Below, in pieces: positions 1 to 64,000 of a DNA stretch of 64,000 nt. This DNA comes from Pseudooceanicola nanhaiensis DSM 18065. Its GTDB lineage: Bacteria; Pseudomonadota; Alphaproteobacteria; Rhodobacterales; Rhodobacteraceae. Both the position numbers and the translations under genes were made by a program. Numbering within the stretch: the stretch's first letter is position 1; each line of letters opens with the position of its first letter. The stretch covers positions 992,001 to 1,056,000 of the forward strand of contig NZ_JHZF01000013.1 of assembly GCF_000688295.1 (NCBI RefSeq), given 5' to 3'. The notes beneath the pieces are model-generated. The model did not search any database and was not told where the DNA came from. It worked only from the letters and a program-made list of their open reading frames with translations.

Positions 1-832
1 TGGTCAGCAATGCGAATTCGTCGTCGTCGTTGAAGATCGACGGCCGCGCGTTCGGGCTGTCGTTGGCGAGGCCGAGGCCCTGCGCCATCTCCTCGTGATA
101 GCAGGAGCGGCGCATCAGGTCGGGATGTTCGGCCCGGACGAAGGCGATGGCCTTGCGGTATTCGTAATCGCTGCTGCCGCCCGAGAAGGCGACCACGAGG
201 CAGTGGATCGACCGGGGCAGCGTCCGGAAGATGTCGACCGAGCTGTCCGAGATGTTCGGCACCAGCTGCCGGATCCGGCGGATCGCGGGGCCGCGGTCGT
301 CCTCGCCCATCACCAGCACGTGGAAATTGGCCGACGCTCCGCGGGCCATGGTCACCGGATGCCCGGTCAGCCGCCCCAGCCGGGCGGCGTAATCGGCGAT
401 GTAGGCGCTGTCCGTGGCCCTGATCTCCTCGGGCACCGTGTCCCCGAACTCCACGTTGACGCGCACCGGAAGGACCCAGCGGCGCAGGTGCGAGGGCGCG
501 TCCGAGGCCGTCCGCAACCCCGCCCCGCGCGCGTATTCGTCATACAGCGCGATGCGCTCGAAATTCTCGGCCAGCTGGCGGGTGTTGAACGGCGTGTCGA
601 TCCCGCCGCCGTCCTGCCGCAGGAGCCCCTGCGCCAGAAGGTCGGCCTGCACGCCCGCGTAATACCGCGTGAGCTCTTCCGAGCGGGCCGAGGGCTTGGG
701 CCGCTCCTCGACGGGCTTCGGCAGCACCACGGGTCTGGCCTTCGGTGTCAGCGATGTCTGCAAGCCCTGCTCGCAGCCCGCGAGCAGGGCGGTCACGGCG
801 AGTCCCGTGAGGAATGTCCTGAAGCCGCCCAC
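1..832 (-). CDS. DUF2927 domain lipoprotein (3' end outside window)
   Basis: The frame runs leftwards off the window edge, so 277 codons are visible and the C-terminus is missing. I start it at GTG 832: the in-frame TGA just upstream is the stop of the preceding gene, and a GAGG ribosome site lies about 10 bases before the GTG. Residues 1-19 form a lipoprotein signal ending in LLAGC (Cys20 lipidated). The body has stretches such as LRRWVLPVRV, HVLVMGEDDRGP, CYHEEMAQGLGLANDSP and FNDDDEFALLT, which I recognise as DUF2927, a periplasmic family of unknown function in Rhodobacterales. It is the last gene of a five-gene leftward cluster, 12 bases after telA. The linkage suggests an envelope-stress role (inference). 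Confidence 0.85.
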   Translation of the reverse strand, partial: MGGFRTFLTGLAVTALLAGCEQGLQTSLTPKARPVVLPKPVEERPKPSARSEELTRYYAGVQADLLAQGLLRQDGGGIDTPFNTRQLAENFERIALYDEYARGAGLRTASDAPSHLRRWVLPVRVNVEFGDTVPEEIRATDSAYIADYAARLGRLTGHPVTMARGASANFHVLVMGEDDRGPAIRRIRQLVPNISDSSVDIFRTLPRSIHCLVVAFSGGSSDYEYRKAIAFVRAEHPDLMRRSCYHEEMAQGLGLANDSPNARPSIFNDDDEFALLT

Positions 833-844
833 CCCTGTGTGACC

Positions 845-2044
845 TCAGCCCTGCTGCGGCGGAACGGCGGTCGAGGTCGTGTCGCCGAGCCCCGTCGCCT
901 TCGCCTTGGCCGAGGCGAGCGTGTCGCGCAGCTCGGCCTCCATCTTCTGCAGGTCGGCCTCGGCGGCCGCGCGCTTCTTCTTGCCTTCGTCGGCGATCTG
1001 CAGGCTTTCCTGGATCGTGCCGATCAGATCGGCGTTGGCCTGCTTCACGGCCTCGATGTCGAAGACCCCGCGCTCCATCTCCTGCCGGATGGCCTTGTTG
1101 CTGTCGCGCAGGTTCTTGGCGTTGGCGGTCAGCAGCTCGTTGGTCAGGTCGTTGGCGTCGCGCACGGCGGTCGCCGCCTCGGCAGAGCGCTGGATGGTGA
1201 CCGCCTGGGCCAGCTGCGTCTCCCACAGCGGCACGGTGTTGACGAGGGTCGAGTTGATCTTCGTGACCAGCGACTTGTCGTTCTCCTGCACCAGCCGGAT
1301 CGAGGGCAGCGACTGCATCGTCACCTGCCGCGTCAGCTTCAGGTCATGCACCCGGCGCTCGAGGTCGTCGCGGGCGGCGCGGAGGTCGCGCAGCTCCTGC
1401 GCCTTCATCACCTGCGCGTTCTCCGCCGCGGCCTGCACATCGGCCTCCAAGGCGGGAATCTCGCCGCCGTCGAGCGATTTCAGCTTCTCCTCTCCGGCCG
1501 CGATGTAGAGCGCGAGCTCGTCGTAGAAGTTCAGCGTCTTGTCGTAGAGCATGTCGAGCGACTTGATGTCCTTCATCAGCGCGTGCTCGTGCTTGAGCAG
1601 GTCATCGGTGATGCGGTCGATCTGGCCCTGCACCTCCTCGAACCGGGCGGTGAACTTGGCCATCGGCGTCGCCCGGCCGAGGATCCGGTCCCAAAGGCTG
1701 CGCTTGCGGCCGACGTCCAGCTCGCTGACCGAGAAGCCGCGGATCGCCGAGACGATGTCGCGCAGGCTGTCGCCGGCGGGGCCGACGTCCTTGTTCTTGA
1801 CGTCCGCCAGCATCGCCTGGCTGATCTGCTGCAGCTCGGCCTGGGCGGCGGAGCCGAAGCTGACGATGGAGTTGGTGTCCCCCATGTCGATCTCGGCGAT
1901 GCGCTTGCGGATCGCCTCGGCCGCGGCGGGCTCGGCCTGTTCCAGCGGAACGATCTCCTGTTTGGGTTCGGGCAGCACGGTGGCGGTGACCTCTTCGACC
2001 ATGGTTACGGATTCGGCGGCCTTCCTGCGGACGGTATCGGACAT
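845..2044 (-). CDS. telA: TelA family toxic anion resistance protein
   Basis: 399 residues, soluble, helical and coiled-coil rich. The segment with DTNSIVSFGSAAQAELQQIS and the middle around FEEVQGQIDRITDDLLKHEH are typical of the TelA/KlaA family (PF05816), linked to tellurite and other toxic-anion tolerance; the biochemical activity is unknown. A GTG at 2053 overlaps the xpaC stop, but ATG 2044 has a GGAG exactly 8 bases upstream, so I prefer 2044. The xpaC stop is 5 bases away, which implies translational coupling. It sits between xpaC and a DUF2927 lipoprotein. TelA and XpaC are paired in many bacteria and probably work together at the membrane. Family call is firm; resistance phenotype is inferred. 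Confidence 0.93.
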   Translation of the reverse strand: MSDTVRRKAAESVTMVEEVTATVLPEPKQEIVPLEQAEPAAAEAIRKRIAEIDMGDTNSIVSFGSAAQAELQQISQAMLADVKNKDVGPAGDSLRDIVSAIRGFSVSELDVGRKRSLWDRILGRATPMAKFTARFEEVQGQIDRITDDLLKHEHALMKDIKSLDMLYDKTLNFYDELALYIAAGEEKLKSLDGGEIPALEADVQAAAENAQVMKAQELRDLRAARDDLERRVHDLKLTRQVTMQSLPSIRLVQENDKSLVTKINSTLVNTVPLWETQLAQAVTIQRSAEAATAVRDANDLTNELLTANAKNLRDSNKAIRQEMERGVFDIEAVKQANADLIGTIQESLQIADEGKKKRAAAEADLQKMEAELRDTLASAKAKATGLGDTTSTAVPPQQG

Positions 2045-2049
2045 CGTCT

Positions 2050-2952
2050 TCACTCCATCTTGCCGGGGGCGCCCACGCCCTCGCGTTGCAGCCGCTCGCG
2101 CAGCACGTCGATCTCGACGGTCAGGTCGCTCCTGTCGTCAAGCAAGAGCTTTTCCGTCCGGGCGGCGAAATTCTGCTCCAGGTCGGTGAGCAGCGCCTCG
2201 TAGCTCGCCCGTGCGCCCTGGCTGTGGTTGCGGGCGTAGATCTCGGTGAACTTCACCGTCGCGTCACGGGCCCCCATCAGGTAGACGCCCAGGAATTTCC
2301 GGGCCGAGGTCAGGTCGCGCGGATCGTTCTCGATCGTGCGGATCATGTCCTCGGCGGTGGCGCGGAAGCCCGCGACCCGTCCCGACAGGCCGCGGTCCCG
2401 CAGGGTGTCGATGGTGGTCTGCATGGTCTTCAGGTAGGCCTCGGCCTCGTCGACCACGCGCGCGACCCGGTCGCGCTGGAAGGTGTCGATCCCCTCGGCG
2501 CCCTTGTTGCGCAGCGGGTCCGGCCCGAAGGAGGCAAGGTGCAGCCCGCCCGCGATCACCGCGTATATCACCGCCGAGACCAGGTCGATCCCGTGCACGC
2601 TCGCGCCAAGCGCGGTGCCGACGGCGATCGAGAGCGAGCCCAGCATCTTGCGCGGAATGGCCGGGCGGCGGGCGATCTTGCGCTCGTGATAGGCGGCCTC
2701 GGCCCGGAGCCCCTCGCGCGTCAGCCAGGCACCGAGCACCCAGGCCCCGGCACCGAGCAGCCCGGTCGCAAGCCCGACGGCGCCGGCACCGAGCGCGGAG
2801 AACGCCAGCAGCACCGGCGGCACGAACAGCACGTTCGACCGCGCGCCCGCGGTGTTCGGCCGCTCCAGCCGCCGCGGCGGACGGGGCGGCGGGGTCTCGC
2901 CGGTCCCGCCGCGGGGGGCCGGGGAATACTGTCCGCCGTAGCGTTCGGCCAT
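2050..2952 (-). CDS. xpaC: XpaC-like membrane protein (PF10112 family)
   Basis: 300 residues. A proline/arginine-rich N-terminus (about residues 1-38) precedes two hydrophobic regions, roughly 40-77 and 95-135, which look like membrane hairpins. The rest is a charged helical cytoplasmic domain (for example DRVARVVDEAEAYLKTMQTT). This matches the XpaC / 5-bromo-4-chloroindolyl phosphate hydrolysis family, the usual partner of TelA. An upstream in-frame ATG at 2988 exists, but ATG 2952 overlaps the preceding gene's stop as TGATG, so I take 2952. The stop at 2050 lies 5 bases before telA. The family's enzymatic name is historical; its true role is uncertain, and membrane anchoring of TelA is an inference. 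Confidence 0.88.
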   Translation of the reverse strand: MAERYGGQYSPAPRGGTGETPPPRPPRRLERPNTAGARSNVLFVPPVLLAFSALGAGAVGLATGLLGAGAWVLGAWLTREGLRAEAAYHERKIARRPAIPRKMLGSLSIAVGTALGASVHGIDLVSAVIYAVIAGGLHLASFGPDPLRNKGAEGIDTFQRDRVARVVDEAEAYLKTMQTTIDTLRDRGLSGRVAGFRATAEDMIRTIENDPRDLTSARKFLGVYLMGARDATVKFTEIYARNHSQGARASYEALLTDLEQNFAARTEKLLLDDRSDLTVEIDVLRERLQREGVGAPGKME

Positions 2953-3143
2953 CACTCGGCCCCCAGCCAGCCGGTCGCCACACCGCACATCACGGTGATG
3001 AGCAGGGCATAGGAGATCTTCTGGATCGCGCCGCTCCGCCGCGTCGTGCCGGTCTCGGGCCGGCGCTCGAAGGCCGAGGCCACCAGCGAGGCCGCGGCGA
3101 CAAGTGCAGCCAGGAGAACCACTATGAGGAACAGCCGTGACAT
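2952..3143 (-). CDS. small single-pass membrane protein
   Basis: 63 residues from ATG 3143, which has a GGAGG 5-6 bases upstream; a longer reading from 3155 lacks this spacing. Residues 2-24 (SRLFLIVVLLAALVAAASLV onward) form one membrane segment. A short Arg/Thr-rich loop follows, then a second hydrophobic stretch (ALLITVMCGVATGWL) near the C-terminus, so a two-helix topology is also possible. The stop TGA shares a base with the xpaC ATG (TGATG), a strong sign of coupled translation. I do not recognise a named family. Position at the head of the xpaC-telA block suggests a small membrane partner of XpaC (inference). Confidence 0.75.
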   Translation of the reverse strand: MSRLFLIVVLLAALVAAASLVASAFERRPETGTTRRSGAIQKISYALLITVMCGVATGWLGAE

Positions 3144-3220
3144 CGCGCCCTCCACGGGTCAGGTTTCGTCATGAACATAGGGGGCGCCGGAGCGATCCGC
3201 CACCCTTGCCGTGGTGGCGA

Positions 3221-4039
3221 TCAGCGCGAGCTGCCGGCCTTGCGCGCCGCCGCGAGCTTGCGGGCATAGCCCGACTGGATGAACTCCACGACGAAAAGCA
3301 CCACCACCGAGAAGTAGAAGGTGGATTTCGACATCGGCACGATCTCGTAGCCGAAGACGCGCAGCGCCATGGCCTCGTCATGGGTCGCATGGGCCGCGGC
3401 CTGGCCGGCTTCGCCCAGCAGGACGACGCCCACGATCAGCAGGATGAAGAGGCCCAGAACCTCGAACATGCGGTTCTTTTCCAGGAAGGCCGTCACCGCG
3501 TCGGCGAGCAGCAGCATGGCGAGGCCCGACAGGATGATCGCCGCGGCGAGGACCGGGAAGACGTCGGTGATCGCGATGGCCGAGAGGACCGAATCGAAGC
3601 TGAAGATCAGGTTCATCAGCACGATCAGCAGGATCACCTGCGTCGCGGACTTGCCGTCCTTCGCCTCGACGTCGGAATGCAGGTCCTCGACGCTCAGCAT
3701 GTGGCCGATCTCCTTCACCGCGGTGTACATGATGAAGGCGCCGCCGAAGACGAAGACCAGCGTGGCGAAGTTGACGCCGCCGGTCAGCACGCCGTCCCAG
3801 CCGAAGACGAAGAACGGATCGGTCAGCGCGCCGAGCAGGCCGATCATCACGAAGAGCAGCACCACCCGCAGCGCCACGGCGATGATGATGCCCCAGAAGC
3901 GCACCGCCTTCTGCTGCGGGACCGGGGCGCGCTGGCTCTCGATCGAGATGTAGAGAAGGTTGTCGAACCCGAGTACCGCCTGCAGGAAGCAGAGCATGAG
4001 CAGGTTCAGAAGGTTCTCGATCGTCAGAAGGTCCGCCAT
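3221..4039 (-). CDS. terC: TerC family integral membrane protein
   Basis: 272 residues starting MADLLTIENLLNLLMLCFLQ; an upstream in-frame start at 4093 has no support. At least seven hydrophobic helices are visible, with the TerC signatures FLQAVLGFDNLLYI near the N-terminus and LIFSFDSVLSAIAITDVF in the middle; the acidic Asp residues in these two motifs are the conserved membrane-embedded ones. TerC proteins are linked to tellurium resistance and, in other bacteria, to manganese export or metalation of secreted proteins. It leads the leftward cluster, 77 bases ahead of the small membrane protein. Its C-terminal tail is basic (YARKLAAARKAG), cytoplasmic by the positive-inside rule. Confidence 0.93.
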   Translation of the reverse strand: MADLLTIENLLNLLMLCFLQAVLGFDNLLYISIESQRAPVPQQKAVRFWGIIIAVALRVVLLFVMIGLLGALTDPFFVFGWDGVLTGGVNFATLVFVFGGAFIMYTAVKEIGHMLSVEDLHSDVEAKDGKSATQVILLIVLMNLIFSFDSVLSAIAITDVFPVLAAAIILSGLAMLLLADAVTAFLEKNRMFEVLGLFILLIVGVVLLGEAGQAAAHATHDEAMALRVFGYEIVPMSKSTFYFSVVVLFVVEFIQSGYARKLAAARKAGSSR

Positions 4040-4169
4040 AAATCCCGTCCCTGAAGGTCCATGAAATGCGCCTCCAATGTGACGGGACGCCAAGGGCTTA
4101 ACAACCCTCGCGTTCAGCGGTTCCCCGCAGACCGCGCCCTGCCTTCATCGTTCCGGGCCAAATGCCGGT

Positions 4170-4189
4170 GGCCGGGCTTCGGCCCGGCC
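4170..4189 (-). terminator. GC hairpin after rluB
   Basis: GGCCGGGC and GCCCGGCC pair perfectly (8 bp) around a TTCG tetraloop, 10 bases past the rluB stop. There is no T-tract, so it may stabilise the 3' end rather than terminate on its own. Confidence 0.5.
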
Positions 4190-4199
4190 CGCCCTGCGG

Positions 4200-5174
4200 T
4201 CAGGAATTGCGCGGCTTGCGCACCCGGCGCACCGGTTTCGCGGGCGGCGGTGTCTCCGCCTCCAGCCCGAGCTGGTCGCGCATGATCTTGGGGCGGACCT
4301 CCTCGACCTCGCCTGCCTTCAGCTGACCCAGCTGGAACGGCCCGTAGGAGATCCGGATCAGGCGGTTCACGCTCAGCCCGACCGCCTCCATCGCGCGCCG
4401 GATCTCGCGGTTCTTGCCTTCGCGCAGGCCCACCGTCGCCCAGGCGTTCGCGCCCTGCTGGCGGTCGAGCGTGACCTGCATCGGCTGGAAGGTTTCGCCG
4501 TCCAGCGTGATGCCCTCGCGCAGCGCGGCGAAATCCTCGTCCTTCGGCGCGCCCTTCACCCGCACGCGGTAGCGCCGCAGCCAGCCGGTCGAGGGCAGCT
4601 CGAGCCGCCGCTTGATCCCGCCGTCATTGGTGAGCAGCAGCAGCCCCTCGGAATTGAGGTCGAGCCGCCCCACCGTCATCACCCGTGGCAGATCCTCGGG
4701 CAGCGCGTCGAAGATCGTCCGGCGCCCCTGTTCGTCCCGCGTCGTCGTCACTAGCCCCGACGGCTTGTGGTAGAGCCAGAGCCGCGCCGGTTCGGGCGCC
4801 GAGATGGCCTTGCCGTCGACCTCGACCTTGTCGCGCGCCGTGACGTTCAGCGCGGGCGAGGCGATCGGCTTGCCGTTCACCCGCACCCGCCCCTCGGCGA
4901 TCATCTTCTCGGCGTCCCGGCGCGAGGCGACACCGGCGCGGGCCATCACCTTGGCGATCCGGTCCCCATCGGGCGAGGCGCCCTCGGCGGGCGTCGGCGC
5001 GGGGGTGCGGGCCGGTCTGCCGCCGGGTTTTCCCCCAGGTTTTCCGCCGGGTTTTCCGCCGGGTTTGCCGGGCCCCTTCGCGGGGCGCGGCGGTCCCTTC
5101 CGGTCCGTCGCGGCGGCGGGTCTGCGGCCGCTCGGGCGGCTGTCGGAGGGCGGGGAGGGCGGTTTGCGGGCCAT
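4200..5174 (-). CDS. rluB: 23S rRNA pseudouridine synthase, RluB/RsuA family
   Basis: 324 residues. An unusually long, basic, Pro/Gly-rich N-terminal tail (residues 1-70, including GGKP repeats at about 36-54) precedes an S4 RNA-binding domain (IAKVMARAGVASRRDAEKMI) and then the pseudouridine synthase domain. The catalytic Asp is in GRLDLNSEGLLLLTNDGG. The domain order matches RluB, which makes pseudouridine in helix 80/92-region 23S rRNA of the large subunit. The C-terminal tail is again basic (PVRRVRKPRN). The start ATG has only a weak upstream GC-rich site (GCGGGG). Divergent from tadA. RsuA/RluE-type specificity is not excluded, but length and the tail favour RluB. Confidence 0.92.
   Translation of the reverse strand: MARKPPSPPSDSRPSGRRPAAATDRKGPPRPAKGPGKPGGKPGGKPGGKPGGRPARTPAPTPAEGASPDGDRIAKVMARAGVASRRDAEKMIAEGRVRVNGKPIASPALNVTARDKVEVDGKAISAPEPARLWLYHKPSGLVTTTRDEQGRRTIFDALPEDLPRVMTVGRLDLNSEGLLLLTNDGGIKRRLELPSTGWLRRYRVRVKGAPKDEDFAALREGITLDGETFQPMQVTLDRQQGANAWATVGLREGKNREIRRAMEAVGLSVNRLIRISYGPFQLGQLKAGEVEEVRPKIMRDQLGLEAETPPPAKPVRRVRKPRNS
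5013..5069 (-). repeat. 12-base tandem repeat coding GGKP units in rluB
   Basis: Inside the rluB N-terminal tail, a 12-base unit repeats about four and a half times, giving GKPGGKPGGKPGGKPGGRP at residues 36-54. One unit has a synonymous change. It encodes a flexible, basic, disordered segment. Confidence 0.85.
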
Positions 5175-5251
5175 GCGCCCCGCTTACCCGGTTTCGCGGC
5201 GGGGCGGAAGCGGGCTTGCGATGCAGCCTTCCGCCGGGCAGGAAGACCCCC

Positions 5252-5716
5252 ATGAGGTTCGCGCCCCACATGGACACCGCGCTGGAAGAGGCGCAGGCCG
5301 CCGCCGCCCGCGGCGAGGTGCCGGTCGGCGCGGTGCTGGTCGCGCCCTCGGGGCAGGTCGTGGCCCGGGCCGGGAACCGCACGCGTGAGCTCTCCGACCC
5401 CTCGGCCCATGCCGAGATGCTGGTGATCCGCGCCGCCTGCGCCGCCGCGGCAAGCGAACGCCTGCCGGGTCATGTGCTCTATGTCACGCTGGAGCCCTGC
5501 GCGATGTGCGCCGCCGCCATCGCCGCCGCCCGCATCGCGCGGGTGGTCTACGGCGCGGCCGATCCGAAATCCGGCGGGGTGGCCCATGGCGCGCGGGTCT
5601 TCTCGCACCCGCAGGCGCACCACGTGCCCGAGGTGATCGACGGGATCGGTGCCGCCGCCTCCGAGGCGCTGCTGAAGGGCTTCTTCGCGGCCCGCAGGGA
5701 CCTGTCATCCGATTGA
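5252..5716 (+). CDS. tadA: tRNA-specific adenosine deaminase (TadA)
   Basis: 154 residues from ATG 5252, preceded by GGAAG; an in-frame ATG at 5216 is less likely because it lacks a ribosome site. Zinc deaminase motifs are intact: HAE (zinc His and catalytic Glu) in DPSAHAEMLVIR and PCAMC in TLEPCAMCAAAI. The first conserved block GEVPVGAVLV is also present. TadA converts the wobble adenosine of tRNA-Arg(ACG) to inosine and is essential in most bacteria; generic nucleoside deaminases share the fold, but length and motifs fit TadA well. It is divergent from rluB and followed after 54 bases by a thioesterase. Confidence 0.9.
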   Translation: MRFAPHMDTALEEAQAAAARGEVPVGAVLVAPSGQVVARAGNRTRELSDPSAHAEMLVIRAACAAAASERLPGHVLYVTLEPCAMCAAAIAAARIARVVYGAADPKSGGVAHGARVFSHPQAHHVPEVIDGIGAAASEALLKGFFAARRDLSSD

Positions 5717-5770
5717 CAAACCCGCCCGCCGCCGCCGTTATGGCCCGCGCCCGGAGAAGGAGACAGACAG

Positions 5771-6553
5771 ATGCCGAACCTGCATGACGTGCTCGCGGGG
5801 TTCACCGCCCATGACGGCGGCAGCCGCGTCGAGACGCCGGAGAACTGGACGCAGGGGCGGACGATCTACGGCGGCATGACCACCGCGCTCTGCTGGCATG
5901 CCGCGACGCTCGCGGTGCCGGACCTGCCGCCGCTGCGGGCGGCGCAGGTGTCCTTCGTCGGGCCCGCCTCCGGGACGCTCGACTTCTCAACCGAGCTCTT
6001 GCGCCGCGGGCGGAACTCGGCGGTGGTCGAGGTCGCCTGCCGGACGGCCGAGGGCTATGCCGCCATGGCGCTCTTCACCTGCGCGAATGCGCGGCAGAGC
6101 AGCGTCTCGCACGATCTCAGCCCCGCGCCGGAGGCGCCCGGTCCCGACGGGGTGGAGGATTTCCACCGCAAGCCGCCCAGGGCGCTCGCCTTCCCGCAGA
6201 ACTTCGACATCCGCTTCGTCCGGGGCGGCCGTCCGCTGTCGGGCGATGAGCCGGAGATCCTCGTCTGGACCCGTCTGAAGGAGGAGGAGGGCGTCGATCC
6301 GGTCACCGCGCTGCTCGCGCTGGCCGACGTGCTGCCGCCGGGGGCGATGGCCGAAATGCCGGAATGGGGCCCGGTCTCGACGATGACGTGGGGTGTGGAT
6401 TTCCACCACCCGGTCACCTCGCGGGGATGGCACCTGCTGCACACCTATTCCGACCAGGCGGACGACGGCTATTCGCTGCAGGGATCCGATATGTGGGACG
6501 CCGAGGGGCGGCGGGTGCTGACCGCCCGTCAGATGGTCGCGATCTTCGGCTGA
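5771..6553 (+). CDS. acyl-CoA thioesterase-like (double hotdog) protein
   Basis: 260 residues with a strong GGAGAAGGAG ribosome site. The N-terminal half (NWTQGRTIYGGMTTALCWHA, then RAAQVSFVGPASG) and the C-terminal half (MTWGVDFHHPVTSRGWHLLHTYS) each read as a hotdog fold, the arrangement of TesB-like acyl-CoA thioesterases. Such enzymes hydrolyse acyl-CoA to free acid and CoA in the cytoplasm. The TesB catalytic triad cannot be assigned with certainty, so substrate and even activity are inferred. It converges on the UPF0173 gene across a strong hairpin. Confidence 0.78.
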   Translation: MPNLHDVLAGFTAHDGGSRVETPENWTQGRTIYGGMTTALCWHAATLAVPDLPPLRAAQVSFVGPASGTLDFSTELLRRGRNSAVVEVACRTAEGYAAMALFTCANARQSSVSHDLSPAPEAPGPDGVEDFHRKPPRALAFPQNFDIRFVRGGRPLSGDEPEILVWTRLKEEEGVDPVTALLALADVLPPGAMAEMPEWGPVSTMTWGVDFHHPVTSRGWHLLHTYSDQADDGYSLQGSDMWDAEGRRVLTARQMVAIFG

Positions 6554-6563
6554 CGCCCGGGCG

Positions 6564-6587
6564 GCGGCGCCCGTCGCCGGGCGCCGC
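6564..6587. terminator. bidirectional hairpin between convergent genes
   Basis: GCGGCGCCCG and CGGGCGCCGC form a perfect 10-bp stem with a 4-base loop (TCGC) between the thioesterase and UPF0173 stops. Confidence 0.6.
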
Positions 6588-6594
6588 GCGGCGA

Positions 6595-7278
6595 TCAGAT
6601 CTCGACCGTTTCCAGCACCTCGGGGGTCTTCACGTCGACGCCCGGCAGGGCCTCGACCAGCGCGTCGGCGCTCTGTTCGAGCAGGGGGAAGGTCTTGTAG
6701 TGCATCGGGAAGACCGTCTTGAAATCGAAGAAGGTCCTGGCCGCGTAGGCCGCCCGCTTCATGTCCATCGTGAAATGGCCGCCCGCGGCGAGGATGCCGA
6801 TGTCGGGCTTGTGCAGGTCGTTGAAGATCTTCATGTCGGCCATCACGTCGGTGTCGCCCGAGAAGTAGATCGAATGGCCCTCGCCCTCGATGATGAACCC
6901 GGCCTCGGAGCCCGCATAGGCGCCATCGGGGGTGGAGGACGAATGCGTCGCGTGCACCATCGTGACCGAGACGCCGCCCAGCCGGATCGTGCCGCCCTTG
7001 TTGAAGCCGGTGCAGGACAGGCTGTCGTCCTGTTTCTCCAGCCAGCCCATCAGTTCGACCATGCCGTAGACCGGGATGCCCAGCTCCTTCGCGATGCCCG
7101 CCGCGTCCGAGACGTGGTCGCCGTGGCCATGGGTGAGGAAGATGTGGGTCGCCCCGCCGATCGCCTCGTCGCGCCGGTCGTCCGGGAAGGTGGGGCCGGA
7201 CAGGAACGGGTCGACGAGCAGGACCTTGTCCTCGATTTCGATGCGGAACGAGCCGTGGCCGAGCCAGATGATCTTCAT
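6595..7278 (-). CDS. UPF0173 metal-dependent hydrolase (beta-lactamase fold)
   Basis: 227 residues starting MKIIWLGHGSFRIE, with GGGAGG 8 bases upstream. The metallo-beta-lactamase motif THGHGDHVSD is present, followed by further metal ligands in MVHATHSS, FSGDTDVMADM and FPMHYKTFP, the UPF0173 pattern. The family is cytoplasmic and the natural substrate is unknown. It is downstream of the iclR gene on the same strand, 167 bases away and past two hairpins, so it is probably a separate transcript. Confidence 0.92.
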   Translation of the reverse strand: MKIIWLGHGSFRIEIEDKVLLVDPFLSGPTFPDDRRDEAIGGATHIFLTHGHGDHVSDAAGIAKELGIPVYGMVELMGWLEKQDDSLSCTGFNKGGTIRLGGVSVTMVHATHSSSTPDGAYAGSEAGFIIEGEGHSIYFSGDTDVMADMKIFNDLHKPDIGILAAGGHFTMDMKRAAYAARTFFDFKTVFPMHYKTFPLLEQSADALVEALPGVDVKTPEVLETVEI

Positions 7279-7390
7279 GGAATGAACCTCCCCATGTGTT
7301 GCGGTGTCCGGTCGGAGGTTAGGGCGGGGGACCCGGTGCGGCAATGCGCGGCGGGAAAATCCCACGCGCGACGGACGGGGTCGGATGCAG

Positions 7391-7438
7391 GCCGGGCGTC
7401 GGCCCGGCACCGGCAGAAGCGCCGGGCGCGCGCCCGGC
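7391..7438 (-). terminator. paired hairpins after iclR
   Basis: Two GC stems follow the iclR stop: GCCGGGCG/CGCCCGGC (7421-7438, a gapless palindrome) and GCCGGGC/GCCCGGC around GTCG (7391-7408). They separate the regulator from the UPF0173 gene. Confidence 0.5.
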
Positions 7439-7445
7439 GATCCCC

Positions 7446-8264
7446 TCAATACCCGACGCGGCTGACCGTGTTCACCAGCTCGACCAGCTTCGGCCCCAGC
7501 TCCTGCTCCAGCCGTTCCTTCGGCAGCGAGAAGGAATAGCCGCCGAGGTTGAAGGCCAGCATCGGCGTGTCGGGCTGCGGCGAGCGATAGGGGACGGAGA
7601 CGGCGTGCACGTCCTTCTGCCATTCCTTGATCGAGGTATAGAAGCCGCGGGTTGCGATCTGCTCGCGCGCGTCGTCGATGCCTTCGAGGATCTGGTTCAG
7701 CTTGTCGGGCTCGGTGCGCTGCCGGATCCGTTCGATGATGTCGCGCCGCTCCGCATCGTGAGTGCCCGCGATATAGGCCCGCCCGATGGCCGAACGCGCC
7801 AGCGAGATCCGCGAGCCGACGTCGAGCTGGAGCGAGATCACGCCCACCGACCGGGCGCAGGAGATATAGGTCATCGACATGTCGTCGCGCCCGCCGAGCG
7901 CCACCAGCACCCCGTCGCCGCAATCGTCGGCAAGCTTCTGCATGTAGACCTGCGCCGTCTCGCGCACGTGCAGACCGGCAAGGCAGGCATAGCCCAGCGA
8001 CAGGACCGGGACCCCCATGCGGTAGCGTCCGGTGTCGTCGTCATAGACGAGGTAGCCCGCCTTCAGCAGCGTGAAGGTCAGCCGCGAGACGGTCGAGTTG
8101 GGCAGGCCGGTCCGTTCGGCCAGATCCGAGTTTCCCAGCCCCGCCCGGTCGTTCGGGCTGAAGGCGCGCAGGATCTCGAGCCCGCGGTAGAGCGCGGTCA
8201 CGAACTGCCTGTCGTTGTCGCCCTTGTCGGCCTCGCGGGCCGCGTCGGTCATTCTCTTGCGCAA
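7446..8264 (-). CDS. IclR family transcriptional regulator
   Basis: 272 residues. The start is TTG 8264, with GGAGA 6-7 bases upstream; the alternative ATG 8252 would be about 18 bases from that site. The N-terminal winged helix-turn-helix (ALYRGLEILRAFSPND, then SDLAERTGLPNSTVSRLTFTL) is followed by the IclR effector domain (RVGVPVLSLGYACLAGLHVRE-like text, then ARSAIGRAYIAGT). It resembles the PcaR/PcaU/PobR branch that controls aromatic or other acid catabolism, often as activators. It ends the leftward ligase-SDR-ligase array. Candidate operators of matching design lie in front of the ligase, SDR and its own gene, so it probably controls the island and itself. Confidence 0.93.
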   Translation of the reverse strand: MRKRMTDAAREADKGDNDRQFVTALYRGLEILRAFSPNDRAGLGNSDLAERTGLPNSTVSRLTFTLLKAGYLVYDDDTGRYRMGVPVLSLGYACLAGLHVRETAQVYMQKLADDCGDGVLVALGGRDDMSMTYISCARSVGVISLQLDVGSRISLARSAIGRAYIAGTHDAERRDIIERIRQRTEPDKLNQILEGIDDAREQIATRGFYTSIKEWQKDVHAVSVPYRSPQPDTPMLAFNLGGYSFSLPKERLEQELGPKLVELVNTVSRVGY

Positions 8265-8278
8265 GTCGCGTCTCCAAA

Positions 8279-8303
8279 TTCCGCAGAGCGGTTCATGATT
8301 GCG
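8279..8303 (-). promoter_or_regulatory. weak IclR-type operator before iclR
   Basis: Half-sites TTCCG (8279), CGGTT (8289) and TTGCG (8299) repeat every 10 bases, as in the two better sites at 10854 and 12510. Only the first is a perfect match. It ends about 15 bases before the iclR start, a position suited to autorepression. Confidence 0.35.
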
Positions 8304-8342
8304 TAGCTGCCCGGGGTCTTTGCGGTCAACAGGAACATGCGG

Positions 8343-10028
8343 CTATCCCGGCTCCCGTTCCGTTTCGGCGACACCGCCGCCGGCGCCGCGGTCGGACAGC
8401 AGGCGCCACTGCACCTTTCCGGTGCCGCTGCGGGGCAGGGCGTCGGTGAAATGCACGGCGCGGGGGACCTTGTAGGCGGCCATCTCTCCGCGGCACCATG
8501 CGATCAGCTCCGCCTCGGTCAGCTCGGCGCCCGGGCGGCGCACGACATGGGCCGCCACGCTCTCGCCCTTGCGCGGGTCGGTCATGCCGACGACACAGGC
8601 CTCGGCCACGTCGGGATGGCGGTGCATCAGCGCCTCGACCTCGGCCGGCCAGACCTTGAAACCGCTGGCGTTGATCATCCGCTTGAGCCGGTCGGTCATG
8701 TAGAAATAGCCGTCCGCGTCGTAATGGCCGATGTCCCCGGTGCGCAGGAACCGCTTGCCGTCCAGCTCGGTCAGCGCGGCCGCGGTGGCCTCGGGGTTGC
8801 GCCAGTAGCCGTCGAAGACCTGCGGCGCGCTGATGACGATCTCGCCGGTCTGGTCGGGTCCCAGCTCGTGCCCGTCCTCCAGGTCGATCACCCGCGCGTC
8901 CACGTCGAAGATCGGGATCCCGAGGCATTGCGGACGGGGGCGGTGGAACGGGTTGATATGCGTCACGCCCATCGTCTCGGACATGCCGTAGCCTTCGATG
9001 ATCTCGAGCCCGGTCAGGTCGCGCAGCCGGCGCGCCACCGCCTCGGGGACCGCCGCACCGCCCGCGCCGATCAGCGTCAGCGAGGAGACGTCCCGCGGCC
9101 GCGTGTCGAGCGCCCGCATCGCGTCGATCACCATCGTGGTGATCGAGCGCCACATGGTGATCCGGTGCCTCTCGATCAGGTCGAGCGCGAGGTCCACGTC
9201 CCACCGGGTCAGCTGCACCAGCGTCGAGCCGGCGCAGAGCGGGGCGTTCATGCCGTTCTGCATGCCCGTCACGTGGAAGAAGGGCATCACCGACAGAAGC
9301 ACCGTCGCTTCGGTATAGGGCGAGAGCGGGATATAGCCGTGGATCACCGGCTGCAGGGTCCGGTGCCGGTGCACGCAGCCCTTGGGCTGGCCGGTGGTGC
9401 CCGAGGTGTAGAGGATGAGGGCCAGATCCTCGGGGCCGGCCTCGTGCGGGCCGGGCGCCCGTTCGACGGCGAGGGCCTCGCGCCAGCGGGTCAGGCCCGG
9501 TCCTCCGACATCGCTGTCGGAGAGATCGCGCAGGGCCTCGGGCATGTCGGCGCGACCCTCGGGCGCGGCCATGTCGGCGGGCGCGGCGGCAAGGATGTGA
9601 TCGAGATGGCCCGAGGCGAGCAGCGGGCGCAGCGTCTCGACCAGCTCGGTCCCGGCGATCACGATGCGGGCGCCGGAATCCGACAGGATGTGTTCGAGCT
9701 CGCCCTGCCGGTACATCGGGTTGGCGGGCACGACGGCCGCGTCGGCCCGCAGGATGGCGTAATAGGCGATGATCCACTGCGGGCTGTTCTGCATGTCGAT
9801 CACGACGCGGTCGCCGCGCTTCACGCCCATCGAGACCAGCCAGCCCGCGATCCGCTCCACGTCCTGCCAGAGCGCGCCGTAGGGGATGTGGTTGCCGTAG
9901 TAGATCACGGCGGTCTTGTCCGGCAGCCGGGCCGCCGTCGCCTCGAGATTCCGCGCGACCGAGCGGTCGGGAATGTCGATGCGCGTCGGGACGCCCGGCG
10001 GCCAGTGCTTCATGTGCAGCTCAGGCAT
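8343..10028 (-). CDS. acyl-CoA ligase (AMP-forming), FadD-like
   Basis: 561 residues of the ANL superfamily. The P-loop-like AMP motif LILYTSGTTGQPKG is at about residue 210, the aromatic/adenine motif EGYGMSETMG at about 340, the hinge region FLRTGDIGHYDADGYF and TDRLKRMINASGFKVWPAEV at about 425-455, and the catalytic lysine near the end in RSGTGKVQWR. It activates a carboxylic acid to its CoA thioester through an acyl-adenylate in the cytoplasm. Its ATG directly abuts the TGA of the upstream SDR (TGAATG), so the two are co-translated. Chain length or aromatic specificity cannot be read from sequence. Second CoA ligase of the island. Confidence 0.9.
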   Translation of the reverse strand: MPELHMKHWPPGVPTRIDIPDRSVARNLEATAARLPDKTAVIYYGNHIPYGALWQDVERIAGWLVSMGVKRGDRVVIDMQNSPQWIIAYYAILRADAAVVPANPMYRQGELEHILSDSGARIVIAGTELVETLRPLLASGHLDHILAAAPADMAAPEGRADMPEALRDLSDSDVGGPGLTRWREALAVERAPGPHEAGPEDLALILYTSGTTGQPKGCVHRHRTLQPVIHGYIPLSPYTEATVLLSVMPFFHVTGMQNGMNAPLCAGSTLVQLTRWDVDLALDLIERHRITMWRSITTMVIDAMRALDTRPRDVSSLTLIGAGGAAVPEAVARRLRDLTGLEIIEGYGMSETMGVTHINPFHRPRPQCLGIPIFDVDARVIDLEDGHELGPDQTGEIVISAPQVFDGYWRNPEATAAALTELDGKRFLRTGDIGHYDADGYFYMTDRLKRMINASGFKVWPAEVEALMHRHPDVAEACVVGMTDPRKGESVAAHVVRRPGAELTEAELIAWCRGEMAAYKVPRAVHFTDALPRSGTGKVQWRLLSDRGAGGGVAETEREPG

Positions 10029-10799
10029 TCAGACCTTCATGCCGGGCAGGTTCAGCGACGCGGTGTTGCCGCCGTCCACCGGCAGCGCCTGCCCGGTGAT
10101 GTAGGAGGCGTCGTCCGAGGCGAGGAAGCAGATCGCCGCCGCAATCTCCTCGGGCTTGCCGTAGCGCCGGAGCTCGCAGCGCGAGCCGAGCTTGTGCTCC
10201 TTGTCGTTGTCGCGGGCGTAGTCGAAGACGCGCTTGGTCATGCCGGTCTCGATCAGCCCCGGGCAGACCGCATTGACGCGCACGTTGTAGCCGCCGAGGT
10301 CGCAGGCCGCGGTCTGGGTCAGCGAGATCACCCCCGCCTTGGAGGCCGAGTAGGCGTTGCCGCCCGCGCCAGAACGGATCCCCGCGACCGAGGCCGTGTT
10401 CACGAAGGCGCCGGAGCCCTGCTCCTGCATCACCTTGCCCGCGTGTTTCAGGAAATGCGCCACGCCGAAGAGGTTGACGCCGATGACGGTGCGCCAGTCC
10501 TCCATGTCGTTTTCCATGATCGGCTGGTAGCCGCGCGAGACGCCGGCGTTGTTGGCGACCGCGTCGATGCGGCCCCATTTCTCGACCACCGCCTTCACGC
10601 AGGCCTCGACCTGCGCCTCGTCCGAGACGTCGCAGGCATGGGTCATCACCTCGCCCTCGGGCGTGGCCGCGTCCAGCGCCGCCTGTTCGCGGTCGACGAT
10701 GCAGACCTTCGCACCCTCGGCCGCCAGCCGCGCCGCAGTGGCCCGGCCGATACCCGACGCCGCCCCGGTGACGATCGCCACCTTGCCCTCAAATCTCAT
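10029..10799 (-). CDS. SDR family NAD(P)-dependent oxidoreductase
   Basis: 256 residues, classical SDR. The Rossmann motif TGAASGIGRA is at residues 11-20, NNAGVS near 88, and the catalytic Ser-Tyr-Lys in NTASVAGI and NAYSASKAG near 135-155. Asp in position IVDRE after strand 2 suggests NAD(H) preference. It likely oxidises a secondary alcohol such as a 3-hydroxyacyl intermediate, given the ligase directly downstream and the ligase upstream, but the substrate is unknown. Its own promoter region at 10800-10879 holds a good three-half-site IclR-like operator and a TTGAAC -35 candidate. Confidence 0.92.
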   Translation of the reverse strand: MRFEGKVAIVTGAASGIGRATAARLAAEGAKVCIVDREQAALDAATPEGEVMTHACDVSDEAQVEACVKAVVEKWGRIDAVANNAGVSRGYQPIMENDMEDWRTVIGVNLFGVAHFLKHAGKVMQEQGSGAFVNTASVAGIRSGAGGNAYSASKAGVISLTQTAACDLGGYNVRVNAVCPGLIETGMTKRVFDYARDNDKEHKLGSRCELRRYGKPEEIAAAICFLASDDASYITGQALPVDGGNTASLNLPGMKV

Positions 10800-10843
10800 G
10801 ACAATGTCCTCCCTGGCCTCAGGTTTGCACAGAAGCCTACACC

Positions 10844-10878
10844 GTTCAATCTATGGAAATGCGTTCCGCGATGCGGAT
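10844..10878 (-). promoter_or_regulatory. IclR-type operator and -35 box before the SDR gene
   Basis: Half-sites TGGAA (10854), TTCCG (10864) and CGGAT (10874) alternate in direction with an exact 10-base period. A TTGAAC hexamer (10849-10844, leftward) lies 4 bases past the nearest half-site. The layout matches the site before the first ligase and suits an activator that contacts RNA polymerase. Confidence 0.55.
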
Positions 10879-10879
10879 T

Positions 10880-12439
10880 TCACGCTGGTGTATTCTGCCA
10901 GTAGGGCTCCCGCAGCTCGCGCTTGAGGATCTTGCCGATCTCGGAGCGCGGCAGGTCCTCGCGGAACTCCACCTTGCTGACCCGCTGGATCTTTCCAAGC
11001 TGGCCATTGGCCCATTCGCGGATCTCCTCGGGGTCCGCATCCTTCGAGGCGGGCACCACCAGCGCCAGCGGCGTCTCGCCCCAGTCGCGGGAAGGGATCG
11101 CGATGACGGCCACGTCGGTCACCTGCGGATGCTTGCGGAGCACCTGTTCGAGGTCGGTGGCGTAGATGTTGAAGCCGCCCGAGATGATCATGTCCTTCTT
11201 GCGGTCGAGCAGGTGCAGGAAGCCGTCCTCGTCGACCCGGCCCATGTCGCCGGTGCGGATGAAGACCTCGCCCTCGGGCGAGATCCAGGTGGCCTCCTCG
11301 GTCTTGTCGGGGGCGTTGTGATAGCCCGGCATCATCGACACGCCGCGGCCGACGATCTCTCCGAACTCGGTGATCGGGATCTCGTTGCCCTGCTCGTCGA
11401 TCATCCGCATCTCGCAGCCGGGGTTCAGCTGGCCGACGGTGTCCCACTTGTCCGGATGGGCGTCGCAGTCGAGCGTGAAGGACGCGCCGCCCTCGGTCAT
11501 GCCGTAGGTTTCCATCAGGTTGCCCGGCCAGCGTTTCTGGACCTTGGCGATCACGACGCCGGGCAGCGGGGCCGAGGTCGACATCTTGCAGACGAAGGAC
11601 GACAGGTCGTACTTGTCGAAATCGGGCTCGTCCATCAGGCGCATGTATTGCACGGGCACCAGCATGGAATGCGTCACGCGGTACTTCTCGCAGAGCCGCA
11701 GGAACTCCTTGGTGTTGAACTTCGACATGATGACGGAGGTCGCGCCCTTGGTCTGGGCGGCGAGCGAAACGACAAGCGTCGTGTTCGAATAGAGCGGCGT
11801 CGACATGATCTGGACGGAGGTGCCGTCCATCTTGTTCCGTGCCGCCCGCGTGTTCTGGCGGGCCCGGAACCGGTGATCGTGCACGATGCCCTTCGGCGTG
11901 CCGGTGGTGCCGGACGAGAAGATCATGTCGAACATCGTCTCGGGCGCGACCTCGGTCGGGGGCACCGGCTCCGCGTCGCCGATATAGGCGTCGAGCTCGG
12001 CCAGCGGCACGACCCGGGCGGCGCCCAGGCGGTTCGCCACATCCATGTATTTTTCCGAGGCGAACAGAAGGACCGGGGCCGAGTTCTCGACCATCTTCGC
12101 CAGCGCCTCGTCGCTGGCCGAGAAGGGCAGCGGGGCCATGCAGCCGCCCGCGTGCAGCACGGCGGTATAGAGCGCGAAGTAATCGGGAGAATTCTCCGAC
12201 AGCCCGGCCACCAGCACGTCCGGCCCCACGCCATCGGCATTCAGCCGCCCGGCGATCCGCGCCACCCGATCCGCGTAGTCCCGCCAGGTCCACTGGATCC
12301 CGGTCTCGTCGCTGATGACCGCGATCGCGTCGGGCTTCTCCGCCGCCACCTTCTGAACCTCGGCGCCGTAGTTGAAGAACTCGTCCTGCTCCGGCGTCTT
12401 CGGTTCGATCTTGCCGCGGTGCGTGCGGATCGTATTCAT
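10880..12439 (-). CDS. class I adenylate-forming acyl-CoA ligase
   Basis: 519 residues of the ANL superfamily, distinct from the ligase at 8343. Motifs: MIFSSGTTGTPKG near residue 170, METYGMTEGG near 310, FIRTGDMGRVDEDGFL and LDRKKDMIISGGFNIYATDLE near 400-430, and the C-terminal catalytic lysine in RSEIGKILKRELRE. It forms an acyl-CoA using ATP. First gene of the leftward arm, transcribed from a promoter in the shared divergent region with the acyl-CoA dehydrogenase. Two different ligases in one island point to either two substrates or a fallback for one; this is inference. Confidence 0.91.
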   Translation of the reverse strand: MNTIRTHRGKIEPKTPEQDEFFNYGAEVQKVAAEKPDAIAVISDETGIQWTWRDYADRVARIAGRLNADGVGPDVLVAGLSENSPDYFALYTAVLHAGGCMAPLPFSASDEALAKMVENSAPVLLFASEKYMDVANRLGAARVVPLAELDAYIGDAEPVPPTEVAPETMFDMIFSSGTTGTPKGIVHDHRFRARQNTRAARNKMDGTSVQIMSTPLYSNTTLVVSLAAQTKGATSVIMSKFNTKEFLRLCEKYRVTHSMLVPVQYMRLMDEPDFDKYDLSSFVCKMSTSAPLPGVVIAKVQKRWPGNLMETYGMTEGGASFTLDCDAHPDKWDTVGQLNPGCEMRMIDEQGNEIPITEFGEIVGRGVSMMPGYHNAPDKTEEATWISPEGEVFIRTGDMGRVDEDGFLHLLDRKKDMIISGGFNIYATDLEQVLRKHPQVTDVAVIAIPSRDWGETPLALVVPASKDADPEEIREWANGQLGKIQRVSKVEFREDLPRSEIGKILKRELREPYWQNTPA

Positions 12440-12480
12440 TTGCTGGACCTCCCATCCATCGCGAAATAGTTAGCAAGCAC

Positions 12481-12507
12481 ATTATGCCTGCCACGCGGTC
12501 GCGTCAA
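12481..12507 (-). promoter_or_regulatory. leftward sigma70-type promoter of ligase
   Basis: Read leftwards: TTGACG (12507-12502), then CATAAT (12486-12481) 15 bases on (TAATGT if 17-base spacing is used). The -35 begins 2 bases from the IclR-like operator at 12508-12533, as expected for activator control. Confidence 0.55.
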
Positions 12508-12533
12508 TATTCCGCTTTACGGAATAAAGTTCC
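12508..12533. promoter_or_regulatory. IclR-type three-half-site operator in divergent promoter
   Basis: TATTCCG and CGGAATA form a perfect 7-bp inverted repeat with a 5-base spacer (12508-12526), and a third half-site TTCC follows at 12530-12533. The half-sites TTCCG, CGGAA and TTCC start at 12510, 12520 and 12530, a strict 10-base period on one helix face. It lies between the ligase (-) and the acyl-CoA dehydrogenase (+). A TTGACA hexamer at 12540-12545 could be the rightward -35, though its -10 (TCACTT) is poor. Confidence 0.65.
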
Positions 12534-12595
12534 ACGACATTGACAGCCGCGCCGACAGCGTGTCACTTAGCGGCAACCCGAGGAGGAGGACAGCG

Positions 12596-13816
12596 ATGTA
12601 CGATTATTTTCCGATATCTGACAAAGCCAAGAAGATGCGTGAACAGCTCATGCGCTTCATGGAAGACCACATCTATCCCGCCGAGAAAATCTACAAGGAA
12701 CAGGTAGAGGAAGGCGACCGCTGGGAAGAGCCCCAGATCATGGAAGAGCTCAAGGCCAAGGGCAAGGAATCGGGCCTCTGGAACATGTTCCTCCCCCATG
12801 ATGCGGGCGAGTACAAGGGCGCGGGCCTGACCAACCTCGAATACGGCACGCTCTGCGAGATCATGGGCCGGTCCTCGATCGGGTCGGAGCCCTTCAACTG
12901 CTCCGCCCCCGACACCGGCAACATGGAGACGATCTTCCTCTTCGGCGACGACGAGGCGAAGGCCACCTGGCTGAAGCCGCTGCTCGACGGCGAGATCCGG
13001 TCGTGCTTCTCGATGACCGAACCGGCGGTGGCCTCCTCCGACGCGACCAATATCGAGACCTCGATCAGGCGCGAGGGTGACGAATACGTCGTCAACGGCC
13101 GCAAGTGGTGGTCCTCGGGCGCGATGGACAAGCGCTGCAAGATCGCCATCGTCATGGGCAAGACCGACCCCAATGCCGAGAAGCACAAGCAGCAGTCGAT
13201 GATCCTCGTGCCGCTCGACACGCCCGGCGTGAAGGTCGAACGCGCCCTCTCGGTGATCGGCTACGACCACGCGCCGCACGGCCACGCCGAGATCCATTAC
13301 GACAACGTCCGGGTGCCCGCGAAGAACCTCCTGCTCGGCGAAGGCCGCGGCTTCGAGATCGCGCAGGCCCGCCTCGGGCCCGGCCGTATCCACCACGCGA
13401 TGCGCTGCATCGGCGGGGCGGAACGGGCGCTCCAGATGATGTGCGAGCGCGGCATGCAGCGCGAGGCCTTCGGCAAGAAGATCGCCGAGATGGGCGTCAA
13501 CAAGCACTGGATCGCCGAGAGCCGGATGGAGATCGAACAGGCCCGCCTGCTGGTGATGCACGCCGCCTACATGATGGACACCGTCGGCAACAAGGCCGCC
13601 CGCCGCGAGATCGCGATGATCAAGGTCGTGGCCGCGAACATGCTGCACAAGGTCGTCGACCGCGCGATCCAGGTGCACGGCGCCATGGGCGTGAGCCAGG
13701 ATTCGATCCTCGCCTCGTCCTATGCCAACGCCCGGACCATGCGCCTCGTGGACGGCCCCGACGAGGTCCACCGCGAGACCATCGCGAAGCTGGAACTGAA
13801 GCAGTACCGGAACTGA
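12596..13816 (+). CDS. acyl-CoA dehydrogenase family protein
   Basis: 406 residues from ATG 12596 with a strong AGGAGGAGG site; an in-frame ATG at 12560 is unlikely. N-terminal helical domain, then the FAD-contact stretch [17 protein letters not shown] near residue 145 and the C-terminal helical bundle with [14 protein letters not shown] and [13 protein letters not shown]. The ending [19 protein letters not shown] is typical of the family. It introduces a 2,3-double bond into acyl-CoA, passing electrons to ETF. It resembles the ACAD10/11-like branch more than short-chain enzymes. Divergent from the ligase and followed after 87 bases by an SDR on the same strand. Confidence 0.92.
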
Positions 13817-13903
13817 GGGCGCCTTTGCCCACGCACGGGCCGGGGACCTCCCCGGCCCGCAGCCGTTCGGGCCCGCGCCGTTTGCGAACAGAGGGAGGAA
13901 ACC

Positions 13904-14659
13904 ATGTTCGATCTGAAGGGCAAGGTGGCCGTGGTCACGGGCTCGTCCCGCGGCATCGGCCGCGCCATCGCCGAGATGTTCGCCGAGGCGGGCGCGAAGG
14001 TGGTGGTCTCCTCGCGCAAGGCCGAGGCCTGCGAGGAGGTGGCCGAGGCGATCCGCGCCAAGGGCGGGGAGGCGATGGTCATCCCCTGCCACATCGGCGA
14101 CACGGAGCAGCTGCAGAACCTCGTCGACAAGACGATCGCGGAATGGGGGCAGATCGACGTGCTGGTCCCGAACGCGGCGATCAACCCGGTCTACGGGCCG
14201 CTGCAGGACCTGGGTGACGAGGTCTTCGACAAGATGCTCATCACCAACGTCCGGGTGATCAATACGCTCTGCAAGATGGTCCTGCCCGGCATGGCCGAGA
14301 AGGGCGGCGGCGCGGTCGTGGTGATCTCGTCGGTGGCGGCGATCAAGGGCTCGACCACGCTGGGCGCCTATGGCGTGACCAAGGCCGCGGATGCGGCGCT
14401 GGTGCGCAGCCTCGCGCTGGAATGGGGCCCGAAGAACATCCGCGTGAACGCCATCGGCCCGGGCCTCGTGAAGACCGATTTCGCCAAGGCCCTCTGGGAG
14501 GACCCGGAGCGGATCGAGCGGATCAACAGCGCCAATCCGCTGCGCCGCATGGGCAAGCCCGAGGAAATCGCCGGCACCGCGCTCTGGCTCGCGACCGAGG
14601 CCTCGGGCTATGTCACCGGCCAGCTCATCATCGCCGACGGCGGACAGAGCTTCGCCTGA
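13904..14659 (+). CDS. SDR family oxidoreductase
   Basis: 251 residues with a GAGGGAGGAAA ribosome site. Rossmann motif TGSSRGIGRAIAE near residue 12, PNAAIN (variant of the NNAG motif) near 90, catalytic Ser in ISSVAAIKG and Tyr-Lys in GAYGVTKAAD near 150-160, and RMGKPEEIAG then GQLIIADGG at the end, as in glucose/3-oxoacyl reductase-like SDRs. Arg after the first strand-2 Ser (SSRKAE) suggests NADP(H). Forms a rightward pair with the acyl-CoA dehydrogenase. Together with the leftward SDR it provides two alcohol/ketone steps. Followed by a dispersed repeat with hairpin. Confidence 0.92.
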   Translation: MFDLKGKVAVVTGSSRGIGRAIAEMFAEAGAKVVVSSRKAEACEEVAEAIRAKGGEAMVIPCHIGDTEQLQNLVDKTIAEWGQIDVLVPNAAINPVYGPLQDLGDEVFDKMLITNVRVINTLCKMVLPGMAEKGGGAVVVISSVAAIKGSTTLGAYGVTKAADAALVRSLALEWGPKNIRVNAIGPGLVKTDFAKALWEDPERIERINSANPLRRMGKPEEIAGTALWLATEASGYVTGQLIIADGGQSFA

Positions 14660-14724
14660 CGACACCGCGCGCCCCGCGGCGCGCGGTCCGGGCAGGGGCG
14701 GGACGTCCCGGGACGTCCCCCCAG

Positions 14725-14793
14725 CTTCATCTTTCCGGAAATACTCCCGCCGGAGGCCGCGCCCGCAGCGGGCTCGATGCCCGCTGCGGGCGC
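14725..14793 (+). repeat. dispersed intergenic element, copy A, with hairpin
   Basis: A core running CTTCATCTTTCCGG-AAATACTCCCGCCGGAGGC (14725-14757) is followed by a perfect hairpin: GCCCGCAGCGGGC and GCCCGCTGCGGGC around the loop TCGAT (14761-14791, extendable by 2 bp). It lies between the convergent SDR and chrR. Four other copies are in the window. Confidence 0.8.
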
Positions 14794-14830
14794 CCCCCGG
14801 GCGACGGGCCTGCCCGGCGCAACCCCGGTC

Positions 14831-15472
14831 TCAGATCCCGATGAATGGCTGCGCCAGCCGCGGGATCCACGACTTGAACCGCAGCCTGCCCTCGGTCGCG
14901 GCCAGGCAGATGCAATCCGCGCCCACGTCCGCGACGGGCGTGTGATCGACCTCGTCATCGGCGATCTCGACGTCGCCCGGACCGAATCGGTCGCTGTCGT
15001 CCTCGAAGGCGCCCTGCAGCACAAGCGTCAGCTCCATCCCGCGGTGGCTGTGCTCGGGCATGGCCGCGCCCGCCGGGATGTAGAGCAACCGGGCCGAGGC
15101 GCTGTCCGAGGTCTTCAGCACCGCCTGCTTCACGCCCATGCCGACGGGTTTCCACTTCACCGCGTCCAGATCGCCGCCGATATAGGCGCGCACGGGCGCC
15201 GGCAGCACGCCGCGGTCGACCCGGATCGGGGCCGCCGGCGCATCGTCGAGCCGCGCCATCACGGCCTCGAGCGCGCCGGCATCCATCGCGGCGCCGTCCA
15301 GCCCTTCGATCAGGGTCCCGCCGATGCCGTCCAGGCTCTCGGCCATGGCGCGGCATTCGTCGCACATCGACAGATGCGTCGCCACGACCAGCGCAAAGGC
15401 TTCGGGCAGCGCGCCCGCGGCATAGGCGGTCAGGAGTTCCTCGCTCAGGTGATGCCGTACTTCGCTGTTCAT
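14831..15472 (-). CDS. chrR: ChrR family anti-sigma factor (zinc, cupin)
   Basis: 213 residues, the usual ChrR length. The N-terminal zinc anti-sigma domain has the His-x3-Cys-x2-Cys motif in THLSMCDECRA. The C-terminal cupin half has its metal ligands in PEHSHRGMELTLV and again in EVDHTPVA. In Rhodobacter sphaeroides ChrR holds sigma-E inactive until singlet oxygen triggers its turnover. The ATG is 2 bases after the rpoE stop, with AGGTAGAG as ribosome site, so both are translated from one message in near-equal amounts. Ends before dispersed element A. Confidence 0.95.
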   Translation of the reverse strand: MNSEVRHHLSEELLTAYAAGALPEAFALVVATHLSMCDECRAMAESLDGIGGTLIEGLDGAAMDAGALEAVMARLDDAPAAPIRVDRGVLPAPVRAYIGGDLDAVKWKPVGMGVKQAVLKTSDSASARLLYIPAGAAMPEHSHRGMELTLVLQGAFEDDSDRFGPGDVEIADDEVDHTPVADVGADCICLAATEGRLRFKSWIPRLAQPFIGI

Positions 15473-15474
15473 CT

Positions 15475-16029
15475 CTACCTCATCGCATGGCGCAGTCGAT
15501 CCAGCGCCAGCCTGATCCGGGACTTGATCGTGCCGAGCGGAAGCCCGGTGATATCGGCGATCTCTCGATGCGAAAGGTCGCCGTAGAAGGCCTTTTCGAT
15601 CAGGACTCTCTGTTTCTCGGGCAGGGAGGCGATCGCCGCCCCCAGCCGTTCGGTTTCCTGGTTCATCTCGACGACCTCGGACTGGTCCGGCTCGTGGCTC
15701 GGCCCCCAGGTGAGGTCCTCGGGTTCGGGGCGTCGGTCGCGGCGCAGCAGGTCGATGCGCCGGTTCCGGGCGATGGTGAAGACCCAGGTGGCGACGCTCG
15801 CCCGCGACGGGTCGAACAGGTGCGCCTTGCGCCAGACCGTCACCATCACGTCCTGCGCGCAATCCTCCGCCACCGAAGGCTCGGCACCGGACTTCACGAG
15901 GAAGGCCTTCACCCGCGGTGCGAAATGCCCGAACAGGGCGGCAAAGGCGGCGCGGTCGCGGTCGTCGCGTATCCGCCGCATCTCGGCCACCCAGGGCGCG
16001 TCCGTGGTCTTTTCGGTTCCGGCCACCAC
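15475..16029 (-). CDS. rpoE: ECF sigma factor RpoE (singlet-oxygen response type)
   Basis: About 184 residues starting at one of two consecutive GTG codons (16029 or 16026), with AGGGGG 10-15 bases upstream; longer ATG starts (16134, 16287) would add a low-complexity leader absent from known RpoE. Region 2 reads AFAALFGHFAPRVKAFLVK and DVMVTVWRKAHLFDPSRASV, ending ATWVFTIARNRRID; region 4 has LSHREIADITGLPLGTIKSR with its helix-turn-helix. These are near-signature sequences of ECF11-type RpoE of Rhodobacterales. It directs RNA polymerase to singlet-oxygen defence promoters. Paired with chrR. A TGATCC-N18-TAGAC promoter lies upstream, consistent with autoregulation. Confidence 0.94.
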   Translation of the reverse strand: MVAGTEKTTDAPWVAEMRRIRDDRDRAAFAALFGHFAPRVKAFLVKSGAEPSVAEDCAQDVMVTVWRKAHLFDPSRASVATWVFTIARNRRIDLLRRDRRPEPEDLTWGPSHEPDQSEVVEMNQETERLGAAIASLPEKQRVLIEKAFYGDLSHREIADITGLPLGTIKSRIRLALDRLRHAMR

Positions 16030-16135
16030 TCTCGGTGTCACCCCCCTGGCTGCTCCGCCCTGCCTACCATGGCGGTGCGGGGCAGGCGAGAGGGCGGCGT
16101 GAGCAGCGGCCTGGTGCGTGTGCTGCAACATGACC

Positions 16136-16165
16136 CGTCTACGCCCCTGGAGCCGGGATGGATCA
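16136..16165 (-). promoter_or_regulatory. putative sigma-E promoter for rpoE-chrR
   Basis: Read leftwards: TGATCC (16165-16160), 18 bases, then TAGAC (16141-16137). From established work, Rhodobacter sigma-E promoters have TGATCC with an 18-base spacer and a TA-rich -10. It lies about 110 bases before the GTG start. Confidence 0.5.
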
Positions 16166-16168
16166 CCC

Positions 16169-16196
16169 GGATCCGCGCGCTGGAGAAAAATAAAAT
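16169..16196 (+). promoter_or_regulatory. putative rightward sigma-E-like promoter
   Basis: GGATCC (16169-16174), 16 bases, then TAAAAT (16191-16196), some 70 bases before the flavoprotein start. Spacing is 2 short of the usual 18, so this is a weaker call. It sits back-to-back with the leftward TGATCC. Confidence 0.35.
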
Positions 16197-16268
16197 CCGG
16201 GCCATATGCATCCTTTTCACCCCCGCGCCCGTATCTGCCCAGAAGACAACGAGTATACGGAGACACGA

Positions 16269-17570
16269 ATGCCCTTCGAAGCAGCAAGCCCGCAGCGGAC
16301 CATCGCCGTCATCGGCGGCGGGATTTCCGGCATGGGGGCCGCGCATCTGCTTGCCCGCGATCACAGGGTCACCCTGATCGAGGCCGAGCCGCGCCTTGGC
16401 GGCCATGCCCGGACGATCCATTGCGGACCGGACGGCGCGCAACCCGTCGACACCGGCTTCATCGTCTTCAACCGGGTGAACTATCCCCACCTCGTGCGCC
16501 TGTTCGAAGAGCTCGACGTGCCGGTGGTCGAAAGCGACATGAGCTTCGGTGCCTCCTTCGCGGGCGGCCGGCTGGAATACGGCCTGCCGAACCTCGGCGC
16601 GATCTTCACGCAGCGCGCGAACGCCTTCAATCCCAGCTTCCTCGGCATGCTGCGCGACATCATGCGGTTCAACAAGCGGGCCCTCAAGACCGCGCGCGAC
16701 GACGACATGACCATCGAAGGGCTGCTCGACGCGCTCAAGATGGGCCGCTGGTTCCGGGAGTACTACCTGCTGCCCTTCTCGGGTGCGATCTGGTCCGCCC
16801 CGAAGCGCCAGATCCTCGACTTCCCGGCCCAGTCGATGATCCGCTTCTTCGAGAACCACGCCCTTCTCAGCCGTGGCAGCTCGCACCAGTGGTGGACGGT
16901 CGCGGGCGGCTCGGTCGCCTATGTCCGCCGGCTCGAGGCCGCGATGCGCGGCGCGGGCGTCGAGCTGCGACTCGGCACGCCCGTCGCAGGCATCCGCCGC
17001 ACGCCCACGGGGGCCGAGGTCCGCATGCAGGGCGGCGAATGGGAGCATTTCGACGAGGTGGTGCTGGCCACCCATGCCGACGACAGCCTCGCCCTGCTCT
17101 CGGACCCGACGCCCGAGGAACGCGCGAGCCTCGATGCCGTGCGCTACCAGCCGAATCGCGCGGTGCTGCATTCCGACCCCGGACTGATGCCGCGCCGCCG
17201 GGCCTGCTGGTCGTCCTGGAACTACGCCGAGAGCGCCGCGGGCCCCGGCGAGGCGATCGACCTGACCTACTGGATGAACTCGCTGCAGCCGATCCCGAAG
17301 GAAAACCCCTATTTCGTCACGCTCAACTCCACCCGGCCGATCCGGGAAGAGCTGATCCACGACGAGACCACATTCCGCCACCCGGTCTACACCCGCGCCG
17401 CGCTGGCCGCGCAGCGTGACATCGCGCGCGGCAACGGCACCAATGCGACGTGGTTCTGCGGCGCCTGGATGCGCAACGGCTTCCACGAGGACGGGCTCGC
17501 CTCGGCCGTCGCCGTGGCCGAGGGGCTGGCCCGCCGCGCCGATCCCGCCCCCCTGATCGCCGCGGAATGA
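16269..17570 (+). CDS. FAD-dependent amine-oxidase-like oxidoreductase (UfaD/RSP_1091-like)
   Basis: 433 residues from ATG 16269, with GGAG 8 bases upstream. The N-terminal FAD-binding motif VIGGGISGMGAAHLLARD and LGGHARTI are of the flavin amine oxidase / phytoene-desaturase-like class. Gene order (divergent from rpoE-chrR, followed by DUF1365 and an SDR) matches the R. sphaeroides RSP_1091-1087 operon, a sigma-E target. From memory, that flavoprotein is annotated as a cyclopropane/cyclopropene fatty acid protein and this operon, with a separate methyltransferase, is implicated in furan fatty acid synthesis. The exact step for this protein is inferred. Stop and next start overlap as ATGA. 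Confidence 0.85.
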   Translation: MPFEAASPQRTIAVIGGGISGMGAAHLLARDHRVTLIEAEPRLGGHARTIHCGPDGAQPVDTGFIVFNRVNYPHLVRLFEELDVPVVESDMSFGASFAGGRLEYGLPNLGAIFTQRANAFNPSFLGMLRDIMRFNKRALKTARDDDMTIEGLLDALKMGRWFREYYLLPFSGAIWSAPKRQILDFPAQSMIRFFENHALLSRGSSHQWWTVAGGSVAYVRRLEAAMRGAGVELRLGTPVAGIRRTPTGAEVRMQGGEWEHFDEVVLATHADDSLALLSDPTPEERASLDAVRYQPNRAVLHSDPGLMPRRRACWSSWNYAESAAGPGEAIDLTYWMNSLQPIPKENPYFVTLNSTRPIREELIHDETTFRHPVYTRAALAAQRDIARGNGTNATWFCGAWMRNGFHEDGLASAVAVAEGLARRADPAPLIAAE

Positions 17571-18322
17571 CCGGGGCCGAGATCATATCCGGCCACACCT
17601 GGCACGGGCGCAAGGGGGGCATGCGCAATGCCTTCCGCTACGGGGTCGATTATCTCCTCCTCGACCCCGAGGCGCCCGCCCCCCGGCTGCGCCTGTTCCG
17701 GCGCAACCGGGGCTGGCTGACCTCGCTGAACGACAGCGATCATGGCGGTCCGCCGGGCGAGGGGCGGGGCGCGCCCTGGGTGCGCGACCAGCTGGCCGCG
17801 CATGGCCTGCCGGGCGGGCACAGGATCCTGCTGCTCGCCCAGCCGAAGGTGTTGGGGCACGTGTTCAACCCGGTCTCCTTCTGGCTCTGCCACGACGCCG
17901 CCCTGCGGCTGCGGGTGGTGGTGGCCGAAGTGACCAACACCTACGGCGACCGGCATTCCTATCTCTGCCATCGCGAGGATTGCGAACCGATCGAGGCCGG
18001 GGATACGCTCCATGCGCGCAAGATCCTGCACGTGTCGCCGTTCCAGCCGCAGGAAGGCCTCTACGCCTTCCGCTTCGACATCCGGCCGGAGCACATCGGC
18101 ATCCGCATCGACTTCACCGGCGGCAACGGCGGGGTCACCGCCACGCTGGCGGGGCCGCGACGCCCGCTGACCGACGCGCGGCTGCTCGCCGCCTGCCTGC
18201 GCCGCCCCTTCGGCTCGCGGCGGGTGCTGGCGCTGATCCACTGGCAGGCACTGAAGCTCTGGTGGAAGGGCGCGCGCTTCCGCCGGCGGCCCGAGCCGCC
18301 GGACGCCGAAGTGTCGCGCTGA
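17567..18322 (+). CDS. DUF1365 family protein
   Basis: 251 residues, overlapping the flavoprotein by ATGA, so the two are coupled. Motifs FRYGVDYLLLD, HVFNPVSFWLC and NTYGDRHSYLC are the DUF1365 signature. The C-terminal half contains KILHVSPFQPQEGLYAF, also typical. DUF1365 genes accompany the flavin oxidoreductase above and cyclopropane-type lipid methyltransferases in many Proteobacteria, which points to modification of membrane fatty acids under oxidative stress (inference). No signal peptide is seen. Confidence 0.9.
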   Translation: MTGAEIISGHTWHGRKGGMRNAFRYGVDYLLLDPEAPAPRLRLFRRNRGWLTSLNDSDHGGPPGEGRGAPWVRDQLAAHGLPGGHRILLLAQPKVLGHVFNPVSFWLCHDAALRLRVVVAEVTNTYGDRHSYLCHREDCEPIEAGDTLHARKILHVSPFQPQEGLYAFRFDIRPEHIGIRIDFTGGNGGVTATLAGPRRPLTDARLLAACLRRPFGSRRVLALIHWQALKLWWKGARFRRRPEPPDAEVSR

Positions 18323-18377
18323 AGGAACCCGCCCGGACCGCACCGGTTGGTCCGGGGACATCTGACGGAGGCACGGA

Positions 18378-19109
18378 ATGCGGGACTGGCAAGGCAAGCG
18401 ATACTGGCTGATCGGGGCAAGCGAGGGATTGGGCGCCGCACTGGCGGCCAAGCTGTCCGGCGTCGGGGCGGAGGTCATCCTGACCTCGCGCAGCGAGGAG
18501 AAGCTCAACGCCGTCGCCGCCGACCTTCCCGGCCGGACCCTCGTCGTGCCGGCCGATGTCACCTCCCGCGAGAGCCTCGAGCGGGCCGCCGCGCAGGCGG
18601 GCGACGTCGACGGCGTGGTCTGGCTGGCCGGCGCCTACTGGCCCTTCGGGGCGCATGGCTGGAACGCCGAACAGGCCGAGATCATGGCCGACACGAATTT
18701 CACCGGCGCGATGCGGCTTGCCGGCGTGGTCCTGCCGACGATGATCTCGCGCGATCGCGGGCACATCGTCTTCACCGGCTCGCTCACCGCCTATGGCGGG
18801 CTGCCGCGCTCGGCACCCTACACCGCCTCCAAGGCCGGGATCATGGCGCTGGCCGAAAGCCTCCACGCCGACCTGCGCAAGACCGGCGTGCATGTGCAGC
18901 TCGTCAACCCGGGCTTCATCCGCACCCGGCTGACCGACAAGAACGATTTCCGGATGCCCGCGATGATGGAGCCGGAAGAGGCCGCGCAGGAGATCTTCGA
19001 GCACATGAACTCGGAGGCCTTCTCGAAGCCCTTCCCGTTCTGGTTCGGCCTCGTCTTCCGGCTGGGCCGCTTCCTGCCGCCGTCGCTCTACTTCCGCCTG
19101 TTTGCGTGA
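18378..19109 (+). CDS. SDR family oxidoreductase (sigma-E operon member)
   Basis: 243 residues with GACGGAGG ribosome site. Nucleotide motif IGASEGLGAALAAKL near residue 13, catalytic Ser in FTGSLTAYGG and Tyr-Lys in APYTASKAG near 140-155. The C-terminus (FPFWFGLVFRLGRFLPPSLYFRLF) is hydrophobic and aromatic, suggesting membrane association, as is usual for the RSP_1087-like SDR. 55 bases after the DUF1365 gene and probably in the same transcript. In R. sphaeroides a GPH-type transporter and another small gene sit between; they are absent here. Confidence 0.88.
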   Translation: MRDWQGKRYWLIGASEGLGAALAAKLSGVGAEVILTSRSEEKLNAVAADLPGRTLVVPADVTSRESLERAAAQAGDVDGVVWLAGAYWPFGAHGWNAEQAEIMADTNFTGAMRLAGVVLPTMISRDRGHIVFTGSLTAYGGLPRSAPYTASKAGIMALAESLHADLRKTGVHVQLVNPGFIRTRLTDKNDFRMPAMMEPEEAAQEIFEHMNSEAFSKPFPFWFGLVFRLGRFLPPSLYFRLFA

Positions 19110-19167
19110 GGTCAAATCCGGGGGCATCCTGATCCTGTATCCCCTCGGGGGAATCAGGAGGCATGAC

Positions 19168-19494
19168 ATGCTGGACATCTCGGAACGCAAGCTTGCGATC
19201 ATCGTGCTCATGGCGCACGAGATCGGCCGCGCGGAAGCGGAGCTCAGGGCTTTCATCGAGACCTTGAACGAAGACGAGGCGGCGAGCCTCGTCGCGGTCT
19301 ACTGGATCGGGCGCGGCACCTTCGAACCCGAGGAGCTGGCCGAGGCGATCCGCACCGCGCAGCAGGAGCGGAAGACGCCGACGGCGGATTACCTGCTGGG
19401 CTCGCCCCATTTCGCCGATCACATCGAGGCCGGGGCGGCCGCGCTCGACATTGAACTCTCCGACGACGAGGACGACCTGATGCGCGGCATCTGA
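19168..19494 (+). CDS. DUF3775 family protein
   Basis: 108 residues from ATG 19168 behind AGGAGG; a preceding out-of-frame ATG at 19163 is not used. Sequence begins MLDISERKLAIIVLMAHEIG and ends in an acidic tail (LSDDEDDLMRG). It is helical and soluble, with the recognisable DUF3775 core (SLVAVYWIGRGTFEPEELAEA, cut here for length as YWIGRGTFEPEELAEA). Function unknown. 58 bases after the SDR, likely able to be read from the same message. Confidence 0.82.
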   Translation: MLDISERKLAIIVLMAHEIGRAEAELRAFIETLNEDEAASLVAVYWIGRGTFEPEELAEAIRTAQQERKTPTADYLLGSPHFADHIEAGAAALDIELSDDEDDLMRGI

Positions 19495-19552
19495 GGATTG
19501 CCGCCGCCGCGCGCGGGGCTATCCTTGGCCGGCAACGACAGGAGGGCCGGGA

Positions 19553-19873
19553 ATGACCGACAGCATCGACATCACCCTCGAGGAGTCGGAGACCGGCGGC
19601 CGCTATGTCCACCGCGGCGCCGACAGCACCGGGCCCGAGGCCGAGATGACCTTCTCGAAGGCCGGGGCGAAGATGATCATCATCGACCACACCGGCGTGC
19701 CCGACGCCTACAAGGGGCAGGGCGTGGGCCTCGCGCTGGTCGAACGCGCCGTGGCCGATGCAAGGGCGGAAGGAAAGACCATCGTGCCCCTCTGTCCCTT
19801 CGCCGCCGCCATGTTCCGCAAGCATCCGGACTGGTCCGACGTGCTCGAACGGCACGCGAAACCCGAGGCCTGA
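19553..19873 (+). CDS. GNAT-like N-acetyltransferase (YjdJ/NATD1 type)
   Basis: 106 residues. The acetyl-CoA loop is visible in GVPDAYKGQGVGLALVERAVADAR (motif Q/RxxGxG/A as KGQGVGLAL), and the end PLCPFAAAMFRKHPDW is typical of the small NATD1/YjdJ subgroup, which lacks the first strands of classic GNATs. Substrate unknown. Good start: ATG 19553 after GGAGGGCCGGGA. Followed by dispersed element B. Confidence 0.85.
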   Translation: MTDSIDITLEESETGGRYVHRGADSTGPEAEMTFSKAGAKMIIIDHTGVPDAYKGQGVGLALVERAVADARAEGKTIVPLCPFAAAMFRKHPDWSDVLERHAKPEA

Positions 19874-19898
19874 CGGCCCCGCCGCGCGCGCCCCGCTC

Positions 19899-19957
19899 TT
19901 CATCTTTCCGGAAATACTCCCGCCGGAGGCAAGACCGCGATTTGCCCCGCAAATCGC
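19899..19957 (+). repeat. dispersed intergenic element, copy B, with hairpin
   Basis: The core at 19899-19930 is nearly identical to copy A. After a 6-base gap, GCGATTTGC and GCAAATCGC (19937-19957) form a perfect 9-bp stem with a CCC loop. A second stem, GCGCGGGC/GCCCGCGC, follows about 14 bases on. Lies between the GNAT gene and the cpdB stop (convergent). Confidence 0.78.
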
Positions 19958-20058
19958 AAAGCATCGCGTGCGCGGGCTTGCCCGCGCGCCGTCAGGTCCC
20001 GCCCCCGCCACGAGAAACGGCCGCCGGAGGTTCCTCCGACGGCCGCCAGACGCGATGC

Positions 20059-22038
20059 TCAAAGCGTGATGCGGAACCGCGCGAAGCCGTCCGGCCCGTC
20101 GCCCGCGGGCTCGATCGTCACGCCCTGCACCGCGTCGGTGTAGTCCGCCGCCTTCGGCCCGGTGTCGAAGAGCACCGTGGTCCCCTCCATCGGCGCGAAG
20201 CTCCAGTTGGCATCGGCCGAGGGGCTGATCGTGCCCTGGTCCACGATGTAGCGCACGATCACGTCCCGGTTGGTGTCCGGCCCTTCGAAGACGATCGTGT
20301 CGCCCATGGCGCCCGGGAAACCGCCGCCGCCCGAGGCGCGGTAGTTGTTGGTGGCGACGATGAATTCCTGCTCGTCCGTCACCGGCGCGCCGTCATGGGA
20401 CAGGTTCACGATCCGGCTGGCATCGGGATTGATCACCTCGCCCTTCGCGTCGAACCGCGAGGGCTGGCTCAGGTCGATCTGGTAGGTCACCCCGTCGATC
20501 ACGTCGAAATTGTAGCTCGGGAAATCGGGGTTCAGGAGCGGCGCATCGGTCGCCCCCGGCGCCACCTGGTTGAAGGCGCCCGCCGAGCGTTCCAGCCAGC
20601 CCTTGAGCTGCGCGCCGGTCACCTTCACCGCCCGGATCGTGTTCGGGTAGAGATAGAGGTCGGCGACGTTCTTGATCGCCACGTCGCCCGCGGGAACGTC
20701 CGTGTAGTAATCCGGCCCGCCCCGCCCCCCGGCCTTGAAGGGCGCGGCGGCCGAGAGGATCGGCAGCCCCTCGTTCTCCGTCCCCTTCATCATCTCGGTG
20801 ATGTACCAGAGCTGCGCGATCGAGACGATCTGGACCGACGGATCGTCCGCCACCAGCGCGAAGTAGGAATAGAGCGGCGCGTCGGTCTTGCCGACGGGCG
20901 TCCGGACATAGGCCAGCGTCGCCTCGTGCTCTTCCTGCACCGCGGCCTCGACCTCGGGCTTGCTCTCGACCAGCGCGGTGATCGACCGGTCCTCGCCGCG
21001 TTCATAGATCGGCCGGGTGGTGACCTCGTGGGTGACGACGCGCCACTCGTTGCCGTCCTTCTCGAGCATCAGGTCGATGAGCCCCATGTGCGAGCCCCAG
21101 AACCCGCCCATGGTGGCCGGCTTGTCGTGGATCGTGCCCTTGGCGGCATCCACCGCGGCATAGCCCTCATAGGTCGGCGAGGGGAAGACGAGGTGCGAGT
21201 GCCCGGTCAGCACCGCGTCGATGCCGTCCACCGCCGCGAGCGGCACGGAGGCGTTCTCCATCCCCTCGGTGTGCTCCGCCGGGCCGATGCCCGAATGGCT
21301 GAGCGCGATGACGATGTCGGCGCCCTCTTCCTTCATCTGCGGCAGGTAGGCCCTGGCGGTCTCCACGATGTCGCGGGCGTTTACCTTGCCCTCGAGGTGC
21401 TTGCGGTCCCAGTTCATGATCTGCGGCGGCACGAAGCCGATCAGCCCGACCTTGATCCGGTGCTCTTCGCCCGCGCCGTCGGTCACCGTGTGATCGAGGA
21501 TGACGTAGGGTTTCACGAAGGTCGTGTCCTGCGTCGGGCTGGCGCCCATTTCCTTGACCACGTTGGCCGAGACGATCGGGAAATCCGCACCGGCGACGGC
21601 CTTGCCGAGGAAGTCGAGCCCGTAGTTGAATTCGTGGTTCCCGAGCGTGGAGGCATCGAAGCCCAGCGTGTTCATCGCCTTGATGACCGGGTGGACGTCG
21701 CCGTCCTTCAGGCCCCGTTCATAGGCCATGTAATCGCCCATCGGGTTGCCCTGCAGGAAATCGCCGTTGTCGATCAGCAGCGCGTTGGTCGCCTCGGCCC
21801 GGATCGCGTCGATATGGGCGGCGGTGCGGGCAAGGCCCACCGTGTCGTCCGGCTTGTCGGCGTAGTAATTGTAGGGGAAGACATGCACGTGCAGGTCTGT
21901 CGTCTCCATGATCCGGAGATGGGCCTGTCGGGACGCCGCCCGGGCCGAGAATGGGTGCAGCGTGATCAATCCGGCACCGGCTATTGTACCGGAAAGAAAC
22001 GTCCGGCGTGTCATGGCGTTCTTCATCGTGCGTGTCAT
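20059..22038 (-). CDS. cpdB: 2',3'-cyclic-nucleotide 2'-phosphodiesterase/3'-nucleotidase
   Basis: 659 residues starting with GGAGG 7 bases upstream. A Tat signal ([15 protein letters not shown]) covers residues 10-35, so it is exported folded. The metallophosphatase half has [29 protein letters not shown] and GHSHLVFP motifs, the dinuclear metal site; the second half is the 5'-nucleotidase C-terminal domain with [12 protein letters not shown]. CpdB-type enzymes release nucleosides and phosphate from extracytoplasmic 2',3'-cNMPs and 3'-NMPs. Family call is firm. Divergent from nudC. Confidence 0.93.
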
Positions 22039-22255
22039 CGCGACCTCCTGATTCCGTCTCGTGGAATGGTGCGCTCGATCGTGACAGGCCGGTGAAGCTT
22101 TTTGTCGTTGACGCGAATATTCGCAAATATCGGCCGGGCTGTATATGTAAATCGAGACGCAGCCGCAGGTTTCGCCGTCGCCCGCCCGCGGTCAATGTGA
22201 TTGCCATTCCACTGCCTTCACGTCACCTTGGCGCCGCATGAAAAGGAGGCAGGGC

Positions 22256-23230
22256 ATGCGGATAGCGGAAGAGGTGACCTTCGGGGGATCCGGGCTCGAC
22301 CGGGCGGCGGAGCTGCGCGGCAACGAGGATGTCCTGCGCTTCGCGCGCGGTGCCGGAACCTCGCGCTGCATCGCGCTCTGGCGCGGCAATCCGCTGCTCG
22401 ACGGGGCCGAGTCCCCGGCGCTGGCGCGGCTGCCGATGGATCATCCGCTGCTCGCCATCGGGGAGGAGGCGCCGATGCTCCTGGGCCGCGACGGCGAGGG
22501 GCTGGTCTTCGCGCAGGACATCTCGGGCTGGCGTCCCGAGGGGGCGCCGATCCACGATGCGGGGCCGGGACGGCGGCACGATGCGCCGATGCCCGTCCAC
22601 CCCGAACAGGACGAGACGCATGTCTTCGTCGAACTGCGTCAGGTCATGGCCCGGCTCACCCCGCGCGACGCCGAGCTCGCCGGCACCGCCAAGGCGATCT
22701 ACAACTGGCATGACAGCCACCGGTTCTGCGCCCGCTGCGGCCAGCCCAGCCGGGTGATCATGGCGGGCTGGCAGCGCTGCTGCGACGCCTGCGGCGGTCA
22801 GCACTTCCCGCGCACCGACCCGGTGGTGATCATGCTGATCACCCATGGCAACGACGTGCTCATGGGCCGGTCCCCGGGCTGGCCGGGGGGGATGTATTCG
22901 CTGCTCGCGGGCTTCGTCGAACCGGGCGAGCCGATCGAGGCCGCGGTGCGCCGCGAGGTGATGGAGGAGACCCGCGTTCCGGTGGGCCGCGTCACCTACC
23001 TCTCGTCGCAGCCCTGGGCCTTCCCGACCTCGCTGATGATCGGCTGCCGGGGCGAGGCGACGGGCCGCGAGATCGAGGTCGACCCGGTCGAGCTGGAGCA
23101 CGCGATCTGGATCCCGCGCGAGGAGATGGCCGAGATCTTCGCCGGGCAGCACCCTGTGATCCGGGCGCCGCGCCGCGGGGCGATTGCGGAGTTCCTGCTG
23201 CGCAACTGGCTTGCGGACCGGCTCGATTGA
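22256..23230 (+). CDS. nudC: NAD(+) diphosphatase / decapping Nudix hydrolase
   Basis: 324 residues from ATG 22256, with AAGGAGG 7 bases upstream; the ATG at 22238 is out. The zinc ribbon is CARCGQPSR and CCDACGGQHFPRTDP. The Nudix box follows, GFVEPGEPIEAAVRREVMEE, with the SQPWAFPTSLM motif (SQPWPFPxS of NudC) after it. This set defines NADH pyrophosphatase NudC, which cleaves NAD(H) and removes NAD caps from RNA. Divergent from cpdB and upstream of an SRPBCC gene. Confidence 0.94.
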   Translation: MRIAEEVTFGGSGLDRAAELRGNEDVLRFARGAGTSRCIALWRGNPLLDGAESPALARLPMDHPLLAIGEEAPMLLGRDGEGLVFAQDISGWRPEGAPIHDAGPGRRHDAPMPVHPEQDETHVFVELRQVMARLTPRDAELAGTAKAIYNWHDSHRFCARCGQPSRVIMAGWQRCCDACGGQHFPRTDPVVIMLITHGNDVLMGRSPGWPGGMYSLLAGFVEPGEPIEAAVRREVMEETRVPVGRVTYLSSQPWAFPTSLMIGCRGEATGREIEVDPVELEHAIWIPREEMAEIFAGQHPVIRAPRRGAIAEFLLRNWLADRLD

Positions 23231-23281
23231 CGGGACAGTGACCGCCAAAGCGCACAAGAAACGGAACGGGCAGGCACATTC

Positions 23282-23749
23282 ATGAAATTCGTGGCCAAGG
23301 ACGACATCGAGGCACCGATCGACTTCGTCTTCGCGGAGGTGTCGGATTTCGACGCCTTCGAGCGCGCGGCGACAAGGCGCGGCGCGCGCGTGCGCCGCGA
23401 GGATGACCTGGCCGCTCCGGGCCCCGGCATGTGCTGGTCGGGCGATTTCGAGCTGCGCGGCCGCCGGCGCGAGGTGAAGATCACGCTGGCCGAATACGAC
23501 CCGCCGAACGGCATGCGGCTCGAGGCGGAGAGCGCCGGGCTCCACAGCGACTGCCGGGTCGAGCTGATCGCGCTCTCGCCGCAGCGCACCCGGCTGAAGC
23601 TGCACCTCGAACTGAAGCCGCAGACCCTTTCGGCGCGCCTCTTGGTGCAGTCGCTGAAGCTGGCCAAGGGCAACATGACCAAGCGGATGAACCTGAAGGT
23701 GGCCGACTGGGGCGCGGGCGTCGCGCAGAAGGCGCGGCGGCGGGCCTGA
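23282..23749 (+). CDS. SRPBCC family protein
   Basis: 155 residues beginning MKFVAKDDIEAPIDFVFAEV, a typical polyketide cyclase / START-like fold opening. The middle reads GMCWSGDFELRGRRREVKI and the end is basic (VAQKARRRA). No catalytic residues can be assigned; members bind hydrophobic ligands. 51 bases after nudC, probably co-transcribed. It converges on pheA with a 1-base gap between the stops. Confidence 0.8.
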   Translation: MKFVAKDDIEAPIDFVFAEVSDFDAFERAATRRGARVRREDDLAAPGPGMCWSGDFELRGRRREVKITLAEYDPPNGMRLEAESAGLHSDCRVELIALSPQRTRLKLHLELKPQTLSARLLVQSLKLAKGNMTKRMNLKVADWGAGVAQKARRRA

Positions 23750-23750
23750 C

Positions 23751-24584
23751 TCAGCGCCGCCGGGCGTCGGCCGGATAGACGCCGAGAATTTCCAGGTAGG
23801 ACGTGAAGTAGCGCAGCTCTTCCAGCGCGCGGGCCACGGGCGGATCCTCGGGGTGGCCCTCGATATCGGCGTAGAACTGGGTCGCCGTGAAGGACCCGTT
23901 CGTCATGTAGCTTTCCAGCTTCGTCATGTTCACGCCGTTGGTCGCGAAACCGCCCATGGCCTTGTAGAGCGCCGCCGGGATGTTGCGGACCTCGAACACG
24001 AAGGTGGTGATCATGCCGTGCTCGCCGCGCCGGCTCTCGTCGAGCTCGGGCGACATCAGCAGGAAGCGCGTCGTGTTGTGGCCATGGTCCTCGATATCCG
24101 AGGCGAGGATGTCCAGCCCGTAGATCTGCGCCGCGAGGCTCGAGGCCAGCACCCCGGTGCTGCGCGGCCCGCCATTGGCCAGCTCCGCCGCGGCGCCCGC
24201 GCTGTCGGCAGCGCTCTCGGCGCGGATGCCGTGCTTTTTCAGGAAGGTCTTCGCCTGCGGCAGCAGCACCAGATGCGCACGCACCTTCTCGATCTCGTCG
24301 AGCGCCACGCCGGGCAGGGCCATCAGGCTGATCCGCACGCGGACGAAGGCTTCCTCGATGATGTGAAGGCCGGACTTCGGCAGCAGCGAATGGATGTCCG
24401 CGACGCGGCCGTAGGTGGAGTTTTCCACCGGCAGCATCGTCAGATCCGCCTCGCCCGAGCGCACCGCCTCGATGCAATCCTCGAAGGTCCGGCAGGGCAC
24501 CGCCTCGGCGTCGGGACGCGCCGCGACGACCGCCTGGTGGGAATAGGCGCCCAGGTCTCCCTGGAAGGCGATGCGTTGTTTCAT
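23751..24584 (-). CDS. pheA: prephenate dehydratase
   Basis: 277 residues from MKQRIAFQGDLGAYSHQA. The catalytic domain has PVENSTYGRVADIHSLL and HNTTRFLLMSP (the TRF catalytic Thr). The C-terminal ACT domain follows, with the phenylalanine-binding stretch VNMTKLESYMTNGSF. It converts prephenate to phenylpyruvate, the committed step of phenylalanine synthesis, and is feedback inhibited by phenylalanine. Monofunctional: no chorismate mutase domain. Divergent from cycM. Confidence 0.95.
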   Translation of the reverse strand: MKQRIAFQGDLGAYSHQAVVAARPDAEAVPCRTFEDCIEAVRSGEADLTMLPVENSTYGRVADIHSLLPKSGLHIIEEAFVRVRISLMALPGVALDEIEKVRAHLVLLPQAKTFLKKHGIRAESAADSAGAAAELANGGPRSTGVLASSLAAQIYGLDILASDIEDHGHNTTRFLLMSPELDESRRGEHGMITTFVFEVRNIPAALYKAMGGFATNGVNMTKLESYMTNGSFTATQFYADIEGHPEDPPVARALEELRYFTSYLEILGVYPADARRR

Positions 24585-24714
24585 TGTCTTCAAACCCTTC
24601 TGCCACCGGGGGGCGGTCGATTGGTCGCGGTAACTACACCTTGCGCATGTGAAGGTGAAGCGGATACATACCGGCCAAAATATCCGGGACTCCAGCAAGA
24701 GGCGCGCGACTTCC

Positions 24715-25230
24715 ATGTTCGATACGATGACTTTGACCAAGATTGTGGGCGGCTTCTGCGGTGCGCTTCTGGTCTTCCTGCTCGCCGGCTGGGCAGGCGA
24801 AATGCTCTATCACGTCGGCGGCGAAGGCCACGGCGAGGAAACGGCCCAGGCCTACATCATCGAGGTCGAGGAAACCGACGACGGCGGCGCGGAAGAGGAA
24901 GGCCCGGCCTTCGAGGAGCTCTACGCCTCGGCCGACGCGGATGCCGGCGCCAAGGTCTTCGGCAAGTGCAAGGCCTGCCACAAGATCGACGGCTCGAACG
25001 CGACCGGCCCGCATCTCGACGGTGTGGTCGATCGTGCGGTCGATGCGGTGGACGGCTATTCCTACTCCGGCGCGCTCGAAGAGCATTTCGACGTCTGGAC
25101 CCCCGCGAACCTGAACGTCTTCATCGAGGACCCGAAGGGCGCTGCGCCGGGCACCAAGATGACCTTCGCCGGCATCAAGAAGGCGCAGGACCGCGCGGAC
25201 CTGATCGCCTACCTCGCCACGCTCAACTGA
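24715..25230 (+). CDS. cycM: membrane-bound cytochrome c (CycM/c552 type)
   Basis: 171 residues from MFDTMTLTK, the same opening as Paracoccus CycM; a longer frame from 24649 lacks support. Residues about 10-35 are one membrane anchor, followed by an acidic linker (AEEEGPAFEELYAS). The haem site KCKACHKIDG is near residue 85 and the distal Met is in PGTKMTFAGIKK. CycM carries electrons from the bc1 complex to cytochrome c oxidase at the periplasmic face. Ends before a strong bidirectional terminator. Confidence 0.92.
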   Translation: MFDTMTLTKIVGGFCGALLVFLLAGWAGEMLYHVGGEGHGEETAQAYIIEVEETDDGGAEEEGPAFEELYASADADAGAKVFGKCKACHKIDGSNATGPHLDGVVDRAVDAVDGYSYSGALEEHFDVWTPANLNVFIEDPKGAAPGTKMTFAGIKKAQDRADLIAYLATLN

Positions 25231-25252
25231 GCGCTGCGCATCCGGACAGAAA

Positions 25253-25286
25253 AAGGGCCGCCGACCTTGCCGGGTCGGCGGCCCTT
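25253..25286. terminator. strong bidirectional hairpin
   Basis: AAGGGCCGCCGACC and its exact complement form a 14-bp stem with a 6-base loop, A-rich before and T-rich after, between convergent cycM and the LLM gene. Confidence 0.85.
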
Positions 25287-25309
25287 CCGTTTGGCGCGCT
25301 GCTTCAGCG

Positions 25310-26326
25310 TCAGCGCCAGCCGAGGGCCGGGGCCACGTGGGTCAGGATGCTCTCGATGACATGGGCGTTGTAGTCCACGCCCAGCATGTTCGGCACCGTC
25401 AGAAGCAGCGTGTCCGCCTCGGCGATCCCCTCGTCCTTCTTCAGCTCCTCGATCAGCCGGTCCGGCTCGTCCGCGTAGCCGCGCCCGAAGATCGAACGCT
25501 GCTGTTCGATGAAGCCGACCTGGTCCCGTTCCTTGCCGCGGCCGAAATACATCCGGTCCGTGTCGTTCATCAGCGCAAAGATCGACCGGCTGACCGAGAC
25601 GCGCGGCGTCCGCTCGTGCCCCATCTCGGCCCACCTGGCCCGGTAGGCGCGGATCTGCTTGGCCTGCTGGATGTGGAACGGCTCGCCCGTCTCGTCGTCC
25701 TTGAGCGTCGAGCTCTGCAGGTTCATCCCCATTTCGGCGGCCCATTCCGCCGTCGCGTTCGACCCGGCGCCCCACCAGATGCGGTCCTTCAGCCCCGGCG
25801 CGTGCGGCTCCAGCCGCAAAAGGCCCGGCGGGTTCGGGAACATCGGGTTCGGATTCGGCGCGGCGAAACCCTTGCCCTCGAGCTGCTGCAGGAAGATCGC
25901 GGCGTGACGGCGGGCCATGTCGGCGGGGCTTTCGCCTTCGGCGGGCGCGTAGCCGAAATGCTTCCAGCCATCGACGACCTGCTCGGGCGAGCCGCGGCTG
26001 ATGCCGAGTTGCAGGCGCCCCCCTGCGATCAGGTCGGCGGCGCCCGCGTCCTCGACCATGTACATCGGGTTCTCGTAGCGCATGTCGATCACGCCGGTCC
26101 CGATCTCGATCTTCGAGGTCCGCGCGCCGACGGCGGCCAGCAGCGGGAAGGGCGAGGCGAGCTGCCGCGCGTAATGGTGGACACGGTAATAGGCCCCGTC
26201 GAGGCCGAGCTCCTCGGCCGCCACGGCCAGGTCTATGGATTGCAGCAGCACGTCCGAGGCGCTCCTGACCTGCGAACCGCGTTCGGGCGACCAGTGGCCG
26301 AAGGACAGAAAGCCGAGAGACTTCAT
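25310..26326 (-). CDS. LLM class flavin-dependent oxidoreductase
   Basis: 338 residues beginning MKSLGFLSFGHWSPE. The luciferase-like TIM-barrel text is clear: LGLDGAYYRVHHYARQLASPFPLL, then EIGTGVIDMRYENPMYMVEDAGAADLI and LGISRGSPEQV. These are FMN-type, not F420-type, LLM features. Substrate unknown. Stand-alone gene; its 5' region holds nothing specific I can name. Converges on cycM across the terminator. Confidence 0.9.
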   Translation of the reverse strand: MKSLGFLSFGHWSPERGSQVRSASDVLLQSIDLAVAAEELGLDGAYYRVHHYARQLASPFPLLAAVGARTSKIEIGTGVIDMRYENPMYMVEDAGAADLIAGGRLQLGISRGSPEQVVDGWKHFGYAPAEGESPADMARRHAAIFLQQLEGKGFAAPNPNPMFPNPPGLLRLEPHAPGLKDRIWWGAGSNATAEWAAEMGMNLQSSTLKDDETGEPFHIQQAKQIRAYRARWAEMGHERTPRVSVSRSIFALMNDTDRMYFGRGKERDQVGFIEQQRSIFGRGYADEPDRLIEELKKDEGIAEADTLLLTVPNMLGVDYNAHVIESILTHVAPALGWR

Positions 26327-26578
26327 CGGGGACTCCAGTTCTTTGCGCGCGTCATGCGCCTTTCCGCGGTATCTAGGGATCGCGGCCCCCGCGCGGCAAG
26401 CGGGCGGGCGGTGCCCCGGGGCACAGTGGCTGTGCGGCGCCGCGGTTCCCCCTGCGTCGCCCCGCCAATCACGCCCCTCTCACGCAATCTCAACTTGAAC
26501 GTGGCAGAGGGGCTCCTTTAGCTTATCTGCCAAGGGACAGGGCGGCTCACGCCCGTGCCCCCCCAACCGGAGGACCAT

Positions 26579-28507
26579 ATGCAGCCGAAGCCGTCCCGCG
26601 CCCGCAGCGCCACCAAAGCCCGCCCCCTGCCCTGGCGCGATCTCGCGCTGGCCGTGGGTGTCGCCGGGGCCCTGATCCTGGGCAGCCAGGTCCGCGCGCA
26701 GGAGGGGGAGGGGGACATCATCAAGTCCCACGGCTACAACTACTTCGGCGAGCTGAAGTATCCGGCCGATTACAGCCATTTCGACTACGTGAACCCGGAC
26801 GCGCCGAAGGGCGGCGAGATCGCCATCGCCGCGCAGGGCACCTTCGACAGCCTCAACCCCTACACCCGCAAGGGCCGGGCGGCGGCGCTCTCCTCGGTGA
26901 TGTACGAAAGCCTGATGGACGAGAGCGCGCCGGCGGACGAATACGGCTCGCAATATTGCCTGCTGTGCGAGAGCCTCGAATACGACGAGGGCAAGACCTA
27001 CGTCATCTTCCACATGCGCAAGGACGCCAAATTCTCGGACGGCACGCCCGTCACGGCGCATGACATCGTCTTCACGCACAACCTCTTCCTCGAACAGGGG
27101 CTGCCCTCCTACGCCATCGCGGTGAAGAAGCGGATCACCGGGGCCGAGGCGCTGGACGATTACACCGTGCGCTTCGACTTCGCCGACGAGATCTCGCGCC
27201 GCTCGCTGATCGACCAGGTGGGGTCCGTCCCCGCCTTCTCGAAGAAATGGTTCGAGGAGACGGGCGCGCGGCTCGACGAGCCGCGGCTGGAAACCTCGCC
27301 GGGCTCGGGCCCCTACATGATCGAGGATTTCGAGGTCAATCGCCGCATCGTCTACAAGCGGAACCCGGACTATTGGGGCGAAGAGCTGCCTGTGAACGTC
27401 GGGCGGCACAACTTCGACCGCATCCGGATCGAGTATTTCGCGGACGAGACCGCCGCCTTCGAGGCGTTCAAGGCGGGCGAATACACCTTCCGCGAGGAAG
27501 GGAACTCCAAGCTCTGGGCCACCTCCTACGACTTCCCCGCCGCGCAGCGCGGGCAGGTGGTCAAGGAAGAGATCCCCGATGGCGCGCCGCCGTCGAACTC
27601 GGGCTTCGTCTTCAACCTGGCCCGCGAACCGCTGAAGGACCGCAAGGTGCGCGAGGCGCTGGCGCTGGCCTACAATTTCGAATGGACCAACGAGAGCCTG
27701 CAATACGGCCTCTTCAGCCAGCGCAACTCCTTCATCCAGGACACCCCGCTGGAGGCCAAGGGAACGCCGTCGCCCGAGGAGGTCGCCTTCATGGAAGCGC
27801 TGCCGGTCGAGGTGCCCGAAGAGGTGATGTCGGGCGAGGTGCGGATGGCGCACAGCTCGAACTCGGACAAGCTGAACGACCGGCGCAACCTGCGCACCGC
27901 GATGAAGCTGCTGGACGAGGCCGGCTGGACGGTCGGCAGCGACGGTCTGCGCCGCAACGCGGCCGGCGAGGTGCTGAAGATCGAGATCCCCGTGAACTCG
28001 GCCGGCGCGGCCGTGCTCGAGGCGGTGATCGGCTCCTTCGTGCAGAACCTCCAGCTCATGGGGGTCGACGCGAAGATGGAGAAGGTCGATCCCTCGCAAT
28101 ACACCAACCGCCGTCGCGACCGTGACTACGACATCATCTTCGATGCCTACCGGGTCTTCCTTGGCGTCGGCACGGGGCTGAACCAGGTCTTCGGCTCGTC
28201 CGAGGCCGAATTCAGCCTCTTCAACCCCGCGGGCCTCGCCTCGCCGCTGGTCGACGCGATCATCGAGGCGGCGCTGCAGACCGGCTCCCAGGCCGAGCAG
28301 GACACCGCGCTGCGGGTGCTCGACCGGGCGTTGCGCTACGAATTCTTCATCGTGCCGGCGTATTACAAGGCCGATCACTGGGTCGCCTACTGGGATGTCT
28401 ACGGCCACCCCGAGACGATCCCGCCCTACGACCTCGGCTACCTCGATTTCTGGTGGTACGACGCCGAGAAGGGCGAGCAGATGCGGGCGTCGGGCGCGCT
28501 GAGGTAA
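26579..28507 (+). CDS. yejA: YejA: solute-binding protein of peptide ABC importer
   Basis: 642 residues from ATG 26579 with GGAGG 8 bases upstream. A signal peptide with core DLALAVGVAGALILGSQVRAQ at about residues 20-42 (shown in parts: DLALAVGVAG, GSQVRAQ) exports it to the periplasm. The mature part matches the SBP-5 family: NPDAPKGGEIAIAAQGTFDS, then KFSDGTPVTAHDIVF. In E. coli YejABEF imports microcin C-like peptides and helps resist antimicrobial peptides. First gene of a four-gene operon; yejB starts 9 bases after its stop. Confidence 0.93.
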   Translation: MQPKPSRARSATKARPLPWRDLALAVGVAGALILGSQVRAQEGEGDIIKSHGYNYFGELKYPADYSHFDYVNPDAPKGGEIAIAAQGTFDSLNPYTRKGRAAALSSVMYESLMDESAPADEYGSQYCLLCESLEYDEGKTYVIFHMRKDAKFSDGTPVTAHDIVFTHNLFLEQGLPSYAIAVKKRITGAEALDDYTVRFDFADEISRRSLIDQVGSVPAFSKKWFEETGARLDEPRLETSPGSGPYMIEDFEVNRRIVYKRNPDYWGEELPVNVGRHNFDRIRIEYFADETAAFEAFKAGEYTFREEGNSKLWATSYDFPAAQRGQVVKEEIPDGAPPSNSGFVFNLAREPLKDRKVREALALAYNFEWTNESLQYGLFSQRNSFIQDTPLEAKGTPSPEEVAFMEALPVEVPEEVMSGEVRMAHSSNSDKLNDRRNLRTAMKLLDEAGWTVGSDGLRRNAAGEVLKIEIPVNSAGAAVLEAVIGSFVQNLQLMGVDAKMEKVDPSQYTNRRRDRDYDIIFDAYRVFLGVGTGLNQVFGSSEAEFSLFNPAGLASPLVDAIIEAALQTGSQAEQDTALRVLDRALRYEFFIVPAYYKADHWVAYWDVYGHPETIPPYDLGYLDFWWYDAEKGEQMRASGALR

Positions 28508-28516
28508 GCCCGGACC

Positions 28517-29623
28517 ATGGGAGCATACATTCTCCGCAGGTTGCTGCTGGTGATCCCGACCCTGTTCGGGATCATGGTCATCAACTTCACCCTCACGCAG
28601 TTCGTCCCCGGCGGCCCGATCGAGCAGATCATCGCGCAGGTCCAGGGCGAGGGCGACGTGTTCCAGGGCATCTCGGGCTCGGGCAACGACGCCGGGGCCA
28701 TCGGCCCGGGCGAGGGCATCGGCGCGCTCGGGTCGGACAGCAAATACGAGGGCGCGCGGGGTCTGCCGCCCGAGTTCATCGAACAGCTCGAGAAGGAATT
28801 CGGCTTCGACAAGCCGCCGCTCGAACGCTTCCTCAACATGATGTGGAACTACATGCGGCTCGACTTCGGCGAGAGCTACTTCTCGAAACAGGGCGTGATG
28901 GAGCTGGTGATCGACAAGCTTCCGGTCTCGATCTCGCTCGGCCTCTGGTCGACGCTGATCGCCTATCTCGTCTCGATTCCCCTCGGGATCCGCAAGGCGG
29001 TGCGCGACGGCACCCGCTTCGACACCTGGACGAGCGGGATCATCATCGCGGCCTACGCGATCCCGGGCTTCCTGTTCGCGATCCTGCTGCTCGTCCTCTT
29101 CGCGGGCGGCAGCTACTGGCAGATCTTCCCGCTGCGCGGCCTGACCTCGGACAATTGGGCCGAGCTGCCGTGGTACGGCAAGATCCTCGACTACTTCTGG
29201 CACATCACCCTGCCGGTGATCGCCACCACCATCGCCAGTTTCGCGACGCTGACGCTGCTGACGAAGAACTCCTTCCTCGACGAGATCAAGAAGCACTACG
29301 TCATCACCGCCCGCGCCAAGGGCCTGTCGGAGAGCCGGGTGCTCTACGGCCACGTCTTCCGCAACGCGATGCTGATCGTGATCGCGGGCTTCCCGGCGGT
29401 GTTCGTCTCTGTCTTCTTCGGCGCCTCCATCATCATCGAGACGCTGTTCTCGCTCGACGGTCTCGGCCGGCTCGGCTTCGAGGCCACGGTCGCGCGCGAC
29501 TACCCGGTGATCTTCGGGACGCTCTTCGTCTTCTCGCTGCTGGGCCTCGTCGTGGGGATCCTGTCGGACCTGATGTACGTCTTCGTCGATCCCCGTATCG
29601 ACTTCGAGAAGCGGGAGGGCTGA
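28517..29623 (+). CDS. yejB: YejB: ABC transporter permease
   Basis: 368 residues, six predicted membrane helices. Starts [19 protein letters not shown], the standard DppB/YejB opening, and carries the ABC coupling loop ([20 protein letters not shown]). The periplasmic loop after helix 1 is long (about residues 30-110) as in YejB. Pairs with YejE to form the channel. Gap to yejA is 9 bases, to yejE 4 bases, giving a tight operon. Confidence 0.94.
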
Positions 29624-29627
29624 TCCG

Positions 29628-30833
29628 ATGGCGCAGCCGCACACCCCGCTCACCGACGAGAAGCTCCAGCCCCAGCCGATGGGCTATGACGCGCCGCCGC
29701 CCGAGGCGCCCAAGCCCAAGCGGCAGCGCCTGTCGCCGCTGAACCAGCGCCGCTGGCGCAACTTCCGCCGCAACGGGCGGGCGTTCTGGTCGCTGATCGT
29801 CTTCTCGATCCTGTTCGGCCTGTCGCTGTTCGCCGAGTTCATCGCGAACGACAAGCCGATCCTGGTGAATTACCGCGGCGACTTCTACATGCCGATCTTC
29901 CGGTTCTACCCCGAGACGGCCTTCGGCGGCGATTTCCAGACCGAGGCGATCTATACCGACCCCGAGGTCCAGTGCCTGATCGCCACCGGCGGGCTCGACA
30001 CCTGTTTCGACGATCCCGAGGGGGTCATCGTCGACGCCGCGGCCGACGGGATCGTGGACGGTGAAGAGCTCGAGACCGGGTGGTCGATCTGGCCGATCAT
30101 CCCCTATTCCTTCAACACGCCCGTCGACCGCGCCGGGGCGGCGCCGCTGCCGCCCAACCGGCAGAACTGGCTGGGCACCGACGACCGCAAGCGCGACGTG
30201 CTGGCGCGGGTGATCTACGGCTTCCGCCTGTCGATCATGTTCACCATCATCGTGACGCTCTTCGCCTCGATCGTCGGCATTGTCGCAGGGGCTGTGCAGG
30301 GCTTCTTCGGCGGCTGGCTCGACCTGACGTTCCAGAGGGTCATCGAGATATGGCAGGGCATCCCGATGCTCTACATCATCATCATCCTCTTCGCGATCCT
30401 CGGCCGAAGTTTCTGGCTGCTGGTCTTCCTGATGATCCTGTTCGGCTGGCCCGCCCTTGTCGGCGTGGTCCGGGCCGAGTTCCTGCGGGCGCGGAACCTC
30501 GAATACGTGCGCGCGGCCCGGGCGCTCGGCGTGTCGAACTGGACGATCATGTTCCGCCACATGCTCCCGAACGCCATGGTCGCGACGCTGACCATGCTGC
30601 CCTTCATCGTGACCGGCACCATCGGCTCGCTCGCCACGCTCGACTTCCTCGGCTACGGGCTGCCGTCCTCGGCCCCGTCGCTGGGCGAGATGACCCTTCA
30701 GGCCAAGCAGAACCTGCAGGCGCCGTGGCTGGGCTTCACCGCCTTCTTCACCTTCGCGATCATGCTGTCCCTCCTCGTCTTCATCTTCGAGGGTGTGCGT
30801 GACGCCTTCGACCCGAGAAAGACCTTCCAATGA
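29628..30833 (+). CDS. yejE: YejE: ABC transporter permease
   Basis: 401 residues. A cytoplasmic Pro/Lys-rich N-terminus (about 45 residues) precedes the first helix (FWSLIVFSILFGLSLFAEF) and the large periplasmic domain with QCLIATGGLDTCFDDPEG, then the core permease with the EAA loop at LEYVRAARALGVSNWTIMFR. These are YejE features. The TGA stop overlaps the yejF ATG (ATGA). Two Cys in the periplasmic domain could pair. Confidence 0.94.
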   Translation: MAQPHTPLTDEKLQPQPMGYDAPPPEAPKPKRQRLSPLNQRRWRNFRRNGRAFWSLIVFSILFGLSLFAEFIANDKPILVNYRGDFYMPIFRFYPETAFGGDFQTEAIYTDPEVQCLIATGGLDTCFDDPEGVIVDAAADGIVDGEELETGWSIWPIIPYSFNTPVDRAGAAPLPPNRQNWLGTDDRKRDVLARVIYGFRLSIMFTIIVTLFASIVGIVAGAVQGFFGGWLDLTFQRVIEIWQGIPMLYIIIILFAILGRSFWLLVFLMILFGWPALVGVVRAEFLRARNLEYVRAARALGVSNWTIMFRHMLPNAMVATLTMLPFIVTGTIGSLATLDFLGYGLPSSAPSLGEMTLQAKQNLQAPWLGFTAFFTFAIMLSLLVFIFEGVRDAFDPRKTFQ

Positions 30834-32413
30834 GCCTGCTCGAGGTCAAGGACCTGCGCGTCGCCTTCCGGCAGGACGGGCAGCTGATCGAGGCGGTCCG
30901 TGGCGTCTCGTTCGACGTGAACAAGGGCGAGACGGTGGCCATCGTGGGGGAATCGGGCTCGGGCAAGTCCGTCTCGGCGCTCTCCACCGTGTCGCTTCTG
31001 GGCGACAACGCGGTGACGAGCGGGTCGGTCACCTTCGAGGGCAAGCAGATGGTCGGCGCCTCGGACGACCTGCTGAGAGAGGTGCGCGGCAACGACATCT
31101 CCTTCATCTTCCAGGAGCCGATGACCTCGCTCAACCCGCTGCACACGATCGAGAAGCAGATGGCGGAATCGCTGGCGCTCCACCAGGGGCTGTCCGGCGA
31201 CAAGGCACGCGAGCGGATCCTCTACCTTCTGGACCGCGTCGGGATCCGGGACGCCGAAAGCCGTCTGGGCGCCTATCCGCACCAGCTCTCCGGCGGGCAG
31301 CGGCAGCGGGTGATGATCGCTATGGCGCTGGCCAACAAGCCGCTGCTGCTGGTGGCGGACGAACCGACCACCGCGCTCGACGTGACGATCCAGGCGCAGA
31401 TCCTCGAACTCCTGGCCGAGCTGAAGGCGGACGAGGGGATGGGCCTGCTGTTCATCACCCACGACCTGTCGATCGTGCGGCGGATCGCGGACCGGGTCTT
31501 CGTCATGAAGAACGGCGAAGTGGTCGAGAGCGGGCCGACCGAGGCGCTGTTTGCGGACCCGCAGCACCCCTACACCCGGATGCTGCTGGCGGCCGAGGCC
31601 ACCGGTTCGCCGCTTCCGGTGCCGGAGGGCACCGAGGAGCTGGTCGCGACCGACAATCTGCGCGTCTGGTTCCCGATCCAGCGCGGGCTCTTCCGCAAGA
31701 CGGTCGGGCATGTGAAGGCGGTGAACGAGGCCTCGATCCACGTCCGCGCGGGCGAGACGCTGGGCATCGTGGGCGAAAGCGGTTCGGGAAAGACGACGCT
31801 GGCGCTGGCCGTCATGCGCCTGATCTCCTCCGAGGGGCGCATCACCTTCGACGGACAGGACGTGCGCGGCTGGTCCACGCAGGACCTGCGCCGGGCGCGG
31901 GCCGACATGCAGATCGTCTTCCAGGATCCGTTCGGCAGCCTTTCGCCCCGGATGACCGCCGAGCAGATCATCGCGGAGGGGCTGACCGTCCACAAGATCG
32001 CCAGCGACAGGCCGCGCCGCGAACTGGTGGCCGAGGTCATGGTCGAAGTCGGGCTCGACCCGGCCACCATGGACCGCTACCCGCATGAATTCTCGGGCGG
32101 GCAGCGCCAGCGGATCGCCATCGCGCGGGCGATGATCCTGCGGCCGAAGCTCGTGGTGCTGGACGAGCCGACCTCGGCGCTCGACATGACGGTGCAGGTG
32201 CAGATCGTGGAACTGCTGCGAAACCTGCAGCAGAAATACGGGCTGGCCTACCTCTTCATCTCGCATGACCTGAAGGTGGTGCGCGCGATGTCGCACCGGG
32301 TGATGGTGATGAAGCAGGGGGATATCGTGGAAAGCGGCTCGGCCGAGGCGATCTTCGACGCCCCGCGCGAGCCCTATACGCAGCAGCTTCTCGCCGCGGC
32401 GCTGGCCCGCTGA
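30830..32413 (+). CDS. yejF: YejF: duplicated ABC ATPase
   Basis: 527 residues with two full nucleotide-binding domains. Walker [11 protein letters not shown] near residue 41, ABC signature [12 protein letters not shown] near 158, Walker [15 protein letters not shown]; second half Walker [12 protein letters not shown] near 322, signature [12 protein letters not shown] and [13 protein letters not shown]. Both sites look catalytically intact. It energises YejBE. Last gene of the operon, followed by a hairpin. Confidence 0.95.
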
Positions 32414-32432
32414 ACCGGCGCCGGATCGGCAA

Positions 32433-32458
32433 ACGGCGCCGCTCGGAAGCGGCGCCGT
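32433..32458. terminator. hairpin between yejF and PRC-barrel gene
   Basis: ACGGCGCCGC and GCGGCGCCGT pair perfectly (10 bp, loop TCGGAA), between convergent genes. Confidence 0.6.
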
Positions 32459-32482
32459 CCGACTGAACCCGGGGAGGTCGGG

Positions 32483-33241
32483 TCAGTTGAGCTGGGTCGT
32501 ACCCGAGCCCATGCCGGTGCCCGTGGAGGTGCCCATGCCGGTCCCGGTGTCCATCGCGGGTGCGGGCGGCTGCTCCTGGTCACGGAAGGCGTATTCCGGC
32601 GCCGCCTCGGCTTCTTCCCGCGTCAGGTTCGAGGTCAGGGTATTGGCGTCGTTGTCGATCGTGATCTGATCCCAGTCCACGGCGATCTGCTTGGAGCCGA
32701 TGCCGAGGAACCCGCCGACGGACAGGATGGCGGCCGTCAACTCGCCCGTCTCGCCGTCGAAGATCACGTCGTTCACGTCGCCGATGGTCTCACCGTCCGG
32801 CGACACGACCGTCGCGCCGTTGATCCAGTCAAGCCGCAGTTCGTTCTGCGACTGTTCCCGGACCACACCTTCGGCAGAGGCGACCTCCTCGGTGCCTTCT
32901 TCGTCCATGGCTTCGCCCGCGGCGGCGGTGTCGGTGGTCATCTCCTCCGTTGCCGTGTCGCTCTCGGCGGTGTCGGTCGCGGTCATGTCGCCCGTCGCCG
33001 CGTCGTCCGTGGCTGCCGTCTCGGTGTCGGCATCCGGGTTCAGATCGTCCGAGGACTCGTCCGACGCTGCGGTGTCGGTGCTCTCCATCTGGTCGGTGGA
33101 GGTGGCGTCTTCGCTGGCCGCCGGAGCGGTTTGCTGCAGGGTCGGATCAGCGCTCGTGTCGGTCTGCGGCGCATCCTGTGCGAGGACGCCGCCTGCGGCG
33201 AGAGAGCAGATGATGGTGGTACTTGCGAGCAGATTACGCAT
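32483..33241 (-). CDS. secreted PRC-barrel protein with acidic low-complexity linker
   Basis: 252 residues. Signal peptide at residues 1-21 (LLASTTIICSLAAGGVLAQ). Residues about 22-120 are almost only Thr, Ala, Asp, Glu and Ser, a disordered acidic linker. The PRC barrel follows at about 130-205 (GATVVSPDGETIGDVNDVIFD, given in parts: VSPDGETIGDV, FDGETGELTAAILSVGGFLG). A Met/Gly/Thr tail ends it. PRC barrels bind protein or RNA partners; here the location is periplasmic. AAGGAGAAA is the ribosome site. It follows the trypsin-like gene on the same strand but after a 444-base gap, so it is likely its own unit. Confidence 0.85.
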   Translation of the reverse strand: MRNLLASTTIICSLAAGGVLAQDAPQTDTSADPTLQQTAPAASEDATSTDQMESTDTAASDESSDDLNPDADTETAATDDAATGDMTATDTAESDTATEEMTTDTAAAGEAMDEEGTEEVASAEGVVREQSQNELRLDWINGATVVSPDGETIGDVNDVIFDGETGELTAAILSVGGFLGIGSKQIAVDWDQITIDNDANTLTSNLTREEAEAAPEYAFRDQEQPPAPAMDTGTGMGTSTGTGMGSGTTQLN

Positions 33242-33685
33242 GACATTTTCTCCTTTTCAACGAGCCGGGGGCGGCCCGTTCCGGTGATGTTGACGGGAGG
33301 GCAACGGCGCCGGGGGGCGGCAGTTCCGGCCGGCTGGCGCCGATCGGCGGCAGGCCGCGCGAATCCGCCGCCGTCGGCAAGGGCTGGCTCATTGCATTCT
33401 GATTTCGTTGACCTATTCCGCCTCGGAGGGACGCGCCTGCGCGTCTTCCCGGCCGATGGTCGATGCCCATCCGGCGCGATTGCGAAGGTCGATGGCGCCC
33501 GGGGCGGGCGAGGGCGAGGTTGTCCCGAAGCCGCTGGACCATGCCGTCGGCCGTCAGCTCCGGCGCGCGGACCCCGGGGGCGGTCTCCTGCCTGGGGCCG
33601 CCGCCCGGACAGGAGCGCCGCGCTCAGGCACCGCGCGGCAAGGGTGCGACGGGGCCGGAGGGCCCCGCCGGGTGACGGAGGCCCG
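33242..33685. other. 444-base gap between PRC-barrel and trypsin-like genes
   Basis: No convincing gene. GC-rich, with a 7-bp hairpin at 33650-33667 just after the protease stop. It should also hold the leftward promoter of the PRC-barrel gene, but I cannot name one. Confidence 0.5.
33650..33667 (-). terminator. hairpin after trypsin-like gene
   Basis: CGGGGCC and GGCCCCG pair around GGAG, 19 bases past the protease stop at 33686; no T-tract. Confidence 0.4.
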
Positions 33686-34750
33686 TCAGTTCCGGGCGAT
33701 CACCTGCTCCATCCACGGCACGAAGTTCGAGACTTTCGTGTAGGCCGAGAACAGCGCCGTCTCGACGCAGGTCATCGTCTGGCTGTCCGCGAAGCCCCAG
33801 GACACGACGCCCGCCTGGATGTAGGAGCCGTCCGCCAGCGGCACGACCAGCGGGCCGCCCGAGTCGCCCTGGCACGAGGTCTTGCCGCCCTCGTAGGTGC
33901 CCGAACACAGCATGTTGTCGGTCAGCGGCGCCTTGGCGCGCGAGATCAGCGCGGTCCATGCGGCCTGCGCGTCATCGCCCTTCACGTCGAGGATCTCGAG
34001 CGCCGCGATGAACGGATCGGCCGCGGCCTGGGCGCGGGCGTCCATGATGGCGCCGTTGCACTGGTCGCGGCCGAGGATCTGGATCTCGGCCTGGTACATG
34101 TCCGCGGGGTGCCGGCCGCCGTTGATCAGGCCCCAGCCGGTCACCACGGTCGGCACGCCGGTCACGTCGATCTGTTCGCCGAAGGTCCGGTCGGGCACGG
34201 TGATCGTCCTGTAGGGGACGTTCGGTTTCCGGGCGAGCTTGATCAGGGCGATGTCGCTGTCGAAGCCGTCGGGATTGTAGTTCTGGTTGCGGAAGATCCC
34301 TGCGACCGGAACCATGTCGCCCATGCCGGGCGCGATCCTGTTGGTGCCGACGAGGATGTTGATCTGCTCGGGCTGCAGGTCGAAATAGCCCTGCTGGTCC
34401 TGCATGTAGACGCAATGCGCCGCGGTCAGGACCCATTGGTCGAGGATCAGAGAGCCGCCGCAGAAATGGTTGTCGGGGCTGACCGGACGCCCGGCGATCA
34501 TCAGGCCGACCTGCCAGGGCCATGCGCCGTTCCGCGCGACCTGGCCGCCGATCACCTTGGAGCCCGAGGCCTCGGCCTCCTTGCGCGCGGTCTCGGCCTG
34601 CTCGGCCATCCTGCCGCTTTCGGCGAAGGCGAAGGGAGAGGAGACCTGCGGGTCCGTCTCGGGCTTCACGTCAAGGTTTTGGGACAATGCGGCGGTGGCC
34701 ATCGCCATGGCGGCGACGGTGGGCAAGGCCAGTCTCTTCAGAAAAGTCAT
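33686..34750 (-). CDS. secreted trypsin-like serine protease
   Basis: 354 residues. Signal peptide at 1-22 (LALPTVAAMAMATAALSQ). S1A triad intact: His in WVLTAAHCVYM, Asp in FDSDIALIKLAR, Ser in CQGDSGGPLVVP. Against bovine trypsin the stretch EGGKDSCQGDSGGP aligns exactly with EGGKTSCQGDSGGP, so the S1 pocket Asp189 is Thr: Arg/Lys specificity is not expected. An insert of about 35 residues (ARAQAAADPFIAALEILDVK region) precedes the pocket. The start follows 46 bases after the caspase gene on the same strand, so both are probably one message. Periplasmic or secreted. Role in the island unknown. Confidence 0.92.
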   Translation of the reverse strand: MTFLKRLALPTVAAMAMATAALSQNLDVKPETDPQVSSPFAFAESGRMAEQAETARKEAEASGSKVIGGQVARNGAWPWQVGLMIAGRPVSPDNHFCGGSLILDQWVLTAAHCVYMQDQQGYFDLQPEQINILVGTNRIAPGMGDMVPVAGIFRNQNYNPDGFDSDIALIKLARKPNVPYRTITVPDRTFGEQIDVTGVPTVVTGWGLINGGRHPADMYQAEIQILGRDQCNGAIMDARAQAAADPFIAALEILDVKGDDAQAAWTALISRAKAPLTDNMLCSGTYEGGKTSCQGDSGGPLVVPLADGSYIQAGVVSWGFADSQTMTCVETALFSAYTKVSNFVPWMEQVIARN

Positions 34751-34796
34751 TTGGGTCTATCTCTCTCTCGCGCTTCGCTGGTGAGGTGGTGGGTGG

Positions 34797-36845
34797 TTAT
34801 CGGGTGCCGGTCGGGACCAGCGTGATGCGGAAGCGCGTGACCTCGAGAGCGGGCAGCGCGCCGCGGAAACTGAAGTTGCGCATGCGGATTTCCGGATCGG
34901 CCGCGGCGAAGAGCCATTGCTCCAGTGCGGGCATGTCCGGTGCGCCCTCGCGCAGGTCGCGCATCTGCACCGGATCGGCGAGCGCGGTCAGCACGGTCCG
35001 GGGCGCGCCCTGCGCGGCGGGGGCCGAGAGGACGACGAGCTCCTCCTGACCCGGCACCTCGGCACGGTTGGTGATGAGCACGCCGATCTCCTCGGTCTCG
35101 CCGAAGGTCAGCCGGTTGGAGAGCGCGGCATCCGGGTAGATCGCCGTCACCCCGAAATCCCGGTCGATATAGAGCACGGTGATGTCGCGGGCTGTCTTCG
35201 AATTGTTGGCGACGCTCAGCCAGAGCTGATCGCAGGCGCTGGCCCGGGCCTCTCCGGCGACCGTCGTTTCGGCGCCCGGGGTGCCGCAGGCCGCGTCGCC
35301 GCCCGGCACGTCGACATGGGTCAGCCCGACCTTCAGCGCGGTGCCGGGCAGGGCGAAGGCGGCCTGTCCGCCGCCCTCGGCCGCGGCCAGCGCCCGGCGC
35401 AGGCGGTGCGTGCGGACCGCGCGGTCGAGGAAGGCCGCCATCTCGGGCCGTCCGGCGTCGGGTGCGAGCCGCGGGGAACTGCCCGCGCCCAGCCCGTCGA
35501 GCACGCCGTCCCGCCCGGCAAGCGCCAGGGTGGTTCCGGTGAAGACCGGCACGAGGTCCGGCGCGCCGTCGCCCGCGGGGGTGATGCCGTCAAGCCCGGC
35601 GGTCAGCTCTTCCAGGAGCGCGGGCAGGTCGCCCGGCCGTGCGCCCTCCGCCATCGCCGGCGCGCCAAGGCGCAGGGGCGCGGGCAGCGCCGGGCGGTGG
35701 AGCTTCGCGTAGCCGCTGGCGGGCAGGCCGGGCGTGCGGGCGAGCGTGGCGCTGGCCGCCTTCGCCTCGGTCACCTCGGCCAGCACGGGGTCGCCCTTGG
35801 CCGCGGCATCGGCATGGACCGCGACCTCCGCGCCCGCCGCGATCCCGTTCAGCAGGCCCGCCCGCAGCGTCGCGCCCTCGGTCGGCCAGACGGGGGCCGG
35901 GGGCGCGGCCGCGCCGAAGACCGCCTCTTCCAGCAGCGGGCCCTCGGCGTCGGGTGTCTGTGCCGCGGGTCCGTCCTTTGCCATGCCGTCCACCGCGGCC
36001 ATCAGCGCCTGCGACCAGCTCAGCCCCGGGGCGCCGCCGAGCACCGGCATCAGCGCCCGGGTGAAATCGCCGTACCAGCTGTGCGGATCGGCCGGGTCGC
36101 CCAGGGGGTATTCGAAGCTGCGCTGGTCGCTCTGGGACGAATAGAGAAAGACGAAGCGCCCCTCGAGCGGCGGGGCGATCCGGCCCGGCTCGCTGTCGCC
36201 CGCGACCGCCCCCGGCACGCCGAGCGCCGCCGGGTCGATGTAGCGCGCGGCCGAGACCGCGGGATCGTTCAGCGCCCGGAATCCGGTCGCCGAATGGCAG
36301 GCGTCGAGGATCGCGACCAGCTCGGCCCCGGTGTCGAGGATCGCCTGCATCTTCAGGGCCAGCTCGTCGTCGATCAGCGCATTCTCGACCCCGCCGATCG
36401 CGCCTTTCCAGTTCTTCGCGTCAGACGGCAGGAGGATCTCGTCATAGCCGCCCGCCTCGTCGCCGCTGGCATCGGGCATCTGGGACCCGTGGCCCGAGAA
36501 GTAGAACACCACGGTGTCTTCGGCCGTCACTTCTGCCGCCAGCCGGTCGAGCGCGGCCAGGATCGCGGCCCGGCGCGGCGCCTCGGCAACCGTCAGGCCT
36601 TCGGCCAGGCGCACGTCCGGCGCGGCGAGGATCGTCAGGGAGGCAGGCGTCGCGCCGCGGGCCAGCAGCATGGAAGAGACCAGTCCGACGTCATTGGCGG
36701 GCCCGCGCAGATCCGCGTCGAGGTATTCGTAATCCGAGACGCCGATCACCAGGCCGCGCACCTCGGCCGGGGCGGCGAGGGCGGTGAGGCAAAGGCATGC
36801 GGCCGCGGACAGACGCCGGGCCAGAATGGGCAGCAGCAATGACAT
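34797..36845 (-). CDS. caspase family (C14) protein 1, exported
   Basis: 682 residues. Signal peptide at about 1-27 (RRLSAAACLCLTALAAPAE). The caspase fold starts at RGLVIGVSDYEYLDADLRGP; the catalytic dyad is His in VVFYFSGHGSQMPDAS and Cys in LVAILDACHSATGF, both intact. The middle (about 330-500) is Ala/Gly rich with no clear domain. The C-terminal part (DITVLYIDRDFGVTAIYPDA, then EEIGVLITNRAEVPGQEEL) is a beta-rich module also found in the second caspase here. Prokaryotic caspases cleave after Arg, Lys or Asp; specificity here is not readable. Upstream of the trypsin-like gene, which could be its activator or target (inference). Confidence 0.92.
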   Translation of the reverse strand: MSLLLPILARRLSAAACLCLTALAAPAEVRGLVIGVSDYEYLDADLRGPANDVGLVSSMLLARGATPASLTILAAPDVRLAEGLTVAEAPRRAAILAALDRLAAEVTAEDTVVFYFSGHGSQMPDASGDEAGGYDEILLPSDAKNWKGAIGGVENALIDDELALKMQAILDTGAELVAILDACHSATGFRALNDPAVSAARYIDPAALGVPGAVAGDSEPGRIAPPLEGRFVFLYSSQSDQRSFEYPLGDPADPHSWYGDFTRALMPVLGGAPGLSWSQALMAAVDGMAKDGPAAQTPDAEGPLLEEAVFGAAAPPAPVWPTEGATLRAGLLNGIAAGAEVAVHADAAAKGDPVLAEVTEAKAASATLARTPGLPASGYAKLHRPALPAPLRLGAPAMAEGARPGDLPALLEELTAGLDGITPAGDGAPDLVPVFTGTTLALAGRDGVLDGLGAGSSPRLAPDAGRPEMAAFLDRAVRTHRLRRALAAAEGGGQAAFALPGTALKVGLTHVDVPGGDAACGTPGAETTVAGEARASACDQLWLSVANNSKTARDITVLYIDRDFGVTAIYPDAALSNRLTFGETEEIGVLITNRAEVPGQEELVVLSAPAAQGAPRTVLTALADPVQMRDLREGAPDMPALEQWLFAAADPEIRMRNFSFRGALPALEVTRFRITLVPTGTR

Positions 36846-37079
36846 CGGGGCTCCAGGGCTCCTTCTTGCGGCAAGAGTTGCAGGGGATTGGACGGTCGAT
36901 CAAGAAAAACGAGAATGTGACTTGAATTGTCATGAAGGCGCTCCAAAGCGCGCGCCCGGTGCGGGCCGTCGCATGGACGCGTCTGCACGCACCACCTGTG
37001 CGCGACACGGCTCTGGCGCGGCTCCCCCTCGGATTGCGCGGCGCAGCTGCGGAGGCGTGCCGCCGATCTCAAGGCCGTT

Positions 37080-38558
37080 TCAGGGGCGGGGCAGGGACGG
37101 CCAGGCGATCTCGATCCGGAAGCCCCTGGGCGCGGCTGGCAGGGAAAGCTTCGCCCCGTGCCGCGCGGCGATGGCCTGCACCAGCGCAAGGCCCAGCCCG
37201 TGCCCCGCGACCGCGCGGTCCCTCTCGCCACGGGTGAAGCGGTCGAAGACGGTGGCGCGGATGTCGTCGGGCACGCCGGGGCCGGTGTCGGCGACGGTCA
37301 GCATGTGGCGTTCGCCGGCCGTGACACTGAGCGTCACGCCGTCGCCCGGGCCGGTGAACTTGATCGCGTTGTCGAGCAGGTTCGACACCAGCTGCGCGAT
37401 CAGGTTGCGCTCGCCCAGGACCCAGGCGCCGGGCTCGATCCGTGCTTCGGGGATGAGGCCGCGGTCCTCGGCCAGCGGTTCGTACAGCTCGTAGACCTCG
37501 GCCGCGATGGCCGACAGGTCCACCGGCACCAGCCCCGGGCGCTGGCCCGAGGCGGCCTCGGCGCTCGAGATGTCGAGCAGGCTGTCGAAGATGCGCACGG
37601 TGCCGGCCATGTCCTCGCGGATCGCGGCGACGTCCTCGTCCTGGCCCTCCAGCCGGTCGAGCCGCTGGCGGATGCGGTTCAGCGGCGTCCGCAGCTCGTG
37701 CGCGATGGCGTCCGACAGCCGGTGCGTCGCGCGGTTCAGGGCCTCGATCCGGTCGAGCATCTGGTTGACGTGCCGCTCGAGCGCGCCGAATTCGTCGGCG
37801 GATTGCGGCCCTGGCAGGCGCGCCGAGAGGTCGCCCCCCGCCACGCGGTCGGCCAGCGCGTTGATCCGTCCGATCCGGCCCACCACCGCCCGCGCGACCA
37901 GCCAGCCCGCCAGAAGCGCCAGCGTCGAGAGGCCCGCGGCCACCCAGAGGATCGTGCCGCGCAGCTCGTCCAGCGTCCCGGTCACCGGGGTCCAGGCGCG
38001 GGCGGCGAGGAAGGGAAAGCCGCCGGGCAGCTCGCGCGCGACGCCAAGGTATTCGGTGCCGTCGATGGCGATCTCGCTCAGGGGGGCGGGGGCGAAGAGC
38101 GCGCCCTCGGGCGCGAGGGCGCCGGGCCAGCGGTCGATATTGCCGGCCAGCGTCGTGCCATTGCGGTCCTGCAAGAGATAGAGCCCTTCGTCCGGCGTGG
38201 TGAGCGCGGCCCGCGCCGCGATCGCCTCGCGCAGGCCGGGGATGCGGCGCTGTTCGTAGAACTGGGCGAAGCCCGACAGCTCGGCCGAGAGAAGCTCGGC
38301 CTGGCGGGTTTCGAGCGCCGTGGCCGTGATCCGGTACTGCAGCGCCATGGCCGAGAGCGACAGCACGATGATCCCCGCCGCCACGATGAGCGTGACGCGG
38401 AGCGAGGCGGAACTGGCGAGGGACCGTCGGGGTGGGCTCAAGCGGGACACCCGGGATGGGGCCGCGGGCCCGGGGTGCGCGGCGCCGCGCCGCCCGAACG
38501 GAGACGCCCTCCGCCCGAAGACATCACCCGACCGGGTCCTTCTGCGGGTCGAAGACAT
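37080..38558 (-). CDS. sensor histidine kinase (two-component system)
   Basis: Up to 492 residues. First membrane helix near residue 52-70 (LRVTLIVAAGIIVLSLSAMA), a periplasmic sensor of about 120 residues with no recognised fold, second helix (LWVAAGLSTLALLAGWLVA), HAMP, then the dimerisation/phospho-acceptor His in SDAIAHELRTPLNRIRQRL and the ATPase: N box NLLDNAIKFTG, G1 DTGPGVPDD, G2 GHGLGLALV. The start is unsure: ATG 38558 overlaps the response regulator by 35 bases, and a GTG at 38450 would give a shorter, cleaner N-terminus. It lies between the regulator and caspase 1, so it probably senses envelope conditions for the protease island. Confidence 0.88.
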   Translation of the reverse strand: MSSTRRRTRSGDVFGRRASPFGRRGAAHPGPAAPSRVSRLSPPRRSLASSASLRVTLIVAAGIIVLSLSAMALQYRITATALETRQAELLSAELSGFAQFYEQRRIPGLREAIAARAALTTPDEGLYLLQDRNGTTLAGNIDRWPGALAPEGALFAPAPLSEIAIDGTEYLGVARELPGGFPFLAARAWTPVTGTLDELRGTILWVAAGLSTLALLAGWLVARAVVGRIGRINALADRVAGGDLSARLPGPQSADEFGALERHVNQMLDRIEALNRATHRLSDAIAHELRTPLNRIRQRLDRLEGQDEDVAAIREDMAGTVRIFDSLLDISSAEAASGQRPGLVPVDLSAIAAEVYELYEPLAEDRGLIPEARIEPGAWVLGERNLIAQLVSNLLDNAIKFTGPGDGVTLSVTAGERHMLTVADTGPGVPDDIRATVFDRFTRGERDRAVAGHGLGLALVQAIAARHGAKLSLPAAPRGFRIEIAWPSLPRP

Positions 38559-39231
38559 AGCCCACGCCGCGGTCGGTGTGGATCACCGGGTGCCCGGCGG
38601 CCTGTTCCAGCTTCCGCCGCAGTCGGCCGACATGCACGTCCACGACATTGGTCTGCGGGTCGAAATGCAGGTTCCAGACGTTCTCGAGCAATTGCATCCG
38701 CGTCACCACCTCGCCGGCGTTGCGGGCGAAATAGGCGATCAGCTCGAACTCCTTCGGGCTGACCGGGACATGGGCGTTCTTCACATGCACCGTCCGCGCC
38801 TTCATGCGGATCTGCAGATCGCCGAAGGTCACGAGGTCGTTGTCCATCACGACCATCTCCTGCCGCCTGAGGAGTGCCCGCAGCCGCGCCCGGAGCTCGT
38901 CGGCGTCGAAGGGCTTGGCAAGGTAATCGTCCGCGCCCTTCTCGAGCCCCTCGATCTTGTTCGCCGCCCGCCCGAGCGCCGAGACCACGAGCACCAGCGC
39001 GGTCGAACCGGCCGCGCGGATCTTCGCGATCGCGTCGATCCCGTCGCCGCCCGGCAACATCCGGTCGAAGACGATCACCCGGAACTCGGCCAGCCCGGCG
39101 GCCCTGAGCCCGTCCTCGTAGCTCTGCATGACCACCGGCTCGCAGCCCAGGTCACGCACGGCGGCGGACAGGGCGGCGGCGGCCTCGGCATCGTCCTCGA
39201 CGATGAGAATGCGGGCGGTCTGGGTCGTCAT
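38524..39231 (-). CDS. OmpR-family response regulator
   Basis: 235 residues. Receiver: acidic pocket IVEDDAEA, phospho-acceptor Asp in IVFDRMLPGGDG near residue 57, and Lys in YLAKPFDADEL. The C-terminal winged helix has VSPKEFELIAYFARNAGEVV and VDVHVGRLRRKLEQAAG. It is a DNA-binding activator or repressor. It starts 20 bases after the HtrA-like gene and overlaps the kinase. Targets unknown, but the neighbouring proteases are the obvious candidates. Confidence 0.94.
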   Translation of the reverse strand: MTTQTARILIVEDDAEAAAALSAAVRDLGCEPVVMQSYEDGLRAAGLAEFRVIVFDRMLPGGDGIDAIAKIRAAGSTALVLVVSALGRAANKIEGLEKGADDYLAKPFDADELRARLRALLRRQEMVVMDNDLVTFGDLQIRMKARTVHVKNAHVPVSPKEFELIAYFARNAGEVVTRMQLLENVWNLHFDPQTNVVDVHVGRLRRKLEQAAGHPVIHTDRGVGYVFDPQKDPVG

Positions 39232-39251
39232 GGCGGCTCCTCGGGTCCAGA

Positions 39252-40598
39252 TCAGAACACCACCACCGCAGGGTCAAGCGCATTCGCGCCGCTCCGGGGC
39301 ACATCGGGCCGGCGCGTGGCCCAGGGGTCGACCATCACGTGCAGGCGGCGCCCGTGCCGCAGGACCCGCAGCAGGCGGGGCCCGTCGATCCGTTCCGCGG
39401 CAAGCGACAGGGCGGTGACCTCGGTGCCGTTCACCGCCTCGATCTCGTCGCCCTCGGCAAGGCCCGCGGCCCAGGCCGGGCTGGTCTGCGTCAGGGCCGC
39501 AACCCGCCGCGTGCCCGGCGCCAGCGTCACGCCGAGCCCGGCCCAGCCGTAGCTCTGCACCCGCTGAAGTCCCGCGGGCGCCGCGCCGAGCGCGCCTGTC
39601 TCCGCCGGACGGGGGTCGAGGTCGAGCGGCACCGCGATCTCGCTGCCCGCGCGCCAGATCACCAGCCGGGCCGTGCCGCCGGTCACCTCGCCCAGGATCA
39701 TGCCCAGATCGCCCGGCGTCATGATCGGCCGCCCGGCGAGCGACAGCAGCACGTCGCCCGCGGCCACCCCGGCGCGCCAGCCCCGGCCACGGCTTTCGAC
39801 GTGGTCGACCAGCACGCCGCGGGGCGTCTCCAGCCCGATCAGCCGGGCGATCCGCCCGGTCACGGGGCGCAGCGCGAGCCCGAGGTCGGGCACCGGGGAG
39901 AGCTTGCCCGCCACCATCCCGGACAGCGCAGCCACGGGGATCGCATAGCCGATCCCGGCGAAGAGCCGGGTGCCGTCGGCGATCCGCGTGTTGATCCCCA
40001 CGAGCCGCCCGTCCGCGCCGATCAGCGGCCCGCCGGACGACCCGGGATTGATCGCGGCATCGTGCTGGATCAGCCGCAGGGGGACGTTGGGCTCCACCTG
40101 CCGGGCCGGGACCGAGACGATGCCGCGGGTCACCGTGCCCGCCGCCTGCAGCGGGGCGCCGAGCGCAAAGACCTCGTCCCCGGTCAGCGCGCCGCCGGAA
40201 CCGGGCACGAGCCCCGGTCCGAACATCGTCGTGGCGAGCGCAAGGACCGAGATGTCCCGGCGGGGATCGCTGGCGATCACCTGCGCCGGGGCGCTCCGGC
40301 CATGCCGGTCCTCGACGATCACGCTCCGGCGGTCCTTCACGACATGCGCGGCGGTGACCACGCGGTCGCCGTCGCCCCAGAGCGTGGCCGAGCCGAGGAA
40401 CCCGCGCCCCTCGTCGTCCTCGCGCAGCACCAGCGTCGCGTCGAGCGCGTGGTCGAAGCCCGAGGCGGCGGTATTCCCCGCCCGGCCGGGACCGCCGCCG
40501 CCCAGTGTCATCACGGCCAGCAGAGCGAGCAGCGGAACGATCAGCAGCAGCGGTGTCCGGCGCAGACGGCGCAGGCTCCGTGTCTTCATCTGGGGCAT
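39252..40598 (-). CDS. HtrA/Deg-like serine protease with PDZ domains
   Basis: 448 residues from ATG 40598, with GGGAGG 8-9 bases upstream. A basic N-terminus and one membrane helix (LLLIVPLLALLAVMTLGGGG) anchor it to the inner membrane, facing the periplasm. Triad: His in DRVVTAAHVVKDR, Asp in DPRRDISVLALA, Ser in AAINPGSSGGPLIG. Two PDZ-like domains follow (VESRGRGWRAGVAAGDVLLS near 285 and TSPAWAAGLAEGDEIEAVNG near 390). Fits DegS/HtrA-type envelope proteases that sense misfolded proteins. Heads the leftward set of regulator, kinase, caspase and trypsin-like genes and is divergent from the secreted PPC-like gene. Confidence 0.9.
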   Translation of the reverse strand: MPQMKTRSLRRLRRTPLLLIVPLLALLAVMTLGGGGPGRAGNTAASGFDHALDATLVLREDDEGRGFLGSATLWGDGDRVVTAAHVVKDRRSVIVEDRHGRSAPAQVIASDPRRDISVLALATTMFGPGLVPGSGGALTGDEVFALGAPLQAAGTVTRGIVSVPARQVEPNVPLRLIQHDAAINPGSSGGPLIGADGRLVGINTRIADGTRLFAGIGYAIPVAALSGMVAGKLSPVPDLGLALRPVTGRIARLIGLETPRGVLVDHVESRGRGWRAGVAAGDVLLSLAGRPIMTPGDLGMILGEVTGGTARLVIWRAGSEIAVPLDLDPRPAETGALGAAPAGLQRVQSYGWAGLGVTLAPGTRRVAALTQTSPAWAAGLAEGDEIEAVNGTEVTALSLAAERIDGPRLLRVLRHGRRLHVMVDPWATRRPDVPRSGANALDPAVVVF

Positions 40599-40757
40599 GG
40601 CGTGCCTCCCGGCCTGTTGATGCGGCCAAGGTAGGCGCGGGCCGGTGACGGCGCACATGACAAGTTCGTTCATCGGCCGGATCGGCGGAAAAACCTTTTG
40701 AACGGGGAGGGACTCCGTCTCATTATCCGGGCGACCGGACTGGAAAGGCCTGATCCC

Positions 40758-41423
40758 ATGCGCAAATTCGCCACGCCCCTCCTTGCCGCCGCACTCGGCC
40801 TCGGGCCGCTGGCCGCCGTCGCCGAGCCCGTGTCGACCGACGGGGACCATGCCGCGATGAGCCCGCTCCGCCGCGCCGCGGTCTCGGCCGAGCTCTTCGA
40901 GCAGGCGCTGGCCGAACGCGATCCGCTCCTGGCGCTGGCGGCGGCCAGCCTGCGCCGGACGGTCTTCGGCACCGAGGTCGCGCGCGAGCCGGAACGCGAC
41001 GGACCCGTGCCCGCGGGCGCGGCGGAGCCTCCGGTCGGCTGGGAGGACATGCTCGATACCGCGGTGGCGCTGGCGCCGGGCGATCCGACGATCGAGGGGC
41101 TGGCCGACGACATGCGGATGGCGCGGACCAAGGGGGTCGTGTCGGGCAAGGTCTATTCGATCAGCCAGATCGGGGCGGGCGGAGAGGACACCTATCGCCC
41201 GCTGGAATACGAGGGCAACGCCTATGCCGAGGTCTATGTCGAGGGCCGCGGGCCCGCCGACATCAACGTGGAGGTCTTCGACAGCGCCGGGAAACTGGTC
41301 TGTTCGGACACCGACATCAGCTCCATCGCCTATTGCGGCTGGCGCCCGATCGTCAACGACACCTTCGCCGTCGTCGTCATGAACGGCGGTGAGGAGACCT
41401 CCTACACCCTTATCACCAACTGA
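40758..41423 (+). CDS. secreted protein with PPC-like C-terminal domain
   Basis: 221 residues from ATG 40758 (MRKFATPLLAAALGLGPL is the signal peptide, cleavage near AVAEP). The N-terminal half is helical and I do not recognise it. The C-terminal 85 residues, YVEGRGPADINVEVFDSAGK then CSDTDISSIAYCGWRPI and FAVVVMNGGEETSYTLITN, look like a prepeptidase C-terminal (PPC) beta-sandwich, with two Cys that could form a bridge. PPC modules are usual partners of exported proteases. Starts the divergent arm, 16 bases ahead of caspase 2; an internal regulator or substrate-binding partner is an inference. Confidence 0.8.
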   Translation: MRKFATPLLAAALGLGPLAAVAEPVSTDGDHAAMSPLRRAAVSAELFEQALAERDPLLALAAASLRRTVFGTEVAREPERDGPVPAGAAEPPVGWEDMLDTAVALAPGDPTIEGLADDMRMARTKGVVSGKVYSISQIGAGGEDTYRPLEYEGNAYAEVYVEGRGPADINVEVFDSAGKLVCSDTDISSIAYCGWRPIVNDTFAVVVMNGGEETSYTLITN

Positions 41424-41439
41424 TCATTGGATTGATCCC

Positions 41440-43569
41440 ATGCGACACCTGATCCGTGCCGGCCTCGTCTCGGCCCTTGCCCTCGCCGCGGCCCTCCCGG
41501 CGCTCGCCGACTCCCGCGCGCTGCTGATCGGGGCCTCGAAATACGACAACCTCGACGAATCCGCCTGGCTCTACGGTCCGACGAACGACGTGGAACTGGT
41601 GAAGGGGTATCTGACCTCGAACCCCGTGATGCGCTTCGCGCCCGCCAACGTGACCGTTCTGGCCGACGGGGTGGAGGGGGCCGCGCCCGCCACGCTGGCC
41701 GCGATCCGGGCAGAGATGGCGGCGCTGGCCGAGGCCTCGGCGCCGGGCGATTTCGTCTATCTGCATTTCTCCGGCCACGGCACGCAGGCCCCGGCGGCCG
41801 ATCCGGCGACCGAGCTCGACGGTCTGGACGAGCTGTTCCTGCCGGTCGACATCGGCCCGTGGAACGATACCGTCGGCACGGTCGAGAACGCGCTGGTCGA
41901 TGACGAGATCGGCGCGATGATCGACGCGATCCGCGCGAAGGGCGCGGATGTCTGGGTGGTCTTCGACAGCTGCCATTCCGGCACCGCCACCCGCGCCGCG
42001 CCCGCCGAGGCGGACGAGGTGCGGCAGCGCCAGCTCAGGCCCGAGGATCTGGGCATCCCCGCGGCCGCGCTCGCCGCCGCCGAGGGACGGAGCCGCGGCG
42101 TACCATCGGACGATCCGCGCGCGCGTCCCGAGGCCTCGGTCGAGGCAGCGGCCGGAGCGGAGGCCGAAGGGCAGGGGCGGCTCGTCGCCTTCTTCGCCGC
42201 CCAGACGACCGAGACGACGCCCGAGAAGAACATGCCGCGCGGCCAGCCCGGGCGGAAGCCGCAGGGGGTCTTCACCTACACGCTGTTCGAGACGATGGCC
42301 GAGCGGCCGGGGATCACCTATCGCCAGCTCGCGCAGGAAGTGCTGCGGAAGTATTCGGTGCTGAACCTCGCCCGGTCCACGCCGCTGTTCGAGGGCGATC
42401 TCGACCAGCCGGTCTTCGGCGAAGGCGGGGCGGGCCTGATCCAGCAATGGACGGCCACGCAGGACGGTGCGGCGCTGAAGGTGCCCGCGGGCACGCTGCA
42501 CGGGCTGGTGCCGGGCACCGGACTTCTGATGCTGGCCTCTCCGGCCGACCCGGACGAGGCCGCGCTGGCGCGCTACACGATCGCAGACGCCTCGACCTTC
42601 TCGGCCTCGGCCCGGCCCGAGGGCGCCGCCCCGAACGAGGTGCCGCCGGGCGCGGTGCTGCGCAAGGTGGCGCAGGAGCTGGACTTCACCCTGACCGTCG
42701 CCCTGCCGCCCGAGGGCTCCGCCCCGGCCGGGGCGATGGCCGCGGCGGTCGAGGAGATGATGGCCGAACCCGCCCTCGCGGCGCGGGTGCGGTTCGTGCC
42801 CGCGGGCACCGAGGGGGCGGAGCTGCGGCTGGCCGTGCTGCCCGAGAGCCCGCGCCCCGACGCGCTCTGGTTGCTGCCGGCCACCGGGCTGGTCGCCGAA
42901 GAGGACCTGCCCCGCACCCCGTCGATCTCGACCGCGGACAAGACCCCGGCCCAGCTTTCGGCGGTGCTCGCCGACAGTTTCGCGACCGTCGCCAAGGCGC
43001 TGAACCTGATGAAGGTGGGCGCGGCCACCGCCAGCGCGCCGCTGCCGGTCGAGGCACGGCTGATCACCGGCCGGTTCGACCCGCAGACCGGCACGGTGGT
43101 CGAGGGCAGCCGGGCCATGCTGGAAGAGGCGGTCGTGCCCCGCATGGTGCCCGACGACACGATCGGGCTGCGGCTCACCAACAGCGGCGAGACGCCGGTC
43201 GATTACAACCTGCTCTACGTCGGGGTGGATTACGGGATCACCTTCATGGGCAACGGGCGGATGCAGCCGGGCGCCACGCTCGACGACGATTTCGTGCTGA
43301 TCACCGACGAAAACTTCGGCCGCGACCGGCTGATCGTGATCCTCTCGCCCGTCTCGGGGCAGACCGCGACCGAGGATCTGTCGTTTCTCGAGCAGGATCC
43401 GCTGAACATGGCGCGCAAGGCGATGACCGGGGGCGTGCGCGGCCTGCTCGACATGGCGGGCTTCGGGCAGACCACCCGCGGCGGGATCACCCTGTCCAGC
43501 CGGGCCAGGACGCCCGAGCCGGTGCCGGTCTTCCTGCAATACGAGATCGAGACGGTGCCGGGCGACTAG
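41440..43569 (+). CDS. caspase family (C14) protein 2, exported
   Basis: 709 residues from ATG 41440; an upstream in-frame ATG at 41389 overlaps the PPC gene. Signal peptide at about 1-22 (LVSALALAAALPALADS). Catalytic His in FVYLHFSGHGTQAPA and Cys in VWVVFDSCHSGTATR, both intact. Between them and the C-terminus is a loop rich in Glu, Ala and Arg (around residues 195-250), then the Ala/Gly-rich middle, then the beta-rich end VDYNLLYVGVDYGITFMGNG and FGRDRLIVILSPVSG, similar to caspase 1. Paralogue of caspase 1 with low identity. The gap to the PPC gene is 16 bases, indicating one operon. Confidence 0.93.
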   Translation: MRHLIRAGLVSALALAAALPALADSRALLIGASKYDNLDESAWLYGPTNDVELVKGYLTSNPVMRFAPANVTVLADGVEGAAPATLAAIRAEMAALAEASAPGDFVYLHFSGHGTQAPAADPATELDGLDELFLPVDIGPWNDTVGTVENALVDDEIGAMIDAIRAKGADVWVVFDSCHSGTATRAAPAEADEVRQRQLRPEDLGIPAAALAAAEGRSRGVPSDDPRARPEASVEAAAGAEAEGQGRLVAFFAAQTTETTPEKNMPRGQPGRKPQGVFTYTLFETMAERPGITYRQLAQEVLRKYSVLNLARSTPLFEGDLDQPVFGEGGAGLIQQWTATQDGAALKVPAGTLHGLVPGTGLLMLASPADPDEAALARYTIADASTFSASARPEGAAPNEVPPGAVLRKVAQELDFTLTVALPPEGSAPAGAMAAAVEEMMAEPALAARVRFVPAGTEGAELRLAVLPESPRPDALWLLPATGLVAEEDLPRTPSISTADKTPAQLSAVLADSFATVAKALNLMKVGAATASAPLPVEARLITGRFDPQTGTVVEGSRAMLEEAVVPRMVPDDTIGLRLTNSGETPVDYNLLYVGVDYGITFMGNGRMQPGATLDDDFVLITDENFGRDRLIVILSPVSGQTATEDLSFLEQDPLNMARKAMTGGVRGLLDMAGFGQTTRGGITLSSRARTPEPVPVFLQYEIETVPGD

Positions 43570-43584
43570 GGATGCGGCGCCGCC

Positions 43585-44199
43585 TCAGCGCTTCGGGTTG
43601 ACGATGCCGTTCATGAAGAGGTCGAGGAAATGGTCCGCGACCACCTCGGGGCTCATCGCGTCGTCCTCGGTGTGCCAGCGCAGGATCCAGTTCACCGCGC
43701 CGAGGAAGAAGTTCGAGGTCACCCGCACATTGACCGGCCGCAGCGCGCCTTCCTCGATGGCCTTCTCGATCAGCATCCGCGAATAGCGATCCAGCTGCCG
43801 CCGCCGTTCCAGGAGCTCTTCCTGCTGGGCCTCGGGCAGGGCGCGGATATTGGCCATCGTCGTGTAGGCGCCACGCTCGACCATCAGGTTCTCCATGAAC
43901 CGGCGGTAGAGCAGCTGCAGCTTCTCGAAGGCGGTGCCGTCGGTCTTCTCGGCCTCGAGCCGGGCGTTCTGACCGCAATTGTAGGTCAGCCGAAGGCAAT
44001 CGTAGAGCAGCTGCTCCTTGTTCTTGAAGTAATAATAGAGAGCGGTCTTGGTGACGCCGATCTCGTCGGCGATCTCGTCGAGAGAGGTGGCGTGATAGCC
44101 CTTCTCGTTGAAGATCCGCGCGGCGACCCGCAGGGCGGCCCGGCGCTTCAGTTCCCGGATTTCCTCACGCGACGCGACCGCGCCATTCCAGTTTGCCAT
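43585..44199 (-). CDS. TetR family transcriptional regulator
   Basis: 204 residues from MANWNGAVASREEI, with GGAAG upstream; the frame is open further, but only ATG 44199 has a ribosome site. Helix-turn-helix: ATSLDEIADEIGVTKTALYYYFKNKEQLLYD at residues about 35-65, split here as SLDEIADEIGVTK and ALYYYFKNKEQLLYD. The ligand domain has no named motif. Faces the TRAP operon across a 681-base region with three palindromes. It converges on caspase 2 with 15 bases between the stops. Likely regulates the importer or itself. Confidence 0.93.
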   Translation of the reverse strand: MANWNGAVASREEIRELKRRAALRVAARIFNEKGYHATSLDEIADEIGVTKTALYYYFKNKEQLLYDCLRLTYNCGQNARLEAEKTDGTAFEKLQLLYRRFMENLMVERGAYTTMANIRALPEAQQEELLERRRQLDRYSRMLIEKAIEEGALRPVNVRVTSNFFLGAVNWILRWHTEDDAMSPEVVADHFLDLFMNGIVNPKR

Positions 44200-44286
44200 G
44201 CGACTTCCATTCCTGACGGCGGCGCGGTCCGGCGCGGCGCTGGACTGTCCGGAGCGACAATCGGCCGGCGATACCTGACGCCACGG

Positions 44287-44315
44287 TAACATCTTATTCC
44301 AATCGGTCTGGTCAA
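44287..44315 (-). promoter_or_regulatory. possible leftward promoter of tetR
   Basis: TTGACC (44315-44310), 17 bases, ATGTTA (44292-44287). The -10 is poor; a candidate only. Confidence 0.3.
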
Positions 44316-44350
44316 AAAACCTTTAGGCACGCGGAATTCGCGCTGCATAG

Positions 44351-44371
44351 CACAATCCGGAACGGATTGTG
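44351..44371. promoter_or_regulatory. 21-base perfect palindrome, candidate TetR operator
   Basis: CACAATCCG and CGGATTGTG (9-bp arms) around GAA. Size and symmetry suit a TetR dimer site, and it is the palindrome nearest the tetR gene. Confidence 0.5.
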
Positions 44372-44470
44372 AATTCCCTGACGTCATCCGGGTGGTTTTG
44401 CCCGGATCGCTGGCGAAATCGCCGCGCTCGATGACGTGGCGTCGCAAGAATCGCTGGCATTCCCCCGCAA

Positions 44471-44493
44471 ATTGCGGAATAAAATTCCGCAAT
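44471..44493. promoter_or_regulatory. 23-base perfect palindrome, IclR-type motif
   Basis: Arms ATTGCGGAAT and ATTCCGCAAT around AAA. Inside, CGGAA (44475) and TTCCG (44485) are 10 bases apart, the same half-sites and period as the operators in the ligase island at 12508 and 10854; CGGAATAAA-TTCC is shared almost entirely with 12520-12533. Confidence 0.55.
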
Positions 44494-44665
44494 GGTGTGA
44501 CGGCCCCCGTGCCGACGCCCGCGAGAACGGTCGGGCACGCGCGGACGAGGCGCTGCCCGGACGGTGAATTCGGACCCTTGCCGCCGCCGCGGCACCGGTC
44601 CGCAAGAGGGAGGGGAACGGCGGTCGATTGGGTCCGGAGCAGGGGAGATTGCGCCCGCGGTCCAA

Positions 44666-44682
44666 ACATTTGCTTGAAATGT
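44666..44682. promoter_or_regulatory. 17-base palindrome upstream of dctP
   Basis: ACATTT and AAATGT around GCTTG, about 200 bases before the dctP start. Regulator unknown. Confidence 0.35.
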
Positions 44683-44880
44683 CGATTTGGCTGCGGCGCT
44701 TCACCCGGACCCGGGAAAGCCGCGCCCTGTCGATGGCTCAGCGCCCCCGCCTCGATGAAGGATGGCCGTCTGCCCGGTCCGGGCTGTCGGCGACGTGACC
44801 ACTCTGTCCGGCAATAGATCTTGCCAGCTGGGTGTCTGACAGGAAACACTCGATCCCGAGGTCATATCAGGGAGGAAAAC

Positions 44881-45921
44881 ATGACCAAATCACCGAACAT
44901 GAACCGCCGCGCCATGCTGCGCGGAGCTGCCGTCGCCACCGTCGCCACCCCGGCGCTGATCGGCAAGGGTATTGCGCAGGGCCAGGTCACCTGGCGGGTG
45001 CAGTCGCACTGGCCGAAAGCCTCGAGCTCGTTCGACGACAGCCTCGGCGTGCTGGCGACGATGCTGGAAGAGCGCACCGAGGGCGCGTTCAAGCTCGAGC
45101 TCTTCGGCGACGGCGAATTCGCCAAGGGCCCGGACATCTACAACCTCGTGCGCAAGGGCGTGGTCCCGATGGGCACGATCAGCCCGTCCTACATCCTCGA
45201 CAACGCGCAGGCCGCGGGCTTCCTCTACGGCATCCCCGGCACGCTTCGCGAGAACTGGGAGCCGCAGCAGGCCGCCAAGAACCTCGGCATCGAGGACATG
45301 GTCAACGAGGAGCTGATCCCCGACGGCGTCCGCCTGATGTCCGAGAAGTCCTACCCGACCGAGATGGTCTGCTCGAAGAAGATCGAGAGCGCCGCGGACT
45401 TCAACGGCCTCAAGATCCGCTCCTCGGGCACGATGCTCGACTACCTCGCGGCCGCGGGCGCCGCGCCGCAGTACATCCCGGGTGCGGAGCTCTACCAGTC
45501 GCTGTCGTCCGGCGTGGTCGACGGCGCGCATTGGGGCGCGGCCATCGGCGCGCAGTCGATGTCGCTCTGGGAGGTCTGCAAGTACCACTACAAGCCGGCC
45601 CTCGGCTTCACCATCGACGCGTTCATCATGAACGAGCAGCAGCTTCAGGACCTGCCGGACGACCTGCGCCTGGCGATCATGGACCTGATGGAGATCCGCT
45701 TCTTCCAGCGCTCGGCCGAGTACATGCACAAGGAGGCCATCGCGCTCTCCGACGGCGTGAACAACCAGGGCGTCGAAGTGGTGCAACTGCCGGACGACGT
45801 GCTCGAACTCTTCGCGAAGGCCTCGGCCGATATCCTCGAGACCGAGAAGGCGAAGGGCGAGATCGCGGCACGCGCGCATGAAGCCTACACCGGCCTCATG
45901 AAGGACCTCGGCTACGTCTGA
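44881..45921 (+). CDS. dctP: TRAP transporter substrate-binding protein (DctP)
   Basis: 346 residues with GGGAGG upstream. Tat signal NRRAMLRGAAVATVATPAL at about 8-27. The mature protein is a DctP-type binding protein (VQSHWPKASSSFDDSLGVL, FNGLKIRSSGTMLDYLAAAG, SLSSGVVDGAHWGAAIGAQS). The Arg in KIRSSG is the conserved carboxylate-binding residue, so the cargo is a carboxylic acid, of the subtype that takes larger or aromatic/keto acids (family inference). First gene of dctPQM. Confidence 0.93.
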   Translation: MTKSPNMNRRAMLRGAAVATVATPALIGKGIAQGQVTWRVQSHWPKASSSFDDSLGVLATMLEERTEGAFKLELFGDGEFAKGPDIYNLVRKGVVPMGTISPSYILDNAQAAGFLYGIPGTLRENWEPQQAAKNLGIEDMVNEELIPDGVRLMSEKSYPTEMVCSKKIESAADFNGLKIRSSGTMLDYLAAAGAAPQYIPGAELYQSLSSGVVDGAHWGAAIGAQSMSLWEVCKYHYKPALGFTIDAFIMNEQQLQDLPDDLRLAIMDLMEIRFFQRSAEYMHKEAIALSDGVNNQGVEVVQLPDDVLELFAKASADILETEKAKGEIAARAHEAYTGLMKDLGYV

Positions 45922-45929
45922 GCCTTCCC

Positions 45930-45960
45930 GCCGGGGCGTGCGTGAACCGCGCGCCCCGGC
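45930..45960 (+). terminator. intercistronic hairpin dctP-dctQ
   Basis: GCCGGGGCG and CGCCCCGGC pair (9 bp) 9 bases past dctP. In TRAP operons such stems keep dctP in excess over the membrane genes. Confidence 0.5.
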
Positions 45961-46052
45961 CTCAACGCAAAACGAAGGCAGACCGGAGACATCCCGGCGC
46001 GACCCCCGAGGCCGCGCCAGCCGGATCTGCCCGCAATCACAAGGTTAGGGAC

Positions 46053-46631
46053 ATGTTGCAGGTTGCCCGTGCGATCACGCACCTCAACCGCTGGATCGGC
46101 AGGTGGGCCTGCCTCGCCGTCCTCATCATCTTCGCCCTGCTGCTGGCGGACGTGGTGATGCGCTACCTCGTCGGTAGCCCGGCGGTCTGGACGGCCGAAA
46201 TGGCGACGCTGATCTTCGGCGTCTACGCGATCATCGGCGGCGGTTTCCTCATGGCCGAACGCGGCCACGTCAACGTCGACATCATCTACGGCACCTTCAG
46301 CCGGCGGAAGAAGGCGATCGTGGACATCATCACATGGCCGCTCTTCGCGCTCTTCGTGCTGGTGCTGCTCTGGCAGGGCTGGGACCTCGCCTCCGAGGCG
46401 ATCGCGGACAACGAGCGGTCGAACTCGATCTGGAAACCCTACCTCTGGCCGACCAAGGCCTTCATCCCGGTGGCCGCCATCCTGCTGTTCCTGCAGGGGC
46501 TGGTGCGGCTCTGGTCGGACATCCGCGTGGTGCGCGGCCTGCCGATCCCCGACGACATCTTCGGTGCGCCCGCGGCCACCGAATCCGAGGCGCACGCCGC
46601 CGCAGGCCAATCCGGGGAGATCCAGGAATGA
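46053..46631 (+). CDS. dctQ: TRAP transporter small permease (DctQ)
   Basis: 192 residues from MLQVARAITHLNRWIGRW; the in-frame ATG at 45942 would run through the hairpin. Four membrane helices: first at ACLAVLIIFALLLADVVMRYL, with the typical AEMATLIFGVYAIIGGGF second. Its C-terminal tail is cytoplasmic and acidic. It couples to DctM. Overlaps dctM by ATGA. Confidence 0.9.
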   Translation: MLQVARAITHLNRWIGRWACLAVLIIFALLLADVVMRYLVGSPAVWTAEMATLIFGVYAIIGGGFLMAERGHVNVDIIYGTFSRRKKAIVDIITWPLFALFVLVLLWQGWDLASEAIADNERSNSIWKPYLWPTKAFIPVAAILLFLQGLVRLWSDIRVVRGLPIPDDIFGAPAATESEAHAAAGQSGEIQE

Positions 46632-47941
46632 GCGTTGAACTCCTGACCCTCCTGTTCTTCGGGTCGCTTCTCGTCTTCGTCATGCTCGGGACGCCGCTGG
46701 CCTTCGTGCTGGGCGGGATCTCGGTCGTGTTCCTCTATTTCGAGATGGGGCCCATCGGGTTCTATCTGCTCGCCTCCAAGATGTGGGAGTCAATGTCGAA
46801 CCCGACATTGATGGCGATACCTCTCTTCGTCTTCATGGCGATCCTGCTGGAGAAGTCAGGCGTCGCGAACGACCTCTACGAGATGATGCACGTCTGGTTC
46901 GGCGGCCTGCGCGGCGGCCTCGCCATCGGCACGGTGCTGATCTGCGTGATCTTCGCGGCGATGTCCGGCATCTCGGGCGCCGCGGTGGTTACCATGGGCA
47001 CGATCGCGCTGCCGAAGATGCTCGAGAGGGGGTACGACAAGAAGATGGCGCTCGGGGCCATCAACGCGGGCGGCGGCTGGGGCATCCTGATCCCGCCGTC
47101 GATCCTGATGGTGCTCTATTCGCTCCTGACCGAGGTCTCGGTCGGCCGTCTCTTCGCAGCCGGCATCGGGCCGGGGCTGACGCTCTTCGTGCTGGTGTCG
47201 ATCTACATCGGCGGGCGCTGCTGGCTCCAGCCCCACATGGGCCCGGCGCTGCCGAAGGAGGAACGCGCGGGCTGGGGGCCGAAGCTGCGCTCGCTCAAGG
47301 CGGTGATCCTGCCGATCATGATCGTGACGATCGTGCTGGGTGCGATCTTCGGCGGCTTCGCAACGCCCACCGAGGCCGCGGCCATCGGCGTCTTCGGTGC
47401 GCTCGTCGCCACGACGATCAACCGCCAGCTCAACTGGCGCGTGATCCATGACGCCTCCATCGCGACGCTGAAGCTGACCGCGCTGATCATGTGGATCCTC
47501 TTCGCGGCGCATGCCTTCTCGACGGCCTACACGGCGCTCGGGGCGCAGAGCCTGATCCAGAACCTGATGACCTACATCCCCGGCGGGAAATGGGGGGCGC
47601 TGACCTTCATGCTGCTGGTGCTGTTCATCTTCGGGATGGTGCTGGACCCGGTCGGGATCATGCTGATCACGCTGCCGGTGTTCCTGCCGGTGGTGACGGC
47701 GGCCGGGTTCGATCCGATCTGGTTCGGCATCCTCTTCATCATCATGATGGAGGTCGGCTACATGACGCCACCCTTCGGGTTCAACCTGTTCTACCTCAAG
47801 GGCGTGGCGCCTCCGGGGGTGACGATGGGCGACATCTACACCTCGGTCGTCCCCTACGTGATCGTCACGCTGATCGGGGTGCTGCTGATCATCCTGTTCC
47901 CGGGGATCGCGCTCTACCTGCCGACGCTGTTCTACGGGTAA
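46628..47941 (+). CDS. dctM: TRAP transporter large permease (DctM)
   Basis: 437 residues with about 12 helices. Starts MSVELLTLLFFGSLLVFV and has the DctM motifs AMSGISGAAVVTMGTIALP and GGGWGILIPPSILMVLYS near residue 115-165, then AGIGPGLTLF. A symmetrical second half carries LDPVGIMLITLPVFLPV. It moves substrate with a sodium or proton gradient. ATGA overlap with dctQ, then a strong hairpin. Confidence 0.94.
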   Translation: MSVELLTLLFFGSLLVFVMLGTPLAFVLGGISVVFLYFEMGPIGFYLLASKMWESMSNPTLMAIPLFVFMAILLEKSGVANDLYEMMHVWFGGLRGGLAIGTVLICVIFAAMSGISGAAVVTMGTIALPKMLERGYDKKMALGAINAGGGWGILIPPSILMVLYSLLTEVSVGRLFAAGIGPGLTLFVLVSIYIGGRCWLQPHMGPALPKEERAGWGPKLRSLKAVILPIMIVTIVLGAIFGGFATPTEAAAIGVFGALVATTINRQLNWRVIHDASIATLKLTALIMWILFAAHAFSTAYTALGAQSLIQNLMTYIPGGKWGALTFMLLVLFIFGMVLDPVGIMLITLPVFLPVVTAAGFDPIWFGILFIIMMEVGYMTPPFGFNLFYLKGVAPPGVTMGDIYTSVVPYVIVTLIGVLLIILFPGIALYLPTLFYG

Positions 47942-48269
47942 GGCCCTTCCGCGCCCCGGGGCACGCCCGGGGCGCGGACCGGCAGGGTCGGGTTGCAGCC
48001 CACCCTGCCGCTCACCCTCCCGCGCAAGCCGTGCAAGCGCCGGCCCCTCGGGATGGCGCCCGCAACCTCCGAACCTCTTGTTTCATCCCGGCCGTGGCAG
48101 CGCCCACGCGGCGCAGCCTTGCACGGCGCCCTTCGGGCTTCTTCCGTGCTGGGCGAGGGTTCAACCCGCGCGCCGCGCCACACCCACGCATCCTTGACCC
48201 AGCCCCGACTTGCGGCCATTCCCCCGCGGCGATAAACCACCGCAAACCCGGAATCCCGCGAGAGGCCGC
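47942..48269. other. 328-base gap between dctM and gatC
   Basis: Contains the dctM terminator near its left end. The rest is GC-rich without a credible gene; a TTGACC (48193-48198) could be part of the gatCA promoter, but its -10 is poor. Confidence 0.5.
47949..47977 (+). terminator. hairpin after TRAP operon
   Basis: CCGCGCCCCGGG and CCCGGGGCGCGG form a perfect 12-bp stem with a GCACG loop, 7 bases past the dctM stop. It has no T-tract. Confidence 0.65.
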
Positions 48270-48557
48270 ATGTCCATCGACACAGAAACCGCCGCCCGCG
48301 TGGCGAAGCTCGCCCGCATCAAGGTCGAAGACGACGCGCTGCCCGCGCTCGCCTCCGAGTTCAACACCATCCTCGGCTTCATCGAGCAGCTGAACGAGGT
48401 GGATGTGGAGGGCGTCGAACCCATGGTTTCGGTCGAGCCGATGCGCCTGAAGCGCCGCGAGGACGTGGTGACCGACGGCAACCAGCCCGAGAAGGTGCTG
48501 AAGAACGCGCCCGATGCCCGCGAGGGCTTCTTCGCCGTGCCGAAGGTGGTGGAATAA
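48270..48557 (+). CDS. gatC: Asp-tRNA(Asn)/Glu-tRNA(Gln) amidotransferase subunit C
   Basis: 95 residues from [17 protein letters not shown]. Conserved GatC stretch [16 protein letters not shown] and [13 protein letters not shown] [12 protein letters not shown], then [19 protein letters not shown] at the end, all as in GatC. It stabilises GatA in the trimer that amidates mischarged Glu-tRNA(Gln). TAATG overlap with gatA. No gatB in the window. Confidence 0.95.
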
Positions 48558-50041
48558 TGACCGAGCTGAACACCCTGAAGATCCACGAGGCGCGCGACGC
48601 GCTGCGCAAGGGCGAGCTGACCTCGGTCGAGATCACCGAGGCCTGCCTGAAGCAGATCGAGGGAGCGAAGGCCCTGAACGCCTTCGTCCACGACACGCCC
48701 GAGATCGCGCTGGAGCAGGCCAAGGCCGCCGACGCCCGCCGCGGTGCCGACGCCCCCTCGCTGAACGGCATCCCGCTGGGGATCAAGGACCTCTTCTGCA
48801 CAAAGGGCGTGCCGAGCCAGGCCGCCTCGAAGATCCTCGAAGGCTTCCGCCCCGAATACGAGTCGACCGTCACGCAGAACCTCTTCGACGCGGGCGCGGT
48901 CATGCTGGGCAAGCTCAACATGGACGAATTCGCTATGGGCTCGTCGAACGAGACCTCGACCTACGGCAACGCGGTGAACCCCTGGCGGCGCGGCAATGAC
49001 GAGACCGCGCTGACCCCCGGCGGCTCCTCCGGCGGCTCCGCCTCGGCAGTTTCCGCCGATCTCTGCCTCGGTGCCACCGGCACCGACACCGGCGGCTCGA
49101 TCCGCCAGCCGGCGGCCTTCGTCGGCATCACCGGCATCAAGCCGACCTACGGCCGCTGCTCCCGCTGGGGCATCATCGCCTTCGCCTCGTCCCTCGACCA
49201 GGCGGGCCCGATGACCAAGGACGTGCGCGACGCGGCGATCATGCTGCAGGCGATGTGCTCGCACGATCCGAAGGATTCGACCTCGACCGCGACCCCGGTC
49301 CCGGATTTCGAGGCCGCCCTGACCGGCGACATCCGCGGCAAGACCATCGGCATTCCCCGGGAATACCGCATGGACGGGATGCCGGACGAGATCGACCAGC
49401 TCTGGACCCGCGGCAAGGAGATGCTGCAGGACGCAGGCGCGAAGATCGTCGACATCTCGCTGCCGCACACGAAATACGCGCTGCCCGCCTATTACGTGAT
49501 CGCCCCGGCCGAGGCGTCCTCGAACCTCGCCCGCTATGACGGGGTGCGCTACGGCCACCGCGCCAAGCTGGCGCAGGGCGACGGCATCACCGAGATGTAC
49601 GAGAAGACCCGCGCCGAGGGCTTCGGCGCCGAGGTGCAGCGCCGGGTGATGGTGGGGACCTACGTGCTCTCCGCCGGCTTCTACGACGCCTACTACAACC
49701 GCGCCCGCAAGGTCCGGACCCTGATCAAGAAGGACTTCGAGGACGCCTTCGCCGACGGCGTCGATGCGATCCTCACCCCCGCCACCCCGTCGGCCGCCTT
49801 CGGCCTGGGCGAGATGGCCGAGGCCGATCCGGTCCAGATGTATCTCAACGACGTCTTCACGGTGACGGTGAACCTCGCCGGGCTGCCGGGCATCGCGGTG
49901 CCCGCCGGAACCGACCGGCAGGGCCTGCCGTTGGGTCTCCAGCTGATCGGGAAACCCTGGGCCGAGGACGAGCTGCTGAACACCGCCTACGCGCTGGAAC
50001 AGGCCGCGGGCTTTGTGGCGAAACCGGCAAGATGGTGGTAA
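48557..50041 (+). CDS. gatA: Asp/Glu-tRNA amidotransferase subunit A
   Basis: 494 residues, amidase-signature family. Catalytic Lys in [12 protein letters not shown] near residue 76, Ser-cis-Ser in [13 protein letters not shown] near 150-155, and Ser nucleophile in [13 protein letters not shown] near 178, all present. It supplies ammonia from glutamine to transamidate mischarged tRNA. Length is standard. Coupled to gatC by TAATG, followed 20 bases on by an excalibur-type lipoprotein. Confidence 0.96.
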
Positions 50042-50061
50042 GCAGCCGAGAGGGCAGGACC

Positions 50062-50862
50062 ATGACCGCACAGGTGACATTCATGCGCAAGACCGTTCTG
50101 GCCCTGGCCGCCACCGCCGCGCTGACCGCCTGCGCGTCCCGTCAGATCCCCGACAGCGGTGCCGGCGTGGGCTTCGGCGATTACGACAGCTACGCGGCTG
50201 AGCGCGACGCCGCGCTCGCGGGCCAGACGGGCCAGTCGATGACCCTGCCGCCCGCCGAGGCGGTCTCGAGCCAGCCGCTCGGCGGACCCGGGCAGCCGAT
50301 GTCGGGCACCCGCGTCTCGGGCGGCACCGACTCGCCCTCCGACATCGCGGCCGAAGCCGAGGCCGCGCTGCGGGCATCGTCGCAGACCGGTGCCCCGCCG
50401 CTCGAGCCGGCCTCCGCCACGCCGCCGCTGCAGGCCAGCCCCGGCAACCCGGCGCCCGAGGCGGTCAACACCTTCGGGATCTCGAACGAGAACGACTTCT
50501 CCGCCGTGGACCAGCAGCGCACGATCCAGGACGACAAGGCGCGGCTCGCGCAGGTCCGCTCGCAATACCAGCAGGTCCAGCCGACCGCGCTGCCCTCTCG
50601 CACCGGCTCGGGGCCGAACATCGTCGCCTACGCGCTGGAATCGACCAACCAGCCGGGACAGCCGCTCTATTCGCGCGGCATGTTCTCCTCGGAAAACCGC
50701 GCCGCGCGGAACTGCGCCAAATACGCCTCTCCGGACCTCGCGCAGGCCGACTTCCTGCGCAGCGGTGGCCCGGAGCGGGACCGCAACGGGCTCGATCCCG
50801 ATGGTGACGGCTTCGCCTGCTCCTGGGATCCGCGCCCCTTCCGGGCTGCCCGTGGCGGCTGA
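50062..50862 (+). CDS. lipoprotein with excalibur-type calcium-binding end
   Basis: 266 residues. Starts MTAQVTFMRKTVLALAATAA; lipobox LTAC near residue 22-25 marks a lipoprotein. The middle is Ala/Ser/Pro-rich and disordered. The end RDRNGLDPDGDGFACSWDPRPF carries a DxDGDGxxC excalibur signature, a calcium-binding module seen in cell-wall proteins. GGCAGGA is the ribosome site; MRKT (50083) is another possible start. Its stop is inside the next gene's first codons (overlap at 50852). Role unknown; cell-envelope binding is inferred. Confidence 0.8.
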   Translation: MTAQVTFMRKTVLALAATAALTACASRQIPDSGAGVGFGDYDSYAAERDAALAGQTGQSMTLPPAEAVSSQPLGGPGQPMSGTRVSGGTDSPSDIAAEAEAALRASSQTGAPPLEPASATPPLQASPGNPAPEAVNTFGISNENDFSAVDQQRTIQDDKARLAQVRSQYQQVQPTALPSRTGSGPNIVAYALESTNQPGQPLYSRGMFSSENRAARNCAKYASPDLAQADFLRSGGPERDRNGLDPDGDGFACSWDPRPFRAARGG

Positions 50863-51550
50863 CGGCGGCGCCGGGTCCGGGGGGGCGATCTGGCATCCCT
50901 CGCCGAACTTCGGGGCGCGTCGCCATGGCGGCGCGCCCTCTCTCGTCGTGCTGCACTACACCGCGATGGCGAGCGCCGAGGCCGCGCTGGCGCGGCTCTG
51001 CGATCCCGAGCCGCCCGCCGGGCTGGGCCCGGTCTCGGCGCATTACCTCATCTCGGAACGCGGGCGCGTCTGGCAGATGGTGCGCGAGGAAGACCGGGCC
51101 TGGCACGCGGGCGCGGGCAACTGGCGCGGCTGCGAGGACGTGAATTCCCATTCCATCGGGATCGAGCTTGCCAATGACGGCACGACGCCCTTTCCCGAAC
51201 CGCAGATGGCAGCGCTGGAGCGGCTCCTGCCCCCGGTCCTCCACCGCTGGGACATCGGCCCCGAAGGGGTGATCGGCCATTCCGACATGGCCCCGGGGCG
51301 CAAGGTCGACCCCGGCCCGCGCTTCGACTGGCGGCGGCTGGCGCTGCGGGGGCTGGCGCTCTGGCCGGGCGTCGCCGGGCCCGGCGCCTTCGACGAGGAC
51401 CTCGCCGCCATCGGCTACCGCCTGCCCGAGGGGGCCGAGGCCGGGCTGCTCCTCGCGGCCTTCCGGATGCGTTTCCGGCCCTGGGCCCGCGGCCCGCTCT
51501 CCGAGGCGGACCGGCAGGCCGCCCGGGCGCTGGCGGCGCGTGTCGGCTAG
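50852..51550 (+). CDS. N-acetylmuramoyl-L-alanine amidase (AmpD-like)
   Basis: 232 residues from GTG 50852, which overlaps the lipoprotein stop by 11 bases; there is no ATG with support. The zinc amidase fold: LVVLHYTAM (first His), EEDRAWHAGAGNWRG, NSHSIGIELAN and GVIGHSDMAPGRKVDPGPRFDW (second His and Asp), so the metal set is complete. No signal peptide, so it acts in the cytoplasm on anhydro-muropeptides in wall recycling, as AmpD. Its TAG and the carboxylesterase's TAG share the palindrome CTAG, so the genes meet tail to tail. Confidence 0.9.
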   Translation: MAADGGAGSGGAIWHPSPNFGARRHGGAPSLVVLHYTAMASAEAALARLCDPEPPAGLGPVSAHYLISERGRVWQMVREEDRAWHAGAGNWRGCEDVNSHSIGIELANDGTTPFPEPQMAALERLLPPVLHRWDIGPEGVIGHSDMAPGRKVDPGPRFDWRRLALRGLALWPGVAGPGAFDEDLAAIGYRLPEGAEAGLLLAAFRMRFRPWARGPLSEADRQAARALAARVG

Positions 51551-52965
51551 GCGAAGACCTTCGGGTCCGCCTCCCAGCCCGGATCGCCCTCGCGCATCAG
51601 GTTGACGAGCGCGCGCTCCATTTCGGCCGCGACACGGGCCGCGCCGTCGGGATCGGTCTGCGCCACCGGCACCCGCTCGGGCCGGTGCAGGCCGTAGACG
51701 AAGGCCTCGTCGAACCCGTGGGCCGCGCCCAGCCAGGCGTGCGGGCCCTTCGGCTCCCAGGCGAATTCGTAGGTCCAGGCCCGCCCGCCGCCCTGCCGCT
51801 GCGCCTCGGCGTTCGAGGCGGTGGCCTGGCGGTAGATCCGGTCGGTGAGGTACGCCTCCTCCTTCGCGGCCCAGCTCGCCCCGGGCATCGCCTCGTTCCA
51901 TTGCGCGAGCAGGGGGTCCACCGCCGCGTCGCCCTCGAACCGGGCGAGCGTGGCCCGGAAACGCGCCTCGTCGACCTCGCCCATGCGGCCGGTGGCATAC
52001 CAGAGCCGCGCCTCGTGACGGGTGCGGCCGATGACCAGCGGAATGTGCCGCGTGGCGCCCTGCCGCATCGCCAGCTCGGGATGGCGGTCGAGCGAGGTGC
52101 CGTCGAGCACGATGCCGAGGGTCCGCCCGCCGGGCGAGGAGCGCTCGGCGAGGTTCACCGCGACGACCTCGGCCTGGAGGCGGAGGATGTCCTCCACGGA
52201 AAGCGCCTCGAGCGCGGTCATGTCTCCGGGCGCGATCCCGGCGCGGCCCAGGAAATCCTCGGTGATCCGGCGCGCCTGTTCGGGCGGCAGGATGCGCGTG
52301 GCATAGCCGCTCATCAGCCAGCATTTGTCGAAGAGCGCGGGGCCGTCCCGGGTCCCGAAGAGCGCGGCCGCCGTGAAGGCGCCGGAGGAGAGGCCGGCGA
52401 GGGTGATGTTGTCCGGATCGCCGCCGAAGGCCGCCACGTTCTCGCGCGTCCAGCGCAGCGCCGCGGCCAGGTCGAGCATCGAGCGGTTGGTCTGGTCCAG
52501 TTCGGGGAAGTGATCGGCGAGGTGCAGGAAGCCGAGCGCCCCGGTGCGGACGTTCGGGCGGATCAGGACGACGTCGTTGGCCGCCGCGAAGGCCGCACCG
52601 TCGAGGTGGCCGACATTGGCCGACCCGTAGCCGAAGCCGCCGCCGAAGAGATGGACGACGACCGGGCGCCGGGCCGTGTCGGCGGCCGGGGTCCAGAGAT
52701 TCAGGTTGAGGCAGTCCTCGCCGTAGCTCTGCTCTTCCCGGAGGATCGAGAAGGAGGTTTCGGGCGGCGGTGTCTGGACGGGTGCGTGGCCGAAGCGGGT
52801 CGCGTCGACCACGCCCCCCCGCGGGGCCGGTTGCGGCGGGCGGAAGCGCAGCGGCCCGAGCGGGGGCGCGGCATAGGGGATGCCCAGGAAGGCGCGGGCC
52901 GCGCCATCGGCGCGGCCGCGGTAGGTGGCCTGCGGCGCGCGGACGTCGGTGGCGGTGTCTGGCAT
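51547..52965 (-). CDS. type B carboxylesterase family protein
   Basis: 472 residues from MPDTATDVRAPQATYRGRAD, with GGAGG 9 bases upstream; no signal peptide. Opening AFLGIPYAAPPLGPLRF and SEDCLNLNLW-like YGEDCLNLNLWTP are family signatures. Nucleophile Ser in ITLAGLSSGAFTAA near residue 180 (GLSSG in place of the usual GESAG). Acid residue near GRTRHEARLW and His near LGAAHGFDEAF, so the triad is intact. It hydrolyses carboxylic esters; substrate unknown. Confidence 0.9.
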   Translation of the reverse strand: MPDTATDVRAPQATYRGRADGAARAFLGIPYAAPPLGPLRFRPPQPAPRGGVVDATRFGHAPVQTPPPETSFSILREEQSYGEDCLNLNLWTPAADTARRPVVVHLFGGGFGYGSANVGHLDGAAFAAANDVVLIRPNVRTGALGFLHLADHFPELDQTNRSMLDLAAALRWTRENVAAFGGDPDNITLAGLSSGAFTAAALFGTRDGPALFDKCWLMSGYATRILPPEQARRITEDFLGRAGIAPGDMTALEALSVEDILRLQAEVVAVNLAERSSPGGRTLGIVLDGTSLDRHPELAMRQGATRHIPLVIGRTRHEARLWYATGRMGEVDEARFRATLARFEGDAAVDPLLAQWNEAMPGASWAAKEEAYLTDRIYRQATASNAEAQRQGGGRAWTYEFAWEPKGPHAWLGAAHGFDEAFVYGLHRPERVPVAQTDPDGAARVAAEMERALVNLMREGDPGWEADPKVFA

Positions 52966-53072
52966 GGTCTGGTCCTCCCCCGGCGAGACTAGCGCGCGGG
53001 CGGGACGGGGTGAACGTCGGAGCGGTTCACGCATGTGAAATGGTGGCGCCGCCTGCCGGCGTCGCGCGGGGA

Positions 53073-53141
53073 ACGACCGGGGCGGGCATCGAGCCCGCCC
53101 CGGTCGTGGCCTCCGGCGGGGATATTTTCGGCAAGAGGAAG
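53073..53141 (-). repeat. dispersed intergenic element, copy D, with hairpin
   Basis: Read leftwards: core CTTCCTCTTGCCGAAAATATC then CCGCCGGAGGC, followed by a perfect 15-bp hairpin ACGACCGGGGCGGGC / GCCCGCCCCGGTCGT (53073-53107) with loop TCGAT on that strand, the same loop as copy A with a different stem. Confidence 0.8.
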
Positions 53142-53260
53142 AACCGAATCTTAACCCTTCTGCCGGAGAGTGATGTCACGGTACAGGCGGGGACGCCGAT
53201 GGCCGCGCAAGGGGAAGGCCCTCTGCCACTGCGCAGGGGGCCCAACCTTTTGACGGCTCC

Positions 53261-53328
53261 CATCTTCCTCTTGCCGGAAATATCCCGGGGGGAGTCGGCG
53301 CCTTGCGCCGACGGGGGGCTGGCCCCCC
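53261..53328 (+). repeat. dispersed intergenic element, copy E, two hairpins
   Basis: Core CATCTTCCTCTTGCCGGAAATA, then GTCGGCGC/GCGCCGAC (loop CTT, 53294-53312) and GGGGGGC/GCCCCCC (loop TG, 53313-53328). Layout matches copy C. Confidence 0.78.
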
Positions 53329-53362
53329 GCCCAGCGTCGGTCCGGGCGCCAGCGCCGGGGGA

Positions 53363-54394
53363 TCAGTCGCCGCGCACCGTGTCGATCATCAGCTGCACGT
53401 TCGCCGGATCGGCGTCCGGGGTGATCCCGTGGCCAAGGTTGAAGATATGCGGCCCGCCCGACAGGGCCTTCACGATGCGCTTCGTGTCCGCGACCAGATC
53501 CGCGCCGCCGGTCACCATGTGGCGCGAGGCGAGGTTGCCCTGCACGCAGGCGTGGGGCTGGACGTGCTCGGCCGCCCAGGCCGCCTCGACGCTGTCGTCG
53601 ATCGCGACGCAATCCGCGCCTGTGGCCTGGGCGAAGCCGATGTAATGCTCGCGCGCCTCGCGCGGGAAGGCGATGACGGGCAGGCCCGGGTGGCGGGCCT
53701 TCAGCTCGGCGATGATCCTGCGGGCGGGCTCGAGCGCGTAGGCATCGAAATCCGCGCCGTGCAGCGAGCCGGCCCAGCTGTCGAAGAGCTTCACGCATTC
53801 CGCCCCGGCCTCGACCTGGGCCGAGAGGTATTCGATCGTCGCCGCGGTGATCCGGTCGAGCAGCGCCTCGAAGAGCGGACGGTTCTCGGCCTTCAGCGCA
53901 TGGGCCGGGCCCTGGTCGGGGGTGCCGCGCCCGGCGATCATGTAGGTGGCGACCGTCCAGGGCGCGCCGGCGAAGCCGATGAGCGTGGTCTCGGAGGGCA
54001 GCGCGCGCGACAGGATCCGCACCGTCTCGTAGATCGGCGAGAGCGTCTCGTGCACATCCGCGGCCGGGCCGAGCTTGTCGAAATCCTCCTGCCGGGTCAC
54101 GGTCGAGAGCCGCGGCCCTTCGCCGGTCACGAACCAGAGGTCGGCGCCGAGCGCCTGCGGCACCAGCAGGATGTCGGCGAACAGGATCGCCCCGTCGAAG
54201 CCGAAGCGGCGGATCGGCTGGAGCGTCACCTCGGCGGCCAGTTCCGGGTTGTAGCAGAGCGACAGGAAGTCCCCGGCCTTCTCGCGCGTGGCGCGGTATT
54301 CCGGCAGGTAGCGGCCGGCCTGGCGCATCATCCAGATCGGCGGCGTCGGCAGGCGCTCCCCGGCCAGGGCCCGGAGGATGGTCTTCTCGCTCAT
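53363..54394 (-). CDS. hemE: uroporphyrinogen decarboxylase
   Basis: 343 residues from [19 protein letters not shown], with AAGGAG 7 bases upstream. Signature [19 protein letters not shown] near residue 20 and [17 protein letters not shown], the catalytic Asp in the latter. It removes four carboxyl groups from uroporphyrinogen III to make coproporphyrinogen III, cytoplasmic. Standard length. Upstream is the WYL regulator (leftward); hemC diverges on the other side, which is a common hem arrangement in Rhodobacterales. Confidence 0.96.
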
Positions 54395-54442
54395 GTCATG
54401 CTCCTTCATCGGCGTCACTGCTCGCCGCCGCGGGACGGGATG

Positions 54443-55147
54443 TCAAGCCGCGCCGCCCGCCTCGGGCGGTTCCGCCGCAGCGGCCTCGCGCTCGGCCCAG
54501 AGCGCGCGGAGGGTCTCGCCCTGGGCCGCGAAGCTCTCGTCCAGCAGGGTCCAGCCGTAGATCCGGTCGGTCCGGAAGTGCCGCAGGTCGTGGCGCAGCT
54601 CGCACCAGGCGGCGAGCATGGTGACCTCGACGTGATAGATCACCACCAGGGGCCGGATGGTGCGGAGGGTCCGCTCCCCGTCCGGGGTGCGGTAGTCGAT
54701 GCGGAGCTTCCGCTCCTCGCGGATCGCCTGCCGGAGGAGCGATTTCGGCACGCAGCCTTTCGCCGGATCGTCGAGCGCGGAGCCCCAGGGCGCAACGTGC
54801 AGCCAGGTCGACGGCCCGTGCAGCGCCTCGATCTTCGCGCTGATGCGCTGGCCCGCCCGCATCAGCGCCCCGTCCCCGGTGCGGGCGAGGAGCGACAGGG
54901 CGACGCGCAGCGCCTCGGATTCCTCGGTGTCGAAGTTGAGCGGCGGCAGGTCGTAGCCGCTGCGCAGGACATAGCCCAGCCCCGCCGCGCCCTCGACCGG
55001 GACCCGCATCGCCTGCAGCGCCGCCATGTCGCGGTAGATCGTGCGGACCGAGACCTCGAGCGCCTCGCCGAGCGCCTCTGCGGTCATCGGGGCCCTTGCG
55101 GCGCGCAGGGTCTGGATCAGTTCGAAAAGGCGGTCGGGGCGGGACAT
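54443..55147 (-). CDS. YafY/WYL-type transcriptional regulator
   Basis: 234 residues. Helix-turn-helix: PDRLFELIQTLRAARAPMTA then LGEALEVSVRTIYRDMAALQA, the DeoR-like N-terminus of YafY regulators. The WYL domain is ERKLRIDYRTPDGERTLRTIRPLVV and VTMLAAWCELRHDLRHFRTDR, so here split in parts; it binds ligands or DNA ends. It lies between hemE and a divergent small frame; direct and inverted repeats TCTCCTGACA / CTCCTG-CAGGAG lie just upstream and look like its operator. Confidence 0.92.
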   Translation of the reverse strand: MSRPDRLFELIQTLRAARAPMTAEALGEALEVSVRTIYRDMAALQAMRVPVEGAAGLGYVLRSGYDLPPLNFDTEESEALRVALSLLARTGDGALMRAGQRISAKIEALHGPSTWLHVAPWGSALDDPAKGCVPKSLLRQAIREERKLRIDYRTPDGERTLRTIRPLVVIYHVEVTMLAAWCELRHDLRHFRTDRIYGWTLLDESFAAQGETLRALWAEREAAAAEPPEAGGAA

Positions 55148-55189
55148 GGGGCTTTCTCTCGGAGCTTCGGGTGGCAGCGGCAGGCGGCG

Positions 55190-55235
55190 TCTCCTGACAT
55201 CCTAGCACCTTCTCCTGACAGCAGCATGGCAGGAG
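55190..55235. promoter_or_regulatory. repeats in WYL/hemC divergent region
   Basis: TCTCCTGACA occurs at 55190-55199 and 55211-55220, 21 bases (two turns) apart. The second copy starts an inverted repeat CTCCTG...CAGGAG (55212-55235). Candidate operator for the WYL regulator. Confidence 0.5.
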
Positions 55236-55272
55236 CGTTCTGTTTTGTCGGGTCCGAAAGGAGACCCCGGAC

Positions 55273-55452
55273 ATGCCGTTCTACGATTACATCGTCACCA
55301 TCACACTCGGGCTCGACCGGTGGGACCAGCGCGGGCCGCGGCGTCCGCCCCCGCCGCTGCGGCTGCGGGCCGCCCGACCCGCGCCACCTGTCAGGCGCGG
55401 CATTCGGGCCCGCTTGCAAGCCATTCGTGCCGCGCTTAACAGGAGGGCATGA
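55273..55452 (+). CDS. small 59-residue basic protein (hypothetical)
   Basis: ATG 55273 has AAAGGAG 9 bases upstream, a good site. The product starts MPFYDYIVTITLGLDRWDQR and continues Arg/Pro-rich (RRPPPPLRLRAARPAPP) to residue 59. It has no family I know. The TGA overlaps the hemC ATG (ATGA), so it is coupled to hemC. It could be real, or a leader for hemC; the WYL repeat lies upstream. The Arg-rich tail could also be just GC bias. Confidence 0.45.
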   Translation: MPFYDYIVTITLGLDRWDQRGPRRPPPPLRLRAARPAPPVRRGIRARLQAIRAALNRRA

Positions 55453-56393
55453 CCCTAGACCTGCCCACCCCCTCCGCGCCCCTGCGCATCGGCACCCGCG
55501 GCTCTCCGCTGGCGCTGGCGCAGGCCCACGAGACCCGCAACCGGCTGATGACCGCCTTCGACCTGCCGCGCGAGGCCTTCGAGGTGCAGGTGATCCAGAC
55601 CACCGGCGACCGGGTGCAGGACCGCGAGCTGAAGGAGCTGGGCGGCAAGGGGCTCTTCACGCGCGAGATCGAGCTGGCGATGATCCAGGAGGGGATCGAC
55701 ATCGCGGTCCACTCGATGAAGGACATGCCGGTGCTGCAGCCGGGCGGGCTGGTGCTGGATTGCTACCTCCCGCGCGAGGATGTGCGGGACGCCTTCGTGT
55801 CTTTCCACGACGGCGGGATCGACGGGATCCCCGCGGGGGCCAGGGTCGGGACCTCCTCGCTCCGGCGCGGTGCGCAGATGCGCCTCAGGCGTCCGGATGT
55901 CGAGATCGTGGGGTTCCGCGGCAACGTGCAGACCCGGCTCAGGAAACTGACCGAGGGGGTCGCGCATTGCACCTTCCTCGCCCAGGCCGGGTTGAACCGG
56001 CTGGGGCGCAAGGACGTGCCCGCCCGCGTGCTGGAGCCCGAGGAGATGCTGCCCGCCATCGCGCAGGGCGCCATCGGGGTCGAGCGGCGGGCCGACGACA
56101 TGCGGGCGGCCACCATGCTCGAGGCGATCCACGACGCGCCCACGGCCGAGCTGCTGGCCGCCGAACGCGCCTTCCTCGCCACGCTGGACGGTTCCTGCGA
56201 GACGCCGATCGCGGGGCTCGCGCAGGTGTCGGACGGCACCCTGCGGCTGCGCGGCCAGATCCTGCGGCCCGACGGCTCGGAGGCGCTGGAGGATGACGCC
56301 AGCGCGCCGGTCGAGGATGGCGCGGCGCTCGGCGAGGAGATGGCCCTGCGGCTGCTCGAACGCGCGGGCAACGGTTTCTTCGACTGGCGATGA
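55449..56393 (+). CDS. hemC: hydroxymethylbilane synthase
   Basis: 314 residues. Signature APLRIGTRGSPLALAQAHE at the start, GDRVQDRELKELGGKGLFTRE near 55, HSMKDMP near 89, TSSLRRGAQM near 135, and the dipyrromethane-cofactor Cys in LDGSCETPIAG near 245. All functional residues are present. It polymerises four porphobilinogens. ATGA overlap with the small upstream frame and again with the downstream kinase, giving one operon. Confidence 0.96.
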   Translation: MTLDLPTPSAPLRIGTRGSPLALAQAHETRNRLMTAFDLPREAFEVQVIQTTGDRVQDRELKELGGKGLFTREIELAMIQEGIDIAVHSMKDMPVLQPGGLVLDCYLPREDVRDAFVSFHDGGIDGIPAGARVGTSSLRRGAQMRLRRPDVEIVGFRGNVQTRLRKLTEGVAHCTFLAQAGLNRLGRKDVPARVLEPEEMLPAIAQGAIGVERRADDMRAATMLEAIHDAPTAELLAAERAFLATLDGSCETPIAGLAQVSDGTLRLRGQILRPDGSEALEDDASAPVEDGAALGEEMALRLLERAGNGFFDWR

Positions 56394-57235
56394 GCAGCGC
56401 AGGCGAGCTCCCGGAGGCTCTGGCCCGCCGGTTCGGGATTGCCGCGGCCGGGCTTGTCGAGCGCACCGCGATTGCCGTGGTCTGGCGGGTGGAACTGGCG
56501 GGAGGCGGTGTCGCGGGGCTCAAGGTTTTCCATGAAGAGGGGCTCGCGAACGAGGGGCCGGGGCTCGCCTGGATGCGCGCCCGGGACGGTGCGGGCGTGG
56601 TCAGGCTGCTCGACCAGCAGGGCCGCGCGGTGTTGATGGAATGGCAGGAGGGCCCCTCCCTCGGCGATCTCGTCCGGCGCGGGGAGGATGCGCGCGCGGC
56701 GAGGGAGCTTCTTTCGGTCGCGCAGCGTCTGCATCAAGGCGCGGACACGGGCGCCGGCCTGTCGCTGCCGCCGCTCGATGCGTGGTTCGGCGCGCTTCGC
56801 GACGTGACCCTGGCCGCCGCTTGCCCGCCGGAGGCCGCCCGCGACATGCTGGCGGCGCGCGACATCGCCGAACGGCTGCTCGCCGCGCCGCGTGAGGTCC
56901 GGGGCCTGCACGGCGATCTGCACCACGACAACATCCGGGACGGCGCGCGGGGCTGGCTCGCCTTCGACGCAAAGGGCGTGCGGGGCGAACGCGCCTATGA
57001 GCTGGCCAACGCCTTCCGCAACCCGAAGGGGGCAGCGGCGCTGGTGGCGGACCCGGCGCGGATCGCTGCCCTTGCGGACCTCTGGTCGGAGGGGTTCGGT
57101 GTCGAGCGCACGCGGCTTCTCGACTGGGCGGCCGCGAAATGCGCGCTTTCCATCTGCTGGCGGGCGAAGGGGCCCGTGGGGGCGGATGCGGAGTTCGGTC
57201 TGCTGGCGCGGCTGATCGCGGCGCGCGGCGGCTGA
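56390..57235 (+). CDS. APH(6)/streptomycin 6-kinase-like phosphotransferase
   Basis: 281 residues, aminoglycoside/hydroxyurea antibiotic kinase family (PF04655). Catalytic loop GLHGDLHHDNI near residue 170 and the metal-binding WLAFDAKGVRGERAYELAN that replaces the usual DFG. Length matches. It could phosphorylate an aminoglycoside or, more likely in this context, an unknown small metabolite. It overlaps hemC by ATGA, an odd companion for haem synthesis. Antibiotic resistance is not shown. Confidence 0.83.
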   Translation: MSSAGELPEALARRFGIAAAGLVERTAIAVVWRVELAGGGVAGLKVFHEEGLANEGPGLAWMRARDGAGVVRLLDQQGRAVLMEWQEGPSLGDLVRRGEDARAARELLSVAQRLHQGADTGAGLSLPPLDAWFGALRDVTLAAACPPEAARDMLAARDIAERLLAAPREVRGLHGDLHHDNIRDGARGWLAFDAKGVRGERAYELANAFRNPKGAAALVADPARIAALADLWSEGFGVERTRLLDWAAAKCALSICWRAKGPVGADAEFGLLARLIAARGG

Positions 57236-57245
57236 GGGCCCGGCA

Positions 57246-57310
57246 GGGGGGCGCTGCCCCCCGTCGCGGCAGGCCGCGACTCCCCCCGGAGTATTTCGGG
57301 AAAGATGAAG
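57246..57310 (-). repeat. dispersed intergenic element, copy C, two hairpins
   Basis: Read leftwards: core CTTCATCTTTCCCGAAATA then CTCCGGGGGGA, then GTCGCGGC/GCCGCGAC (57263-57280) and GGGGGGC/GCCCCCC (57246-57262). Same two-hairpin plan as copy E, in the opposite orientation to the kinase gene it follows. Confidence 0.78.
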
Positions 57311-57385
57311 CGGGGGCCGGGAAAGCCGTTGGTCCCGTCGCGCAGTTTGTGAAATAACCGCGGCATACGACCTTGGAGAACGGCC

Positions 57386-58324
57386 ATGCCCGCGATTGCC
57401 CCCGACCACATTCCCGAACGGCTCTACCCGGTGATCGAGGCGCTCTGCGCCACCGGCGTCGACGTGGCGCGGACCATCGCGCGGGGACCGCTCGGGCAAT
57501 CGCTCGCCGAGGGCGTGGGCGAGAACACCGGGGGCGACCAGCAGAAGGCGCTCGACGTGATGGCCGACGAGGCCTTCGAGAAGGCGCTCGGGCCGGCCGG
57601 GGTGAAGTTCTACGCCTCGGAGGAGCAGGAGGGGGTCCTGACGCTCGGCGACGGCGCCTTCGCGCTGGCGATCGACCCGCTCGACGGGTCGTCGAACATC
57701 GACGTGAACGTCTCGATCGGGACGATCTTCTCGATCTTCGAGGCGGAGGACGGGGCGGAAGAGAGCTTCCTGCGCCCCGCCTCCGAGCAGATCGCCGCGG
57801 GCTATATCATCTACGGGCCGCAGACCGGCATGGCGGTGAGCTTCGGGGACGGCACGCTGATGTTCGTCATGGACCCGGAGACCAGGGTCTTCGAACTGGC
57901 CGAGGCGCGGATGGCGATTCCGGCGGCGGCGAAGGAATATTCGATCAACGCGGGCTACCGGCGGCACTGGCCCGACTGGGTGAAGAGCTTCGTCGAGGAA
58001 TGCGAGGCCGGCAAGGAGGGCCCGCGCGGCAAGGATTACTCCTTCCGCTGGGTCGCCTCGCTGGTGGCCGAGACGCACCGCATCCTGACCCGGGGCGGCA
58101 CCTTCCTCTACACGGGCGACGCGCGGCCCGCCTATGCCGAAGGGCGGCTCCGGATGGTCTACGAGGTGGCGCCGATGGCGATGCTGATCGAGCAGGCGGG
58201 CGGCATGGCCACCGACGGCAAGCGGCCGATCCTGTCGCTGACGGCGGAGAAGCTGCACGGCAAGCAGCCCTTCGTCTTCGGCTGCCGGGACGAGGTCGAA
58301 CGGGTCGCCGAACTGCACGGCTGA
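57386..58324 (+). CDS. fbp: class 1 fructose-1,6-bisphosphatase
   Basis: 312 residues. Metal and substrate motifs: FAEEQ-like YASEEQEGV, AIDPLDGSSNIDVN near residue 92-105, GRLRMVYEVAPMAMLIEQAGG near 252-272. It removes the 1-phosphate from fructose-1,6-bisphosphate in gluconeogenesis (or a Calvin cycle, not shown here). Followed by rpe after 68 bases, so the two may be one unit. Confidence 0.94.
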   Translation: MPAIAPDHIPERLYPVIEALCATGVDVARTIARGPLGQSLAEGVGENTGGDQQKALDVMADEAFEKALGPAGVKFYASEEQEGVLTLGDGAFALAIDPLDGSSNIDVNVSIGTIFSIFEAEDGAEESFLRPASEQIAAGYIIYGPQTGMAVSFGDGTLMFVMDPETRVFELAEARMAIPAAAKEYSINAGYRRHWPDWVKSFVEECEAGKEGPRGKDYSFRWVASLVAETHRILTRGGTFLYTGDARPAYAEGRLRMVYEVAPMAMLIEQAGGMATDGKRPILSLTAEKLHGKQPFVFGCRDEVERVAELHG

Positions 58325-58392
58325 GTGATACGGGCTTGGCAGGGCCGGCCGGGCTTGCCATATGCAGGCCGACAGCCCAGAGGACCCTGCCC

Positions 58393-59079
58393 ATGACCTT
58401 CGACCGCTCGCTCAAGATCGCCCCGTCGATCCTTTCCGCCGATTTCGCCGATTTCGGGCGCGAGATCCGGGCGGTGGAGGACCAGGGCGCCGACTGGATC
58501 CATGTCGACGTGATGGACGGGCATTTCGTGCCGAACCTGACCTTCGGCCCGCCCGCCGTGAAGGCCTTCCGGCGCCACGTGACGACCTTCATGGACGTGC
58601 ACCTGATGATCTCGCCGGTGGATGCCTATATCGACGCCTATGCCGATGCCGGGGCCGACCTGCTGACCGCGCATGTCGAGGCCGGACCGCATATCCACCG
58701 GACGCTGCAGGCGATCCGGGGGGCGGGGATGAAGGCGGGGGTGGCGCTGAACCCCGGCACGCCCGCCGAGGCGGTCGAGCATGTGCTGGACATCTGCGAC
58801 CTGGTCTGCGTGATGACGGTGAACCCCGGCTTCGGCGGGCAGAGCTTCATCGACATGACCGCGAAGGTCCGGAAGCTGCGCGGAATGATCGGCGACCGCC
58901 CGGTGCATATCGAGATCGACGGCGGCGTCACGCCCCGGACCGCGCCCCTGGTGCGCGAGGCCGGGGCCGACGTGCTGGTCGCGGGCTCGGCAGTGTTCAA
59001 GGGCGGCTCGGTGCAGGATCCGGCGCCCTATGGCGAGAACATCCGGGCGATCCGGGTGAGCTGCGACACGGCCGTCTGA
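58393..59079 (+). CDS. rpe: ribulose-phosphate 3-epimerase
   Basis: 228 residues starting MTFDRSLKIAPSILSADFAD. TIM barrel with metal His in WIHVDVMDGHFVPNLTFG and DVHLMIS, the catalytic Asp in IEIDGGVTPRTAP, and NPGFGGQSFI. Interconverts ribulose-5-P and xylulose-5-P in the pentose-phosphate pathway. Downstream of fbp. Converges on sdaA across a 239-base gap with a hairpin. Confidence 0.96.
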   Translation: MTFDRSLKIAPSILSADFADFGREIRAVEDQGADWIHVDVMDGHFVPNLTFGPPAVKAFRRHVTTFMDVHLMISPVDAYIDAYADAGADLLTAHVEAGPHIHRTLQAIRGAGMKAGVALNPGTPAEAVEHVLDICDLVCVMTVNPGFGGQSFIDMTAKVRKLRGMIGDRPVHIEIDGGVTPRTAPLVREAGADVLVAGSAVFKGGSVQDPAPYGENIRAIRVSCDTAV

Positions 59080-59129
59080 GGCCGGCCCGTCCCGGTCTGA
59101 TCCGAAGCGCAAGCTATCCGCCCTTGGCC

Positions 59130-59150
59130 CGATCCGGCAAAGCCGGATCG
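59130..59150. terminator. hairpin between rpe and sdaA
   Basis: CGATCCGGC and GCCGGATCG pair perfectly (9 bp, loop AAA), between convergent genes. A run of 9 C residues lies about 75 bases to the right. Confidence 0.5.
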
Positions 59151-59318
59151 GATCGCGCGCGCCTCCGGGCGTCTGCAAGCCAATCGCCTGTCGGCGGCAC
59201 ATTGCATGGCAATCTGCGAGATCCCCCCCCCGGGGGCGGGCGCGCGGGACGCCGGGGCTCGCGTAGGGCGGGGTTCATCCTCCCGCCCCGGACGGCGCCC
59301 ACCCCCGGCGCCTTCCCG

Positions 59319-60689
59319 TCAGCAGTTCGGCACGTTCACCGCCAGCCCGCCGAGCGCCGTCTCCTTGTATTTCTCGTGCATGTCGACACCGACCTGCCGC
59401 ATCGTCTCGATCGCCGAATCGAGCGGCACGAAATGCGTCCCGTCCCCCCGGAGCGCGAGCGAGGCCGCCGAGACCGCCTTGACCGCGCCTAGGCCGTTGC
59501 GCTCGATGCAGGGGACCTGCACGAGCCCGCGGATCGGGTCGCAGGTCATCCCGAGGTGATGCTCCAGCGCGATCTCCGCCGCGTTCTCGATCTGCTCGGG
59601 CGTGCCGCCCATGACCGCGCAGAGCCCCGCGGCGGCCATGGCGGAGGCCGAGCCCACCTCGGCTTGGCAGCCCGCCTCGGCGCCCGAGATCGAGGCGTTG
59701 AACTTCACCAGCCCGCCGATCGCCGCCGCGGTCAGGAAGAAGTCCGTCAGCCGCGCCTCGGAGGCGCCGGGCACGTGGCCCAGCCAGTAGCGGATCACCG
59801 CGGGCACGACGCCGGCCGCGCCGTTGGTGGGGGCCGTGACGACCTGCCCGCCGGCCGCGTTCTCCTCGTTCACGGCCATGGCATAGGCCGAGATCCAGTC
59901 GTTGACGACGTGCGGCGGGGCAAGGTTCTTGCCCCGCTCGGCCTGCAACGCCTCATGGATCGCGCCCGCGCGGCGCTTCACCCTCAGCCCGCCCGGCAGC
60001 TCGCCATGGCCGGTGAGCCCCCGGTCGATGCAGTCGGACATCACCTGCCATATCCGCATGATGCCGGGCTTCACGTCCGCGGTGCCGCGCGCGGCCTCGT
60101 TCCGGGCCTTCATCTGCGCGATCGTCAGCCCCGAAGCGGCGGCCATCTCGAGCATCTCGGCGGCGGTCTTGAACGGGTAGGGGATCGCCGGGCCCTCGTC
60201 GGTGGCCTTGCCGGCGGCCAGCTCGGCGGCGGTGACGACGAAGCCGCCGCCGATCGAGTAATAGGTCTCCTGCCGGATCGTGTCGCCCTGTGCATCCCGC
60301 GCAGCCAGGACGAGCCCGTTCGCATGGCCCGGCAGCGGGGCGCTGCGGTCGAAGACCAGATCGCGCTCGGGGTCGAAGGCGAGCGGGGCGAGGCCCTCGG
60401 GCGTCACGCGCTTCTCCGCGTGGATGGCCGCCAGCGCCGCCTCGGCCTCCTCGGCGTCGTAATCGGCGGGACGGAAGCCCGCGAAGCCGAGGATCACCGC
60501 CCGGTCGGTGGCATGGCCCACCCCGGTGAAGGCGAGCGAGCCGTGCAGCGTGGCCCGCAGGCCGTGGGCGCGGAACGGCGCCTCGCGCAGACCGTCGAGG
60601 AAGCGGGCGGCGGCGACCATCGGGCCCATCGTATGCGAGGACGAGGGGCCGACGCCGATCTTGAAGACGTCGAATACGGACAGGAACAC
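59319..60689 (-). CDS. sdaA: L-serine ammonia-lyase (iron-sulfur type)
   Basis: 456 residues from GTG 60689 ([19 protein letters not shown] is the standard opening), with AAGGAGG 8-9 bases upstream. The Fe-S cysteines are in [27 protein letters not shown] and [20 protein letters not shown] and [10 protein letters not shown] are the family core. It deaminates serine to pyruvate. Monomeric SdaA form, domain beta then alpha. Divergent from the response regulator. Confidence 0.95.
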
Positions 60690-60838
60690 GTGGGGCGGCC
60701 TCCTTGGAACTGCGCCCATAGAGCGGTGGCGGGCGCGGGCGCGCATGCTGCGGCGCGACACTTCGCGCGCCGCCTGCGGCTCGGAGACAGAGTGGGGGGC
60801 CGCGGCCGGGGATGCAACCGGACGGCGGGGCGCGTGGA

Positions 60839-60853
60839 TTAACGTGCCGTTAG
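60839..60853 (+). promoter_or_regulatory. CtrA-like site before orphan response regulator
   Basis: TTAA (60839-60842), 7 bases, TTAG (60850-60853). The alphaproteobacterial CtrA full site is TTAA-N7-TTAA; one base differs. Lies about 57 bases before the ATG at 60910. Confidence 0.35.
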
Positions 60854-60909
60854 CCATGCGGGTCTAGCCTCGGAGTCGAAACGGGATTCGCTGCAAGGAG
60901 AGACGGAAC

Positions 60910-61614
60910 ATGGAGGACCCCAAACTACCCGCACCGACCCCGGGACGCCCGCTCCTGGGCCTCACCGTCCTGGTGGTCGAGGACAGCCGCTTCGCATGCG
61001 AGGCGATGCGCCTGCTCTGCCTGCGCTCCGGCGCGCGGATCAGGCGGGCGGATTGCATCCGCTCCGCACGGCGCCATCTGCAGGTCTACCGGCCCTCGGT
61101 CGCGCTGGTGGACCTCGGCCTGCCGGACGGATCGGGGCTGGAACTGATCTCGGACCTGGCGCAGGGCGTGCCGCGGATCGGCGTGATCATCGGCATCAGC
61201 GGCGACGATGCCGGGGCGGAGGCGGCGATCGCGGCGGGGGCGGACGACTTTCTCGCCAAGCCGGTGGACCGGCTCGGGGCCTTCCAGTCGGCGATCAGCC
61301 GTCACCTGCCGCCGGAACGCCGCGTGCGTGGCCCGCATCCCGTCAGCGGAGAGGTGGTCCACCCCGACCGGCTCGCCTTCCGCGAGGATATGGCGCATCT
61401 CGATGCGGTGATGCGGGGCCCGGCAGAGGGGCGGGATCTCGACTACGTGGCGCAATTCCTGCGCGGGATCGCGCGCAGCGCGGGCGACCGCCCGCTGGAG
61501 GAAGCGGCCCATGCCCTCGCCCGCTCCCGGCGCGAGGGGCGGACCACCCGCCCGGACGAGGCGCGGATCGCGGGTCTGGTGCGCGAGCGGTTGGCGGAAA
61601 CGGAGGTGATCTGA
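60910..61614 (+). CDS. response regulator receiver with undefined C-terminal domain
   Basis: 234 residues. Receiver at 15-130: LTVLVVEDSRFACEAMR, phospho-acceptor Asp in ALVDLGLPDGSG, Lys in DDFLAKPVDRLG. The remaining 100 residues are helical (FREDMAHLDAVMRGPAEGR, DYVAQFLRGIARSAGDRPLE) with no DNA-binding motif I can recognise, so it probably acts through protein contacts. No kinase nearby. Upstream CtrA-like site suggests a link to cell-cycle or motility control (inference). Confidence 0.88.
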   Translation: MEDPKLPAPTPGRPLLGLTVLVVEDSRFACEAMRLLCLRSGARIRRADCIRSARRHLQVYRPSVALVDLGLPDGSGLELISDLAQGVPRIGVIIGISGDDAGAEAAIAAGADDFLAKPVDRLGAFQSAISRHLPPERRVRGPHPVSGEVVHPDRLAFREDMAHLDAVMRGPAEGRDLDYVAQFLRGIARSAGDRPLEEAAHALARSRREGRTTRPDEARIAGLVRERLAETEVI

Positions 61615-62026
61615 AGGGACGCGACCCGGGACGGGCCCGAGCGGCCGGCGGGCAGTCCGGAGGTCTGGAGGCGTGCTCTCAAGGACGGGCCCGTGCGGCT
61701 GGCGAAGGCTCTCTTCAACAGAAGGAGCGCCAACGGTGAGGGGCATCTGTGGCTGGCGGAGAGATCGGCGGTTCGAAGGCGTGCGGGTCGTGACCCAAGG
61801 GGCGCTGCTCTGGGGCCGGGCTGTCGCCTCCGCCCTGTCGCCTCCGCCCTGTGGCCTCTCCCGGTCGCGGCCGCCACGCGGGCCGGGCTCGGGGGGGCGG
61901 TCCTTCGGCGATTCCCCTTCGGCGGCCGTTGGGCTAGGCTCGCCCCCGGATCGCGGCCCGACGGCGCGCGACGCGGCGCGCCCCCGGGCCGGAGCGCTCC
62001 CGCACGAATGCCGAGGAGAGAGGCTC
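61615..62026. other. 412-base gap with degenerate repeats
   Basis: A 22-base unit (GGACGGGCCCG then GCGGC and GGCG) occurs at 61629-61650 and 61683-61704, 20 of 22 identical. CTGTCGCCTCCGCC is repeated in tandem at 61821-61848, with a partial third copy. No credible gene on either strand. Confidence 0.6.
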
Positions 62027-62290
62027 ATGGCCAAGCCACCCGACCTGTCCGATCTCGCCCGCGACGGGGCCGAGATCCCGGTCCGGGTCACGCCGCGCGC
62101 CTCCCGGGAAGAGGTCCGGCGCGAGGGCGATGCGATACAGGTCCGGGTCACCGCCCCGCCCGAGGACGGCAAGGCGAACGCGGTGGTGCGCAAGCTGCTG
62201 GCCAAGGCGCTCGGCGTGCCGCCGACGCGGCTGGTGCTGATCCGCGGCCGGACGGCGCGGGACAAGACCTTCCGGATCGACCCTGCCTAG
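62027..62290 (+). CDS. DUF167 (YggU) family protein
   Basis: 87 residues with GAGGAGAGAGG upstream. Motif PVRVTPRASREEV, then VRVTAPPEDGKANAVVRKLLAKALG and RLVLIRGRTARDKTFRI, the YggU signature. Function unknown; small cytoplasmic protein found in nearly all Proteobacteria. Convergent with the 86-residue frame below. Confidence 0.9.
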   Translation: MAKPPDLSDLARDGAEIPVRVTPRASREEVRREGDAIQVRVTAPPEDGKANAVVRKLLAKALGVPPTRLVLIRGRTARDKTFRIDPA

Positions 62291-62310
62291 CGCCCGCCCC
62301 GTGCGTCCGC

Positions 62311-62571
62311 CTAGCGCACCGGCCGCGGCGTCCCGTCCGGGTTCTTGGGGATGAAATAGCTCCCCTCCGGCAGGTTCAGCGCGGCGGCGAGGTCGCGGAT
62401 CTGGGCGGTCGAGAGGGTGACCTTCTGCACGGTGTCCGTCCGGGCGTCGTATTGTTCGACCGTGACGCATTCCGCGAAGGCGTTGATCGCCACGTCTTCC
62501 TGAAGCGGTGCCTGCCCGTCATCGACGAGGGTCACCACGGTGCAGTCGAATTCGTGCTCTATCGTGAACAT
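62311..62571 (-). CDS. conserved hypothetical protein, 86 residues
   Basis: Starts MFTIEHEFDCTVVTLVDDGQ with AAGGA upstream; an in-frame ATG at 62631 is not supported. It reads as a soluble alpha/beta protein with acidic N-terminus and ends IPKNPDGTPRPVR. It looks like a small protein kept in Rhodobacterales, but I cannot name a family. Convergent with the YggU gene (20-base gap). Confidence 0.75.
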   Translation of the reverse strand: MFTIEHEFDCTVVTLVDDGQAPLQEDVAINAFAECVTVEQYDARTDTVQKVTLSTAQIRDLAAALNLPEGSYFIPKNPDGTPRPVR

Positions 62572-62708
62572 GGGTCCTTGATAGAGACCCGGCCGCGCAA
62601 AGCAAGCGATCATATCGGCGGGCCGGCGCAATCACATTTGCGCCGGTCGGGGTGGCAAGCCCGTGACCGGGTGATATGAGGGAAAGGCAGGCACGAAGGA
62701 ACTTCCCG

Positions 62709-63413
62709 ATGCGCGTCAGAGGACTTGCGGCACTTCTATTGGCGATGGCGCTCGGCGCCTGTTCCGTGCCGGTCGCGCAGGGTCCGGACATGGGCCTGCC
62801 CTCGGGACCCCGCCCGCAGGCCGAGGTCGCGGCCCAGCGTTTCGTCAACGTGGTGAAGGTCGTGAAACCGGTGGCCGAGCGCGAATGCCGCCAGCACGGC
62901 AACCGGCGGAACTGCAACTTCATCATCGCCGTGGACGACCGGCCCGAACAACCCGTGAACGCCTTCCAGTCGATCGACGCAAGCGGCCGCCCGGTGATCG
63001 TCTTCACGCTGTCGCTGATCGCCGACGTGGCGAACGAGGACGAGCTGGCCTTCATCATGAGCCACGAGGCCGCGCATCACATTCTCGACCACCTGAGCCG
63101 CCAGCAGGTCAATGCCGAGGCGGGGGCGGTGATCCTCGGCAGCCTCGCACGCGCCTCGGGCGCCGACATCACGAGCGTGGAGCTTGCGACCCGGATCGGT
63201 GCCACCGTGGGGGCGCGGAACTATTCAAAGGATTACGAGCTCGAGGCCGACGCGCTTGGCGCGCAGATTGCGCAGCGGGCCGGGTTCGACGCGCTCCGCG
63301 GCGCGCTCTATTTCACCCGCATCCCCGATCCCGGAGACCGCTTCCTCGGGACGCATCCGCCGAATGCCAGCCGGATGGATGTCGTCCGCCGCTCGGTCGC
63401 GATCGGGTTCTGA
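62709..63413 (+). CDS. M48-like metalloprotease lipoprotein
   Basis: 234 residues from MRVRGLAALLLAMALGACSV; Cys near residue 18 is the lipidation site. Zinc motif HEAAH in IMSHEAAHHILDHLS near 122, with the third ligand Glu in YELEADALGAQI near 183, so the active site is intact. Ending THPPNASRMDVVRR is typical of M48/BepA/LoiP outer-envelope proteases. It would degrade or refold envelope proteins. GAAGGAA is the ribosome site. Confidence 0.91.
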   Translation: MRVRGLAALLLAMALGACSVPVAQGPDMGLPSGPRPQAEVAAQRFVNVVKVVKPVAERECRQHGNRRNCNFIIAVDDRPEQPVNAFQSIDASGRPVIVFTLSLIADVANEDELAFIMSHEAAHHILDHLSRQQVNAEAGAVILGSLARASGADITSVELATRIGATVGARNYSKDYELEADALGAQIAQRAGFDALRGALYFTRIPDPGDRFLGTHPPNASRMDVVRRSVAIGF

Positions 63414-63494
63414 CCCCGCCTCTGCAGTTGATCGAAATCAAGGCACGGGGCCGTCCGCGCGGCTAGACTCCTCCTCGAACCTGTGGAGGTGCGG

Positions 63495-63740
63495 ATGCGG
63501 ACGCTCGGCGACACGAACACCCATGTCTTCCTGCTCAAGCGCATGGCGCGGGCGACCGGCGCCGATCTCTCCCCGATGGAGGAGGCGGCCTGGAGCGCGG
63601 CGGTCACGCGCTGCCGGAGCTGCGCCTGCCCCGGCCTCTGCGAGGCGAAGCTCGAAACCGCGGAACGCACCGGGGACGGCATGAGCGAGGCCCCCGGTTT
63701 CTGCGAGAACCGCGACCTGCTCAGATCGCTGCGGCCATGA
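63495..63740 (+). CDS. DUF6455 family Cys-rich small protein
   Basis: 81 residues from ATG 63495; GGAGGTG lies 7 bases upstream, and GTG 63483 lacks that. Four Cys in CRSCACPGLCEAKL and a fifth in GFCENRD, a zinc or Fe-S type pattern. Starts MRTLGDTNTHVFLLKRMARA, as in the DUF6455 family of Rhodobacterales. Function unknown. Followed by another member. Confidence 0.83.
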   Translation: MRTLGDTNTHVFLLKRMARATGADLSPMEEAAWSAAVTRCRSCACPGLCEAKLETAERTGDGMSEAPGFCENRDLLRSLRP

Positions 63741-63759
63741 TCCTGCCAGGAGACATGTG

Positions 63760-64000
63760 ATGGGACTTTTCACCAGACTCGACCGCGCGTCGGTGCTCTA
63801 CAACGGGATGGCCGACAGGCTGGGCGTCGGCGAGACGCAGCGGATCGACCAGCCCGCAGGCGCGGCGGCCTACCGCTCCGCCCTGCTGCGCTGCTCGGCC
63901 TGCGCCGAGGCCGAGGCCTGTGCGGGCTGGCAGATGGAACATGCGCGCGCCGACGCCGCCCCGGGCTATTGCCGCAACCGTGGCGCCCTCGCGGCGCTGC
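63760..64000 (+). CDS. DUF6455 family protein (3' end outside window)
   Basis: 80 codons visible from ATG 63760, with CCAGGAG upstream; the frame leaves the window open. Cys pattern LLRCSACAEAEACAGWQM and GYCRNRGALAAL is as in the preceding gene, so this is a tandem paralogue. N-terminus MGLFTRLDRASVLYNGMADR differs. Gap to the upstream gene is 19 bases. Likely co-transcribed; function unknown. Confidence 0.78.
   Translation, partial: MGLFTRLDRASVLYNGMADRLGVGETQRIDQPAGAAAYRSALLRCSACAEAEACAGWQMEHARADAAPGYCRNRGALAAL

Follow-up and report, generated by a model that had tools for sequence, protein, structure and literature searches.

The seven genes between positions 33686 and 43569 of the window (the whole 64,000-nucleotide stretch of Pseudooceanicola nanhaiensis DSM 18065 DNA analysed here) are a conserved system. 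At a probability of roughly 0.6, we propose that they form a regulon of envelope proteases controlled by the kinase–regulator pair encoded inside the cluster, in which two caspases would activate the zymogen of a separate S1A serine protease.

Gene content of the cluster

The open reading frame list and Pfam agreed with the gene identities, strands and extents given by the original prediction, and the genes are intact. In window coordinates, the features are:

33686..34750, minus strand: predicted S1A serine protease zymogen (Pfam Trypsin, 1.5e-45), activation site Ser-Lys↓Val-Ile-Gly-Gly, Thr at trypsin position 189
34797..36845, minus strand: caspase 1 (casp1), C14, metacaspase-like (Pfam Peptidase_C14, 9.7e-23), signal-peptide-like N-terminus by eye
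36917..36932, minus strand: weak motif copy upstream of casp1, TGACAATTCAAGTCAC (10.1 bits against a 10-bit threshold)
37080..38558, minus strand: sensor histidine kinase (Pfam HAMP/HisKA/HATPase)
38524..39231, minus strand: OmpR-type response regulator (Pfam Response_reg/Trans_reg_C)
39252..40598, minus strand: HtrA-like protease (Pfam Trypsin_2 and PDZ), start at 40598 assumed, longest open reading frame from 40850
40653..40673, plus strand: motif copy between the divergent HtrA and PPC-like genes, GCACATGACAAGTTCGTTCAT (29.9 bits), putative regulator site
40758..41423, plus strand: “PPC-like” small secreted-looking protein, no Pfam entry for the family, two conserved Cys
41440..43569, plus strand: caspase 2 (casp2), C14, metacaspase-like (Pfam Peptidase_C14, 5.5e-15)

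The HtrA-like protein combines a trypsin-like domain carrying His-Asp-Ser with PDZ domains, and it scores 196.9 against the NCBIfam Do model, below the cut-off of 416.2. Its catalytic residues are kept in 27 of 29 orthologues and, in a larger set, each of the three is present in 65 of 71 proteins; they are lost in loci L074 and L076. The label “PPC-like” did not hold up, as no Pfam family matched at an E-value of 0.1, and we keep it only as a handle. Among the 120 listed matches of 773 homologues none had a Pfam domain and the named ones were “hypothetical” or “uncharacterized”, and the comparison with solved structures gave no credible match. Export of the cluster proteins was judged by eye from their N-termini; the two signal-peptide heuristics tried were undiscriminating, as the second flagged 24 of the 68 response regulators yet missed the window's own S1A protein.

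The gene set is kept together in relatives

To be counted for synteny, a locus needed enough flanking sequence. Among the 65 related Rhodobacteraceae loci so defined, 60 keep casp2, the PPC-like gene, HtrA, regulator and kinase, and 52 keep all seven genes (this five-gene core plus casp1 and the S1A gene). The cluster is thus more than a chance neighbourhood, because the same gene order is repeated throughout the family. The original prediction of an envelope proteolytic cascade, possibly triggered by stress, is partly supported: its gene set is kept together in relatives, and residue patterns described below give the cascade indirect support.

The distribution is patchy: casp2 was found in 31 of 394 genomes, and the hosts include some marine and freshwater bacteria. 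Non-pathogenic holders of the cluster include Shimia, Thalassovita and Fuscovulum blasticum. Each of the 23 S1A orthologues detected at E ≤ 1e-100 comes from a genome that also has casp2, and where a casp1–S1A unit is detached from the cluster the S1A gene still adjoins casp1 (five of five). Within the genus, the same TetR gene is flanked, depending on the genome, by the full cluster, by a caspase-free module or by neither; HtrA–regulator–kinase modules that have the motif and lack both caspases and S1A occur in four genomes of the genus. Many relatives have a second PPC-like gene near S1A–casp1. Many also add a patatin-like lipoprotein (lipobox pattern in 42 of 49, a pattern that also matches 21 of 68 regulators); this gene, which is absent from the present genome, and the distant CHAT genes described below lay outside the view of the original prediction.

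A shared DNA motif points to the encoded regulator

A motif matrix was trained on the HtrA/PPC-like intergenic region only and applied with a threshold of 10 bits. The motif precedes HtrA, PPC-like/casp2 and casp1–S1A. In the held-out loci it was found before casp1 in 34 of 39 cases (permuted matrices: mean 0.26, maximum 3), and it lies at the start of casp1 in four of the five genomes with detached casp1–S1A units, the remaining unit having no site. Among the loci examined, 60 of 62 with the regulator gene contain the motif (the site is absent from L182 and L207), compared with none of the three loci without the regulator gene. Some distant CHAT genes are also preceded by it. Single weak matches mean little, since in five of the eight regions from the same genus that lack the module a match of at least 10 bits still occurs somewhere in about 17 kb; the window's own casp1 site is such a weak one.

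These counts suggest that the encoded regulator binds the motif as its predicted operator, and two-component regulation of the cluster is well supported in silico. In the proposed mechanism an envelope signal would act on the kinase–regulator pair, and the regulator would bind a 16–21 bp site with a consensus of about TCACATGACAAnnnCnGTCAT and turn on HtrA–regulator–kinase (with the patatin-like lipoprotein where present), PPC-like–casp2 and casp1–S1A. In relatives, the regulon would also extend to the second PPC-like gene and to some CHAT proteins that are secreted.

Residue patterns predict a caspase-activated zymogen

Both caspases have a C14 domain with the intact His/Cys dyad that had been claimed for them. 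In casp1 orthologues the His is kept in 54 of 55 (one gap) and the Cys in 55 of 55, and in casp2 orthologues each is kept in 78 of 80 (one gap and one loss); the casp2 of locus L091 has lost its dyad. The acidic S1 residues expected for Arg/Lys specificity are likewise present, namely the Asp two positions before the Cys (casp1 55/55, casp2 79/80) and the Asp of the ND motif (casp1 54/55, casp2 78/80, the remainder being gaps), whose roles we take to be those in TbMCA2. The nearest solved relatives are metacaspases, and basic specificity is reported for such metacaspase-type enzymes (PMC8283722). Both proteins thus look like metacaspase-like enzymes with Arg/Lys specificity. They score 29.5 and 44.6 bits against the NCBIfam model of the EACC1-associated caspase type, under its cut-off of 140, and are paralogues over most of their length (hhalign probability 100, 605 columns). 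Their long C-terminal half has no Pfam match; a resemblance to DUF4384 seen by eye was rejected, with no match to that Pfam family in the 10 members of group A1 at an E-value of 1.

The S1A protein has the pattern of a zymogen, a basic P1 residue before a new hydrophobic N-terminus. P1 is Lys in 30 and Arg in 23 of 53 orthologues, and the new N-terminus reads VIGG in 42, VVGG in six, VLGG in three, IIGG in one and GIGG in one. Its pocket is of another kind. Residue 189, which is Asp in Arg/Lys-specific trypsins, is Thr in 46 orthologues, Gly in two and otherwise Leu, Val or Ser, with Asp in none of the 51 readable sequences (two are gapped), and position 226 is Ser in 51 of 51. The window's protein has Thr at 189 by alignment to MASP-2, its best solved match by sequence. 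The designation “trypsin-like” is therefore right for the fold and wrong for the specificity, which should not be that of trypsin because residue 189 is Thr. With a Lys/Arg activation site and a pocket without Asp189, the S1A protease should not activate itself, and residues 189 and 226 disfavour a self-activating trypsin.

From these features we infer caspase specificity and zymogen activation, and from the N-termini export. The caspases, cleaving after Arg/Lys, rather than the S1A protease itself, would process the zymogen at Lys/Arg↓Val-Ile-Gly-Gly, and the product would be a serine protease with a specificity unlike theirs. It is from this combination of a basic zymogen site, a non-basic S1A pocket and metacaspase-type acidic residues that we infer a protease cascade.

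Alternative explanations

A protease encoded elsewhere in the genome could also make the cut at the basic site. This is part of an unlikely alternative, co-regulated envelope quality control without a cascade, in which HtrA, caspases, S1A and patatin each clear damaged proteins or lipids and an unrelated protease activates S1A. The presence of HtrA and a patatin-like lipoprotein in the set fits such a role, as does the survival of the core without caspases, whereas the restriction of S1A orthologues to genomes with casp2, their adjacency to casp1 even when detached, and a basic P1 in every orthologue while the pocket of S1A is not basic-specific argue against it.

Envelope programmed death or anti-phage lysis, in which a trigger would set caspases, S1A and a phospholipase-like patatin to degrade the cell, we consider improbable. 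Caspase, trypsin-fold and CHAT proteins are known in bacterial conflict systems (PMC12799240 and PMC7159879), and the patchy distribution would agree with this. However, PADLOC returned only generic caspase matches and weak others (RT-Protease_XI, PDC-M35A and a weak LmuA), which led us to reject a known defence system; Pfam showed no nuclease, pore or STAND gene in the window cluster; and two-component transcription fits a slower response. The persistence of caspase-free modules within the genus argues against death as the sole purpose.

A set of exoenzymes for feeding on external protein or lipid, induced by a nutrient-sensing kinase, is very improbable: the N-termini look secretion-like by eye and one distant copy of the motif stands before a gene for an RTX-repeat protein (L231), but no secretion system was seen by Pfam in the cluster, and HtrA and the lipoprotein-like patatin (with the limit on the lipobox pattern given above) suggest the envelope.

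Discussion

Two-component regulons of the CpxRA–DegP type respond to envelope stress and have an HtrA protease among their targets. The regulon proposed here resembles them in its OmpR-type regulator, HAMP kinase, putative HtrA target and operator between divergent genes, and differs in that its predicted targets include two caspases, exported as judged by eye, and an S1A zymogen. Its matches to NCBIfam models of named systems (CpxA, BaeS and similar; Cpx, Bae, Cop/Czt) fall far below the cut-offs, at best 159.2 of 292.55 bits for the kinase and 177.7 of 279.2 bits for the regulator.

Complement, clotting and Toll are extracellular S1A cascades. The cluster shares with them an S1A zymogen whose basic activation site would be cut by another protease, and the match to MASP-2, but it is bacterial, its predicted activator has the caspase fold and its control is by a two-component system. 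We tentatively suggest, at somewhat less than even odds, an envelope cascade of the clotting or Toll type. The two-component system would deploy exported metacaspases, these would activate a distinct serine protease zymogen of another specificity, and PPC-like proteins would serve as their dedicated partners. Such a cascade would lie outside the cytoplasm, with transcription arming it and proteolysis setting it off. The partner role is suggested because a PPC-like gene precedes casp2 and the second lies near S1A–casp1 in many relatives.

With metacaspases and orthocaspases the cluster caspases share the His/Cys dyad as well as acidic residues around the active site; unlike them, they appear exported by eye, have a long Pfam-free C-terminal half and would belong to a regulon with a serine zymogen. 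In the Canu caspase–nuclease and trypsin–nuclease defence pairs (PMC12799240), a protease activates a neighbouring nuclease proenzyme against phage. The activation of a neighbouring proenzyme, predicted in the cluster, is similar, whereas the proenzyme predicted here is itself a protease and would act in the envelope. Alphaproteobacterial trypsin–caspase fusions with a QC dyad and a dead caspase (PMC6426788) also link S1 and C14; in the cluster the proteins are separate and nearly all dyads are kept.

Among the listed matches in the open-access literature, no title or abstract opening describes this cluster. To our knowledge, a zymogen cascade joining two unrelated protease folds in a bacterial envelope would be new.

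Bacterial caspases have become known mainly through defence and death systems of the cytoplasm, and few of their natural substrates are known to us. The cluster supplies a predicted one, a neighbouring zymogen with the bond named, together with a regulator, a putative operator and several culturable hosts, and so makes caspase function outside the cytoplasm directly testable.

Gene content of the cluster

Open reading frames and Pfam matches bore out the gene list of the original prediction for this region in both identity and strand:

33686-43569, minus strand: S1A protease, caspase 1 (casp1), kinase, regulator and HtrA-like protease; plus strand, diverging: a small secreted-looking protein ("PPC-like") and caspase 2 (casp2)
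36846-37079: gap of 234 bp between casp1 and the kinase
43585-44292: TetR-type gene, next after casp2

The two caspases are paralogues, and an alignment of 605 columns covers most of their length. All seven C14 matches of the Pseudooceanicola nanhaiensis genome lie on one contig (C13), where they span 433710-1035851 (contig 1.42 Mb, genome 4.66 Mb); the C14 match L001 on this contig also matches Sel1 repeats, and the translation there has stops as X.

Conservation and co-occurrence

The best 80 of 141 casp2 relatives in named genomes were taken, and 15 loci were excluded for having less than 9 kb of sequence before casp2, leaving 65 for synteny counts. Among these, PPC-like is found in 64, the regulator and the kinase in 62 each, HtrA in 60, casp1 in 54, S1A in 53 and a patatin-like gene in 47. 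The core (casp2, PPC-like, HtrA, regulator and kinase) is complete in 60 loci and accompanied by both casp1 and S1A in 52. S1A always occurs with casp1, casp1 occurs without S1A in one locus (L178), and the pair is inverted in three (L180, L183 and L189). The patatin-like gene (Pfam 5.9e-14; nucleophile Ser and DG motif kept in 20/20) stands between casp1 and the kinase in many relatives, at the place of the 234-bp gap, and has no match in the P. nanhaiensis genome. Further members in some of the 80 loci are a second PPC-like gene (PPC2; 20 loci), a large TPR protein (10) and a CHAT protein (9; CHAT match 1.9e-52). One record holding this Rhodobacteraceae cluster (L182, CP059262.1) is titled Exiguobacterium profundum, a Firmicute, and is probably misnamed.

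In a search of 60 genomes, both caspases were present in three of 21 other same-genus genomes and also in G026 of another genus. Across 394 family genomes, casp2 (E <= 1e-50; own genome counted) and PPC-like (E <= 1e-15) each occur in 31, of which 28 are common to both; G006, G156 and G430 have PPC-like without casp2, and G073, G316 and G373 the reverse. S1A is found in 29 (E <= 1e-20); 23 genomes attain 1e-100, the next best being 1e-51, and all 23 also have casp2 (hypergeometric P 7.9e-31, taking no account of phylogeny).

A candidate regulator-binding motif at transcription-unit starts

Words common to 29 HtrA/PPC-like intergenic regions (the window and 28 relatives) indicated ACATGACA, and a matrix was refined on these regions only. 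It exceeds 6 bits in 27 of them, missing L095 and L098; for L095, a whole-locus scan gave a 34.8-bit site outside the region first taken. The motif fits either a direct repeat, YGWCA-N5-YGWCA, or an inverted TGAC-N7-GTCA; direct-repeat sites are often used by OmpR-type regulators. Gene starts were scored with a 16-column core and a 10-bit threshold, taking for each gene the 300 bp before the longest ORF and the first 150 bp of it, both in this first set and in 58 held-out loci of the 80, which share no sampled 60-mer with it.

Gene starts with a site (first set; held-out set; HtrA and PPC-like share one divergent site)
HtrA: 23/29; 47/52
PPC-like: 24/30; 47/56
casp1: 17/22; 34/39
PPC2: 10/12; 13/18
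casp2: 2/34; 8/58
Regulator: 0/29; 4/49
Patatin: 0/20; 1/36
CHAT: 0/7; 1/9
Kinase: 0/29; 0/49
S1A: 0/22; 0/38
TPR: 0/9; 0/4

For column-permuted matrices the means lay between 0.03 and 0.69 and the maxima between 1 and 5, except for one permutation that matched 29/49 kinase regions. These counts place the site at the heads of transcription units rather than at the genes within them. The window's own casp1 site sits at the 10-bit threshold, which weighs against the reading proposed below.

The site also follows the genes. Among the 62 loci that have the regulator, 60 (all but L182 and L207) carry the site in the 1.3 kb before casp2, as does none of the three loci that lack the regulator; two of these three have a 10.0- or 11.1-bit match elsewhere. 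S1A stands away from the island in five genomes, adjoined by casp1 in all five, and four of these detached units carry a site at the casp1 start (none in L221); L219 has three more matches elsewhere, and its casp1 is divided between two ORFs. Loci with detached S1A also have own sites at a CHAT gene (L223) and at PPC2 (L222). Distant copies include PPC2 in G344 (gene 3552441-3553055, site 3553256), a TPR-CHAT gene behind a site in G220 (L230), and, in G018 (L229), a site, a small exported-looking ORF and CHAT, in that order; the matching place in P. nanhaiensis (L226) keeps the site and the small ORF, with CHAT absent. This ORF of about 70-80 aa, kept behind a motif copy in two species, lies at about 2822-3200 in L226 and 3635-4000 in L229. 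A further region of G220 (L231, 2415-6001) has a motif copy preceding the gene of a long RTX-repeat protein, next to another two-component pair.

Genome-wide, a loose pattern gave 59 matches versus 12 for the reversed control in six island genomes and 70 versus 29 in ten genomes without casp2, one of which (G006) does carry PPC-like; the strict core gave 28 versus 13 in the same two groups.

A predicted zymogen cascade

Lys or Arg precedes [VIG]-x-Gly-Gly in all 53 named-genome S1A orthologues, which also keep His57 and Asp102 (53/53) and Ser195 (51, two gapped). Residue 189, as located by alignment to MASP-2, is Thr in 46, Gly in two and otherwise Leu, Val or Ser, with Asp in none of 51 readable sequences, and the position that we take to be 226 is Ser in 51/51; S1A should therefore not cleave its own activation site. 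Both caspases retain the dyad, an Asp two residues before Cys (casp1 55/55, casp2 79/80) and the ND-motif Asp (54/55 and 78/80, the remainder gaps). In metacaspases, these two Asp residues line a basic-specific pocket. The nearest solved relatives of the caspases are metacaspases and the uncharacterised GSU0716, and Arg/Lys or basic specificity is stated for such enzymes in PMC8283722 and PMC6426788. Given these residue patterns and the specificity of relatives, the cluster's only predicted basic-specific proteases adjoin a zymogen that requires one. From sequence, we infer that the caspases may activate the S1A zymogen.

Several observations count against this reading. Within the genus, 12 regions adjacent to the same TetR gene were compared. 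Of these, four (G014, G021, G017 and G009; sites of 20.2, 11.2, 19.6 and 24.9 bits) hold PPC-like, the site and the kinase (partial in G021) without caspase or S1A; HtrA and the regulator were recovered from three of the four, and patatin likewise from three. The signalling core is thus kept in the absence of caspases. The other eight lack the module, yet five of them contain a match reaching 10 bits (20.7 in one), so isolated motif matches mean little. Each HtrA catalytic residue is kept in 65/71 named loci. The homologues in L074 and L076 have lost catalytic residues while retaining cluster position and motif, and are possible pseudo-proteases. In L091, both casp2 dyad residues are replaced, and no other cluster gene was called in this locus.

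Relation to known systems

The individual parts of the cluster are all of known kinds. In antiphage defence, nucleases are activated by caspases or by trypsin-like proteases (PMC12799240), trypsin is fused to dead-dyad caspases in some proteins (PMC6426788), and a proteolytic cascade has been proposed for multi-peptidase NucA systems in Alphaproteobacteria (PMC7159879). The available parts of the three papers do not describe any system that puts exported caspases and a separate serine zymogen under two-component control, and the portions of the open-access literature searched gave no such description either. To that extent, what seems new here is the combination of predicted exported caspases, a separate serine zymogen and two-component control, the parts themselves being known.
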